NCBI GenBank assembly: GCA_025361425.1 | Contig: JANYAH010000085.1 | Coordinates: 1-50,011, forward strand | DNA length: 50,011 nucleotides | From: Candidatus Solibacter sp. | Lineage (GTDB): Bacteria > Acidobacteriota > Terriglobia > Bryobacterales > Bryobacteraceae | Reading direction: 5' to 3' | Part shown: one piece after another, positions 1 to 50,011 of the stretch | Numbering within the stretch: position 1 is the stretch's first letter | Layout of the letters: the number at the start of each line of letters is the position of its first letter | Position numbers and translations under genes: made by a program | The notes under the pieces: generated by a model | What the model was told of the DNA's origin: nothing | Databases searched by the model: none | Seen by the model: only the letters and a program-made list of their open reading frames with translations

Positions 1-148
1 CAGCATGCTGTTCATCAGGAATCCGCGCGACCTGCTCACGTTTACCCTGGTGCCGGCGATGCTGGCGGTGGTGGGCGTGATCGCCTGCTGGATCCCGGCG
101 ATCCGCGCCACGAATATCGACCCGTCGGTGGCGCTGCGCCACGAGTAG
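1..148 (+). CDS. ABC transporter permease, C-terminal end (MacB/FtsX type, partial)
   Basis: Only the last 48 residues are in the window; the frame is open from base 2 to a TAG at 146-148. The visible part has a hydrophobic segment (LVPAMLAVVGVIACWIPA) followed by the ending RATNIDPSVALRHE. That ending is typical of MacB/FtsX-like permeases and of the acidobacterial ADOP permeases, whose last transmembrane helix is followed by a short cytoplasmic tail with DP-x-x-ALR. By family, such proteins are inner-membrane permeases of ATP-driven export or lipoprotein/peptide extrusion systems. No ATPase gene is visible here, which would fit an orphan ADOP protein, but the upstream part is missing. The family call is firm; the substrate is unknown. 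Confidence 0.8.
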   Translation, partial: SMLFIRNPRDLLTFTLVPAMLAVVGVIACWIPAIRATNIDPSVALRHE

Positions 149-553
149 CAGCGGACGGCGACTCATCCCACTTGGTCTGGCGAACGCTACTACGAAGGCG
201 CGCCATTGGTGTGGCCCAAGTGGACGCGAAAGTCGGCTTATCCAACTAATGGTGCAGCTGCGATGTGGGTGATCTACCCGGAAACGCGGCGCCCGGGGCG
301 ACACGGGAGACTAAGGAGCCACGCAATAATAACTTCACCTCGGCTGCGTCGGCTAGGTGGCGCCGGTACTCGTGCCGGCCGCGCCCCGTCGGCGCCGGGA
401 GAGTTATTGTTGCGTGGTCCCTAAGGCGATCCACAGCGATCTACGGCCGGGGATCGAGATTCCGCTGGACCAGATTCTTTAGCTGGCGTACGGCGTTGAT
501 TCCCTGCGCGGGGTAGCGTAAAGTAATGGGGCGGGCGGAGGGCCCGATACATT
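149..553. other. Intergenic region with a MITE-like inverted repeat, no gene seen
   Basis: About 400 bases separate the permease stop from the next gene. Several short open frames occur on both strands but none has a credible ribosome binding site or a recognisable product. The only clear structure is the inverted-repeat element at 311-425, listed separately. A purine-rich stretch (gggcggaggg, about 532-541) lies just before the ATG at 554 and may serve as its ribosome binding site. Confidence 0.6.
311..425. repeat. MITE-like element with about 26-bp imperfect terminal inverted repeats
   Basis: The left arm at 311-336 begins CTAAGGAGCCACGCAATAAT. The right arm at 399-425, read on the other strand, begins CTTAGGGACCACGCAACAAT. 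The arms match at most positions and share the core CCACGCAA-AATAACT. The interior is GC-rich and can form further hairpins (CACCT at 336-340 with AGGTG at 355-359). At about 115 bp with no coding capacity, it looks like a miniature inverted-repeat element or a remnant of a mobile element's ends. No target duplication was identified with certainty. Confidence 0.55.
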
Positions 554-1330
554 ATGGCTTTTTGCACCAGTTGTGGCGCCACGGTTCAAGGCGCTTTTTG
601 TCAGCAATGCGGCACGCCATTGAGCGCTGCCGCGGCTCAAGCGGCAGCACCGCAGGCCTTCGCCGCGCCCGTTGCGCCGGTGAAGGGCCACATCAGCCCC
701 ATCGTGTGGATACTGTTGGGCGTGGGCGGTCTGTTCGTGCTGGGCATGGTCGGCCTAGCCGTGACGGGACTATTCGTGGCGCGGAGTGTGGTGAATAATC
801 CGGGGTTGGTGATGGCCAAAATCATCACCGCGGCCAACCCGGATGCGGAGGTGCTGAGCACGGACCCTAGCTCACAGACGATGCGCATTCGGGATAAGAA
901 GACGGGGGAGGAAGTCACGCTTTCCTTTGACGATTTGAAGAAAGGCAAGTTGAAGTTCTCCGCGACGGGCAAGAACGGAGAGGTGGCCAATATGGAAATC
1001 GGCGGCGGGGAAGGCAAACTGCCCTCATGGGTTCCGGCGTATCCTGGCGCCAAGGCACAGAGCAACATAACGGCCAACGGCGACAGCGCCGACGGCCGTG
1101 GCGAAGGCGGCATGGTCATGTTCACCACGCCGGACCCTCCGTCCAAAGTGACGGCTTTCTACGAAGCGAAATTCAAGGAGATGGGCATGACCGTCGAAAT
1201 GGCGCATGTCAGCGACGCGGGCAGCATGGTCACGGGTGCAGATAAAGCCGAGAAGCGCACGCTCAGCGTAATGGTGGGCGGGGGCAGCGGCGACACTACG
1301 ATTACGGTCACATACGGAAGTAAGCGATAA
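554..1330 (+). CDS. Zinc-ribbon membrane-anchored protein of unknown function
   Basis: The protein has 258 residues. It starts with a zinc ribbon built from two CxxC pairs (C4/C7 and C16/C19, in FCTSCG and FCQQCG). An Ala/Pro-rich linker follows, then one transmembrane helix at about residues 48-75. The rest, about 180 residues, is a predicted extracytoplasmic domain with no motif I recognise. This order (zinc ribbon, linker, single helix, outer domain) is common in bacterial membrane proteins of unknown role. The ATG at 554 is supported by the zinc ribbon beginning at residue 3 and by a purine-rich stretch upstream. It is followed by a dispersed hairpin repeat and then by a gene on the other strand. 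No function is proposed. Confidence 0.85.
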   Translation: MAFCTSCGATVQGAFCQQCGTPLSAAAAQAAAPQAFAAPVAPVKGHISPIVWILLGVGGLFVLGMVGLAVTGLFVARSVVNNPGLVMAKIITAANPDAEVLSTDPSSQTMRIRDKKTGEEVTLSFDDLKKGKLKFSATGKNGEVANMEIGGGEGKLPSWVPAYPGAKAQSNITANGDSADGRGEGGMVMFTTPDPPSKVTAFYEAKFKEMGMTVEMAHVSDAGSMVTGADKAEKRTLSVMVGGGSGDTTITVTYGSKR

Positions 1331-1343
1331 GCGAGGCACGGCT

Positions 1344-1375
1344 GGCCACGAAAGGCGATGGTCTGTCCCACCTTT
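1344..1375 (-). repeat. Dispersed 3'-end hairpin repeat, copy 1
   Basis: Read on the minus strand it begins AAAGGTGGGACAGACCATCG and continues with CCTTTCGTGGCC. It lies between the converging genes ending at 1330 and 1385. It shares its first 20 or so bases with the copies at 38743-38776 and 20914-20947. Here the second arm of the hairpin is only partly preserved (GTGGCC against GGACAGACC). Confidence 0.6.
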
Positions 1376-1384
1376 GGGTCTATC

Positions 1385-1570
1385 TTAGCCGTGGCCGAAG
1401 TACATGAGCCAGCCGAGCCCGAACAGCGCCAGCAGGAAGCAGCCGAAGGTGTAGAAGCCGTAGTGCAGGCGGTCGCGGTCGGTTCGCTTGGTCACCACGC
1501 CCATAACTACGGACGCGAACAGCGAGAAGAGGAATGCCGCTTCGAAATGCGAGAGATTCATTTTCGGCAT
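1385..1570 (-). CDS. Small two-helix membrane protein
   Basis: The protein has 61 residues with two hydrophobic segments (about 10-26 and 40-58) separated by a charged loop (TKRTDRDRLHYG). It ends in a short GHG tail. Its ATG (1568-1570) directly abuts the TAA stop (1571-1573) of the preceding gene on the same strand, so it is almost certainly translated by coupling with it. The second Met (MNLSHFE) is an alternative start. I do not recognise a family. The pairing with the 140-residue membrane protein suggests the two act together in the inner membrane. Confidence 0.7.
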   Translation of the reverse strand: MPKMNLSHFEAAFLFSLFASVVMGVVTKRTDRDRLHYGFYTFGCFLLALFGLGWLMYFGHG

Positions 1571-1993
1571 TTAGTCTTTCCTCCCCGCGGCGATCTCATA
1601 GGCGTCCACCATGGCCAGGATGTTGAGCAATCCGGCGCTCACCAGGAACTTGGTGCCGTAATCGTGAACGTGTCCCGCGGTGTCCAACTGGCTGTAGCCG
1701 AAGCAGACGCTCAACAGGTATAGAATGCCTGAACAGACATCGCCGATGAAGCCGCCGGTGTTGATGAGCGTGGTCAGCAGGTCGCCGCTCTGCGGTTGAA
1801 ACATGGCGCCCTGCATCATGAGGCCGCACAGAAACATGCCGGTGACCGAGGCCAGCAGCAACGCGCCGCGCCCATTGCGTTTCAGCAGGAAGTGCCCGCC
1901 ACCGGGGATGAGCCAGCCTAAGGCGACGGCTGGGACCCATGCGCCGAGCGGCGGCATCGCCTGTTTCTCCTTCAGTTCTTTTTCCTTGGCCAT
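1571..1993 (-). CDS. Multi-pass membrane protein (resembles DUF6677)
   Basis: The protein has 140 residues. A charged N-terminus (MAKEKELKEKQ) is followed by about three to four hydrophobic segments: around 18-38 (WVPAVALGWLIPGGGHFLLK), 42-62, 80-98 and 110-125. The segment LGWLIPGGGHFLLKRNGRGA resembles the start of the small membrane-protein family I associate with DUF6677 in Acidobacteriota; that name is from memory and tentative. Its stop abuts the start of the 61-residue gene, giving a two-gene unit. The 5' ends of this unit and of the TIGR03435 gene face away from each other across 1994-2166, which should contain both promoters. No enzymatic motif is visible. Confidence 0.75.
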   Translation of the reverse strand: MAKEKELKEKQAMPPLGAWVPAVALGWLIPGGGHFLLKRNGRGALLLASVTGMFLCGLMMQGAMFQPQSGDLLTTLINTGGFIGDVCSGILYLLSVCFGYSQLDTAGHVHDYGTKFLVSAGLLNILAMVDAYEIAAGRKD

Positions 1994-2166
1994 ATCGGGT
2001 GTCTCTTGAGTTTAGCAGCTTCGCCGCCAAGGCTTCCCGCAAGTGAAGTTGACGAAGTCGTCTTTTCCGCCGTCACAAAAGCAGGCTCCCGAACGTATTA
2101 TATGAGCAGAACCACGCACCGGGACCAGCAAGAGCGGGTACATTGAAAAGCAAAGGACAATACAGC

Positions 2167-3183
2167 ATGCAACGAGCGATTCTGGGTGCCGGCTTGATCA
2201 TTTTCACTTCCTGCGCAACCTTCGGGCAAGGCGCGGCGGAGTCTCCCACCTTCGAGGTGGCATCGGTCAAACCGGCCCCTCCGCCCACCGGAATGGGAAT
2301 GCGCGTCATGATGCGTGGTGGTCCGGGAAGCGCGGACCCAGGGCAGATCACGTATTCGAATGTCTCGCTAAAGAGCATTCTGACGACCGCTTACGGGGTC
2401 AAGGGGTATCAGATCAACGGCCCGAAGTGGCTGGACAGCGAGCGCTTCGACATCGTCGCCAAGATTCCCAAGGGCGCCACCAAGGAGCAGTTCCAACTGA
2501 TGTTGCAGAATCTGCTGGCGGAGCGCTTCAAGCTGACGCTGCATCACGAGACGAAGGAACTCCCGATGTACGCGCTGGTGGTGGGCAAGAGCGGTCCGAA
2601 GTTGAAGGAGTCGGTGGACGAGGACGCTACGGCGACCGGCGCGGCGCCGCAGGGTGGGGGCGCAGGCTCGGGGGGACCGTCGGCCTCCGCGCCGCCGCCA
2701 CCTCCGCCCCCAACCGGAAGTGACGGGACGGGTCCGGTCATGAACCGGATGAAAGTCGGCGCGGATGGCATGCCGCAACTTCCGCCGGGCGCGCTGAAAA
2801 ACGGCTTGATGATGATGACGATGAATGGGCGCATCCGCGTGGTGGGCAACGGGCAGCCCATTTCCGCATTGGCGGAAATGCTGGCCAATCACATGGGACG
2901 CCCGGTGGTGGATGCCACCGGGTTGAAGGCCAAATACGATATCAGCCTGGATTTCTCGCCGGACGGCCTGAATGGCCCGATGATGGGCATGATGCCTCCC
3001 CCGCCCCCGCACGATGGTGCCGGCGGCGCCCCGCTGGCGTTGGCGAGCGCGCCGGATGGTGCGGGCGGTCCCACGATCTTCACCGCGCTGCAGGAGCAAA
3101 TGGGCCTCAAGCTGGAGCAGAGGAAGGGCCCGGTGGATCTGCTGGTGATCGACCGTCTGGAAAAAGTGCCGACCGAGAATTAG
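2167..3183 (+). CDS. TIGR03435 family exported protein
   Basis: Acidobacteriota carry many paralogues of this family, of unknown function. The hallmarks are all present: a Sec signal peptide (MQRAILGAGLIIFTSC, cleavage near ATFGQG), the opening motif FEVASVKP, the segment LLAERFKLTLHHETKELPMYALVVGKSGPK split here as LLAERFKLTLHHETKE and LPMYALVV, and the ending VDLLVIDRLEKVPTEN. About residues 160-190 and 285-300 are Pro/Gly/Ala-rich insertions that vary between paralogues. The ATG at 2167 is preferred over the in-frame TTG at 2143 because AAAGGAC lies about 9 bases upstream and the signal peptide begins there. Members often lie near peptidase or regulator genes; none is adjacent here. Confidence 0.92.
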   Translation: MQRAILGAGLIIFTSCATFGQGAAESPTFEVASVKPAPPPTGMGMRVMMRGGPGSADPGQITYSNVSLKSILTTAYGVKGYQINGPKWLDSERFDIVAKIPKGATKEQFQLMLQNLLAERFKLTLHHETKELPMYALVVGKSGPKLKESVDEDATATGAAPQGGGAGSGGPSASAPPPPPPPTGSDGTGPVMNRMKVGADGMPQLPPGALKNGLMMMTMNGRIRVVGNGQPISALAEMLANHMGRPVVDATGLKAKYDISLDFSPDGLNGPMMGMMPPPPPHDGAGGAPLALASAPDGAGGPTIFTALQEQMGLKLEQRKGPVDLLVIDRLEKVPTEN

Positions 3184-3211
3184 GTGGCGCAGGTGGTTTC
3201 GCCTGCGCGGC

Positions 3212-3952
3212 TTACTTGATTTCCAGAATCAGCAGGGAGTGATCGGAGACCTTCTGCTCGCGCTCGGCGTGTGAGTAGCGGCAGGCCGTGATGCGCGGCA
3301 GCAGACTCGGCGTGGCGAAGGCGTGGTCGAGACGGAAGCCGTTGGCAGGTGCGCCGCCCCTCGGCAGGGAATACCAGGTGTACTGGGTAGCATCGCCGTG
3401 GAAGTGGCGCCACACGTCGATCCAGCCCAAGGCCGACAGGCGGGCGAAGTGCTCGGCGCAGACGAAGGTGGATCCGGCTTCATCGATTAGCGGCGTCCCG
3501 GTATTGAAATCGCCAAGGAAGAGGAGCGGTTCCGCGATGCGGGCTTCGGCGGCCGCCAGCAGGGCATCCCAGAACCGCATCTTGGCCGCGCCTTCGGGTT
3601 CCTTGGCGCCGGGAATGGCGGTGAGAATGTGGATCACGCCAAAGCCGAAGCCCTGCTCGGGCAGATCGACATCCAGCCAGCGCACGGTGTTTTCGGGCGG
3701 AGCGGTGGAGGGGCGGTCGCAGCGCAGCGGAGTTCGCGAGAGGACGCAAATGCCGTTGTCGATGCCCGCGGGACTGCTGGAAGCGATGTGCGGCCAGCCA
3801 TTGGCGGCGAAGGCCTGGCGGAGGGCCATGCCGGGTTTCGCGCGGAATTCGGTGAGGGCGATGATATCGGGATTGTGATCGGCGATCGCGCTGACAATGC
3901 GGACATCGCGCGTACCGCCGCCGTGTTGAATGTTCCAGGAGAGAAGTTTCAT
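3212..3952 (-). CDS. Endonuclease/exonuclease/phosphatase (EEP) family protein
   Basis: The protein has 246 residues, a normal length for a single EEP domain. Motifs appear in the expected order: SWNIQHGG with the metal-binding Asn7, ALTEFRA with the metal-binding Glu35, GVIHI, LGDFNTG carrying the catalytic Asp-Asn pair, RLDHAF and the final VSDHSLLI with the Asp-His pair. By family it is a Mg-dependent phosphodiesterase or phosphomonoesterase acting on nucleic acid, lipid or another phosphoester; the substrate cannot be told from sequence. No signal peptide is visible, so it is likely cytoplasmic. It converges with the TIGR03435 gene, with 28 bases between the stops. Confidence 0.88.
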   Translation of the reverse strand: MKLLSWNIQHGGGTRDVRIVSAIADHNPDIIALTEFRAKPGMALRQAFAANGWPHIASSSPAGIDNGICVLSRTPLRCDRPSTAPPENTVRWLDVDLPEQGFGFGVIHILTAIPGAKEPEGAAKMRFWDALLAAAEARIAEPLLFLGDFNTGTPLIDEAGSTFVCAEHFARLSALGWIDVWRHFHGDATQYTWYSLPRGGAPANGFRLDHAFATPSLLPRITACRYSHAEREQKVSDHSLLILEIK

Positions 3953-4305
3953 GCGCCGTTAGTGGCTGATCCAGTATTACAGCACAGTGAGCAACCGAGC
4001 GCAGAGGGGGTGAAAACCTTCCCGGGTTGGGGGCTACGGATTGGTCGCCTCGCCGGGGTCCCCCCACACCCTTCTCCGCTCTCTCGGCATCCTCTTGTGC
4101 CGCTTCCGGCGTGGCGGCGCCCGGCTGGGTCCGGGCGCTGCTCCTCGGGCTGACCGCGATCCTGTTCCTCACCTGTTGCGAGCCGACAACCGAAGCATCG
4201 TCTTCATGCGCCAGCCGGCTGGCGGAGGACAACCGCTCAACAATCTGCAAGCACCGCGAGCGCCCTCGGAGCTAAATGGCCGGAAGCGCCGGAGAAAGAA
4301 AGGGC
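3953..4305. other. Intergenic region, nothing recognised
   Basis: The stretch lies between the start of the EEP gene and the end of the PEP-CTERM gene. Several overlapping open frames of up to 100 codons occur on the plus strand, but they are Arg/Pro/Ser-rich and look like chance frames in GC-rich DNA. I see no hairpin repeat, RNA gene or clear promoter. Confidence 0.5.
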
Positions 4306-5001
4306 TTAGGATTGCTGCTGCCGCCGCCGTCGCAAATGTTTAAAGCCGAGGAATCCAACAACCGTAAATGTCAGAACGATTGCCGATGGCTCGGGGACGG
4401 GTGAGGTTGTGTTGAAGCCGATTGAAACCCAAGGATCTGTTAAAGTGGCATCCTTCGGCGAAGCCGAGAGTGTCACCAACATTTGATCCCCTGCGCTGTA
4501 GCTCAGGTGTGACTGAATGATACCGGACCCGAAGAACTCCGAGTTCTGAAAGCCAGTCGCGGCTGAATTATACGGCCAGGTTTTATGAGTGGTCCAGTAC
4601 GAATTATCCCATATCAACCTTGGGTCGAAGTGCATATTCAACCCCGTCGTCAAGTCGTCAATTATAAGGTTGTAATCGAAGTTCTTGATGCTCCATCCAG
4701 TTGTGGATACTGAAAAATCGAAATTACACGCCTGCCCCTCTGCACAAAGGTAGTCATTACTATTGATCGGAGCAATTGGACCCACGAACCTCGTTGCCCC
4801 ACGCAGCGACAGACTGATCGTCTTTCCAGAGCCATAGTCCGTAGTGGAGGTGGTAAAGTGGCCGTCTACGCCGCCGGTTCCATTGTAAAACCCATGGCCT
4901 CCTGGGGCGTTTGCGTCGAACGTCCAGGTGTCTGCGAGTGCAATCTGCGGAGCCAGACCGAGAACTAGTCCCAGAAGGGCCAGGAAAATCTTCGTTTTCA
5001 T
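4306..5001 (-). CDS. PEP-CTERM sorting-domain exported protein
   Basis: The protein has 231 residues. It has a Sec signal peptide (MKTKIFLALLGLVLGLAPQIALA), a roughly 180-residue beta-rich middle with many Asn/Thr/Ser/Gly residues, and a C-terminal PEP-CTERM tripartite signal: VPEPSA, a hydrophobic helix (IVLTFTVVGFLGF) and a basic cluster (KHLRRRR). Known members are exported, cleaved and anchored by an exosortase and are often linked to exopolysaccharide or biofilm. No exosortase gene is in the window. The start at 5001 is chosen because CAAGGAGA lies 7 bases upstream and the signal peptide begins there; the longer frame to 5046 adds a non-signal leader. Base composition is visibly less GC-rich than its neighbours. 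Confidence 0.88.
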   Translation of the reverse strand: MKTKIFLALLGLVLGLAPQIALADTWTFDANAPGGHGFYNGTGGVDGHFTTSTTDYGSGKTISLSLRGATRFVGPIAPINSNDYLCAEGQACNFDFSVSTTGWSIKNFDYNLIIDDLTTGLNMHFDPRLIWDNSYWTTHKTWPYNSAATGFQNSEFFGSGIIQSHLSYSAGDQMLVTLSASPKDATLTDPWVSIGFNTTSPVPEPSAIVLTFTVVGFLGFKHLRRRRQQQS

Positions 5002-5649
5002 CTGCAAATCTCCTTGAAAGAGTAGGGAGACCCCGACGGACAACAATAGATCCGACAGGATCCAAGGTGAGACCGCAGAAAAGCGAGTCTCCGAGGACTT
5101 GGTGCACTTAGGTAGCCAAAATGGAAACCGTCCAAATAGCCGTTATAAACTAATCAGATCTGAAATACCGAGATGGCTGATGTCTCGCTTAAATGCGGAA
5201 GATCGGCATAATGTCACATTGTTTTGGCGAGCCCCTGGTTTGCCGGTTGCGGTATGCTCGCTTCTGCGATGATGGCCTGCACCGCAGGCGAGCGCGTCTT
5301 GCGACTGCGCCCCGCTGAGTGGAAATATCCCGCCGGGTCGGCCGGTTGTTTGCTGGCGCACCACGTCACGCAGCCCATGTTCCGCAGCCTCGAAAAGGGC
5401 GGATCGCCTGCGGCAGAGATCTTCGCGAGCATGGAAGGCCTTGCGATTCTGGACAACGACCCGGCGCGGCCACGCTGCGCGCTCGCTGGATGGGCCTGTA
5501 GCTGGACCACCGGCCGGACCGGAATCCGGCGGACGATACGATCCACCAGCAAACGGCCGGCGGCCGAGCAGTAAGTTTCGTGATAGAATTCAAACGTCCC
5601 ATCCCTCGTAAGTTCAACGACAAAGGTTATTCTCAAAAAGCACACGTCT
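5002..5649. other. Long intergenic region between divergent genes, no confident gene
   Basis: About 650 bases separate the starts of the PEP-CTERM gene (minus) and the receiver-domain gene (plus). An open frame of 116 codons (5224-5574, plus) and an overlapping minus frame exist, but neither has a good ribosome binding site, a recognisable motif or a plausible composition. The first about 200 bases are AT-richer, like the PEP-CTERM gene. An imperfect palindrome (CATAATGTCACATTGT) lies at about 5208-5223. A -10-like TAGAAT lies upstream of the receiver gene near 5583-5588. Confidence 0.4.
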
Positions 5650-6027
5650 ATGCAGAAGCAGGAACCCAAGCGCGTCCTGGCGGTAGTAAGCGATCTATTT
5701 TTCTCCGTCAAGCTGAGCGAAGCAGCCAAGCGCAATGGTCTGGCGCTGGAGTTTGTGAAGGAAGGCAGCGAAGTTCTGGAGAAGGCCAAGACCAAGCCTG
5801 CACTGATCGTCTTCGATCTAAATTTCGAAAGCGTGTCGCCCTTGGATCTGATCGCCAAACTGAAGGGCAATGCGGAGACCAAAGGCATCAGCCTGATCGG
5901 CTATCTTTCGCACATTCAGGGCGAATTGAAAATCCAGGCGCAGGAAGCGGGCTGCGACATGGTGCTGGCGCGTTCGGCGCTATCCCTGAACATGCTGCAG
6001 ATTTTCAAACGCCATTCCGGCATCTGA
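5650..6027 (+). CDS. Stand-alone receiver-like (CheY-like) domain protein, degenerate
   Basis: The protein has 125 residues, the length of one receiver domain. The pattern of strands fits: RVLAVVSDLFFSVKL (strand 1 and helix 1), PALIVFDLNFES (strand 3, with the candidate phospho-acceptor Asp), GISLIGYLSHIQ (strand 4) and CDMVLARSALSLNML (strand 5). Two conserved features are altered: the acidic pair after strand 1 is reduced to a single Asp, and the invariant Lys after strand 5 appears to be Arg (LARS instead of a K-P pair). It may therefore act as a pseudo-receiver or protein-interaction module. No output domain or kinase gene is adjacent. It converges on the universal stress protein gene with 11 bases between stops. 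Confidence 0.75.
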   Translation: MQKQEPKRVLAVVSDLFFSVKLSEAAKRNGLALEFVKEGSEVLEKAKTKPALIVFDLNFESVSPLDLIAKLKGNAETKGISLIGYLSHIQGELKIQAQEAGCDMVLARSALSLNMLQIFKRHSGI

Positions 6028-6038
6028 CCGCCCGGCAT

Positions 6039-6917
6039 TCAGATAGTCACCACGGGACACGCCGCTTCCCTGACGATTGCGTAGGCGTTGGTCGGCAGAT
6101 GTCCATGCGCGCGCGGCGTACTGCCGCGGCCGATCACCAGCAAATCGGCGTTCATGGCCTCGGCGGCGGAGGCAACCACCACGGGTGGTTCCCCGGCTTC
6201 AATCGCCACCGACGCCTCGATCGCCATTTCCTGGCGGAGGAAGGTGATGCGCTCCATGGCGGTCTTGGTCAACTGAGTGCGCCAATCGGGATCGAAGTAG
6301 AAGCCGCCCAAGCGCGTAGCCGACGAAGGAATGGCGTGGACTACCGACAACTGGGCACCGAACTCGCGAGCGAACCCCGCGGCCCAACACAACACTTCGC
6401 GGCTATGCAGTCCGAGATTGATAGCGCAGACGATGTGGTGGAAGTGGAGCGTACTGTAGTCCGGCGCACGCTCCATGTGGGGACCCGTCCATACGGGACA
6501 GATGGCGTCGTGGAGCACCTTGGCGGTGACCGAGCCCAGCAGGAAACGGCGGAACGGTCCGTACCCGTGGGTAGGCATCACGATCAGGTCGCACTTCTCG
6601 TTGGAAGCGAACTCGACGATGGTTTGGGTTGGGTCGCCCTCCAGCACGACGCGACGCACCGTGGCATCGGGCGGCGAACTACAGGGGAAGGCCTCCAAAT
6701 CCGCGGTGCGCTGCTCCACGATCTCGCGGGTAAGATCTGCCGCGCTGGTATAGGCCATGGCTTCGAAGGGACTTAAACTTGCCAGCGGCGGCATGACCAC
6801 GTGAAGCAGAACGATTTCACAGTGGAAGTGAGAGGAGAGGGCTTCGGCATACTGCACCGCGCCCCGGCACCGTGGTGAAAACTCCACGGGTACGAGAATT
6901 CTGGACAACTTCGGCAT
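6039..6917 (-). CDS. Universal stress protein with two UspA domains
   Basis: The protein has 292 residues, made of two tandem Usp domains (about 5-146 and 160-292). Domain 1 begins RILVPVEFSPRC and carries the ATP-binding signature G-x2-G-x9-G-S/T in THGYGPFRRFLLGS. Domain 2 begins HHIVCAINLGLHSREVL; its ATP loop is degenerate (IGRGSTPRAHGHLPTNAYAI), although the end REAACPVVTI is typical. Such tandem proteins are cytoplasmic nucleotide-binding stress proteins; one active and one inactive ATP site is common. The ATG at 6917 is 9 bases after the stop of a 31-codon gene with a strong ribosome binding site, so the two are probably co-transcribed. Confidence 0.93.
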   Translation of the reverse strand: MPKLSRILVPVEFSPRCRGAVQYAEALSSHFHCEIVLLHVVMPPLASLSPFEAMAYTSAADLTREIVEQRTADLEAFPCSSPPDATVRRVVLEGDPTQTIVEFASNEKCDLIVMPTHGYGPFRRFLLGSVTAKVLHDAICPVWTGPHMERAPDYSTLHFHHIVCAINLGLHSREVLCWAAGFAREFGAQLSVVHAIPSSATRLGGFYFDPDWRTQLTKTAMERITFLRQEMAIEASVAIEAGEPPVVVASAAEAMNADLLVIGRGSTPRAHGHLPTNAYAIVREAACPVVTI

Positions 6918-6926
6918 CCAAGCACC

Positions 6927-7022
6927 TCATGTGGCTCGAAAGACGAAAACGCCGAACAGGAGAAACAGCAGGGTCAAAACCCGCAACACGGGCTGGCGGT
7001 AAGAATGGCCAGTGATAGGCAT
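6927..7022 (-). CDS. 31-residue single-helix membrane peptide upstream of usp
   Basis: The minus-strand frame runs from ATG at 7020-7022 to TGA at 6927-6929. It encodes a short polar N-terminus (MPITGHSYRQP) and one hydrophobic segment (VLRVLTLLFLLFGVFVF) with basic residues on both sides, ending RAT. An AGGAGGT ribosome binding site lies four bases before the ATG, among the strongest in the window, which argues for real translation. It is immediately followed by the universal stress protein gene. A single transmembrane peptide of this size could be a small regulator of a membrane complex or a translated leader; I cannot tell which. Confidence 0.6.
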   Translation of the reverse strand: MPITGHSYRQPVLRVLTLLFLLFGVFVFRAT

Positions 7023-7103
7023 CGAACCTCCTACTCCACTTGCAGTATACTCCCAAATTGCAGACCTGAATACCCGCTGTTTGCAGGGTGGGGCCGCGAA
7101 GAC

Positions 7104-7319
7104 CTAGCCTCGGCCGGGACGGAATTTCACAGAGTAGAAAATCCCCAGCATCAGCAGGAGTGCGCCCCACCAGATGCCGGCGTGAAGTTCCGCGTGGACC
7201 ACGGGGTGCACGGGAGGGTTCGAGAGTTCGTAGAGACCGGCGCCCGTGATCAAAATGCCATACAACAGCAGCAGGGCGCCGATGAAGAACCAGATGGAGA
7301 CCATTCCTTTACGATGCAC
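7104..7319 (-). CDS. Small two-helix membrane protein
   Basis: The protein has about 71 residues when started at the GTG at 7317-7319, which has GAGGAG five bases upstream. The ATG six codons later is an alternative, and a longer frame to 7355 also exists. The protein has two transmembrane segments: WFFIGALLLLYGILITGAGLYE and, after a His-containing loop (NPPVHPVVHAELHAG), IWWGALLLMLGIFYS; it ends KFRPGRG. I have an impression that similar short proteins with an AELHAGIWWGALLL motif recur in Acidobacteriota, but give no family name. It belongs to the minus-strand cluster of small genes from 8.5 down to 6.0 kb. Confidence 0.7.
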   Translation of the reverse strand: MHRKGMVSIWFFIGALLLLYGILITGAGLYELSNPPVHPVVHAELHAGIWWGALLLMLGIFYSVKFRPGRG

Positions 7320-7385
7320 TTGTGCTCCTCGGTGAAAGAACCCTATGGATACCACGAAACATAGCGGGGTTCCAAGCCCTCTAGT

Positions 7386-7556
7386 TTAGGCACTACCGGC
7401 TTCGGGCGCCATCCAGCGGAAGAGGAAGAAGTGGTGCCCGCACAGCTCGCACCGGTAAGGTAGGAGGATCCAATGGATGGCTCGCTCCATGGCGTTGCGG
7501 ACGCCTACGCCTCTAAACTCGACAGATCCGCAATGCGAACAGTGGGGGGAATACAC
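7386..7556 (-). CDS. 56-residue zinc-ribbon protein
   Basis: The frame runs from GTG at 7554-7556 to TAA at 7386-7388. It encodes two CxxC pairs: CSHCG at residues 6-10 and CELCG at 36-40, about 26 residues apart, then HHFFLFRW. This layout is that of a small zinc ribbon binding one metal ion. A stop codon lies two codons upstream in frame, so the GTG is the earliest possible start; no strong ribosome binding site is seen. The ordered Cys pairs and an uninterrupted frame in a cluster of small genes support it as real. Function unknown; a nucleic-acid or partner-binding role is typical for such ribbons. Confidence 0.6.
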   Translation of the reverse strand: MYSPHCSHCGSVEFRGVGVRNAMERAIHWILLPYRCELCGHHFFLFRWMAPEAGSA

Positions 7557-7607
7557 GTCTTAAGAGTAGCGCGATTCACAGGTGCGGCGCCGGCTGCGGT
7601 CGCGGAT

Positions 7608-7781
7608 TTAGTGTGTGGCTCCGGCGGGTTTGGGCTTTCCGTCACGGCTCAAGTCCGGGCGGCTGGCTTCGCGGGCGGCTTCTATCTGTTCGTGGGTCCT
7701 TACGTCGGGCTCCGAGGTCTTCACGTTCTCCCGGGCGCGGGCAACTTGACGTTTGTGACGCTTGGCGAGTCTCTTGTCCAT
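7608..7781 (-). CDS. 57-residue basic, highly charged protein
   Basis: The frame runs from ATG at 7779-7781 to TAA at 7608-7610. The product begins MDKRLAKRHKRQVARARENV, strongly basic and probably helical, and continues KTSEPDVRTHEQIEAAREAS with a Gly/Pro-rich tail. The N-terminal Lys/Arg-rich helix suggests contact with nucleic acid or ribosomes, but that is inference. I believe similar short proteins occur in other Acidobacteriota. The ribosome binding site is weak. It lies between the zinc-ribbon gene and the possible 52-residue gene, all on the minus strand. Confidence 0.6.
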   Translation of the reverse strand: MDKRLAKRHKRQVARARENVKTSEPDVRTHEQIEAAREASRPDLSRDGKPKPAGATH

Positions 7782-7930
7782 AATTTAGATTACACCCTGC
7801 GGAGGGATGGGCTTCGCCGGGGAGACGCGGAGAACCTATCAGAGGGTCGGGGAATGGCTTCCGTTGGTCAAAACCAGAAGAGGGTAAGGGAAGCGGCCGC
7901 GACGTCGATGGTAGGCCGCGCCGGCTCGCA

Positions 7931-8089
7931 CTACCAGTGCGAGAGCGCACTGCCAGGACGTCCGGGCGGAAACTGCTCCACCTCGGCGGCCAGGGCCTCG
8001 TACTTGCCCTTCGGTGCGAAGCGCACTGCGCATCCCAGAGCGTGGAGTTCGTTCAGCCCAGAGTGTTTGAAGCCGCCGGCAATCCGCAC
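7931..8089 (-). CDS. Possible 52-residue protein overlapping the DUF6526 gene region
   Basis: The minus-strand frame from GTG at 8087-8089 to TAG at 7931-7933 encodes a soluble-looking sequence (RIAGGFKHSGLNELHALGC, later KGKYEALAAEVEQFPPGR). Third codon positions are mostly G or C, as in the real genes here, and the residue mix is balanced, unlike the Arg/Pro-rich chance frames nearby. It begins 10 bases after the DUF6526 stop on the same strand, as expected for a downstream operon member. No ribosome binding site or family is recognised, so it stays tentative. Confidence 0.38.
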   Translation of the reverse strand: MRIAGGFKHSGLNELHALGCAVRFAPKGKYEALAAEVEQFPPGRPGSALSHW

Positions 8090-8099
8090 GCGAATTGCG

Positions 8100-8531
8100 T
8101 CAGACCCGGTACTCGTCGGCGCGCCACGTCTTGACTGCCTGCTTGATGTTCTGGGGCGCAAGGCTCTCCTTGGCCGCACGGGCCGCCAGGGCCACAAACT
8201 CGGCATCGCAGGCGAAGCGCAGGGCGACAATCTGGAGCGCCGAGAGGCGCGGGTCCAAGAGTTTGCCTGTCATGACGAAGTGACGAAGGTTCTCTTCGGC
8301 GCGAATGGCGCGATCCTGCGCCTTCAGCGGGAAGGTTCGCGCGTGGACGGCCAGCACAAGCACGCAGACGGAAAGCACCAGGATCAGGGCAGCACCATAT
8401 AGGCGCTGATGATCTCCGATGGAATGGTAAAGGTTGACGATGGAGCCGATGACGGTCAAAAGCAAAATCCCAAGCAGGGCCAGGAATACGGGGACATATC
8501 TGGTGTGGTTGGCGTAGTTTTGTGTGGACAT
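8100..8531 (-). CDS. DUF6526-type membrane protein
   Basis: The protein has 143 residues. The N-terminus STQNYANHTRYVP matches the opening of the DUF6526 family as I know it (a QNYxNHxRxVP motif). It is followed by two transmembrane helices (about 13-35 and 45-63) and a cytoplasmic C-terminal half with a charged helical segment (RAIRAEENLRHFVMTGKLLD) and a final NIKQAVKTWRADEYRV. The family is a membrane protein of unknown function found in Acidobacteriota, among others. It is the first gene of the minus-strand small-gene cluster; its 5' end faces that of the SDR gene across 8532-8687. Confidence 0.8.
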   Translation of the reverse strand: MSTQNYANHTRYVPVFLALLGILLLTVIGSIVNLYHSIGDHQRLYGAALILVLSVCVLVLAVHARTFPLKAQDRAIRAEENLRHFVMTGKLLDPRLSALQIVALRFACDAEFVALAARAAKESLAPQNIKQAVKTWRADEYRV

Positions 8532-8597
8532 AGGGACGCGGATTCTCCTCAGTCCATCCTAGCGCGCGGCGTGGGGCGCGTGGTTGAAGGGAGAAGC

Positions 8598-8614
8598 TTG
8601 CAAAAGGTTTGCAA
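8598..8614. promoter_or_regulatory. Perfect palindrome upstream of the SDR promoter
   Basis: TTGCAAA and TTTGCAA are separated by AGG. The seven-base arms match perfectly. It lies about 20 bases upstream of a good -35 element (8636-8641), where a regulator could act on the SDR gene, on the divergent DUF6526 gene, or on both. Confidence 0.45.
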
Positions 8615-8635
8615 TCTTCTGGCACCGGCGGCGAG

Positions 8636-8664
8636 TTGACAATTAGTTTGTGGACTATCAGAAT
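8636..8664 (+). promoter_or_regulatory. Candidate sigma-70 promoter for the SDR gene
   Basis: A consensus -35 element TTGACA (8636-8641) is followed after 17 bases by CAGAAT (8659-8664), which matches the -10 consensus at four of six positions. The SDR start codon is at 8688. The region is clearly AT-richer than its surroundings, as expected for a promoter. Confidence 0.5.
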
Positions 8665-8667
8665 AGG

Positions 8668-8675
8668 AAACGTTT
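8668..8675. promoter_or_regulatory. AAACGTTT palindrome between promoter and start codon
   Basis: The perfect palindrome AAACGTTT, in the context GGAAACGTTTGC, has the central CG and A/T flanks seen in many LacI-family operators. It sits just downstream of the -10 element, where a repressor would block transcription of the sugar-type SDR gene. No LacI gene is in the window, so this is inference. Confidence 0.4.
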
Positions 8676-8687
8676 GCAGAAACTATC

Positions 8688-9449
8688 ATGATTCAGCTTA
8701 ACGAATTCAAAAACAAGACCGTCCTGCTCACCGGCGCGAGCGCCGGCATCGGCGCTGCCGCCGCGCACGCTTTCGGCAGCCGGGGCGCGCATGTGATTGT
8801 GCATTACAACAGGCGGCGAGAGGCCGCCGAACAGGTGGTCGCGGGCATTTCCGCGGCGGGCGGCAGCGGTGAGACCGTGCAGGCCGACCTGGCGACGCTG
8901 GCCGGAGTGCGCGGCCTGGTGGATTGGCTGCACGCCCGGCCGGTGAACATCCTGGTCAACAACGCCGGATCGCTGGTGCGGCGCGCCCGCGTCCTGGAGT
9001 TTACGCCGGAGTTGATGGAGCAGGTGATGATGCTCAACTTCACCAGCGCTTTCTTCGTGGCGCAGGCGGTGCTGCCCGGGATGCTGGAGCGTAAGCACGG
9101 GGCCATCGTCAACGTCTCTTCGGTGGCGGCGCGCATGGGCGGCGGCATCGGTGCCCTGGGGTATTCGGCGGCCAAGGCGGCGATGTCGGCAATGACTAAG
9201 AATATGGCGAGGGAATTCGGGCCTGCGGGTATCCGGGTGAACACGGTCTCGCCCGGTACCATCGACACCGATTTCCACCGCAATTTTTCCACCGAGCAGA
9301 TGCTGACCAACGTGAAAGCGGCGACACCCATGGGACGCCTCGGCACGTCGGATGAGGTGGCCGACGCCATCGTGTATCTCTGCTCCGAAGGGGCGCGTTT
9401 CATCCAGGGACAGGCGCTGGAAGTGAACGGCGGGTTTTTGATGGTTTAG
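8688..9449 (+). CDS. SDR family NAD(P)-dependent oxidoreductase
   Basis: The protein has 253 residues, a classical short-chain dehydrogenase length. The cofactor motif TGASAGIG is at about residues 15-22, NNAG at about 90-93, the catalytic Ser in NVSSVAA, and the Tyr-Lys pair in YSAAK; the end EVNGGFLMV is typical of FabG-like members. Substrate is not determined by sequence, but these enzymes commonly oxidise sugars, sugar acids or 3-oxoacyl groups. It converges with the GH127 gene and lies behind a candidate LacI-type operator, so a sugar or polyol dehydrogenase in pentose use is a reasonable guess. No strong ribosome binding site is visible; a candidate promoter lies at 8636-8664. Confidence 0.92.
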   Translation: MIQLNEFKNKTVLLTGASAGIGAAAAHAFGSRGAHVIVHYNRRREAAEQVVAGISAAGGSGETVQADLATLAGVRGLVDWLHARPVNILVNNAGSLVRRARVLEFTPELMEQVMMLNFTSAFFVAQAVLPGMLERKHGAIVNVSSVAARMGGGIGALGYSAAKAAMSAMTKNMAREFGPAGIRVNTVSPGTIDTDFHRNFSTEQMLTNVKAATPMGRLGTSDEVADAIVYLCSEGARFIQGQALEVNGGFLMV

Positions 9450-9475
9450 GTGGGGCAGGCCCAATAACCTTCACC
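9448..9475 (+). repeat. Dispersed 3'-end repeat, copy 2 (short)
   Basis: Directly after the SDR stop codon the sequence reads AGGTGGGGCAGGCCCAATAA. It matches the leading half of the dispersed repeat (GGTGGG-CAGGCC) but the second arm is not preserved. It lies between the converging SDR and GH127 genes. Confidence 0.45.
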
Positions 9476-9506
9476 ACTACGGCACGGCGCTTGGTCTTCC
9501 GGTCTG

Positions 9507-11936
9507 CTACGCTTCCTTGATCCAAACGATCGAGCTCGCGGGCCGGCGAGGCGGACGAGTGCCGGCCCCGGGCGGGGGACCGGGAGGAGGCGGGGGCGCC
9601 GCGGGATCGCGATTAGTGCGCGCGAAGTTCGGGACGGCCATCATCGGGCTGCCGTCGGTGAACTTGCCCTTGATCACCATTACTCCGCCCAACAGATCTG
9701 CTCTCCATTCGGTGGTTAAGGGAGAATCGGCACTCAGCGCCTTGCCGATATCCTGATCCACCTTCTCGATGTTATACAGCAGGGGACCGTAGCGCAGCGC
9801 CACCTTATTCCGCGTGGCCTCAATCTTGTCGGTCGCCCGTACGCGCTGCACTTTGAGGGGCAACACCAGGTCCACCTTGTCGCCGGCCTTCCAGGCGCGC
9901 GCGATCACGGCGTAACCTTTGTCGATGGCCGGCTTCACGGCCACCCCGTTGACGGCGATCGAAGTAATACCGCCGGCGTCCGGCGTGCCGTGATAAAGGC
10001 TGCTCACGTTCGGTTGCGGCGCCCGGATCCGCAAACTGAAATTCTTCGCAACCTTGGGATTGACCGTGATGGTAACTTTGCCGTCCCAGGGGTAGTTGGT
10101 AACTTGCACCATCTGCACATCGGTGCCACCCACATTCTCCAGGTTGATGGTACTGCCCACAAAAAGGTTGACATACACGCCGTCGGCGCTCTTGGCATAT
10201 ACCCAGGTGGGGAGCATCAGCAAAGTTCTCGGGATATTGCCCACGCAGCACGGGCAAACATGCCAGGGAGTTCGAGCCTCATTGGCATCCAGGGGATTGG
10301 TGTAGTAGAAGTTCTTCGCCTCCAGATCGGTTGCGCCGAGGAGGGCGTTGTACATGGTTTCTTCGTATAGGTCCACATACTTGGCATCGTGGTAAGCCAG
10401 GTTCATCTTCCATTGGAAGAAGATCTCGCCGCAACTGGAGCAGGCTTCGCAATAGGCGCTGTTGCGCAGCGAGTAATTTGGACCGAAGCCCTCCGAGGTC
10501 TCGCCGCTTCCCACCCCGCCGGTGATGTAATACTTCTTATTGACGATGTTATCCCAGAGCGATTTCACCGCGCTTTGATAGTCCGGGTCGTGGGTCTCCA
10601 CCGCGACGTCGGCCATGCCCGAGTAAGTGTAGACCGCGCGCACCGCGTGCCCCACGGCCTCATACTGCTGGGTCACCGGCAGGTGGCTCTGATCGTATTC
10701 CTGTCTGTCGCGATCTGGATTGGTGGCCGCGGCATAGCGGTTGTCCAGCAGGGACTTGGCCAGCTCGACATACTTCTGGCCCTTGCCGCCGCCTTCCATA
10801 TCGTTGACGAAACGGCCGAACCGCACCAGCGCCTGTTCCATTTCCTGGTGGCCGTCGTACCAAGCCTTTTTGGACTCCGGACCCAGATTGTTATACCAGC
10901 AATCCGCCAGCTTCTTGGCCGCATTGTACAGCCGCGCATCTTTCTTGCCGGTCATCAGGTAGTGGTTAATCGCCGACTCAAGGAAATAGCCCGCGGTATA
11001 ACCCTCGTGATCGCCACGCCGTTCCCAATGCTGGAATGGGCCGGCGCTGACGTCGCCGCGCCCGTTCACCCGCGGCAGCGTGAATGCCGTCTGCAAATAC
11101 CCGTCCGGTTCCTGGGCCGCCAGGATCTTGGGAATCCAATCGTCCAGCGTCGCCCGCATTTTCTCGTGAGCTCTGAGCGTTTCCGCATCGTCCTGGGGAT
11201 CGATCATCAGCGCGATACTCATCGCCTCCACCGTCTGGTGGACCCAGGCATTGGAGAACACATAGCCCTTGTGATTGCCGTGCGGCTCGCCGCGCAAGGC
11301 CTTTCCCGCTTCGACGAAATTATCGATTCCACCCGGACCCTCCGTCAGGTCCGTACGGTTGATGTACTCGATGCAATGGGGAATCCAATTGACCATCAGG
11401 GCCTTCGTCCGTGCGTTCCACAGCGGGCTCGCGATCTTGAAGTTCTTGGTGTAGACCGCATCCAATTGTTTCGCCGGGGGCGGCGTTTCCACCACCACAT
11501 TCAAAAGCGAGGAAGCCTTGGTCTGGCCGTTATCCACCGTGAGCTTGAGGACATGGGCGCCGGGAGTAGTAAAGGTCGCGCTGGTGATCGGCGACGTGGG
11601 GTCGGCGAAGGTGACCGCCCCAGGGCCGGACGCCTTGCTCCACGTCACGGTAGGCGTAGGACCGGCCGGAGTCGGAGGTGGCGCGGATAGGGCACCCCTG
11701 CCGGCACGAACCGGCCGCGGTGGATCGCCGTACCCGGCCCATCCGCGCAGGTAGGTCTTGCCCGGCAGCACGGCCACGCGATCAATGCCGGCCACGCCAT
11801 TGAGAGCCGCTTTGTCCGCGGCCAGGGCACAGGAGACGATGGCACTCTGCACAACGGGAGTCAGTGCCACCGCCTTACCGATGGCTCCGAGCATCCCACG
11901 GCGGCTGATGTTGGATTTCGTCAAATCGTCACTCAC
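9507..11936 (-). CDS. GH127 beta-L-arabinofuranosidase-type glycoside hydrolase, Tat-exported
   Basis: The protein has about 809 residues from a GTG at 11934-11936, chosen because GAGGTGA lies six bases upstream; a longer frame reaches 12053. The N-terminus has a twin-arginine signal (SNISRRGMLGAIGK). A PKD-like beta domain follows (around residues 95-150), then the GH127/DUF1680 (alpha/alpha)6-barrel. The family's metal-thiolate site is visible: Glu497 and Cys499 in YCEACSSCG, and Cys561, Cys563 and Cys564 in HVCPCC, with the middle Cys as expected nucleophile. GH127 enzymes release beta-L-arabinofuranose from plant glycans. A Pro-rich tail (APPPPPGPPP) ends the protein. It lies 136 bases downstream of the TonB-receptor gene on the same strand, suggesting uptake and digestion of the same glycan. 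Confidence 0.9.
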   Translation of the reverse strand: MSDDLTKSNISRRGMLGAIGKAVALTPVVQSAIVSCALAADKAALNGVAGIDRVAVLPGKTYLRGWAGYGDPPRPVRAGRGALSAPPPTPAGPTPTVTWSKASGPGAVTFADPTSPITSATFTTPGAHVLKLTVDNGQTKASSLLNVVVETPPPAKQLDAVYTKNFKIASPLWNARTKALMVNWIPHCIEYINRTDLTEGPGGIDNFVEAGKALRGEPHGNHKGYVFSNAWVHQTVEAMSIALMIDPQDDAETLRAHEKMRATLDDWIPKILAAQEPDGYLQTAFTLPRVNGRGDVSAGPFQHWERRGDHEGYTAGYFLESAINHYLMTGKKDARLYNAAKKLADCWYNNLGPESKKAWYDGHQEMEQALVRFGRFVNDMEGGGKGQKYVELAKSLLDNRYAAATNPDRDRQEYDQSHLPVTQQYEAVGHAVRAVYTYSGMADVAVETHDPDYQSAVKSLWDNIVNKKYYITGGVGSGETSEGFGPNYSLRNSAYCEACSSCGEIFFQWKMNLAYHDAKYVDLYEETMYNALLGATDLEAKNFYYTNPLDANEARTPWHVCPCCVGNIPRTLLMLPTWVYAKSADGVYVNLFVGSTINLENVGGTDVQMVQVTNYPWDGKVTITVNPKVAKNFSLRIRAPQPNVSSLYHGTPDAGGITSIAVNGVAVKPAIDKGYAVIARAWKAGDKVDLVLPLKVQRVRATDKIEATRNKVALRYGPLLYNIEKVDQDIGKALSADSPLTTEWRADLLGGVMVIKGKFTDGSPMMAVPNFARTNRDPAAPPPPPGPPPGAGTRPPRRPASSIVWIKEA

Positions 11937-12072
11937 CGGTATCACCTCAAAATGGATTGGTGCCTCTATTCTTACCCACGAAGTTTCGCCTGGCAAGCCC
12001 GCCACCACACAAATGCAAAGGGCCGCCCGCGGGTGCGAGTGGCCCTGGTGCATTTCGAATCGCCCTGCAAGG

Positions 12073-15000
12073 TTAGAAGGAAATCTTCAGCGCCATCTGC
12101 ACGGTGCGCGGGGCGTTCTGCTGCGAGGCGGCGACCACTCCGAAGCTGGAACTGGTGGGGTCGCTGTTGGGCGCCGCGAAGCGCGGATGGTTGAATGTGT
12201 TGTACGATTCGAACCGGAACTGGGCCTTCAAGCGTTCGCGGATCGCGAAGTTCTTGTAGATGCCCATGTCGAGGTTGTTCGTGCGGCTGGCGCGCACACT
12301 TCCCCAGCGCGTCGGGTAGCTGCGGATGTTAGCGGCGAAGTCCTGGTAGACGCCGTTCTTGGTGGCGTCGCCGACGGCCGGTTTGTAGGCGGCGCCGGGC
12401 AGGCTCATCACGCCCGTCCAGGCCGGATAGGTGGTGATATCCGCGCCCTTATCGGGGAAGCGCTGGAATTGCGCGGTATCGAACCATCTGTTCAGGCTCT
12501 GCTGACCCTTGGGTAAAGCGAAATTCTGGCCGGAAAACCAGGAATTATCGCTTCCGGTGCTGTTGAAGACCACTGGAATGCCGGATTGGATGTTGAACTG
12601 GCCGGAAATCTGCCAGCCGCCAACCACGAAATCCAGCGCTTTCGGCATCGCGTGGCCCAGCGCCTGTTTCCGCCCAATGGGAATCTGCCAGATGGGGGCG
12701 ATGGAGAGGTGGAACGGACGATCCTCGCCGCCGAGCTTGTGTTCGACGTGACGGCCCGCGATTTCCGGACCGGTCCACGAAGTATCTTCGAATAGCTTCG
12801 ACCAGGTGAAAGAGTTGATCACCGCGAATCCCTTGCTGAAGCGGTGCTCCACTTTGGCCAGCATCGCGTCGTACTGGTTGCTGCCCCAGGGAGTGAGGTT
12901 CATGGTCATGCCGTCCAGGATCTTCACATTGTTGAGTAACTGGTGGACGGTGGTAGTGGTGTTGGTGGAGGGCGAGCCGGTCACGTTGGCCAGGCCCTGG
13001 AACGGATTGGGCACGAGGGTATTCCAGAGCAAAGTGTCGAGCGGGCGGCCGGCGCCATCAAACACGCTCTGCACGCCAAGGTACTTCTGCCAGAGATCGT
13101 AGGGCGGCAGGTTTTGGTTTAGGGCCTGGGTAATGTTGTAGGTCTTGTTGTGGGTGTAGCCGAGTTCCAACAGCCAGCCCTTGATCTGGTGTTGCAGGTG
13201 GGCGCTGTATTCCCAGGAGTAGATGCGGCGCTGATCCTGATAGTTCCAGGTGACGCCCTGTCCCAGGTTGGTGAGTGCCCCGAGCGTAGCGCCGGTGGGG
13301 TTCAATATGCCTGTGCGGAATGGATTGTCCATCGTGTCGGACGGAGTGAAGTAATTGTCCGAGGTCACGTTGAAAGTGGTGGTACGGCTGAAGCCGTTCT
13401 GCCCCCCGGTATCGAAGGAGGCCTGGCTGAAGCGGCCGCCGCCGGCGCGAATCACGGTATTGGGCCCCAACTTATAGGCGAACCCGAGGCGCGGCTGTAT
13501 CTGAGTCCAGTCGGTCTTATAAACTCCGCGCGACTGGCCGTTGACGCCGGAAAAGAGTTGCGCGCCCATCAGCTTGAAGGAACTTGCCGGCAGGTACTGC
13601 TGGAGAATCTGAATTCCCACGTTAGAAGCATTGGCTGAACTATTGAGGATATTGGTGTATGCCGCCTGCGCCGCATCGCTCATGGGGTTGATCACGGTGG
13701 AGTCGAAGTTCGTCGTCATACGGTTGAAGCGCTCGGTGACGGGCGTCTCCCAGTCGTAGCGCAGGCCCATGTTGATGGTTAGGCGGGGGGTCACGCGCCA
13801 ATCGTTCTGGACGTAGAACGCTTCGAAGTGCTGGTTCCAAAAGGCATCCGCGTTGCGCGGGAAATTGCCGGCGTTGGGCAGCCCGAGCAGGAAAGCCGCG
13901 CCACTCGTGCCCACGCCGATACCGCCGCTGGTGAGCGCGTTCTGGCGGGTCCAGTTGCTGTTGTCGAAAGTGTAAACTCCCTGGTTGCCGATGCCCTTAT
14001 TGGCCTGTTGCAGAACCCAGTGCTCGGCGCCCACCTTCCAGGTCATGTTGCCCTTCACCTTGGTCAGCGTCCCGGCGTAGGTATAGTAGGACGTGTTGAC
14101 GACGTTGCCGGCTTGGCCGGTGCCGATGTTGCCGAACTGACCGATGATCTGCGGGAACGAAGGCAGGGCCATCTGCGAGGTGAAACTGGCCGGGAAACCG
14201 AGGCTGGCCGCGTCGAAGCCCGCGCCCTTGTCGTTGTTCGGTTCTTCGTAGCGCGACAGGTTGGCCCGTAAGTCCAGGATAGTGGTTGGCCCCACGGTCC
14301 ACACATGATTGAATTGCAGGGTGCGCGCAATGCGGTGCTGGTAGGAACCGGTGGACGGATTATGGAAATCGTCGCCGGCCAATTCATCTTCGTGGTACCA
14401 GCCCACGGAGACCATGCTCTTGTGGTTGTTGTTCCAGCTTTGGTCGCCGCGTCCGCTGATGTCGGCCATCTTGTTCTGCCGGCTGGAGGAGGGAACGAAA
14501 TTGTTGGCATCCGTACTGGTGCCATCGCTCGGCGTATTGGGCAGCGGGACGTAGGTCAGAATATTCCGCCCCACCTTGCTCAACTGGTTGGCGGGAATCT
14601 TCATCCCCGGATACGGCGTTCGGGCGCCCTTGGAATCCACCGTGTAAGGGTCGTAGATCTGGAGCGGAACCCGGGTGCGCACGCCGCCGGTGACCGTTGA
14701 GGTGTAGGACTGGCTGAAATCGCCCATGCGTTCGTCGGCGTTCAGCACGGAGCGGGTGCCGAAGCGCGGGTCCTGGTTGCGCGTGCCGTCATAGGCGAAA
14801 AAGAAGAACGTCTTCTGCTTGCCGTTATAGACTTTCGGAAGCCATACCGGTCCCCCCACCGTCCCGCCGTACTCGTTGTAATGGATCGGCGCTTTGGCCG
14901 ACCCCGCCACGTTGCTCTGAAATGTATTGGCGTTGAACACGTTGTTCTGGTTGAACTCGTAGAGGCTGCCGTGCAGTTTGGCGGTGCCGCTTTTGGTCAC

Positions 15001-15732
15001 CATCTGAATGGTGCCGCCGGCCTGGCGTCCAATGGAAGAATCGTATGCGTTCATCACCACGCGGAACTCCTGAATGGCGTCGGGCGCCGGCATGAAGCCC
15101 GCCTGTCCGCCAGTCTTCAGGTTCGGCATGCCGTTGAGCTCGAAATTGTTGGAGCGCGTGTTGTTGCGCCCGCCATCCACGGTGATCTGCGAGGCCGCAT
15201 CGTGCGACCACAGGTGCGCGGTGTTGTTGTTCTGATCCTGTTGAATCACGCCCGGAGACAGCGTCGCTAACAAAGTGAGCACGCGCGACTGCGACGGCAT
15301 CTCCAGAATCTGCTCCTGCGAGATGACGGTGCCGGATGTAGCTGCCGTGGTATCGATCAGCGGCACTTCCGCCGTCACCGTGAGTTCGGTGGTGGTGGAC
15401 CCGACTTCGAGTTGCGAATCGATCTGCTTGCTGTCCGAAGTCTGCAGCACGATGCCCTTGCGTTCCACGGATTTGAAGCCGGCAGCGGAAACCGTGAAGT
15501 TGTAGCGTGCGGGAATCAGGAACTGCACCACCCAATTGCCCTGGTCATTGGTTTTGGTGGTCTGCCTCACGGCTGTGTCTTCGGAAATCACCGCGACTTC
15601 GGCATTCGGCACCGCCGAACCTTGTGCGTCCGTCACGCGGCCGCCCAACGAAGCCCGGCTGGATTGTGCCCACAAAGAACTCGTGGCGGCCATCAACATC
15701 GCCAACACGAGAATGAGAGTTGATTTTTTCAT
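12073..15732 (-). CDS. TonB-dependent receptor-like outer membrane protein (Oar/carboxypeptidase-regulatory type)
   Basis: The protein has 1219 residues, typical of the large Oar-like receptors of Acidobacteriota. Domains in order: Sec signal peptide (MKKSTLILVLAMLMAATSSLWAQ); a carboxypeptidase-regulatory domain at about 27-110 (LGGRVTDAQGSAVPNAEVAV); a plug-like region from about 120 to 240 (with ITVDGGRNNTRSNNFELNGM); then a long beta-barrel rich in aromatic and Asn/Gly residues, ending in MALKISF with a terminal Phe as in outer-membrane barrels. It probably binds and imports oligosaccharides using TonB energy. AAGGAG lies upstream of the ATG. A promoter with two ACCGGT operators lies ahead. 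The GH127 gene follows, so arabinose-containing glycans are the best guess for the ligand. Confidence 0.92.
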   Translation of the reverse strand: MKKSTLILVLAMLMAATSSLWAQSSRASLGGRVTDAQGSAVPNAEVAVISEDTAVRQTTKTNDQGNWVVQFLIPARYNFTVSAAGFKSVERKGIVLQTSDSKQIDSQLEVGSTTTELTVTAEVPLIDTTAATSGTVISQEQILEMPSQSRVLTLLATLSPGVIQQDQNNNTAHLWSHDAASQITVDGGRNNTRSNNFELNGMPNLKTGGQAGFMPAPDAIQEFRVVMNAYDSSIGRQAGGTIQMVTKSGTAKLHGSLYEFNQNNVFNANTFQSNVAGSAKAPIHYNEYGGTVGGPVWLPKVYNGKQKTFFFFAYDGTRNQDPRFGTRSVLNADERMGDFSQSYTSTVTGGVRTRVPLQIYDPYTVDSKGARTPYPGMKIPANQLSKVGRNILTYVPLPNTPSDGTSTDANNFVPSSSRQNKMADISGRGDQSWNNNHKSMVSVGWYHEDELAGDDFHNPSTGSYQHRIARTLQFNHVWTVGPTTILDLRANLSRYEEPNNDKGAGFDAASLGFPASFTSQMALPSFPQIIGQFGNIGTGQAGNVVNTSYYTYAGTLTKVKGNMTWKVGAEHWVLQQANKGIGNQGVYTFDNSNWTRQNALTSGGIGVGTSGAAFLLGLPNAGNFPRNADAFWNQHFEAFYVQNDWRVTPRLTINMGLRYDWETPVTERFNRMTTNFDSTVINPMSDAAQAAYTNILNSSANASNVGIQILQQYLPASSFKLMGAQLFSGVNGQSRGVYKTDWTQIQPRLGFAYKLGPNTVIRAGGGRFSQASFDTGGQNGFSRTTTFNVTSDNYFTPSDTMDNPFRTGILNPTGATLGALTNLGQGVTWNYQDQRRIYSWEYSAHLQHQIKGWLLELGYTHNKTYNITQALNQNLPPYDLWQKYLGVQSVFDGAGRPLDTLLWNTLVPNPFQGLANVTGSPSTNTTTTVHQLLNNVKILDGMTMNLTPWGSNQYDAMLAKVEHRFSKGFAVINSFTWSKLFEDTSWTGPEIAGRHVEHKLGGEDRPFHLSIAPIWQIPIGRKQALGHAMPKALDFVVGGWQISGQFNIQSGIPVVFNSTGSDNSWFSGQNFALPKGQQSLNRWFDTAQFQRFPDKGADITTYPAWTGVMSLPGAAYKPAVGDATKNGVYQDFAANIRSYPTRWGSVRASRTNNLDMGIYKNFAIRERLKAQFRFESYNTFNHPRFAAPNSDPTSSSFGVVAASQQNAPRTVQMALKISF

Positions 15733-15807
15733 CGCTACTTTTCTCCTTGGAAGTCACTTGTCGCAGGAAGGCCGGTCGCAGACTGGTCAAACTCCGACGC
15801 TCGTGAC

Positions 15808-15865
15808 TTACCGGTAAACATGACCCTATTACGCGGATAGTAGCACCGGTACGGCGTCGAATCAA
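15808..15865 (-). promoter_or_regulatory. Candidate promoter and repeated ACCGGT operator for the TonB-receptor gene
   Basis: On the minus strand, -35 TTGATT (15860-15865) and -10 TACTAT (15837-15842) are spaced 17 bases apart. A perfect ten-base palindrome TTACCGGTAA lies at 15808-15817, downstream of the -10. A second ACCGGT lies at 15845-15850, inside the spacer. Two similar operators overlapping a promoter fit a repressor that senses sugar, but no regulator gene is adjacent. The start codon is at 15732 after a leader of roughly 100 bases. Confidence 0.5.
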
Positions 15866-16078
15866 TAGAGTTTCAGACTACAAAACCTGGAAGAGCGGAA
15901 GCGCACGGATTCCAAAAACCGGGTTGCCCGTTTTGCGCGCGCCAGTCTGATTCGCGCCGTGACCGACCCGCCCCAGCAACAGGTGTCCGCTGGCTCAGCG
16001 GCGGATCCGGCATACGGAATCGCTGTGAAGGGAAGCGGCGATATTGCATCTGCAATGCCCGTGCTACGATGTGCTGTT

Positions 16079-17689
16079 ATGCGTCCAGGGCATCGCGCGC
16101 CTTGGGGTCTTTGGCTGCTGGCCGGCGTGCTGATTGCGATATTTCTGGCGCAGAGCTTTCTCGCCAGCGCGAGCAAAAGCCCCGTTTTCGATGAAACCGG
16201 AGATATCGCCGCCGGACTGTCCTATGTCCAGACCGGCCAGATCCGCGCCAACCTCCAGCATCCGCCCCTGCTGAAAGAGCTGGCGGGCGCGGCATTGTGG
16301 CTCGCTGGCATACGCCTTCCCGACAGCCCACAGGTGCGCCAAATGCTAGCCGACGGCGGCGGAGAACGCGCAGTGGGGGCCCAACTGATTGCCGCCAATG
16401 GTCCTGACCGCACCATGTTCCTGGCCAGGCTCCCCTTCCTCTTGTTGGCCGCCGCGCTGGGGGTGCTGCTTTATCTCTGGGGCCGTCAACTGCTGGGCGA
16501 AGTGCCCGCGCTGGCGGCACTCTTTCTATATACCCTGAGCCCGGCCATTCTGGGACACGGGTACCTGGCCACCATGGACGTTGGATTGGCGGCCTTCACC
16601 GTACTGTTCCTGTTTGCGTTATGGCACTATTTAGAGCGCCCCGGTACCAGGCGACTGTTCTGCTGCGGCCTCACTATGGGCCTGATGTTGTGCACCAAGT
16701 TTTCCGCCGTCTTCCTGCAGCCCGTGGCGGCGGTGCTGATGCTCCTGGCGATGGACCGCCCTCCGCGGACGGACGCGTCGAAGGCGCCGCGCAGCTACGG
16801 CGCGATCGTCCTGGCATTCGCGGTCATGGGCGCCCTCGCGACGCTGGTAATCCAGGCGATCTATCTATCGCCCGGCGGCCTGTTCCTCTACTCCACCGGA
16901 TTCGCGCGCGTGAATGCCGACCACAATCCAGACTACCTGGTTTTTCTCGGCGGCCAGTTGGAACGTCACTTCGCGAGCTATTTCGCCGCGGCGTGGCTGC
17001 TCAAGGAACCGCTGGCCGCGATCCTGCTCGGCGGACTCGGCCTGTTTGCGCTGCGCGGCAAAGCGACTTCCCGGCGAGTCAAGCTATTCCTGCTGTTGCC
17101 GGCCGCCGTCTTGTTCGCGGCGCACACCGTATTTGCCGATAACCTGGGCATGCGCTACATCATCCCGGTGCTGCCGTTTGCCTACCTGGTGGGCGGCGCC
17201 GGCGCGGCGTGGCTCATCCGGCAAGGGACGTGGGGACGCGCGGTGACGGCCGCGCTGGGCTTGTGGATGCTGGCCGCGGCCGCGGGCATCTACCCCGACC
17301 ACCTCTCCTACTTCAATGAAGCCGCGTGCCTCGCAAAGAATCCAGGAGCCATCGGCTTCGACGGCGGCACGCGCTGCGGACCGCTCTGGCTCGACGATAG
17401 CAACGTGGATTGGGGACAATCGCTCAAGCAGGTGAAGCACTGGGTGGAGCGGAATGCTCAAGGACAGCGCGTGCATCTGGCCTACTTTGGCTCCTTCCCG
17501 CCATCGGCCTACGGGTTGAACGTGGAGCCCATTGGACCGGAGCAGTTGGTGCCCAATCCCGAAGCGGGCATCTATCTGGTGAGCGCCCACTTCGTAGCGC
17601 GCGCCCAGGCTGCCTGGCTGCGCACGCCCACGGAGATCATCGGCCACGCGATGTATGTGTACCGGATCACGGCCCCGCCATCCCCCTAA
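16079..17689 (+). CDS. GT39-like (PMT/ArnT-type) membrane glycosyltransferase
   Basis: The protein has about 536 residues from the ATG at 16079 (MRPGHRAPWGLW), chosen because the first transmembrane helix follows at once; an in-frame ATG at 15959 adds 40 residues with no obvious role. About ten to twelve transmembrane helices are seen. The first outer loop carries the acidic motif of GT-C enzymes (PVFDETGDIAAGLSY, with Asp-Glu), followed by ANLQHPPLLKELAG, which fits the PMT/ArnT family. These enzymes transfer sugars from polyprenyl-phosphate donors to proteins or lipids on the outer face of the inner membrane. The C-terminal region has VDWGQSLKQVKHWVE, common in the bacterial homologues. The acceptor is unknown. 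A hairpin follows the stop. Confidence 0.85.
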   Translation: MRPGHRAPWGLWLLAGVLIAIFLAQSFLASASKSPVFDETGDIAAGLSYVQTGQIRANLQHPPLLKELAGAALWLAGIRLPDSPQVRQMLADGGGERAVGAQLIAANGPDRTMFLARLPFLLLAAALGVLLYLWGRQLLGEVPALAALFLYTLSPAILGHGYLATMDVGLAAFTVLFLFALWHYLERPGTRRLFCCGLTMGLMLCTKFSAVFLQPVAAVLMLLAMDRPPRTDASKAPRSYGAIVLAFAVMGALATLVIQAIYLSPGGLFLYSTGFARVNADHNPDYLVFLGGQLERHFASYFAAAWLLKEPLAAILLGGLGLFALRGKATSRRVKLFLLLPAAVLFAAHTVFADNLGMRYIIPVLPFAYLVGGAGAAWLIRQGTWGRAVTAALGLWMLAAAAGIYPDHLSYFNEAACLAKNPGAIGFDGGTRCGPLWLDDSNVDWGQSLKQVKHWVERNAQGQRVHLAYFGSFPPSAYGLNVEPIGPEQLVPNPEAGIYLVSAHFVARAQAAWLRTPTEIIGHAMYVYRITAPPSP

Positions 17690-17696
17690 ACCCCGT

Positions 17697-17713
17697 TTGC
17701 TCGAAGCGAGCAA
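17697..17713 (+). terminator. Possible terminator hairpin after the GT39-like gene
   Basis: TTGCTCG and CGAGCAA form a perfect seven-base stem around AAG, beginning eight bases after the TAA stop. A short T tract (TTTT) follows only about seven bases later, so it is at best a weak intrinsic terminator. Confidence 0.35.
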
Positions 17714-17896
17714 GCGGCAATTTTGCTGTCGCGGCACCTGAGCCATTTGGATGAGTTAACGGCCAAGCCAGCACGCTGGGAAACGTGGACGTTGTCCCAC
17801 ACTGAGTCGGCAAGTTCGCGCGGGCGTTGAGCCCGATCTCTACTGTTGAGCTACTGTGAGAAGTAATCAGCCGCGGATTGCGGGAAGGTGTTGATC

Positions 17897-19846
17897 GTGA
17901 AAATTCGTCTGGCCATTCTGTTGTTCGCAGCCAATCTACTGCCCGCTCAACCGGGCTGGTGGTCCACCGAGCCCATCCGCTGGGTGCAGACCAACTTGCG
18001 TGAAGTGGATGCCGCCATGGATACCCGCCGCCTCGTCACCCAACTGGCCGACATGCGCGCCAATGTCGTCCTCATGGGGATGGGCGGCATCACCGCGTAC
18101 TACCCCACTCACGTCGAGTTCCATTATCCGAGCCCCTTCCTGCCCGCCGGCCGCGACATGTTTGGCGACGTCCTCAAAGAGGCCCACGCGCGCGGCATCC
18201 GCGTGGTCGGCCGCTACGATTTGAGCAAAACCCAGAAGGCCGCCTACGATGCCCACCCCGAGTGGTTCTTTCGTAAGGCCGACGGCAACCCGGTGGTATA
18301 CAACGGCCTCTATTCCACCTGCATCAACGGCGGCTACTATCGCGGGCAGGCGATGAAAATTCTCGCCGAAGGCCTGGAGCGCTACGACGTCGACGGCCTC
18401 TTCTTCAATATGTTCGGCAACCAGTCCACCGATTACAGCGGCGCCTACGTCGGCCTCTGCCATTGCGATTCGTGCCGCGCCAGGTATCGCACACAGTACG
18501 CTCGCGAGATCCCGGAACGCGCCGACGACGATTACCGCAAGTTCCTCCTGGCCAGTTCCCGCGAGGTCTCTGAAGCCATCGGCAAACTGATCCGCCAGAA
18601 GCGGCCCACCGCAGGCTACTTCAACTATATGCAGGAGTACACCGACGGCATCATGTCGGAGTCGAATACCGCCGTGCGGCGTCCGCTGCCGCTCTGGCCC
18701 TACTCCGCCAGCGACAACGTGAACCGCGCCCTCAATAGCCAGCCCGGAAAAACTCCGGTCAATCTCAACATGCAGTTCGTGGACTATTGGTGGCGCTTTG
18801 CGACTGTCCCGCGCCAGGAGATTGCCCTGCGCATGTGGCAGAACATGGCCCACGGAGGCGCCCTCACTTTCGAAGTCAACGGAACGCTCGACCTCCAAGA
18901 CCGGCAGGCCTACGAAACCGCCAAGCCCATCTTCCAGTGGGCCGCCGCCAACCAGCAGCACTATTCCGGCGTGCGCAGTGCCGCGCGCGTGCTGTTGCTC
19001 GGCGGACCTTCGTCGCGCGGTGACGCCTATCGCGGCATCTTCCGCCTGCTCACCGAAGAGCATATCCCGTTCGCCGTTTCCGAAAACATGGAATGGCTCG
19101 GCAAACGCCCGTTCGACCTGGTGATTGGCACCGATTGGGCGCCCCGCGGCCTTCAGCAATATGTCGAGCAGGGCGGCCGTCTGCTGATTGCCAGTTCGCA
19201 CCCGCCGGAGTTCCCCATCGCCCGCGTCATCGCCACCGCGCCGGACGTGAAGGGCTACCTCCGCGTCCGCAACCATAGCCTGTTTCCGTCTCTGGCCGAG
19301 ACGGACCTGCTGATGCTGGACGGACCGTTCACCACGCTGGAAGGCGACGGGTCGGGCTCGCTTTCGCTAGTGCCCCCGTCGATGATCGGGCCGCCGGAGA
19401 AGGTGCATGTCGATATCCAGGACACCACCACCCCGGCCATCGTCACCAAGAGCTTGGGCCAGGGCACGGTCGCCTGGCTGCCCTGGGAATTGGGTGCGCT
19501 CTACTATCGCCACAGCCTGTTGGCCCACGCCGGTCTCTTCCGCGATGTCATCGCACAACTCTATCCCCAACGCCAATTGAAGACCAACGCCCACCCCCTG
19601 GTGGAAATCACGCTGATGCAGCAGGCGGGGCGCGCACAACTCCACTTCATCAATCTCTCCGGCCACTCGCAGACCGCTTACTTCGCACCGGTCCCGATGC
19701 GCGAACTTCGCGTCGAACTCCTCGGCGCCTTCCACGGCGCGCGCGCCCTGCGCCACCCCATGGACCTCAAGATCCGCACCCGCGGCGCCTACTCGGAAAT
19801 CATTCTTCCGGAGTTATTGGATTACGAACTGGTGATATTGAACTAA
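17897..19846 (+). CDS. Exported glycoside-hydrolase-like protein (GHL6-type TIM barrel with glutamine-amidotransferase-like domain)
   Basis: The protein has about 649 residues from the GTG at 17897, where GGAAGG lies eight bases upstream and a Sec signal peptide begins (MKIRLAILLFAANLLPAQ). The N-terminal 350 residues look like a glycosidase TIM barrel: GDVLKEAHARGIRVVGRYD, then VDGLFFNMFG, then a Cys-rich loop CHCDSC. I associate this with the hypothetical glycosyl hydrolase 6 family. From about residue 360 a Rossmann-like domain (ARVLLLGGPSSRGDAYRG, later YVEQGGRLLIASS) resembles the beta-galactosidase trimerisation or class I amidotransferase-like fold. A small beta-rich end follows. Probably a periplasmic glycosidase of unknown substrate. 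The SDR gene begins nine bases after its stop. Confidence 0.72.
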   Translation: MKIRLAILLFAANLLPAQPGWWSTEPIRWVQTNLREVDAAMDTRRLVTQLADMRANVVLMGMGGITAYYPTHVEFHYPSPFLPAGRDMFGDVLKEAHARGIRVVGRYDLSKTQKAAYDAHPEWFFRKADGNPVVYNGLYSTCINGGYYRGQAMKILAEGLERYDVDGLFFNMFGNQSTDYSGAYVGLCHCDSCRARYRTQYAREIPERADDDYRKFLLASSREVSEAIGKLIRQKRPTAGYFNYMQEYTDGIMSESNTAVRRPLPLWPYSASDNVNRALNSQPGKTPVNLNMQFVDYWWRFATVPRQEIALRMWQNMAHGGALTFEVNGTLDLQDRQAYETAKPIFQWAAANQQHYSGVRSAARVLLLGGPSSRGDAYRGIFRLLTEEHIPFAVSENMEWLGKRPFDLVIGTDWAPRGLQQYVEQGGRLLIASSHPPEFPIARVIATAPDVKGYLRVRNHSLFPSLAETDLLMLDGPFTTLEGDGSGSLSLVPPSMIGPPEKVHVDIQDTTTPAIVTKSLGQGTVAWLPWELGALYYRHSLLAHAGLFRDVIAQLYPQRQLKTNAHPLVEITLMQQAGRAQLHFINLSGHSQTAYFAPVPMRELRVELLGAFHGARALRHPMDLKIRTRGAYSEIILPELLDYELVILN

Positions 19847-19855
19847 GGTAGGACT

Positions 19856-20614
19856 ATGTCTGACAGCGGCAAGATCGCGCTGGTAACCGGCGCCGGCAGC
19901 GGTATCGGACGTGCCGTCTCACTCACGCTCCAGTCCGCGGGGTATTCCGTAGTACTTGCCGGCCGGCGCGCCGAACCACTCGAGCGGACCGCCGCGTCGG
20001 CCGCATCGCCGGGCGGCAGGATGCTCTGTGTCCCCACGGACGTCACGGATCCGAATTCCGTCAGGGCGCTCTTCGCGAGAACCCAGGAAGCCTTCGGGCG
20101 CCTCGATGTTCTCTTCAACAACGCGGGCACCGGCGCCCCCGCCATTCCCCTGGAGGAACTCCGCTACGAGCAGTGGATGCAGGTGGTCGCCGTCAACCTT
20201 ACCGGCTCATTCCTATGCGCCCAGGAAGCTATCAAGCTGATGAAGGCACAACACCCGCGCGGCGGGCGCATCATCAACAATGGCTCCATCTCCGCTCATG
20301 CGCCCAGGCCCCACTCCGCGCCATACACCGCTACCAAACATGCCATCACCGGCCTTACCAAGAGTATTTCACTCGATTGCCGGCGCCACAATATCGCCTG
20401 CGGGCAAATCGACATCGGCAACGCCGCCACCGAAATGACCGAGCGCATGACGGCCGGAGTTGCCCAGGCAGACGGCAGCACCGCGGTGGAACCGCGCATT
20501 GACGTCCGCCACGTGGCCGATGCAGTGCTCTACATGGCGAATCTTCCGCTGGACGCCAACGTGCAATTCCTCACCGTGATGGCCACCAACATGCCCTTTG
20601 TCGGACGCGGATAG
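19856..20614 (+). CDS. SDR family oxidoreductase
   Basis: The protein has 252 residues. The cofactor motif TGAGSGIG is at about residues 11-18, NNAG at about 88-91, the catalytic Ser in NNGSISAH and the Tyr-Lys pair in YTATKHA. The C-terminal substrate-loop region ([14 protein letters not shown]) and the ending NMPFVGRG are typical of the family. The gene starts nine bases after the preceding glycosidase-like gene, with AAGGTAGGA overlapping its stop region as ribosome binding site, so the two form an operon. Oxidation of a sugar released by that enzyme is plausible. The stop codon is joined to a copy of the dispersed hairpin repeat. Confidence 0.9.
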
Positions 20615-20646
20615 GTAGGACAGGCCTCCGCCTTTTGTGGTCTATC
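20614..20646 (+). repeat. Dispersed 3'-end hairpin repeat, copy 3
   Basis: Starting at the SDR stop codon the sequence reads GGTAGGACAGGCCTCCGCCT and then TTTGTGGTCTATC. The arms (GACAGGCC and GGTCTATC) are partly complementary. It aligns along its whole length with the copies at 20744-20777 and 20914-20947 read on the minus strand. Confidence 0.65.
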
Positions 20647-20945
20647 TAAATGGGCCTTCGGCCCGCGAAATCCCACGAATAACCGGCGAGCCCCGGGCGG
20701 ATTGTCCGATGCGCGATGTAGTGTTTCGTCCCTGTCAGGCTTCGACAGACGACATAAACCGATCATCTGTCCCACCTCCCCCTCTTCCGCATGACCAGCG
20801 ACTCCACCACGCGCGATGCGGCGTCTGGTCGCAGGATTCGCGCGCACCGCAATGCCTACCCTTCTGGCAAGACGAGGTAAGGAGCAATGGCGATGATCAA
20901 GCGCGGGCTGGGTGACAAACGACAAATGGCGATCGTCTGCCCCAC
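20615..20945. other. Intergenic region holding three repeat copies, no gene seen
   Basis: About 330 bases lie between two converging genes. Three copies of the dispersed hairpin repeat take up about a third of it. Between them (about 20790-20910) short frames exist on both strands but are Arg-rich and lack ribosome binding sites. A 20-codon frame after AAGGAG at about 20878 runs into the third repeat and is not convincing. The region may hold decayed coding sequence. Confidence 0.5.
20744..20777 (-). repeat. Dispersed 3'-end hairpin repeat, copy 4
   Basis: On the minus strand it reads AGGTGGGACAGATGATCGGT and then TTATGTCGTCTGTC. The ends GACAGA and TCTGTC form a perfect six-base stem (20744-20749 with 20766-20771). 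It lies free in the intergenic region rather than against a stop codon. Confidence 0.65.
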
Positions 20946-20947
20946 TT
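20914..20947 (-). repeat. Dispersed 3'-end hairpin repeat, copy 5
   Basis: On the minus strand it reads AAGTGGGGCAGACGATCGCC and then ATTTGTCGTTTGTC, starting inside the TAA stop codon of the YkgJ-like gene. The arms GGCAGACGA and TCGTTTGTC pair with few mismatches. Confidence 0.65.
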
Positions 20948-21545
20948 AACCCACCAGCGCGAACGCGACCATCGTCTGTTCCCGCTGGCCCTCCAGCAGG
21001 CCGTCTTCCAAACCGCCCGGATCTACCTGCACCTGGCACGCCGCAATCTGCTCGTCCGTGGCGCCGCGATAGTTCAGTTCGCAGACGCCCAGGACATCGC
21101 CGCCGGTGCGCACCGCGGGGCCAAAGATCCGGCACGTGATGGGGCGCGCTTCGTACAGGTCACAGGTCAGCGCCTCGGGGTCCAGCGCCGGACAATACTC
21201 CTCGTCTGGCAGGCAGGCGAAGCGATCCTCGGCTTCCTCGCCTTCGTCCAGAATGCCGGTAGTCAAATCGCCGGGGAAATCCGCCAACCGCGCCACGGCT
21301 TCCCGCGACCGCCGCCGCACCCGGGCCGCGCGCTCGGGGTCCCGCCGCTCCAGTTGCGCCAGGCCCTCCCGCAGCCGCCACGCATCCAATTGCGTGATCG
21401 GAAAAGGCCCGATGCAGCACTCCGCGCAGCCCGGCTTGCACGCCAGCCACACCCCACTCAGGCGCGCCGCTTCGGCCATCGCCGCGCTCACAATCTGAAT
21501 CAGCTCCCGGTCACTTGCCACGCTTTCGAGAATAGCGCGCCGCAT
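20946..21545 (-). CDS. YkgJ-type cysteine-cluster protein
   Basis: The protein has about 199 residues when started at the ATG at 21543-21545 (MRRAILESV); an upstream in-frame start at 21575 would overlap the divergent gene. Cysteines occur in two groups, as in the YkgJ/CxxCxxCC family: CKPGCAECC with GPFPITQLDAWRL after it, and later CPALDPEALTCDLYEARPIT followed by CRIFGPA. By family these bind zinc or an iron-sulphur cluster and have no well-defined role. The radical SAM gene is divergent with only 14 bases between the start codons, which suggests shared control and possibly joint function. The stop overlaps a repeat copy. Confidence 0.85.
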   Translation of the reverse strand: MRRAILESVASDRELIQIVSAAMAEAARLSGVWLACKPGCAECCIGPFPITQLDAWRLREGLAQLERRDPERAARVRRRSREAVARLADFPGDLTTGILDEGEEAEDRFACLPDEEYCPALDPEALTCDLYEARPITCRIFGPAVRTGGDVLGVCELNYRGATDEQIAACQVQVDPGGLEDGLLEGQREQTMVAFALVG

Positions 21546-21559
21546 GTTACCATCGCCAC

Positions 21560-22564
21560 TTGCGTAAGGTACCACTCGCGGAATCCCTCCGGATCATCGG
21601 GCGAGGGTCGTCGAACTGGCTCGCCAATCGTCCGATCGTCGTTTCTTTTGAAGTCACCGACGCGTGTACTTGCTGGTGCAAGCACTGCGACCACGGCGGC
21701 CCGCGCGACGAATCCCGCAATCTCAAACCGGCCGATTACCGCCGCTACATGGAGGCCCTCCGCCCCTGCGTGGTGCAGGTGTCTGGCGGCGAGCCCTTGT
21801 TGCGCGACGACGTGGTGGAAATCGTACGCAGCATCAAGAACGGCGACACCGTGCCGTACACCATCCTGGTTTCCAACTGGTCTCAGATGACGCCGGAGAA
21901 GTACCTCGCACTGCGCGCCGCCGGCATCGACCAATTCTCCGTCAGCTTGGATTTTCCCGACCAGCGCCATGACGATTTCCGCGTCTACCCCGGCCTCTAC
22001 AGCCATCTTGAAGATTTGATCCCGCGCTTGGCCAAACTGGGGCACGACGATATCGTGCTCAACAGTTGCATCACCACCGAGAATCTGGGAGAGATCGAGG
22101 CCCTCGCGGACAAGGCCCGCGAATGGGGTGTGAATCTCTGCTACAGCGCCTACTCGGCGCGGCGCACCGGCTGCCGCGATTACTTTCCCAGCTCGCCCCA
22201 GCAGCTCGCCGAACTCGGCGCACGCCTCGGTCGCGTGGAGCAGCGCCGCGATTCCACCAATTGGATCGTCAACTCCCCCAGTACGCTCCAGGCCACGCGC
22301 GAATACTTCGCCAACAACGGTACCCCCGGCTGCAAAGCCGGACTGCGCTTTCTGGTGGTCACCGCCGACGGCGCCTTGCAGCCCTGCTCCATGCAGTTCC
22401 AGCGCTACAGCCTCGAAGAGCGCCACCGCATGATCGCTGAATTCACGGCCACCAACACGTGCGACCAGTGTTACGTCTCCATCCGTTCCTACCTCGACAA
22501 GAGCTTCCCCAAACTGCTGTGGGAAAACGTCAGCGGCTTTCTCTCGATCAAGAGCGCACCCTAA
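21560..22564 (+). CDS. Radical SAM enzyme with a Cys-rich SPASM-like C-terminus
   Basis: The protein has 334 residues from a TTG at 21560. The radical SAM motif CxxxCxxC is present as CTCWCKHC at about residues 37-44, preceded by SFEVTDA, followed by a GGEP-type SAM-binding motif (VQVSGGEPLLRDD). The C-terminal part has Cys residues in PGCKAG, LQPCSMQF and TCDQCYVSIRSY, fitting an auxiliary cluster (SPASM-like). Such enzymes modify peptides, cofactors or lipids by radical chemistry. There is no recognisable precursor peptide gene nearby, so substrate is open. No good ribosome binding site precedes the TTG; a later start would damage the cluster motif region only if beyond residue 30. A YkgJ-like gene is divergent. 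Confidence 0.85.
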   Translation: MRKVPLAESLRIIGRGSSNWLANRPIVVSFEVTDACTCWCKHCDHGGPRDESRNLKPADYRRYMEALRPCVVQVSGGEPLLRDDVVEIVRSIKNGDTVPYTILVSNWSQMTPEKYLALRAAGIDQFSVSLDFPDQRHDDFRVYPGLYSHLEDLIPRLAKLGHDDIVLNSCITTENLGEIEALADKAREWGVNLCYSAYSARRTGCRDYFPSSPQQLAELGARLGRVEQRRDSTNWIVNSPSTLQATREYFANNGTPGCKAGLRFLVVTADGALQPCSMQFQRYSLEERHRMIAEFTATNTCDQCYVSIRSYLDKSFPKLLWENVSGFLSIKSAP

Positions 22565-22713
22565 ATTCGCCGCTTCATAACTTCACAGCCAGGCTCCGTT
22601 ACCTTCGCGTCTCCGCGTCAAGTAAACAGTTTCCTTTTAGTTCCGCTCTCGCCGGGTCAGGCAGCGGCTGTTGAATTACAGCGAATCATCACTGCACTCG
22701 CCGACTCCCCGCT

Positions 22714-23469
22714 TCACAACAGCGAGGCCGCGGCCGGGTCCAGAAATAGAATCGCCGATGGATGCCGCCGCAGAGCGGACGCCGGACACGCTTCCACGAC
22801 GGGTCCTTCCAACGCCGCCCTCACCGCCGCGCTCTTGTGCGCGCCGTTGACGAATACCAACGCTCGCGGCACTCGTAGGAAGAACGGCACCGTCAGCGAG
22901 AGCGCCAGCCGCGGCACTTCCTCCAGCCGAGCGAACGCTCCATCGTGTACCTGCTGCATCCGGCAGACGTCGTCGAGTTCCACCGCCCGCACATCCCGCG
23001 GATCGGCAAAATCGCACACCGGCGGGTCGATGAACGCCAGGTGCCCGTTCTCGCCGATTCCCATGATCGCCAGGCACGGTTCCGCCCCCCGCAACAGCCC
23101 GGCGTAGCGCTCGCACTCGGCCGCCGCGTCCGCCGCCTCGCCATCCAGTTGGTGAAAAGCCGCCACCGGTACGTGGTCGAACAAACGCTCCCGCAAAAAA
23201 CGCCGGAACGACGCCGGATGCTCCGCCGGCATCCCCGCGTACTCGTCCATGTGGAAGGCGGTAATGCGCGTCCAATCGATTTCCTGCGCGCGCAACGCCG
23301 CCAGGAACGCGTCCTGCGACACCGCGGACGCGAAGACCACCGCCGCCCGCCCCGCGCGCTCCGTCTCTGCCCGCATAATCCCGGCCGCGATCTCCGCCCC
23401 CGCCGCGCCGGCTTCGCTCCGGTCGGCGAAAACCCGTACTTCCAGCCGGTCACGAAAGAACGTCTGCAT
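22714..23469 (-). CDS. NagB-like glucosamine/galactosamine-6-phosphate deaminase (isomerase) family protein
   Basis: The protein has 251 residues from the ATG at 23467-23469 (MQTFFRDRLEVRVFADR); a GTG four codons upstream is possible. Family motifs are ITAFHMDEYAG (catalytic Asp75) and GIGENGHLAFIDPP. Compared with E. coli NagB (GxxNDGHIAFNEP), the general-base Asp141 is Asn141, His143 is kept, and Glu148 is Asp148. This ENGH-type variant is known to me from divergent NagB-like proteins, so activity may be on another amino sugar phosphate. Known members convert glucosamine-6-phosphate to fructose-6-phosphate and ammonia in the cytoplasm. It converges with the radical SAM gene. No transporter or kinase for amino sugars is adjacent. 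Confidence 0.82.
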   Translation of the reverse strand: MQTFFRDRLEVRVFADRSEAGAAGAEIAAGIMRAETERAGRAAVVFASAVSQDAFLAALRAQEIDWTRITAFHMDEYAGMPAEHPASFRRFLRERLFDHVPVAAFHQLDGEAADAAAECERYAGLLRGAEPCLAIMGIGENGHLAFIDPPVCDFADPRDVRAVELDDVCRMQQVHDGAFARLEEVPRLALSLTVPFFLRVPRALVFVNGAHKSAAVRAALEGPVVEACPASALRRHPSAILFLDPAAASLL

Positions 23470-23715
23470 CTTTGCGCTCACGAAAACACCATAGCACCTG
23501 TGCCCGCGAATTGAGCACCACCACGTGCTGTGGATTGACAACGTGACCTTTCCATCGAGCTGGGCCGCGGAGACGATTGGCACTGGATCGCCGAAGCGCT
23601 CCTGCGGCGAAACCCGCGAAGAGGCCGGCGCACCGAGGACCTTTAGATAACGCCCACCCCTCACCCCCCTGGACTTCGCCACTTATCAGGCGCACAATAT
23701 CCCCGGAGGTTCTGC

Positions 23716-24204
23716 ATGCCCATTCTAGGTAAACTGCAAGAATTTCTGGACCTGAGCGGTGTCCCCTACACGCACACGGTCCATCCCCTGGCCTACACGG
23801 CTCGGGAAGTTGCCTGCGTCGAACACGTGCCGCCCCAGGAAGTTGCCAAGGTGGTGATTGTGCTCGCCAACGGAGAGTACAAAATGCTGGTGCTGCCCGC
23901 CAGCAAGGTGGTCGATTTTCAGGAAGTGCGCGACGCCTTGGGTTGCAATACGGCGCGCCTCGTTACCGAGACCGAACTGGCGCGCATCTTCCCCGATTGC
24001 GACCTCGGTGCCATGCCGCCCTTTGGCAACCTCTACAACATGAAAGTGCTGATGGACGCCAACCTTCTAGCCGACGAGCGCATCGTCTTCAATGCGGGCA
24101 CCCACCGCGATGTGGTCCATCTCCGCCAGGAAGACTATCGCCGGCTCGTTCAGCCTGAAGTCGTCCATCTGGCCCGGGAAGTGCTGCTCCAACGCGGCTG
24201 GTAG
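23716..24204 (+). CDS. YbaK/ProX-type aminoacyl-tRNA deacylase
   Basis: The protein has 162 residues, one YbaK domain. Recognisable features are LDLSGVPYTHTVHPLAYTAR at the start, PPQEVAKVVIVLANGEYKML with the conserved Lys for substrate binding, LVTETELARIFPDCDLGAMP with PPFG after it, and FNAGTHRDVVHLRQEDYRRL. This family hydrolyses mischarged tRNAs (such as Cys- or Ala-tRNAPro) in trans in the cytoplasm. The ATG has GGAGG seven bases upstream. It stands alone between the NagB-like gene and the cytochrome gene. Confidence 0.9.
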   Translation: MPILGKLQEFLDLSGVPYTHTVHPLAYTAREVACVEHVPPQEVAKVVIVLANGEYKMLVLPASKVVDFQEVRDALGCNTARLVTETELARIFPDCDLGAMPPFGNLYNMKVLMDANLLADERIVFNAGTHRDVVHLRQEDYRRLVQPEVVHLAREVLLQRGW

Positions 24205-24319
24205 ACTTTCGCTAACCAGCGCACTCAGGGCGGACAGTCGCTCTGGAAAATGGCCCTGGGCGGAGCTGTGGGGAAGCGTCGTCTGGTCGCCTGAAGGGCA
24301 CTAATCCCGCCTGCCAGCT

Positions 24320-24808
24320 CTACTTCACGTCCTCAGGGTCAACCGCCTTCTTCGACCCGGTCGCCGCATACTTGATGTACGCCACGATATCGGCCAGCTT
24401 CTCGTTGCTGATTTTGTTCACGACCGGTGGGTGCTTCCACACATCGTTGTTGCCCATGGACGCGATATCCGCCGGCGCGACTTCCTTCTTCTCCGGGGGA
24501 TTCTTCGAAAGATCGAACAGCACCACGGCCTTCTCGTCTTTCTTCCCCGTCATCGCCGGGAAGCTTTCCCCCGACTTCAGCTTGGCCACCTGCACGTACT
24601 GCGTCACGGTGGAACGCGCGGCCATGGCAATCGCCTGGGGACCCAGTCGCCCCAGTCCAGTCAGATCCGGACCCACCGCGGTGCCCTTCCCTTTCAGCGC
24701 GTGACAGCTCCCACAACCTTGTTGGGCGTCGAAGAACAGCGCTTCCCCACGCTCAGTCTGCGACGGAACGGCGGTCGCCTGGGCCAAAAACATTACAATC
24801 CAGAACAT
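24320..24808 (-). CDS. Exported c-type cytochrome
   Basis: The protein has 162 residues with a short Sec signal (MFWIVMFLAQATAVPS). One haem-attachment motif CGSCH lies at residues 32-36, followed by the class I features KGKGTAVGPDLTGLG. A Met suited as distal ligand is in DIASMGNND or SFPAMTG. The C-terminal helix SNEKLADIVAYIKYA is typical. By family it carries electrons in the periplasm, often with a Gfo/Idh or PQQ dehydrogenase; no oxidase gene is adjacent. AAAGGAG lies about ten bases before the ATG. Confidence 0.9.
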   Translation of the reverse strand: MFWIVMFLAQATAVPSQTERGEALFFDAQQGCGSCHALKGKGTAVGPDLTGLGRLGPQAIAMAARSTVTQYVQVAKLKSGESFPAMTGKKDEKAVVLFDLSKNPPEKKEVAPADIASMGNNDVWKHPPVVNKISNEKLADIVAYIKYAATGSKKAVDPEDVK

Positions 24809-25231
24809 AATGCGACGCTCCTTTTGGGCGCGACTCCATTATATCCGGATAATTCACTCCTGTTGTAATTATCATCGTTTATTTCCGAACGCTTCATTTC
24901 AATGCGTATGGACTGAGCCGGTGCGATCGCGCCATCGCTCGCTGATGCTCACGGCTCCGACGGAGCCCCGGCCGTGAGGGGTTGTCCTCAAGAGCACATC
25001 GTCCGCGTAGGCGGCTTCCGCACCCGACCGGCCGCCTCACCGTGACCCGGTAGAACCGTGTGCCCGGCCCGACTGGACGGCCATTCCGGTAGGGTTAACT
25101 AACTTTCGATCTACTGATGTTACCCGCAAAGTAGTCGGCTAAATACTCACGATATCCCTTTACCCCCAGGCAGATTCCTGCCAGACTCGAACTAGAAAAG
25201 ATATCGGGTACTTACAGGAGTAAGGTAACCT
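24809..25231. other. Divergent promoter region with stable hairpins
   Basis: About 420 bases lie between the starts of the cytochrome gene and the small Cys-rich gene. No open frame convinces. CTCACGGC (24948-24955) pairs with GCCGTGAG (24971-24978), and inside it GGCTCCG pairs with CGGAGCC (24953-24967), two alternative stems. Nearer the small gene, CGATATC (25150-25156) pairs with GATATCG (25200-25206) around a hairpin GGCAG-ATTC-CTGCC (25169-25182). The first 60 bases are AT-rich, as expected for the cytochrome promoter. Confidence 0.5.
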
Positions 25232-25495
25232 ATGCAACTTAGCACTTCGGAAACGATTCAGGCTCTGCTGTCCAGCATCGCACCGCCAGAGCGACGCTTG
25301 CGTCGCCGGGCTATGGTTGAGCTAAATCCAAAGCCCGTCCGCCCGCACAAGGCTTCCGGCTGCCCCCGCGGCTGCATTTGCCGCATGTGCTCCGACAACG
25401 CCCGCTGGGAGCGAATTTTTCAGGAAAAATTCGCCGATCCCAGCTACTACTCAGCGCCCACAACCAGAAATGGGTCGAGCTTGTCGGACCTCTGA
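25232..25495 (+). CDS. Small Cys-rich protein, probable metal-binding
   Basis: The protein has 87 residues. A central Cys group reads GCPRGCICRMCSDNARWERI, with four Cys in a CxxxCxCxxC arrangement, followed by FQEKFADPSYYS. I recall similar short proteins with a C-x-C-x-x-C cluster and a WERIF-EKFADP-YY motif in Acidobacteriota, of unknown function. The pattern fits a single zinc or iron-sulphur site. The start has GGAG and AAGGT upstream (25216-25225). An unusual nested inverted repeat lies in the leader. The next gene, an oxidoreductase, begins about 100 bases later on the same strand and may be in the same transcript. Confidence 0.72.
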   Translation: MQLSTSETIQALLSSIAPPERRLRRRAMVELNPKPVRPHKASGCPRGCICRMCSDNARWERIFQEKFADPSYYSAPTTRNGSSLSDL

Positions 25496-25597
25496 CGCAG
25501 CGGCAGCCGGACCGAGCCCCCTGGACCTCCGCAGGGATTCCGGATATGATACGAGCGTGCTGCGGCGTCCACCGGCGCGGCGCTGTTGGGGAGGCAT

Positions 25598-27127
25598 ATG
25601 TCGAGCGATTCCAATCGCCGCAAGTTTCTGGGAACGGCAGCCGGTGCGGCTGCGTTCACCATCCTTCCGCGCCACGTAGTGGCGCGCTCCGGAGAGATCC
25701 CGCCCAGTGACAAAATCACCTTGGCCTACATTGGCACGGGCACCCAGGGACTGCGCGAACTGCTGCCCATGCTGGCCGCGCCCGAAATCCAGGTAGTTTC
25801 GGTCTGCGACCCCTGCAAGCATCCGGCGGGCTATCGAGACTGGTCGCGCGATTCCATACTCAAAGAGATCCGCCGCGCGCTCAACAAGCCGGGTTGGCGC
25901 GCGGGCAGCGAAGGCACGGTGCCCGGCGGCCGCGATGTCGCGCAGAATATCGTCGATACCTTCTACGCCAAACAGCGCGCCACCGACGGTTTTAAGGGTT
26001 GCTCCGCCTTCGCCGATTTTCGCGAGCTCTTTGACAAGCAGAAGGATTTGAATGCCGTCAAGATCATGACCCCGGACCACCTGCACGGCGTGATCGCGAT
26101 GGCAGCCATGAAGCGCGGCAAGCACGTGATCGTGCACAAGCCCATCGCCAACCGCCTGATGGAGGCCCAACGGGTGATCGAGACCGCGCGCGCAACCGGA
26201 GTGGCCACGCACTTCATACCATGGGATGCCAACGGGTCCATGGAGCAGGTGCTCGGGTGGATCCGCGATGGCTCCATCGGCACGCTGCGCGAGATTCACA
26301 ATTGGACCAACCGGCCGGTGTGGCCGCAGTATCCCACTGTCCCCACAGATACGCCGCCGGTTCCGGAAGGTTTCGATTGGGACCTCTGGCTGGGCCCCGA
26401 GCGCGAGCGGCCGTATCATCCCAACTACACCCATATGGTGTTCCGCGGCTGGTACGATTTCGGCGGCGGCTCGATGGCCGATATGGGGCACTACAGCCTG
26501 TGGACCGTGTTTCGCGCGCTGGACCTGTCCGGCCCCACCAGCATCGAGCCGATGCTCAGCCACGACCAGGTGTTGACCGACGGCATCGCCACAGGCGTGA
26601 AGAACGATTTCTCCTTCCCCGGTGCCAGCATTGTGCGCTTCCAGTATCCGGCGCGCGGCCAGAGAGGCCCTGTGGAATTGATCTGGTACGAAGGCGGTTT
26701 GCGGCCCCCCACACCGCCGGAACTGGAGGAAGATCGCAAAGAGTTCCCCGCCGAGGCCATGATGTTCGTCGGCGACAAGGGCAAAATTCTGGCCGGTTTC
26801 CACGTAGACAATCCGCGCCTGATTCCAGAGCGCCGGATGAGCGGCTTCCCTGCCCCGGCCACCGCCACGCGGGCTCCACGCGAATCCGGGCAACTATCGC
26901 CCGGTATGCGCCAGTGGGTGGAAGCGTGCAAGGGCGGCGCGCAATCGCCGGGAAGTTTCCTGCATGCCGGCGGAATTTCCGAGGCGGTGAACCTGTACGC
27001 CGTGGCGCTGCGCACGCGCCGCCGCTTGTACTACGACACGGCGAGCCGCAAGATCACGAACGTCACGGAAGCCAACAAATATCTTTCCCGCGAGTATCGC
27101 AAGGGCTGGAGTCCCGACTCGATATGA
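25598..27127 (+). CDS. Gfo/Idh/MocA family oxidoreductase, Tat-exported
   Basis: The protein has about 509 residues from the ATG at 25598, with GGGGAGG just upstream; the frame can extend to 25586. It has a Tat signal (NRRKFLGTAAGAAAF). The Rossmann domain follows: ITLAYIGTGTQGLRELLPML and the conserved KIMTPDHLHGVIAMAAMKRG with KHVIVHKP, where the Lys-Pro of the family's catalytic region lies. The C-terminal domain holds GGGSMADMGHYSLWTVFRAL, typical of the exported acidobacterial and planctomycete group. These enzymes oxidise or reduce sugars using tightly bound NAD(P). It overlaps the isomerase gene by the ATGA arrangement and precedes a DUF1080 gene, suggesting 3-keto-sugar metabolism. 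Confidence 0.9.
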   Translation: MSSDSNRRKFLGTAAGAAAFTILPRHVVARSGEIPPSDKITLAYIGTGTQGLRELLPMLAAPEIQVVSVCDPCKHPAGYRDWSRDSILKEIRRALNKPGWRAGSEGTVPGGRDVAQNIVDTFYAKQRATDGFKGCSAFADFRELFDKQKDLNAVKIMTPDHLHGVIAMAAMKRGKHVIVHKPIANRLMEAQRVIETARATGVATHFIPWDANGSMEQVLGWIRDGSIGTLREIHNWTNRPVWPQYPTVPTDTPPVPEGFDWDLWLGPERERPYHPNYTHMVFRGWYDFGGGSMADMGHYSLWTVFRALDLSGPTSIEPMLSHDQVLTDGIATGVKNDFSFPGASIVRFQYPARGQRGPVELIWYEGGLRPPTPPELEEDRKEFPAEAMMFVGDKGKILAGFHVDNPRLIPERRMSGFPAPATATRAPRESGQLSPGMRQWVEACKGGAQSPGSFLHAGGISEAVNLYAVALRTRRRLYYDTASRKITNVTEANKYLSREYRKGWSPDSI

Positions 27128-27954
27128 ACTTCACCAGAAGGCAATTCCTCGGGGCTGCGCCGGCGGCCCTCGCCGGGGCGGCACAGGCACTGCGCGCCGA
27201 CCCGCTGGGCATGCCGGTGGGCTGCCAGGTCTATCCGGTGCGCGAAGCGCTGGCCAAGGATTTCGAGGGCACGCTGCGCGAGCTGGCCGCGATCGGCTAC
27301 CGCACTATCGAGATGTGTTCGCCGCCCAGCTACGCGGAATTCCGCCCGCTGGCCAGCCTGACCGCCACGCAGATGCGCCGCACCATTGAGGGCGCGGGAT
27401 TGCGCTGCGAGAGCTGTCACTACAACTTCCGGGAACTGAAGGAAAACCTGGACGAGCGCATGGCCTTCGCCAAGGAACTCGGGCTCAAGCAGATGGTGCT
27501 CTCCAGTTTCGGACTGCGCGCCGAGGCTACGCTGGCCGAATACAAACAGGCGGCCGGGGAACTCAATCGTCTCGGCGAACGCACTCAAAAGGCCGGATTC
27601 CAATTGGCCTATCACAATCACAACAACGAGTTCAAGGAACTCGAAGGCGTGCTGATCTACGACGAACTGATGCGGCAGTTTGACGCCAAGCTGGTCAAGA
27701 TGCAATTCCAGGTGGCCGTCATCAGCCTGGGTTTTGAAGCCGCGACTTATCTCGCGAAGTATCCCGGCCGCTTCCTTTCGCTGCACCTGGCGGACTACAG
27801 TACGGCGGAGAAGAAAGCCGTCCCGGTGGGCGCGGGCGTGGTGGATTGGAAGAAGCTATTCGCCGCGGCCAAGACCAGCGGCGTCCAGAACTATTTCGTG
27901 GAAATGGATCTGGACGCAATGAAGGCCAGTGCCACTTATTTGCACAAGCTGTAG
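27124..27954 (+). CDS. Sugar phosphate isomerase/epimerase (xylose isomerase-like TIM barrel), Tat-exported
   Basis: The protein has 276 residues. The ATG (27124-27126) overlaps the TGA of the oxidoreductase (ATGA), indicating translational coupling. A Tat signal is present (FTRRQFLGAAPAALAGAA). The barrel shows VGCQVYPVREAL, GYRTIEMCSPPSY, AYHNHNNEFKEL with a metal-binding Glu, FLSLHLAD and the final YFVEMDLD. This AP-endonuclease-2 superfamily includes 2-keto-myo-inositol dehydratases and epimerases; exported members occur with Gfo/Idh/MocA and DUF1080 proteins. A role as epimerase or lyase acting on a 3-keto sugar is inferred from context only. Confidence 0.88.
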   Translation: MNFTRRQFLGAAPAALAGAAQALRADPLGMPVGCQVYPVREALAKDFEGTLRELAAIGYRTIEMCSPPSYAEFRPLASLTATQMRRTIEGAGLRCESCHYNFRELKENLDERMAFAKELGLKQMVLSSFGLRAEATLAEYKQAAGELNRLGERTQKAGFQLAYHNHNNEFKELEGVLIYDELMRQFDAKLVKMQFQVAVISLGFEAATYLAKYPGRFLSLHLADYSTAEKKAVPVGAGVVDWKKLFAAAKTSGVQNYFVEMDLDAMKASATYLHKL

Positions 27955-27957
27955 GGA

Positions 27958-28908
27958 CTACTTTTTGAGCAGCGGCGTCACCAGGAAGCTCTTGATCTCC
28001 ACGTAGCTGTGGTCGCCCTGGATGATGAAGGGCCCGGGCTCGCCTTCGTCGGAATTGTTGGCAATGGCGGTGAGGCCGTCCACTTCCACCTTGTCGAGCA
28101 CCGTTTTGCCATTGTAGACCACGGTGAGCGTGCGGCCGACCAGCCGTATGTCGTAACTCTGCCATTCGCCCACGGGCTTGCTGGCGTTGACGCTGGGCGC
28201 GATGCGGCTGTAGAGCGCGGCCGAACTGTGGGCATTCGGCGGCTTGCCGTAGTCTTCGAGAATTTGAATCTCGTAGCGGCCACGCAACCCGATGCCGCTA
28301 TTGGAGTGCTCCACAATGCGGAAATCCACATGCAATTTGAAGTTCCAGAACTTCTGTTCGGAAATCAGGTCGGTAGTGGGCGGAGCGTTGCGCAGGATGC
28401 CGTCCTTGTAACTCCACTTCATCTCCGCGCCGGGATTCAGCGGCTTCCAGCCGGTGAGATCTTTGCCGTTGAACAGTTCGACGGGCTTGCCTTCTTTCCA
28501 GGAGCCATCGTCCTTCTCGGCGATCGCGGGGGCGCGCACGCCGGTCCACTTTAAGGGTTGCGCGGTGCTGCCCGGGGTTTGCTGCGTGCCTTCCAGTTTC
28601 CCGTTGACGAGGCGCGCGCGATAGACCGGCGCGGGTCCCTTGGGATTGCGGCTGGGGTTGGCGATGGAGAAGCGCAGTTCGCCGTTTTCGACCGCGATGG
28701 TATCGATGTTGTTCATGTCGCCGCCATAGGCGCTGACGAACTTGCCGGCGGGTTTGGGCGATCCGACGCCGGTCAGTTCGACCCACCAGGCGCGAGGGCG
28801 GGGCTGGGTGTGGGTGGTGACATCCCAACGGCCGTCGAAATCCGAATCGGCCGCGATCGAAGGTATGGCCGCCAGGAGGAAAACTACAAATAGGGTGCGA
28901 AGTGTCAT
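27958..28908 (-). CDS. DUF1080 (3-keto-disaccharide hydrolase) family exported protein
   Basis: The protein has 316 residues with a Sec signal peptide (MTLRTLFVVFLLAAIPSIAA). A first beta-rich region (about 20-120) is followed by the DUF1080 jelly-roll: VELFNGKDLTGWKPLNPG, FWNFKLHVDFRIVEHSNSGI with GLRGRYEIQILEDYG after it, and the end GPFIIQGDHSYVEIKSFLVT. Members of this family hydrolyse or eliminate 3-keto-glycosides. It is convergent with the isomerase gene, three bases apart. Together with the adjacent Gfo/Idh/MocA and isomerase genes it makes a plausible extracytoplasmic route for 3-keto-sugar breakdown, although it is transcribed from the opposite strand. Confidence 0.88.
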   Translation of the reverse strand: MTLRTLFVVFLLAAIPSIAADSDFDGRWDVTTHTQPRPRAWWVELTGVGSPKPAGKFVSAYGGDMNNIDTIAVENGELRFSIANPSRNPKGPAPVYRARLVNGKLEGTQQTPGSTAQPLKWTGVRAPAIAEKDDGSWKEGKPVELFNGKDLTGWKPLNPGAEMKWSYKDGILRNAPPTTDLISEQKFWNFKLHVDFRIVEHSNSGIGLRGRYEIQILEDYGKPPNAHSSAALYSRIAPSVNASKPVGEWQSYDIRLVGRTLTVVYNGKTVLDKVEVDGLTAIANNSDEGEPGPFIIQGDHSYVEIKSFLVTPLLKK

Positions 28909-28945
28909 AGCGAGATTAATGTATCACTCTTCTGGGGTGGCAATC

Positions 28946-29041
28946 TTCAACGCAGAGACGCCGAAAGCGCAGAGGGAAGCGCAGAGAGAAGCAAACGCAT
29001 ACCTTGTGTGTTCCTCTGCGTCTCTGCGTCTCTGCGTTGAA
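28946..29041. repeat. Long inverted repeat of the GCAGAGACGC type
   Basis: TTCAACGCAGAGACGC (28946-28961) is matched by its exact complement GCGTCTCTGCGTTGAA (29026-29041). The interior contains further GCAGAG and CTCTGCG units, so the whole about 96-bp element can fold into a long hairpin. It fills most of the gap between the DUF1080 start and the methyltransferase stop. Sequences with this CTGCGTCTCTGCG phrasing are scattered between genes in various bacteria. A shorter related phrase (cgcgtctccgcgtc) is at about 22609-22622. Confidence 0.7.
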
Positions 29042-29048
29042 AGGACTC

Positions 29049-30191
29049 TTACCCCAGTTCGATAGCGCGCACGATGATGGCACGCTCCCGGGCGTCGGCA
29101 GCGTCGGGGGGGAGCGCACGATCCAGCTCAAACTCCACCAGCACTTCGGCACCGGGCGGGACCAGTTGCGTGCATTCAAAATCGCCGGACCGGGTGAGGG
29201 TGTGGGTGGCGATGACGGCTCCGGCGGCGCGCGCGGTGAGGGTGAGCGGCAACTCCAGATTCGACGGCACAGTGACTTTGAGGCTTAGCCTTTGGTCGCC
29301 GGGGGCGATGGCGAGCCCGAAACGCCGCGCGGTCCATCGCCAGGCGCCGTTCTCTAGGATGTGCCAGCCATCGAGGAGTTGGGTGACGGGCGGCGGATCG
29401 AAAGCGCGCGAGCGCAGCAGGCAGAAGACGCGCTCATCGCGCTGGGTGTTCCAGAGGATGGAGCTTTCGTCGCCGACCACGAGCCAGTCGCAGACCTCCC
29501 ACCCGCAACGATCGATCAGGGTGCGCAGGCCGGTTTCGGAGAAAATCCAGTAGTTGGTCTCGTCGCCGCGCAGACCGTCGCGCCCGGCGAGGAAGGCGAC
29601 CGGCAAATGATTCACCTGGGTCTGCTGGTCTGGCGCGAAGCGCGTGATGGCGGTGCTCAGCAGGCAATAGTTGGCGCGGGCGGCCAGGGTTTCGAGGACA
29701 CTGTAGGGGTTCTTTAGGTGATAGAGAATGCCTAAGCAGAGGGCGAGACCGCAGCGGCGCAGGGGCAGATGGAAGGCGCTGTCGAGATCGAGCGGTTCGA
29801 TGCGGACGGAGGAATCCAGCGCGATCTTGAGCGCCTCGACGCCGGCCATGCGGTTGTAATTGGTGGGCGGGTTATCGATGGCGCAGACGCGGTAGCCGAG
29901 CGACTCGAGGAAGAAGGAGAGATCGCCATCGCCGCAGCCGAGATCGAGCACCGGGAGGTCGCCGGCGAGCGGTTGGAGAAAGCGGCGGCGGCCGGTGAGC
30001 AATTGGTCGAGAAGGGTCAGGGTGCCGAAGCTGTCCCAGGGATACCAGCCGGGATCGGGCAGGGCGACATGGCTTCGGGCGCGGCGCAAATGCTCCTGGA
30101 AATCGAGCGCGCGGGCGGCGAGGTCGCGGATTTCGAGTTGTTGGATGAGGGGCCGTGGGCGCAGGCGCCGTTTCCAGGATGCAAGGGACAC
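29049..30191 (-). CDS. Class I SAM-dependent methyltransferase with a C-terminal beta domain (CmoB-like N-terminal part)
   Basis: The protein has 380 residues. The SAM motif is DLPVLDLGCGDGDLSFFLES at about residues 80-98. Before it, WDSFGTLTLLDQLL and after it ALCLGILYHLKNPYSVLETL resemble the CmoB/DUF1698 group. The last about 110 residues (from about 270) are a beta-rich region with no motif I recognise. Substrate is not known; sugar, lipid or tRNA are all possible. The GTG start (30189-30191) shares its first G with the TAG stop of the DUF6807 gene (TAGTG), so the two are translationally coupled. Confidence 0.82.
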   Translation of the reverse strand: MSLASWKRRLRPRPLIQQLEIRDLAARALDFQEHLRRARSHVALPDPGWYPWDSFGTLTLLDQLLTGRRRFLQPLAGDLPVLDLGCGDGDLSFFLESLGYRVCAIDNPPTNYNRMAGVEALKIALDSSVRIEPLDLDSAFHLPLRRCGLALCLGILYHLKNPYSVLETLAARANYCLLSTAITRFAPDQQTQVNHLPVAFLAGRDGLRGDETNYWIFSETGLRTLIDRCGWEVCDWLVVGDESSILWNTQRDERVFCLLRSRAFDPPPVTQLLDGWHILENGAWRWTARRFGLAIAPGDQRLSLKVTVPSNLELPLTLTARAAGAVIATHTLTRSGDFECTQLVPPGAEVLVEFELDRALPPDAADARERAIIVRAIELG

Positions 30192-31204
30192 TAGCGCTTG
30201 GCGGCGTACTTGGTGAAGAGGCCGGCGATATCGGCGTCCTTCACGGTACCCGGGTGAATGACGACGCGATAGCGATACCGCAGGCTCTTACCGGGTTCGA
30301 TGGTCATGGCGCCGTCCTGCGATTTGTCATTGGTGAAGACGGAGAGCCCCCAAGGGTTAGCGGCGAAGAGGCCGTAGGCGCGGGCATGCCAGCGCACCGG
30401 GTGGCGAGGATTCCCGGGATGGTCGAGGATGGCGACGCCGAGCTTTTCGCCTTTGATCTCGCCGGAATAATCGCACCACGGCGAGGGCTTGCCCCAGAGC
30501 TGCTTCTCGCCGACGAGGCCTTCGGCGTTGGTGATATGGGAAACGCCCTTGTCCTCCTGCACCAGGGGGCGCAGACGTATGGCAAAAGCGCCGTCCTTGC
30601 CATCGCCGAAGGTGACAGTGGCAAGCGCGGTGAGGGTGATATCCACGTCGAAATAGCGCAGTTTGGGATCGGAGTAGAAGGTCATCACGCGGGATTCGGT
30701 GAGGAGCGCGTTGTTACGTTCCATGTCGGTCCATTCGAATGTGGCGGCAATGGTGCCCTGGGTCTTGCCGCTCTTCACCTCGCCGGTCTTCTTGAGATTG
30801 ATGCGGCCCAGGTTCTTGCGGTGGAGGTCCGCGAAGTAGGACCATTCGTTATTCCAGAAGTCGAGCTTGTTGACATTGTCGTGGGCGAACCACAGTCCAC
30901 GCTGGTGCTGGTGGTCCATGACGGCGGGGCCGTTGCGCGAAGGTTTCTTTTCGGCGGCTTCCTCGGGGACATCTTCCATGGGCCAGGCGCGCGTGATGTA
31001 GGTTCCGGAGGCGGCGCGCAGGGGCCAGAGATAGGGTTTGGTGACCTCGGCGTTGAAGGCCTTACCGGACATGTAGAAATCGGTGAACGGTTTGCCGTCG
31101 ATCTCCACGGAGACTTTGCCGGCGGCGGGCGTGAGCTTCACCTGAGCGCCGACAGGGAAGGCGAGCAGGACGGCGGAAAACAAGACCAGGCGTGGGTGGT
31201 TCAT
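30191..31204 (-). CDS. Exported PmoA-family protein (DUF6807)
   Basis: The protein has 337 residues with a Sec signal (MNHPRLVLFSAVLLAFPVGAQ). Family marks include FTDFYMSGKAFNAEVTKPYL, the HQHQRGLWFAHD segment and the end GKSLRYRYRVVIHPG. Databases often label this family PmoA, but it has nothing visible in common with particulate methane monooxygenase; it is a beta-sandwich exported protein found with sugar-degrading genes in Acidobacteriota and Planctomycetes. The HxH motif may bind metal or sugar. It is the first gene of a coupled pair with the methyltransferase. Confidence 0.85.
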   Translation of the reverse strand: MNHPRLVLFSAVLLAFPVGAQVKLTPAAGKVSVEIDGKPFTDFYMSGKAFNAEVTKPYLWPLRAASGTYITRAWPMEDVPEEAAEKKPSRNGPAVMDHQHQRGLWFAHDNVNKLDFWNNEWSYFADLHRKNLGRINLKKTGEVKSGKTQGTIAATFEWTDMERNNALLTESRVMTFYSDPKLRYFDVDITLTALATVTFGDGKDGAFAIRLRPLVQEDKGVSHITNAEGLVGEKQLWGKPSPWCDYSGEIKGEKLGVAILDHPGNPRHPVRWHARAYGLFAANPWGLSVFTNDKSQDGAMTIEPGKSLRYRYRVVIHPGTVKDADIAGLFTKYAAKR

Positions 31205-31354
31205 CGGAACTATTTTAGCGCTAGTGAGCGCTCTCTAAGGCGCGGAGAGGAAGAAGAATCCGAGCTAATTCCAGGCTGCGACCAGGGACGGGCGCGCAAT
31301 CGCCGGGTGGAACTGGTGAAGCAGCCGTAAGGCCGAATGGGTCAATATGCATTT

Positions 31355-31388
31355 GGCACACAAAGACAAGCCAGGAGGCCTGTCCTAC
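31355..31388 (-). repeat. Dispersed 3'-end hairpin repeat, copy 6
   Basis: On the minus strand it reads GTAGGACAGGCCTCCTGGCT and then TGTCTTTGTGTGCC, starting within the LysR stop codon. GACAAGCC (31365-31372) and GGCCTGTC (31377-31384) form an eight-base stem with one G-U pair and a four-base loop. Confidence 0.65.
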
Positions 31389-32263
31389 TCGGCCATCAGC
31401 ATGCCGAGCAAAGCCTCGGTGGCGCGATTGAACTTCTTGCGCCGGCGGTGCACGATGCCCACGGGTCGGACCAATCCGGGGGCATTCAGCTTGACGGCTA
31501 CCAGGCGTCCCTGTTCGATCTCGGCCTGCATGGTGCGGGCCGGAAGGATGCTGATTCCCTGCCCCAGCGCCACGGCTTCCTTGATCATCTGAATATTGTC
31601 GAAGTGCATCACCAGGTTGACCTCGACGCCCTGGGCGCGCAGGAAGCGATCTAATTCGCGGCGGATGCGCAAGTCTTCGTCGAAGCCGATGAAGGCGTGG
31701 CCGTTGAGGTCCGCGGGGTACACCTCCGAGCGGGCGGCCAGCGGGTGGTTGGGCGGGACCGCGAGGTGCATCTCCTCCTCCCGCCACGGGATGGCGGCGA
31801 TTTCGCGGCTGGATTCCGGATAGCTCACCAGGCCCAGGTCGGCCGCATCGTCGCGCACCGCTTCGTAAATCTTATCGGGGCGCATGTACTCGACGTGCAA
31901 CTGGGCGGTGGGATATTTGGCCGCGAACTGCGCGCCCAGGCGGCTCATCTCACTCAAGCCAGTGGAGTAGATGGAGACCACGCGCACGGTGCCTTCGACA
32001 TCGCCTTTGAGCGTTTCCAGCGAGAGGGAGAAGTCTTCTTCGCGGCGTAGAACGTCGCGGCAAAAATCGCTGTACATCCGGCCGGCCTGGGTCAGTTCCA
32101 GGGGCCGCTTGCCGCGGTCCAGCAAGATCACCCCCAGGCGACGTTCCACCTCCTGCACGTGCTGGCTGGCCGCCGATTGGCTGACGCCACAGTGCTCGGC
32201 CCCACGGCTCATGCTCCTGGTGGCCGCTATCTCTCTGAAAAGTCGTTGTTCCCAGAACTCCAC
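31385..32263 (-). CDS. LysR family transcriptional regulator, GltC-like position
   Basis: The protein has 292 residues. The N-terminal helix-turn-helix spans about residues 1-60 (LFREIAATRSMSRGAEHCGV, then SQSAASQHVQEVERRLGVIL) and the rest is a two-lobe effector-binding domain (VSIYSTGLSEMSRLGAQFAA, ILPARTMQAEIEQGRLVAV). It is divergent from gltB, and the 100-base gap holds a LysR-type palindrome. By analogy with Bacillus GltC, which activates gltAB, it probably controls the glutamate synthase genes and itself. The effector is unknown. The stop codon is part of a dispersed repeat. Confidence 0.9.
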   Translation of the reverse strand: MEFWEQRLFREIAATRSMSRGAEHCGVSQSAASQHVQEVERRLGVILLDRGKRPLELTQAGRMYSDFCRDVLRREEDFSLSLETLKGDVEGTVRVVSIYSTGLSEMSRLGAQFAAKYPTAQLHVEYMRPDKIYEAVRDDAADLGLVSYPESSREIAAIPWREEEMHLAVPPNHPLAARSEVYPADLNGHAFIGFDEDLRIRRELDRFLRAQGVEVNLVMHFDNIQMIKEAVALGQGISILPARTMQAEIEQGRLVAVKLNAPGLVRPVGIVHRRRKKFNRATEALLGMLMAE

Positions 32264-32272
32264 AGGCTCTAG

Positions 32273-32303
32273 AATAGCATAAGCATTGCTAATTTTAGCT
32301 ATT
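32273..32303. promoter_or_regulatory. Probable LysR-type operator between the regulator and gltB
   Basis: AATAGC (32273-32278) and GCTATT (32298-32303) form an outer palindrome. TAGCA (32276-32280) and TGCTA (32287-32291) form an inner one with a T-N11-A-like spacing, the classical LysR box. The region is strongly AT-rich compared with the flanks. It lies directly upstream of the LysR start and about 60 bases before the gltB start. Confidence 0.5.
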
Positions 32304-32364
32304 GATGAATTTCCTATTGTCTAATACTAGGGAGGCTGGTACACTACTTGACAAGGCAACCACC

Positions 32365-36849
<4,485 letters not shown>

Positions 36850-36860
36850 GAGGAACCAAC

Positions 36861-38255
36861 ATGGGAAAAGTCACCGGCTTCATGGAATACACGCGGGAAC
36901 TGCCGCAGCGCCGCGACATCGCCGTGCGCGTCCAGGACTGGTTCGAAATCTACCAGCCGTTCGCCGACGACCATCTGCGCACGCAGGCCGCGCGCTGCAT
37001 GGATTGCGGCGTGCCCTTCTGCCACACGGGCTGCCCGCTCAACAATATCATTCCGGATTGGAACGATCTGGTCTACCACGGGCGCTGGAAGGAGGCGGTG
37101 CGCCAGTTGCACGCCACTAACAATTTCCCCGAGTTCACCGGACGCATCTGTCCCGCGCCCTGTGAAACGGCCTGCGTGCTGGGCATCAACCAGCCCGCTG
37201 TCACCATCAAACAGATCGAGAAGACGATCATCGACCGCGCGTTCGAAGAGGGCTACATCGTTCCCGAGCCGCCCGCTCTGCGCAGCGGCAAGCGCGTCGC
37301 GGTGATCGGCAGCGGACCCGCTGGACTTGCCGCCGCGCAGCAACTGGCGCGCGCCGGCCACGATGTCACGGTGTTCGAAAAGAACGACCGCATCGGCGGA
37401 CTGCTGCGCTACGGCATCCCGAATTTCAAGATGGAGAAGCACCTGATCGACCGGCGGCTGGAGCAGATGCGCGGCGAAGGGGTCAACTTTGAAACTAATG
37501 CCCATGTGGGCGGCAATGTGCCGGTGGGAGACGTGCGGCGCGAGTTCGACGCCATCCTACTGGCGGGGGGCGCCGAACAACCCCGCAATCTGAACGTCCC
37601 CGGACGCGAGCTAAAGGGCATCCACTTCGCCATGGAGTTTCTGCCGCAGCAGAACCGCGTGTGCGAAGGCGATGCCGTGCCAGACCAGATTCTGGCTACG
37701 GGCAAGCGCGTCATTATTATCGGCGGTGGCGATACTGGCGCCGATTGTCTGGGCACCAGCCACCGGCAGGCCGCGCGCTCCGTCACCCAGTTCGAACTCC
37801 TGCCCAAGCCTCCGGAGACGCGCTCGCCGTTGACGCCCTGGCCGCTGTGGCCAATGCAGTTGCGCGTCGAAAGCTCGCACGAAGAAGGCGGTACGCGCGA
37901 TTGGAGCGTCCACACGGTGAAGTTCACCGGCGACGCACACGGCAACGTCCAGCAACTGCATGCGGTGCGCGTGTCGCCCAAAATGGAACCCCTGCCGGGG
38001 ACGGAATTCACCTTGGATGCCGATCTGGTGCTGCTCGCCATGGGCTTCACCGGCCCGGTGAAGCACGGCATGATTGCGCAACTCGGCGTGGCGCTAGAGC
38101 CGCGCGGTAACGTGGCCGCCGACGCCAATTACATGTCGAGCGTTCCCGGCGTGTTCGCGGCCGGCGACATGCGCCGCGGACAATCCCTGGTGGTGTGGGC
38201 CATCGCCGAAGGGCGCAAGGCGGCGGAAGGAATCGATCGGTACCTGAGAGGGTGA
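36861..38255 (+). CDS. gltD: Glutamate synthase, small (beta) subunit
   Basis: The protein has 464 residues and starts 11 bases after gltB, with AGGAGG eight bases before the ATG. The N-terminal ferredoxin-like region has [17 protein letters not shown] and [13 protein letters not shown], supplying the 4Fe-4S clusters. Two Rossmann motifs follow: [16 protein letters not shown] for FAD and [14 protein letters not shown] for NADPH. The ending [20 protein letters not shown] is typical. It passes electrons from NADPH to GltB in the ammonia-assimilation GS-GOGAT cycle. The gltBD pair is likely regulated by the divergent LysR protein. Confidence 0.97.
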
Positions 38256-38310
38256 GCGATTGACTCGCTCGGTCACCATCCTGCCACTGGAACGGAGTAA
38301 ACTGTAGACG

Positions 38311-38520
38311 ATGCCGGAAGCTGAGATCCAGTACGTCTCTAATGAGAACGGCGAGCCGACTGCCGTGATTGTGCCGATCTCTTTGTGGCGCGACATCGAA
38401 TCCGAACGGGAAACGGCTCACCTCCTGAAGTCGGAGACGATGAAGCGCCGCCTCCTGGAAGCGAAGAAGCGCCAGCAAGGGATCCCGCTTGACGAAGCCA
38501 TTGCGAAACTTGGAATTTGA
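38311..38520 (+). CDS. Antitoxin of a type II toxin-antitoxin pair (Phd/YefM-like)
   Basis: The protein has 69 residues. The N-terminal half (IQYVSNENGEPTAVIVPISL) has the strand-helix pattern of a Phd/YefM-type DNA-binding dimer, and the C-terminal half is a charged helix (RRLLEAKKRQQGIPLDEAIA) that would wrap around a toxin. Its end overlaps the YoeB-like toxin frame by about 32 bases, the usual coupled order with antitoxin first. It should repress its own promoter and neutralise the toxin. Because the partner lacks its C-terminus, it may be an orphan. Confidence 0.82.
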   Translation: MPEAEIQYVSNENGEPTAVIVPISLWRDIESERETAHLLKSETMKRRLLEAKKRQQGIPLDEAIAKLGI

Positions 38521-38731
38521 CGCCGCCGCGTTCGAAGACCTTGCCTGGTGGGTGGAACATGATCGAGCGCAGGCCCTTCGGATCATTCGCTTGATCCGGG
38601 ATGTTCAGCGGGAGCCGTTTAGCGGCGCCGGCAAACCCGAACCTTTGAAGCATGAATTGAAGGGTTGCTGGTCCAGGCGGATTGATCGGGAACACCGCCT
38701 CGTCTACCAGGTGCAGCAAGATAAGATTCGC
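38489..38731 (+). pseudogene. YoeB/RelE-type toxin with lost C-terminus
   Basis: The frame starts at TTG 38489 or, more like the family, at TTG 38501 (MRNLEFD). Homology to YoeB is clear: LEFDAAAFEDLAWWVEHDRA, FSGAGKPEPLKHELKGCWSR and DREHRLVYQVQQDKI, including the Glu and Arg of the active site. After about 38731 the expected ending (about IAACRYHY with the catalytic His and C-terminal Tyr) is missing. The frame instead continues without a stop for some 270 codons through a dispersed repeat and antisense to the HlyD gene. It is probably inactive as a ribosome-dependent RNase; a nearby frameshift or sequence error is an alternative. Confidence 0.6.
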
Positions 38732-38742
38732 GGCCGAGACGC

Positions 38743-38776
38743 GGCAGACCATGCAAGGCGATGGTCTGCCCCACCT
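38743..38776 (-). repeat. Dispersed 3'-end hairpin repeat, copy 7 (perfect hairpin)
   Basis: GGCAGACCAT (38743-38752) and ATGGTCTGCC (38761-38770) form a perfect ten-base stem with an eight-base loop. On the minus strand the element reads AGGTGGGGCAGACCATCGCC, as in copy 1. It lies where the YoeB-like toxin should end and just before the HlyD stop codon, so it could also end transcripts from both sides. Confidence 0.75.
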
Positions 38777-39880
38777 CTACTTCCCAGGCAACGCTGCTCC
38801 GTCGCGGATTTCGTCGGTGGCGCGGCGGACCACCATGTCACCGGGTTGCAGGTTGCCCATCACCTCGATGGAATCTCCATCGGCCGCGCCCTTTTTCACA
38901 TCCACCCACTCGGCCTTGCCGTTGCGGCCGCGAACCACGAACGTTCGCTCGGCGGTGGTGACCACGCTGGTCTTCGGGACAAGAAGCGACGGGCGCGTCC
39001 GGCGCACGGGCCACTTCACGCTGGGGTACATGCCTGGCGAGAGCGAACCATCGCGATTCAGGACGTCCAACTCTACCGGCATGGTGCGGGTTTTCAGGTC
39101 GAGTGCGTGGGCCACACGCGCCACGGCGCCTGCGTAGGTCCGCTCCGGAAACGCGGGGATTTTGAACTCCACTTTGGCGCCCGCCACGATGCCGCCGATG
39201 TCTTGCTCCGGCACCGCGACGATCAGCCGCAAGCGCGAGACCTGTTGGATCACCAGAAGCACGGGGTCGGCGCCGGGGCCCACCAGCGCGCCGGGATGAA
39301 TCAGGCGGTCGGTAACCACTCCGTCGAAAGGCGCGGTGATTTCGAGGTAGGTCTGCATCACCGTCTGCGCGCGCAGAGCGGCTTCGGCGGCACTGACCGC
39401 CTGCCGTCTGGAACTGACGAGGGCGCGCGCGGCGTCCACCTGCTTCTCCGCCTGCGTGAGTTCGTTGCCGGCGATGACTCCGGGGGTTTCCGCCGCCTTT
39501 TTGAGGTGTTCCGAGGTGCTCTGCGCCGCCGCCAGTTGGGCTTCGGCCTGTAGCCGGTCAGATTCGGCGGCGTGCACGCGGGATTCGGCTTCGGCGACGC
39601 GGGCAGCCATCTCCGGCGCGCTCAACTCGGCGAGGAGTTGTCCCTGTTTGACGACGCTTCCCCGGTCCACCAGGACCTTCTCGACATAACCCGCCACGCG
39701 GGCGTGGAGCGAAACCATGAGGAACGGCTGGAACTCGCCAGGCAGGTCCGCTGTGCGCGAAAGAGATTTGGAGACCACGGGCGCGAGGTCGGCAGTTTGG
39801 GACCAGGCCGCACCAGCCAAGATCGTGAGGATGAGTATGACAGGCCTCCTGGCCTGTCTCTTGTCAAGCACGTTCGCCAT
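38777..39880 (-). CDS. RND efflux periplasmic adaptor (HlyD/MFP family)
   Basis: The protein has 367 residues from ATG 39878-39880 (MANVLDKRQARRPVILILTI); a longer frame from 39928 overlaps the RND gene by 14 bases and adds 16 residues. After the signal peptide comes a barrel-sandwich (VSLHARVAGYVEKVLVDRGS, ITAPFDGVVTDRLIHPGALV) flanking a coiled-coil hairpin (about residues 95-170), then a beta-barrel (LRLIVAVPEQDIGGIVAGAK) and a membrane-proximal domain. It links the inner-membrane pump to the outer-membrane channel. The signal-peptide codons are partly made of a dispersed-repeat hairpin. It is the last gene of the PadR-TolC-RND-HlyD unit. Confidence 0.92.
   Translation of the reverse strand: MANVLDKRQARRPVILILTILAGAAWSQTADLAPVVSKSLSRTADLPGEFQPFLMVSLHARVAGYVEKVLVDRGSVVKQGQLLAELSAPEMAARVAEAESRVHAAESDRLQAEAQLAAAQSTSEHLKKAAETPGVIAGNELTQAEKQVDAARALVSSRRQAVSAAEAALRAQTVMQTYLEITAPFDGVVTDRLIHPGALVGPGADPVLLVIQQVSRLRLIVAVPEQDIGGIVAGAKVEFKIPAFPERTYAGAVARVAHALDLKTRTMPVELDVLNRDGSLSPGMYPSVKWPVRRTRPSLLVPKTSVVTTAERTFVVRGRNGKAEWVDVKKGAADGDSIEVMGNLQPGDMVVRRATDEIRDGAALPGK
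39839..39858. repeat. Dispersed repeat hairpin inside the HlyD signal-peptide codons
   Basis: GACAGGCC (39839-39846) and GGCCTGTC (39851-39858) form a perfect eight-base stem with a TCCT loop. On the coding strand it encodes RQARRPV, the basic n-region of the HlyD signal peptide. It matches the core of the dispersed 3'-end repeat family. Confidence 0.65.
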
Positions 39881-39887
39881 ATCGAAA

Positions 39888-39916
39888 CGACAGGCCAGAG
39901 GGCCTATCCCACTTTT
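39888..39916 (-). repeat. Dispersed 3'-end hairpin repeat, copy 8
   Basis: On the minus strand it reads AAGTGGGATAGGCCCTCTGG and then CCTGTCGTTTC, starting at the TAA stop of the RND gene. GATAGGCC and GGCCTGTC pair with one G-U. It lies between the RND stop and the HlyD ATG at 39880, only a few dozen bases from the second hairpin. Confidence 0.65.
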
Positions 39917-42900
39917 AAGTCGCGTCATAGTATCTGCTCGTCGGGTCCATCGGATTTAAGGATGGAGAAACAATCGATGCCTTGCGTTGGAGGATGACGT
40001 AGATCGAAGGCAGAATGCTGAGGGTCGCAAAGGTGGAAACAATGAGACCGCCGATTACGGCGCGGGCCAGCGGCGCGGATTGTCCACCGCCTTCGCCGAA
40101 GCCAATGGCCATGGGCGTCATGCCGCAGATCATCGCGGATGCCGTCATGAGAATCGCGCGCAAACGGCCGCCGGCGCCTTCCCGGGTAGCTTCGAGCAGC
40201 GGCCTGCCTTCGCGTCTGGAATGCTCGGCGAAGGTGACCAGCAGGATCGAATTGGCGACGGCGATGCCAATGGCCATGATGGCGCCCATGAACGATTGCA
40301 CGTTCAAAGTGGTACCCGTAAATCGCAGCATCAGAATCACGCCGCACAGCACCGCGGGGACGGTCAGCACGATTGCCAGAGCCAGTCGGACGGATTGGAA
40401 GTTGGCGGATAGCAGCAGGAAGATGACGAGGACCGCGAGCGACAATCCCACGCGCAGCCCGGAGATGGTCTGTTCCAACGGCGGAATCTGGCCGCGCAAC
40501 TTGACGCTGACGCCTTTGGGCGGGGTGCCGGCGCGGGCCAGCGCGGTAGTCAGTTTTTGCGACGCTTCCCCCAGGGTCAGGCCGTGGATGTTGGCGGTGA
40601 GAGAGACCACGCGTTGGCCGTTGTACCTTTCGATGAGTCCGGGCATGGTTCCGAATTTGATGGCCGCCACGTCGGTCAAACGGGTTTCTCCGCGCCCGTT
40701 CTGCATCACGGGAATCTTGCCCAGGTCGTCGGCACCCTGCATGCGGTTCTGCGGCAACTGTACCTGGATCTGAAAGGCGTTCCCGGAATTCGGATCGCGC
40801 CAGTAGTTAGGCTGGATGAAGCGGGACGAGGATGTGGCAGGCACGATGGAGCGTGAGACGTCCGCCATGCTCAGGCCGAACTGGCCGGCGCGCTCGCGGT
40901 CGATGGTGATGTCGAGTGTGGGATAGTTCAGTTCCTGAGCATACTGTAGATCGCGCAGGAAAGGGAGTTTGGCCATCTCCGCCTGCACCTTCACTGCGTA
41001 GGCGGCGTTATCCTGCAGGCTGACTCCCTGCACGGCGACTTCGATGGGCGTCGGCGATCCGAAGCTCATCACCTGGCTGACGATGTCGCCGGCTTCGAAG
41101 GAGATCTTCGAGCCCGGGAGAGCCTGGCGGAGACTGGCGCGCAGTTTCTCGCGCAGCGGCTCGCCGCGGGCCGCGGTGGGTTTCAGCGCGATCTGGATGA
41201 CCGCCTCCTGGGGCCCGCTGGTGAACAGGTGGATCAGATTCACCGGGTAGCTGGACGGCACGACGCCGACGAAGTCGCTGGTGATCTCGATGTTGTCCGG
41301 TCCGATATCGCGGCGTATGACGTCGAGGGCGCGAAGCACCTGGCGCTCGGATTCCTCCACGCGCGTTCCGGCGGGGGCCCGCAGGCGAATGCGCAGAATG
41401 GGTGCGTCGACATCGGGGAAAATCTCGCTTCCCATTTGCGGAATCAGAATCACCAGCAAAGCGGCCGATGCCGCGAGATAGCCCAATACGAGAGGCCAAC
41501 GGAAACGCAGGACGACGCCGAGATAACGCATGTAGAACTCACGCAGGCGGCCGAAGAAGCCTTCCCTCTCCTCGCCCCGGTGGCCCTCTTTCATCAGCCA
41601 CGCCGAGAAGACCGGCACCAGACTGCTGGACAGCAAGTAGGAAGCGATCATCGAAAATGCGACCGCCAGAGAGAGCGGCACAAAGAGCTGACGCCCCACG
41701 CCCACCATGAAGAACGAGGGAACGAAGACGGCCAGAATGCAGAACATCGAAAGCAGCCGCGCCATGGCCGTGCGCGTGCACGCCTCCACCACGGCACGGG
41801 CGCGGGAGACGCCGGGCAGCATCTGGGTGTGAATGTTCTCGATCTCCACGGTGGCTTCGTCCACCAGGACGCCGACTGCCAGGGCGAGCCCGCCCAGAGT
41901 CATGATGTTGATCGTCTGACCGGTCGCCCACAAGAGAATCACGGCGCTCAGCAGCGCGAACGGAATGTTGAGGACGACAATCAGCGCGCTACGCCAATCG
42001 CGCAGGAAGATCAGCACCATCAGGCCGGTGAGCGCGGCGCCCAGCAGACCCTCCACAACCAGCCCGCGGATGGAATTGCGGACATACGGCGACTGGTCGA
42101 ATTCCAGGCTGACATCAACATCCTCGGGTACGGCTTTCTTGAAGTCTGGGATGGCCGCCTTGACGGCATCGATCACCGATAGGGTAGAAGAATCGGCGCG
42201 CTTGGTGACCGGAATGTAGACCGTGCGGCGGCCGTTAACGTGGGCGTAGGCGGTGATCAAATCGGTGCCGTTTTCGATGGTTCCGATGTCGCGCAAATAG
42301 ACCGTGGTTCCCGAGCCTGGCCGGATGGGCATGCCGAGAAGTTCCGCCAGGTCGCCGCCCAGCGCGGCGTTGGTCCTGGCGATGCGGTTGAGGGTGCCCG
42401 TCGCGATATTGCCCGACGGCATTACCAGGCTCGCCTTGGAGACGGCTGCGAGGGCTTCATCGGGGGAGATGCCGTACTGTTGAAGTTTGTTGGGATTCAG
42501 GGTGATGACGATGGTCCGCTGGTTGCCGCCGAACGGCGGCGGCGCCGAAACACCCGGCAGAGTAGCGAAAAGCGGACGCACGCGGTTAAGGGCGAAATCC
42601 TGCATTTCGCCCTGGGTTCTACTTGCGCTGCTGAAGATCAACTGGCCCACGGCCACGCTGCCCGCGTCGAAACGCGTGATGAACGGCGGCACGGTTCCCG
42701 GAGGCATGAATGCCCGCGCGCGGTTCACATAGCCGACGGTTTCCGACATCGCCTGGCTCAGGTTGGTGCCCTCATGAAATACCAGTTTCATGAGCGCGGC
42801 GCCTTGAATGCTCTTGCTCTCCACGTGGTCGATGCCCGTGATGTAGAGGAAGTGATACTCGTAGTAATACGTGAGGTAACCTTCCATCTGCGCGGGGTCC

Positions 42901-43061
42901 ATGCCGCCATAGGGCTGGGCCACATAGATTGCCGGGTCGCCGACTTGCGGAAAGATATCGACGGGCATGCGCTTTAGAGCGAGCACGGCGCAGAGTGCGA
43001 CCGCGATCAGCGCCACCACTACGGTCATCGGTCTGCTTAGAGCTGCCAGGACAAGACGCAT
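39915..43061 (-). CDS. RND family efflux/transport permease
   Basis: The protein has 1048 residues, a full-length RND pump. It has an N-terminal transmembrane helix with RPMTVVVALIAVALCAVLAL, two large periplasmic loops (about 30-330 and 560-860) and twelve helices. Helix-4 region reads GGLALAVGVLVDEATVEIEN, holding acidic residues of the proton relay, and another conserved stretch is FSMIASYLLSSSLVPVFSAW. The second half repeats the pattern (LNVQSFMGAIMAIGIAVANS). It uses proton flow to export drugs, lipids or metals; the substrate is unknown. It lies between the outer-membrane channel gene and the adaptor gene on the same strand. Confidence 0.95.
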   Translation of the reverse strand: MRLVLAALSRPMTVVVALIAVALCAVLALKRMPVDIFPQVGDPAIYVAQPYGGMDPAQMEGYLTYYYEYHFLYITGIDHVESKSIQGAALMKLVFHEGTNLSQAMSETVGYVNRARAFMPPGTVPPFITRFDAGSVAVGQLIFSSASRTQGEMQDFALNRVRPLFATLPGVSAPPPFGGNQRTIVITLNPNKLQQYGISPDEALAAVSKASLVMPSGNIATGTLNRIARTNAALGGDLAELLGMPIRPGSGTTVYLRDIGTIENGTDLITAYAHVNGRRTVYIPVTKRADSSTLSVIDAVKAAIPDFKKAVPEDVDVSLEFDQSPYVRNSIRGLVVEGLLGAALTGLMVLIFLRDWRSALIVVLNIPFALLSAVILLWATGQTINIMTLGGLALAVGVLVDEATVEIENIHTQMLPGVSRARAVVEACTRTAMARLLSMFCILAVFVPSFFMVGVGRQLFVPLSLAVAFSMIASYLLSSSLVPVFSAWLMKEGHRGEEREGFFGRLREFYMRYLGVVLRFRWPLVLGYLAASAALLVILIPQMGSEIFPDVDAPILRIRLRAPAGTRVEESERQVLRALDVIRRDIGPDNIEITSDFVGVVPSSYPVNLIHLFTSGPQEAVIQIALKPTAARGEPLREKLRASLRQALPGSKISFEAGDIVSQVMSFGSPTPIEVAVQGVSLQDNAAYAVKVQAEMAKLPFLRDLQYAQELNYPTLDITIDRERAGQFGLSMADVSRSIVPATSSSRFIQPNYWRDPNSGNAFQIQVQLPQNRMQGADDLGKIPVMQNGRGETRLTDVAAIKFGTMPGLIERYNGQRVVSLTANIHGLTLGEASQKLTTALARAGTPPKGVSVKLRGQIPPLEQTISGLRVGLSLAVLVIFLLLSANFQSVRLALAIVLTVPAVLCGVILMLRFTGTTLNVQSFMGAIMAIGIAVANSILLVTFAEHSRREGRPLLEATREGAGGRLRAILMTASAMICGMTPMAIGFGEGGGQSAPLARAVIGGLIVSTFATLSILPSIYVILQRKASIVSPSLNPMDPTSRYYDAT

Positions 43062-43183
43062 GTTGGTTTAACTCATTTTCAAGAACGGCCGCCCGTCGGC
43101 AACGCCGCAACTCCAATCAGAGCCGCGACGGGGTGCTCTTTGGGCCGCGAGCGGTTGACCCCAATACGAGACTGCACCAAGAC

Positions 43184-44584
43184 TCATCGGCCAGCCTCGG
43201 CGGCGAAGGGCTGGATATCGCCGGCGGCCGCGGCCACGCCGAGCAAGCCGCGCCAGACGGCGAGCCGGGCTAACGCGTCGTCGATCTCGGCCTGCGTGAG
43301 CAAGCGCTGCGCCTCGGCGACTTCCGTGATGGTTCCAAGACCCGCTTCATAGCGCGCCGTCGCCTGCTGTGTGGCGCTCCGCGCCGCCGAAACCTGGGTG
43401 GGGGTGTTGGCCGCGATACGCCGTGCGCCGTGCAACATCGCCACCGCGCGGTTCCATTGGGCGCGCAGGTCGGTCGCGATCTGCGCGCTCCTGGCCTGCT
43501 GCGCGCGCATGGTTGCGGTTTGCGCCGCCTGGCGCGCACGAATTGCCGGCAGGTCGGATACCGGGAAGGTCACGCTGAACCCGAGAGCGTAGTTCTGCGT
43601 GCTGGGAGCCAGACCATTGAGGCCGCCGAGTATTTTTCCGTTGGTCTCGGCGCCAGAGCCGCGCGCGTACGCCGAACCCTGCAAATAGAAGCGTGGAAAG
43701 TAGGAGCGTTCCAAGGCTCGGAGCCTGGCCAGAGTCTCCTCGACCGCGGCGTTCTGCTCTAGCACGATCGGGTTCTTCGTTGGATTCACGGCGGGGACGT
43801 CCTGTTCCGGCGGCAGTTGGAGCAAGGCTGAAATATCCAGGGCGATCTGGCCGGGCTCCACACCGACAAATTGGGAGAGCGTGGCGCGCGCCACATCGGC
43901 GGCCTGCTGCGCCTGGATCCATTGGGTACGCGCCGCGGCCAGTTCGGCATCGGCCCGCGAAGCGTCGGCCCCGGGCCGCAACTGCGCGTTGACCAGCGCG
44001 GTAATCGTCCGCAAGAGGACGCCGGCCCGGTCCACGCCGGCCTGCGCTGCGCGAATGGTCTCTTGCGCAGCGGCCAGCGTCAGACACGCATCGGCGGTGG
44101 CGACCGCGATTTCGTACTGCGTGCGTTTCAAGGCGGCCTCGGATTCAGCTTGCAGCGCACTCGCGACGGCCAGATTGGCGCGGCGAAGTCCAAAGTCGAA
44201 GGGCTCCCAGGTGACCAAAACTCCGAGCGCGGTGCCCCACGTGGTGCCCAGATTGTTGGTGCCGAGCACCGGCCCCGAGATCGACGGGATCGCGCTCTGC
44301 GGCAGGAGAAGTCCGAACACGTTGTTCCTGGTGGCGCGATTGACTTGCGCGAGCGCGTCCGCGTGGGGCAGATAGGCGGTCCGCGCCAGGCGAATGCCCG
44401 CCGCCGCGGCATTGATCTGCTCCTGGGAAACTCGCACGGAAGGGTAGTTTTTGAGGGCGCGCTGAATCGCCTGGTCCACAGTCATCAGTCCCGGAGCGAC
44501 GGCTGGCTGGCCCATGGCTAGCCCGGCAGCAGCCAACGCCAGCAGGAAAATCCGGGGACAGACGGAACGTTTTCCAGTTTTCAT
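43184..44584 (-). CDS. TolC-like outer membrane efflux protein
   Basis: The protein has 466 residues. It has a signal peptide (MKTGKRSVCPRIFLLALAAA, cleavage near MGQ), then two outer-membrane-efflux repeats with long helices (SVRVSQEQINAAAAGIRLAR; AARTQWIQAQQAADVARATL; ATARYEAGLGTITEVAEAQR). It would form the trimeric channel of the RND pump. It starts four bases after the PadR stop, so the two are one transcript. The first 33 bases are nearly the same as those of the metalloprotease gene at 49258, an unusual shared 5' end. Confidence 0.93.
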   Translation of the reverse strand: MKTGKRSVCPRIFLLALAAAGLAMGQPAVAPGLMTVDQAIQRALKNYPSVRVSQEQINAAAAGIRLARTAYLPHADALAQVNRATRNNVFGLLLPQSAIPSISGPVLGTNNLGTTWGTALGVLVTWEPFDFGLRRANLAVASALQAESEAALKRTQYEIAVATADACLTLAAAQETIRAAQAGVDRAGVLLRTITALVNAQLRPGADASRADAELAAARTQWIQAQQAADVARATLSQFVGVEPGQIALDISALLQLPPEQDVPAVNPTKNPIVLEQNAAVEETLARLRALERSYFPRFYLQGSAYARGSGAETNGKILGGLNGLAPSTQNYALGFSVTFPVSDLPAIRARQAAQTATMRAQQARSAQIATDLRAQWNRAVAMLHGARRIAANTPTQVSAARSATQQATARYEAGLGTITEVAEAQRLLTQAEIDDALARLAVWRGLLGVAAAAGDIQPFAAEAGR

Positions 44585-44588
44585 TCCG

Positions 44589-44927
44589 CTACTCGCCTTC
44601 CATGAGTTCTCGAAACAACTCGCGCACCTTGATCTTGGATGCCTCTAACGCCTTCCGTCCCAAAGCAGTCGCGCGGTAGACCTTGCGCAGCGACCTGCCG
44701 TTCCGCTGGTGCGTGGAACGGAGATAGCCTTTCTTCTCCAACCCATGGAGCAGCGGATACAGACTGCCGGGGCTGATCCGGTAGCCGTGGCGCCCCAATT
44801 CTTCGATCATGCCGAGCCCGAAAATGGGCTCCGCGGTGGCGTGATGCAAGACGTGCAACCGAATCAGCCCGGAGTACAGATCGCGGTCGGCCGGCAAGCT
44901 TTGATGATCGGGTTTCGTTTTCGACAT
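44589..44927 (-). CDS. PadR family transcriptional regulator
   Basis: The protein has about 112 residues from ATG 44925-44927 (MSKTKPDHQSL); an upstream in-frame start at 44975 would lie in the promoter. The winged helix reads HATAEPIFGLGMIEELGRHG, then ISPGSLYPLLHGLEKKGYLR and RKVYRATALGRKALEASKIK. PadR proteins repress efflux or detoxification genes until a ligand binds. As the first gene of the efflux unit, it probably represses its own promoter and therefore the pump. Confidence 0.92.
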   Translation of the reverse strand: MSKTKPDHQSLPADRDLYSGLIRLHVLHHATAEPIFGLGMIEELGRHGYRISPGSLYPLLHGLEKKGYLRSTHQRNGRSLRKVYRATALGRKALEASKIKVRELFRELMEGE

Positions 44928-44945
44928 ACGACTATGCGAGATTCG

Positions 44946-44975
44946 AGTATAAAGACGGAAAGCGACGGATGTCAA
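44946..44975 (-). promoter_or_regulatory. Strong sigma-70-like promoter of the padR-efflux unit
   Basis: On the minus strand, consensus TTGACA (44970-44975) and TATACT (44946-44951) are spaced 18 bases apart. The expected start of transcription is near 44939, only about 12 bases before the padR ATG, and no ribosome binding site is visible, so padR may be read from a very short leader. PadR binding here would silence the whole efflux operon. Confidence 0.65.
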
Positions 44976-45014
44976 GGGCGCGAATGGCCCGCGCCGTGAT
45001 AGCCTTTAAGGCGC

Positions 45015-46058
45015 ATGACCTCGCCTGAAGTGGTCCTACACATCCTGCGGCCCCGCTGTTATCCAATCCGGCTTTCGCTGGTGGTCCCGATGTACAACGA
45101 GGAAGCGGCCATCCCTATTCTTCGCGCGGCGATCACCAGTTTCATGCGCGAGTTTCCCGCCGAGCCGGAAGTCATTCTGGTGAATGACGGTAGTGCGGAC
45201 GCCACCCTGGTGAAGGTCGCCGAATGGGCCGCCGATGACCCCAGGGTCAAGGTGATCCACCTTTCCCGCAACTTCGGACACCAAATTGCCGCGACCGCCG
45301 GTCTCGATTATGCCACCGGCGACGCCATCGTGCTGATTGACGCCGATCTTCAGGACCCTTTGTGCGTGATTCACGAAATGGTGGAGCGTTACCGCCAAGG
45401 CTACGACGTGGTCTACGGACAGCGCGATGCCCGCGAAGGTGAACTCGCGTTCAAGCGAATTAGCGCCTGGGCCTTCTACAGACTCATGCGGACGATAGTA
45501 GACAGGCGGCTTCCAGTGGACACCGGAGATTTTCGCCTGATCTCCCGGGAGTGTCTGGACGGCCTTCAGCAAATGCGGGAGCAGCACCGGTTTTTGCGCG
45601 GCATGGTGACTTGGGTTGGTTACCCTCAGTGCGCGGTGAAATACCGGCGCAACGCTCGCGTTACCGGAAGCACCAAGTACCCCGTGCGCAAAATGCTAAG
45701 CTTCGCCTGGACAGCAGCCACTTCGTTTTCCACCCTGCCGCTGCAATTCAGCATAGTTCTGGGCATGATCGCGGGACTCTGCGGAATTGAGGAAGCCATT
45801 CGCGCGGTTGCGGCTTCGTTGGCGGGCCGCACGGTTCCCGGTTGGACTTCGTTAATGGTCGTAACCAGCATCCTCAGCAGCGCAGTGTTGATCAGCATCG
45901 GGATCGTGGGGCAGTATGTCGGAAAGATCTATGAAGAGTCCAAGGGCCGTCCGCTCTATCTGGTTGCCCGGACATTCAATATCGCATGTCCGGCAGAGCG
46001 GAACGTGCCCGGCAAGGCCGCGCGGGCGGCGGGTGAAACTCGCGAGTCTCAAGGGTGA
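45015..46058 (+). CDS. GT2 family glycosyltransferase (polyprenyl-phosphate sugar transferase type)
   Basis: The protein has 347 residues. The GT-A domain (about 18-235) holds SLVVPMYNEEAAIPILRAAI, VILVNDGSADATL, IHLSRNFGHQIAATAGLDYA and the metal-binding IVLIDADLQDPL. Two transmembrane helices follow (about 235-260 and 280-305), with the typical LISIGIVGQYVGKIYEESKG near the end. This is the layout of DPM1/ArnC/GtrB-like enzymes, which load a sugar onto undecaprenyl or dolichyl phosphate at the inner membrane. The product could feed the GT-C enzyme seen elsewhere in the window, but that is speculation. It converges with the next gene; the last ten bases overlap. Confidence 0.92.
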   Translation: MTSPEVVLHILRPRCYPIRLSLVVPMYNEEAAIPILRAAITSFMREFPAEPEVILVNDGSADATLVKVAEWAADDPRVKVIHLSRNFGHQIAATAGLDYATGDAIVLIDADLQDPLCVIHEMVERYRQGYDVVYGQRDAREGELAFKRISAWAFYRLMRTIVDRRLPVDTGDFRLISRECLDGLQQMREQHRFLRGMVTWVGYPQCAVKYRRNARVTGSTKYPVRKMLSFAWTAATSFSTLPLQFSIVLGMIAGLCGIEEAIRAVAASLAGRTVPGWTSLMVVTSILSSAVLISIGIVGQYVGKIYEESKGRPLYLVARTFNIACPAERNVPGKAARAAGETRESQG

Positions 46059-47644
46059 CGGGAATAGATTCTGAGCGACCCGCCAGGCCGCGTGAGAGGG
46101 CTCCAACCCAGACCGTTTATGACCGCGTCGGTCACGGCACCAGACGCTCCTTCCCGCACGACAAAACTTAGTTCTGGAACTGCTCCTCCCCCGCTCAATG
46201 CGCCTAACAGCAACTGGCCCGCCGGGTACGGCTGCAACTCACTCCAGCGGTCCGGATGCGCCGGCCGGATCATGATGATCGGCAGATCCATCCACGGCGC
46301 GTTGGCCAGAATCGCCTTGGACCTCCGGAAATAATGGGCTCCGCCCCAGAGGAACGGATCGAACGCCAAACCTTCCGGAGGGGCTGTCTCTTCGCCAATG
46401 ATGAGGCCCACCGATCCAGCCTTCGCCGGGGGGGCATCCAGCACCGGCCTCATCGCTGTAGCGATCCTTGAAACGTTTGCCCACTGCAGCACCAGTACCG
46501 TGCCGGTGGCGCACAAGGCGATCACGCCGGCCGCGAGCGTACACAGGCGCGGGGGACGTAACGCGGCAGCGGCAGCGATCGAAAACACGATCCAGAAAAT
46601 TAGAAAACGGTGCGGAAAAAACCAACTGCCATTGATGGATCCCGGCCCGATGCAAAACAGCAAGAAACAAATCGCGCTGGTTGCCATCATCGCGATCGCG
46701 GCGGAGCTTGCGCGGCCTCCGTGCTTCCAAACGCCCACCAGCAGGGCAAGGCCCGTCATAGCGAGCAGGAACATGAGGCCCGCGCGGTAGGCCAGCGAGG
46801 TGAACGGCACTACGTGCCCGAGTCCCAGCGCGGCGGTTACGGCGTGGATCCAACCAAGGTCTGCGACGAAACTTGGCGCGGAAGGGGCGTGCTGCGAGTG
46901 CGTCACGAACCCGCCGAGCCAAACCGCCGCGGTTCCGCCCATGAGAGCAATCATCGCCAGCGGCCCCCGCCGCGCGCGCAGGGATGACGCCCAAAGCTGG
47001 GACCCGGCCGCGGTTGCGCGCGCAAGATCCGCCACTAAGTGCACTCCGGCAAACAGCAGGAAAACAGCCACCGGCACTGGGTGGGTCAGCAGCATCAAAA
47101 TGAAGCAGGCCAGCAGCGCCGCAACGCGACCTGGGTGCAGCCGCTCCCAGTAGCGGATCCAGAAACCGGACAGAAAGAGCGCTAGCGCCACGCCGATGCA
47201 GTAATTGAGGAACCCCATATACACAAGCTGGCTCATGCAGAAGGGTATTCCGGCGAGCGTCCAGGGGCTGCTCCGTTCCACCACAGACTCCACCAGATAC
47301 TTGAAGCCGTGGCCGAACGCAAAAATATAGCAGCAGACCAGCAGTTTCTCACTTACCGCCGGGGAGAACACCATTTCAAACACCAGAAGCCAGTAATACT
47401 CAAGCGCGTAAGGCGTCAGGAGTGCCTTGATTTCAAAGTGTTGCGCGTATGGCCCTGAGTGCGTTAGTAAGTTCCGGAGGATGTCCACGTAGTAGAGATG
47501 GACAGGCCCATCCTGACTCGGGAACACCGGGGCGGCAAGCACCACCACGGCTGTGCAGACAAGCAGGGCGTTGGCGGCCACGTCCCACAAGATGCCTTGG
47601 CGCGCGCTCAATCGCGCCAGACTACCCGGTCGTCCGCTCACCAT
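46049..47644 (-). CDS. Polytopic membrane protein of unknown function
   Basis: The protein has 531 residues with about ten to eleven transmembrane helices (for example NALLVCTAVVVLAAPVF, VAALLACFILMLLTHPV, FLIFWIVFSIAAAAALR), then a soluble C-terminus of about 130 residues. The first outer loop has FPSQDGPVHLYYVDILRNLL, an acidic loop after helix 1 like that of GT-C glycosyltransferases, so a GT-C-type role is possible. No family is recognised with confidence. The neighbouring GT2 gene on the other strand supports a link to lipid-linked sugars. The frame to ATG 47644 is the natural start. Confidence 0.78.
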   Translation of the reverse strand: MVSGRPGSLARLSARQGILWDVAANALLVCTAVVVLAAPVFPSQDGPVHLYYVDILRNLLTHSGPYAQHFEIKALLTPYALEYYWLLVFEMVFSPAVSEKLLVCCYIFAFGHGFKYLVESVVERSSPWTLAGIPFCMSQLVYMGFLNYCIGVALALFLSGFWIRYWERLHPGRVAALLACFILMLLTHPVPVAVFLLFAGVHLVADLARATAAGSQLWASSLRARRGPLAMIALMGGTAAVWLGGFVTHSQHAPSAPSFVADLGWIHAVTAALGLGHVVPFTSLAYRAGLMFLLAMTGLALLVGVWKHGGRASSAAIAMMATSAICFLLFCIGPGSINGSWFFPHRFLIFWIVFSIAAAAALRPPRLCTLAAGVIALCATGTVLVLQWANVSRIATAMRPVLDAPPAKAGSVGLIIGEETAPPEGLAFDPFLWGGAHYFRRSKAILANAPWMDLPIIMIRPAHPDRWSELQPYPAGQLLLGALSGGGAVPELSFVVREGASGAVTDAVINGLGWSPLTRPGGSLRIYSRHP

Positions 47645-47807
47645 TCGGTGTCCACCGCCGGGATTTCCACTTGCCTACAAGACTGCATTTGGTTCTGGCC
47701 GAAAGATGCCGTTCAGTCGTCGAACAGAATAGCAGGCTGTGAACCGGGATGTCACCGGGCCGGGCGGTTGGGTTGGCCCGCGCCCGGATGAGAGACAATA
47801 ATCGTTC

Positions 47808-49250
47808 GTGTCCGCAACTCTTCAACCCGTCATCGAACGGCGCAGCAGACCGCCCGGATTGTGGTGGCGCTGGGCCGCGGTGCTCATACCCGGCGTCCTG
47901 CTCTACTTTTTCACCCTGCCCGGGATGAACACCGCGCAGGAGCGTTTGGTCGCGATTTTCGCCGCCACCATCATCGCGCTGGTGGCGCAGCCCGTCCGCA
48001 TGGGGGTGAGCGTCCTGCTCGCCATGACGCTGCTGGCGTTGACAGGCACACTCACGCCGGCCAGGGTGCTCTCGGGGTTCGGCAACGTCACCGTGTGGTT
48101 GATCTTCACCGCGTTTCTGTTTTCGCGCGCGGTGACGCAGACCGGGTTCGGCATGCGCGTGGGCTATCTTTTCATCGCACGCTTCGGCCGGACACCTTTG
48201 CGTCTGGGGTATTCCTTGGCCGCGGCGGACCTGGTGCTGGCGCCATTCATCCCGTCGGATACGGCGCGCGGGGGCGGCGTGATCTTCCCGATCACGCGCT
48301 CTGTGGCCAGCGCCTTCGGGTCGGAGCCGGGGCCGACGGCGAGGAAGATCGGGGCGTTTCTGGTGCTGGTATCGTTCCACACGACATATGCGGCCTCGGC
48401 GATGTTCCTCACCGGCATGGCGGCGAATCCGTTGATCGCGGAGTTCGCCCTCAAAATCGGCCACGTGGAACTGACGTGGGGGCGGTGGCTGTTGGGATCG
48501 ATCGTACCGGGGTTGCTAACGCTAGCGATTGTGCCTTGGCTGCTGTTCCGGTTGGTTCGGCCGGAGATTCAGCACACGGAAGCGGCGCGCAGTATGGCGC
48601 GGGAAGAGCTGGCGCGGCGTGGTCCCATGGAGCGGCGGGAGCAGTGGCTGGTGGCCATCATGCTAGGCGTGATGACGGGCTGGGTGACCTCACCGTGGCA
48701 CGGCGTGCCGAATACCTTTGTGGCGCTGACCGGCTTGTGCGCGCTGCTGCTGGCGCGGGTGATCGCGTGGGAAGATCTCTTAGCCGAGCACAGGGCATGG
48801 GATGCGCTGATCTGGTTCGCTCCCCTAATCATGATGTCGGACGCGTTGAATGAGAACGGCGCCATCAAAGTATTGAGCGGCAGCCTGTTTGCGGGGGTCC
48901 AGGGCTGGGCGTGGCCGTTGGCGCTAGCGGCCCTGGTGACGGCCTACTGCTACGTGCACTACGGATTCGCCAGCATGACGGGCCACGTCACGGCGCTCTA
49001 TCCGGCGTTCCTGGCCGCGACCCTGGCCGCCGGCGCGCCGCCGATGATGGCGGCGCTGGCGCTGGCCTACTTTTCCAACTTGAACGCGGCCATGACCCAC
49101 TACGGTACCGGGTCGGCGCCGGTCTTCTTCGGAGCAGGCTACGTACGGCAGGGGGAGTGGTGGCGGTTGGGGTTCGTGATTTCGCTGGTCAATCTGGTGA
49201 TCTGGCTGGGGATTGGGCCGGTGTGGTGGAAAGTGGTGGGGATTTGGTGA
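47808..49250 (+). CDS. DASS/SLC13-type anion transporter
   Basis: The protein has 480 residues from a GTG at 47808. About twelve hydrophobic segments are visible. Conserved parts include NVTVWLIFTAFLFSRAVTQT, PSDTARGGGVIFPITRSVAS, VLVSFHTTYAASAMFLTGMA and, late, AALALAYFSNLNAAMTHYGT. This matches the CitT/SodiT group of divalent-anion symporters or exchangers in the inner membrane, which transport dicarboxylates, citrate or tartrate. The exact substrate is unknown. The metalloprotease gene starts eight bases after its stop, so they are likely co-transcribed. Confidence 0.92.
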   Translation: MSATLQPVIERRSRPPGLWWRWAAVLIPGVLLYFFTLPGMNTAQERLVAIFAATIIALVAQPVRMGVSVLLAMTLLALTGTLTPARVLSGFGNVTVWLIFTAFLFSRAVTQTGFGMRVGYLFIARFGRTPLRLGYSLAAADLVLAPFIPSDTARGGGVIFPITRSVASAFGSEPGPTARKIGAFLVLVSFHTTYAASAMFLTGMAANPLIAEFALKIGHVELTWGRWLLGSIVPGLLTLAIVPWLLFRLVRPEIQHTEAARSMAREELARRGPMERREQWLVAIMLGVMTGWVTSPWHGVPNTFVALTGLCALLLARVIAWEDLLAEHRAWDALIWFAPLIMMSDALNENGAIKVLSGSLFAGVQGWAWPLALAALVTAYCYVHYGFASMTGHVTALYPAFLAATLAAGAPPMMAALALAYFSNLNAAMTHYGTGSAPVFFGAGYVRQGEWWRLGFVISLVNLVIWLGIGPVWWKVVGIW

Positions 49251-49257
49251 GAATCGA

Positions 49258-49809
49258 ATGAAAACCGGAAAACGTTCCGTCTGTCCGCGGTTTCTGTTGC
49301 TGGCGGTGGCGGGGGTTTGCGCAGGGCATGCGGCCGGATTGACGTATTGGGTGGAGCCTTGCACACGTCCGGCGGAGATGGCGTGCAAGAACGGGGATCC
49401 GGACCTGGCACAGTGGGCCATGGAGGCGTGGCAGGCGGCATCGGGTGGCAAACTCCAGGTGGAGCGGACCGCGGAAAAGAATCAGGCGACCGTCAAGATT
49501 TATTGGGCATCGGGCCGCGCCGGATTGTATGGGGAAACTCGCGGCGGGGATGTCTTTGTAAGTCCCGCCGCCGGCGAGGGAATCTTGCGTGAGGCCACGG
49601 TGTACCTGACGTGTCTGCACGAAACTGGCCACGCCTTGGGCTTGAGGCACACGGCGAACTTCGAAGACATCATGTACAACTTTCAATACGGCGGGGATAT
49701 CATTAAATATTCTGCCTGTTATGCACGGAAGTTACAGCGGCGGGAGGACATCCGAAAGCACCCAGGCATGTCCCGTAACGATCAAAAACGTTTAGCTGCC
49801 GGACTGTAA
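49258..49809 (+). CDS. Exported matrixin-like zinc metalloprotease
   Basis: The protein has 183 residues from ATG 49258 (MKTGKRSVCPRFLLLAVAGV, signal peptide to about HAAG). The zinc-binding motif HExxHxxGxxH appears as HETGHALGLRH at about residues 122-132, followed by a Met-turn-like DIMYNFQYGG, as in matrixins. It is small but holds a complete catalytic core. An earlier in-frame ATG at 49213 would lie inside the transporter gene. The stop region overlaps the 3' end of rnpB on the other strand. Its first 33 bases resemble those of the TolC-like gene. Confidence 0.85.
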   Translation: MKTGKRSVCPRFLLLAVAGVCAGHAAGLTYWVEPCTRPAEMACKNGDPDLAQWAMEAWQAASGGKLQVERTAEKNQATVKIYWASGRAGLYGETRGGDVFVSPAAGEGILREATVYLTCLHETGHALGLRHTANFEDIMYNFQYGGDIIKYSACYARKLQRREDIRKHPGMSRNDQKRLAAGL

Positions 49810-50011
49810 GCCGGTTCCTGTACCCTTGCGGGCGGCAGTCATTCATCTTGACCGGCCATTACTGACCGGCTCTAGCGACCTACCCGGAAGTTTAACGGGA
49901 CGGGCCGTCCCTCCTCCCCTATTTGGTCTTGCTCCGCGTGGGGTTTTCCCTGCCGGCAGAATTACTCCTGCCGCGGTGCGCTCTTACCGCACCATTTCAC
50001 CCTTACCCCAC
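49793..50011 (-). ncRNA. rnpB: RNase P RNA, class A, 3' part (partial)
   Basis: The minus strand matches conserved RNase P RNA blocks in the correct order: AAGGGTGAAATGGTGCGGTA, AGAGCGCACCG, CCACGCGGAGCAAGACCAAA with TAGGGG, ACGGCCCGT, CCGGGTAGGTCGCTAGAGCC, AGATGAATGACTGCC and the end GAACCGGCTTACAG. This RNA is the catalytic core that trims tRNA 5' leaders. The 5' part (roughly the first 180 bases, with P2-P8 and the first pseudoknot strand) lies beyond the window. The exact 3' end is uncertain; P1 pairing should extend about 14 bases past the CTTACAG at 49804-49810, so the RNA overlaps the last codons of the metalloprotease gene. Confidence 0.95.

Follow-up and report, generated by a model that had tools for sequence, protein, structure and literature searches.

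A REP-like repeat as the probable signal-peptide front of two unrelated predicted exported proteins in 'Candidatus Solibacter'

Introduction

Why should two genes for unrelated exported proteins begin with almost the same 33 bases? The question is raised by a contig of 'Candidatus Solibacter' sp., in which a TolC-like gene and a metalloprotease gene share such a start within the 50,011-nt stretch of DNA analysed here (hereafter, the window). A preliminary description read the shared segment either as a captured repeat that forms the start and the basic n-region of signal peptides, or as a conserved translation-start cassette. Atypical REP-like repeats that carry a CnGA foot in place of GTAG were described in 2018 beside HUH proteins in Acidobacteria, with about 600 in Solibacter usitatus (PMC6006769). 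Intragenic REPs were listed in 2013, when they proved commoner at the NH2 terminus than at the C-terminus of proteins; the authors cautioned that in many N-terminal cases translation may begin past the REP and leave it untranslated (PMC3733652). From the window and its relatives, we conclude that an old REP insertion (or an insertion followed by copying), kept as a signal-peptide n-region, very probably explains the shared start.

Results

By direct reading, the TolC-like gene opens with ATGAAAACTGGAAAACGTTCCGTCTGTCCCCGG (minus strand, 44584-44552) and the metalloprotease gene with ATGAAAACCGGAAAACGTTCCGTCTGTCCGCGG (plus strand, 49258-49290). The two starts are alike at 31 of 33 bases, both mismatches are synonymous third positions (ACT/ACC and CCC/CCG) and each start translates as MKTGKRSVCPR, which bears out the near-identity first described. 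The rest of the proteins is unrelated, again as proposed: one ORF encodes a 466-aa TolC-like outer membrane efflux protein (43184..44584, minus strand; PF02321, E 2.1e-38; N-terminus MKTGKRSVCPRIFLLALAAAGLAMG), whereas the other encodes a 183-aa matrixin-like metalloprotease with a HETGHALGLRH motif (49258..49809, plus strand; PF00413, E 1.5e-7; N-terminus MKTGKRSVCPRFLLLAVAGVCAGHA). With a repeat finder, the likeness of the two starts extends to inverted arms of 55 nt that are 87% alike (44532..44586 on the minus strand and 49256..49310 on the plus strand). Within these arms a sequence model of the repeat (R1) and direct reading both place a REP-like unit over codons 2-12 of each gene, at 44549..44581 (minus strand, E 2.1e-10) and 49261..49293 (plus strand, E 2.9e-9); the portion of the arms beyond the unit is a look-alike, Leu/Ala-rich h-region, and its likeness may be convergent. 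A 20-mer core searched with up to 3 mismatches had no site in the window besides the two gene starts, and none of 100 dinucleotide shuffles of the window held two core matches. The core was likewise found nowhere besides these two starts in the 5.3-Mb genome to which the window belongs (377 contigs).

The repeat units thus sit directly behind the start codon, where they are read (M)KTGKRSVCPR. Both genes follow another gene closely: the stop of a PadR-like regulator (ORF 44589..44975, minus strand; PF03551) lies 4 nt ahead of the TolC ATG, and the stop of a Na/sulfate-symporter-family transporter (ORF 47808..49250, plus strand; PF00939) lies 7 nt ahead of the metalloprotease ATG. The TolC ATG at 44584 is the first ATG, GTG or TTG past the preceding in-frame stop, and a search for in-frame ATG, GTG or TTG codons upstream of it found none. 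The next downstream start codons lie within or past the hydrophobic stretch, so skipping the REP would remove the basic n-region. By eye, KTGKRSVCPR is followed by IFLLALAAAGLA in one protein and FLLLAVAGVCAG in the other, as a putative basic n-region and hydrophobic stretch. From these sequences we infer that KTGKRSVCPR forms the basic signal-peptide n-region of both predicted exported proteins, and that both are translated from the assigned starts and exported.

The unit belongs to a family that is seen in related genomes. Across 61 related genomes, a 29-mer of the repeat was counted 26 times in 'Candidatus Solibacter' sp. Chersky.3_40 (G008), twice in Chersky.14_27 (G003), both of the same genus, and twice in the window's own genome (G000). 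With one mismatch, the 17-mer core GTTCCGTCTGTCCCCGG gave 51 sites in G008, 9 in G003, 12 in G006, where the copies carry TCACCGG, and 66 in G025, a genome of another genus. From 50 sites in G008, with 43 distinct unit sequences among them, we derived the consensus AAAACYGGAAAACGTTCCGTCTGTCCCCGG(G)TTT. The edges of the element are sharp in this genome, conservation being mostly 0.7-1.0 within -12 to +20 and at background beyond. Among the G008 loci examined, nearly all copies lie between genes, as predicted around them with a simple hexamer coding score, in both orientations and often as inverted pairs. The one inverted pair that we folded as a single strand folds strongly (z -9.2); in a single unit the AAAACCGG and CCGGTTTT ends pair and the fold is weak (z -1.2 to -1.4). 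The GTAG/GTGG tetranucleotide at the hairpin foot is absent from the consensus, and CAGA stands near the foot position on the reverse strand, ahead of GGAACGTTTTCC. The REP has no stop codon in any of its six frames; the frame in use codes for KTGKRSVCPR(V/I/F), which contains four basic residues and no acidic one. The two window copies are single units, not pairs; judged by its sequence, the unit at each start is one copy of this REP-like element. In G025, many of the 66 core copies are tight inverted pairs (for example at loci L118 and L105), and the sole Y1_Tnp match found there (contig C37) is not beside any listed core copy.

In three of these genomes, the repeat flanks a transposase gene. 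Y1_Tnp genes (PF01797, above the cut-off) lie between inverted repeat copies on G008:C35, G003:C890 and G006:C173; on G008:C35 the gene spans 15654-15977, between copies at 15548(-) and 16341(+). All three sequences show the HUH (HVH) and Tyr (RYAERNP/RYTELNP) motifs on inspection, and identity to the G008 RAYT is 71% for the G006 protein and 57% for the G003 protein. All three score 54-67 bits with the NCBIfam RAYT model NF047646, under its cut-off of 80. The window's genome has two Y1_Tnp matches and holds no close relative of the G008 RAYT, the best match to it being 34% over 81 aa. Altogether, a repeat that is dispersed, mainly intergenic and RAYT-linked in sister genomes supports the first reading of the preliminary description, in which a captured repeat provides the basic n-region of signal peptides.

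The same evidence bears on two explanations that need no captured repeat. Gene conversion or duplication of a 5' end between neighbouring genes, with no mobile element involved, would fit the inverted arrangement of the two genes, which lie 4.7 kb from each other here and about 2 kb in G008 and G005, as well as the reach of the likeness into the h-region. However, the unit is dispersed at dozens of intergenic sites and flanks RAYT genes in the sister genomes, and the close likeness drops where the REP consensus ends. The dispersed copies refute neighbour copying as the full explanation, which we hold to be very unlikely; copying of the REP from one start to the other is possible as a sub-step. 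The unit might instead be a conserved cassette for translation start or regulation, such as an mRNA leader or a protein-binding site, that is coding by chance, as the second reading of the preliminary description had it. It is true that both units lie exactly at exported-protein gene starts and are identical in three species. Yet nearly all G008 copies are intergenic, in both orientations and in inverted pairs, and when about 85,000 genomes were scanned for other start-anchored captures, only these two genes carried the unit at their start, the scan returning besides them two intergenic chance matches. This second reading is not supported, given the placement of the G008 copies, and we regard a cassette as highly improbable. 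Both chance matches were rejected: translation of the one in G027 would end after 26 codons, and the other, in Terriglobia SRVP_16, falls past the end of an aldehyde-dehydrogenase-like ORF.

We then compared the two gene starts across sister species. G003 and G008 carry both gene-start copies at positions equivalent to those in the window's genome. The TolC start reads MKTGKRSVCPR in G000, (V)ITGKRSVCPR in G008 and (V)RSGKRSVCPR in G003, and a 24-nt core of the TolC unit and a 20-nt core of the protease unit are identical across the three genomes. Such conservation is too weak as stand-alone proof of selection, since six invariant runs elsewhere in TolC are longer than the identical core. The TolC starts of G010, G028, G004, G057 and G006 match the REP at 7-13 of 36 positions, a likeness that is not significant, and the existence of orthologs without REP likeness means that the unit is not native to the TolC family. 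The G002 start is borderline (19/36), without a clear REP, and that of G005 is partly alike (27/36); these two are either eroded or pre-insertion states.

Several TolC orthologs start at, or overlapping, the PadR end. Because the orthologs that lack the REP start at the same spot, behind or overlapping the end of the upstream gene, the start codon itself is probably native, with the REP supplying codons 2 to about 12. The proposal that the captured unit is the start itself therefore holds for these codons and probably does not hold for the start codon. In trees of OMF+RND proteins and of rpoB, internal branches are very short and supports among close species are 34-79; with a tree this near to star-like, neither data set fixes the date of the capture.

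The TolC-PadR and transporter-protease pairs have a back-to-back arrangement in G008 and G005, and likewise in G002 as far as the contig reaches. The constancy of this arrangement bears on a third alternative, in which the inverted arms would act as a recombination switch, inverting the 4.7-kb segment and so exchanging what lies upstream of each gene. The 55-nt arms do bracket the segment from PadR to the transporter, exactly at the two starts, but the order and orientation TolC-PadR-transporter-protease are the same in G000, G008 and G005, and in G002 for the part present. Given this constant gene order in the relatives, we reject an invertible segment between the arms and consider a switch extremely improbable. 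Between PadR and the transporter, the window carries a glycosyltransferase and a membrane protein (45015-47644), whereas in G008, G005 and G002 PadR directly adjoins the transporter; the two genes were either inserted in the window's lineage or lost from the other genomes.

The protease start has changed further in two relatives. In G008 (L119, 280-951), the old ATG frame is broken by an additional REP, inverted and upstream, together with a partial tandem copy, and an in-frame upstream GTG, located in the loop between the REP pair, keeps the frame open. Translated from this GTG, the REP would be read in another frame, giving the protease a new N-terminus. In G005 (L120, 7380-7568), about the first 121 protease residues are deleted and the protease end lies directly behind the transporter stop.

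Finally, we asked how far the family is present in the window's own genome. A sequence model of the repeat recovered the two gene-start copies and two 16-nt tails only (E about 0.06 for the tails). This genome also holds another REP family, GACAGGCCTCCTGGCCTGTC, of which 59 copies were counted with up to 2 mismatches allowed; three of them are seen in the window as GACAGGCCTCCTGGCYTGTC (31365-31384, minus; 39839-39858, plus; 39889-39908, minus), one preceded by GTAG. Since 59 copies of this other REP were assembled, an assembly gap is an unlikely cause of the missing full copies, and their absence looks real. The expectation that the unit would occur between genes as well as at gene starts thus fails in the window's genome, where it occupies two starts only, and holds in the sister genomes; confinement to these two starts is a property of the window's genome alone, and the family becomes visible only in relatives. 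The window also contains a 42-nt direct repeat in three copies (1332-1373, 20736-20777 and 38735-38776), which end in CTGTCCCACCT or CTGCCCCACCT and are 64-83% alike to the first.

Discussion

The preferred reading, capture of a REP as the front of a signal peptide, can be set out as a sequence of events. An ancestor would have gained a REP just behind the start codon in each of two secreted-protein genes, through two insertions or through one insertion and then copying to the other gene. A basic, stop-free frame would suit the n-region of a Sec signal peptide, so that the insertion could be tolerated or even useful. The window's lineage would later have lost the transposase and the other copies, or would never have had many, and the coding copies would have stayed. 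Retention without the family fits a history in which non-coding copies were lost and coding ones kept; expansion of the family in G008 only is a possible alternative history. A broader idea, that the REP family repeatedly seeds or repairs signal-peptide n-regions, its basic stop-free reading being a ready-made front and its coding copies outliving the family, is speculative and in our view unlikely.

The element resembles REP/REPIN sequences and their RAYT (TnpA-REP) transposases (PMC3116915, PMC3733652, PMC6006769) in its units of 20-40 nt, mostly intergenic, in the inverted copies on either side of a Y1/HUH transposase gene and, as in REPINs, in the G008 inverted pairs that fold as long hairpins. 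It differs from them in lacking a GTAG/GTGG foot, in the weak fold of the single unit and in a RAYT that scores under the NCBIfam cut-off. The CAGA before GGAACGTTTTCC fits the CnGA-foot class (PMC6006769) as a lead only, and the Tyr motif here is YAERNP, not the Y----Q of that class.

As in the intragenic REPs catalogued earlier (PMC3733652), the REP here is read in frame as protein. The present case differs in that initiation downstream of the REP would cost the proteins their predicted signal-peptide n-region, that TolC lacks any upstream start, and that two unrelated predicted exported proteins share the unit across three species. Rickettsia palindromic elements offer another parallel, as small palindromic repeats in frame within unrelated genes, and their N-terminal cases are said to be expressed (cited in PMC3733652); they belong to another lineage, have another sequence and, in the account cited there, are not described as signal-peptide n-regions. 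Our literature search, of incomplete coverage, found no relevant report of REPs as signal peptides. N-terminal REPs being already known, what is new here is a REP as the putative shared n-region of two unrelated exported proteins, kept in three species and retained in the window's genome without its family.

A selfish repeat would here have turned into protein sequence, as the front of a predicted export signal on an outer membrane channel and a secreted protease. The locus offers a clean test case for the doubt over translation of N-terminal REPs, because a start downstream of the repeat could not keep a normal signal peptide. More generally, proteins that share no ancestry can in this way come to have identical N-termini.

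The repeat also occurs within a coding sequence elsewhere: in G008 (L079, 501-2054), an in-frame array of the repeat contributes about 50 residues to a predicted membrane protein.
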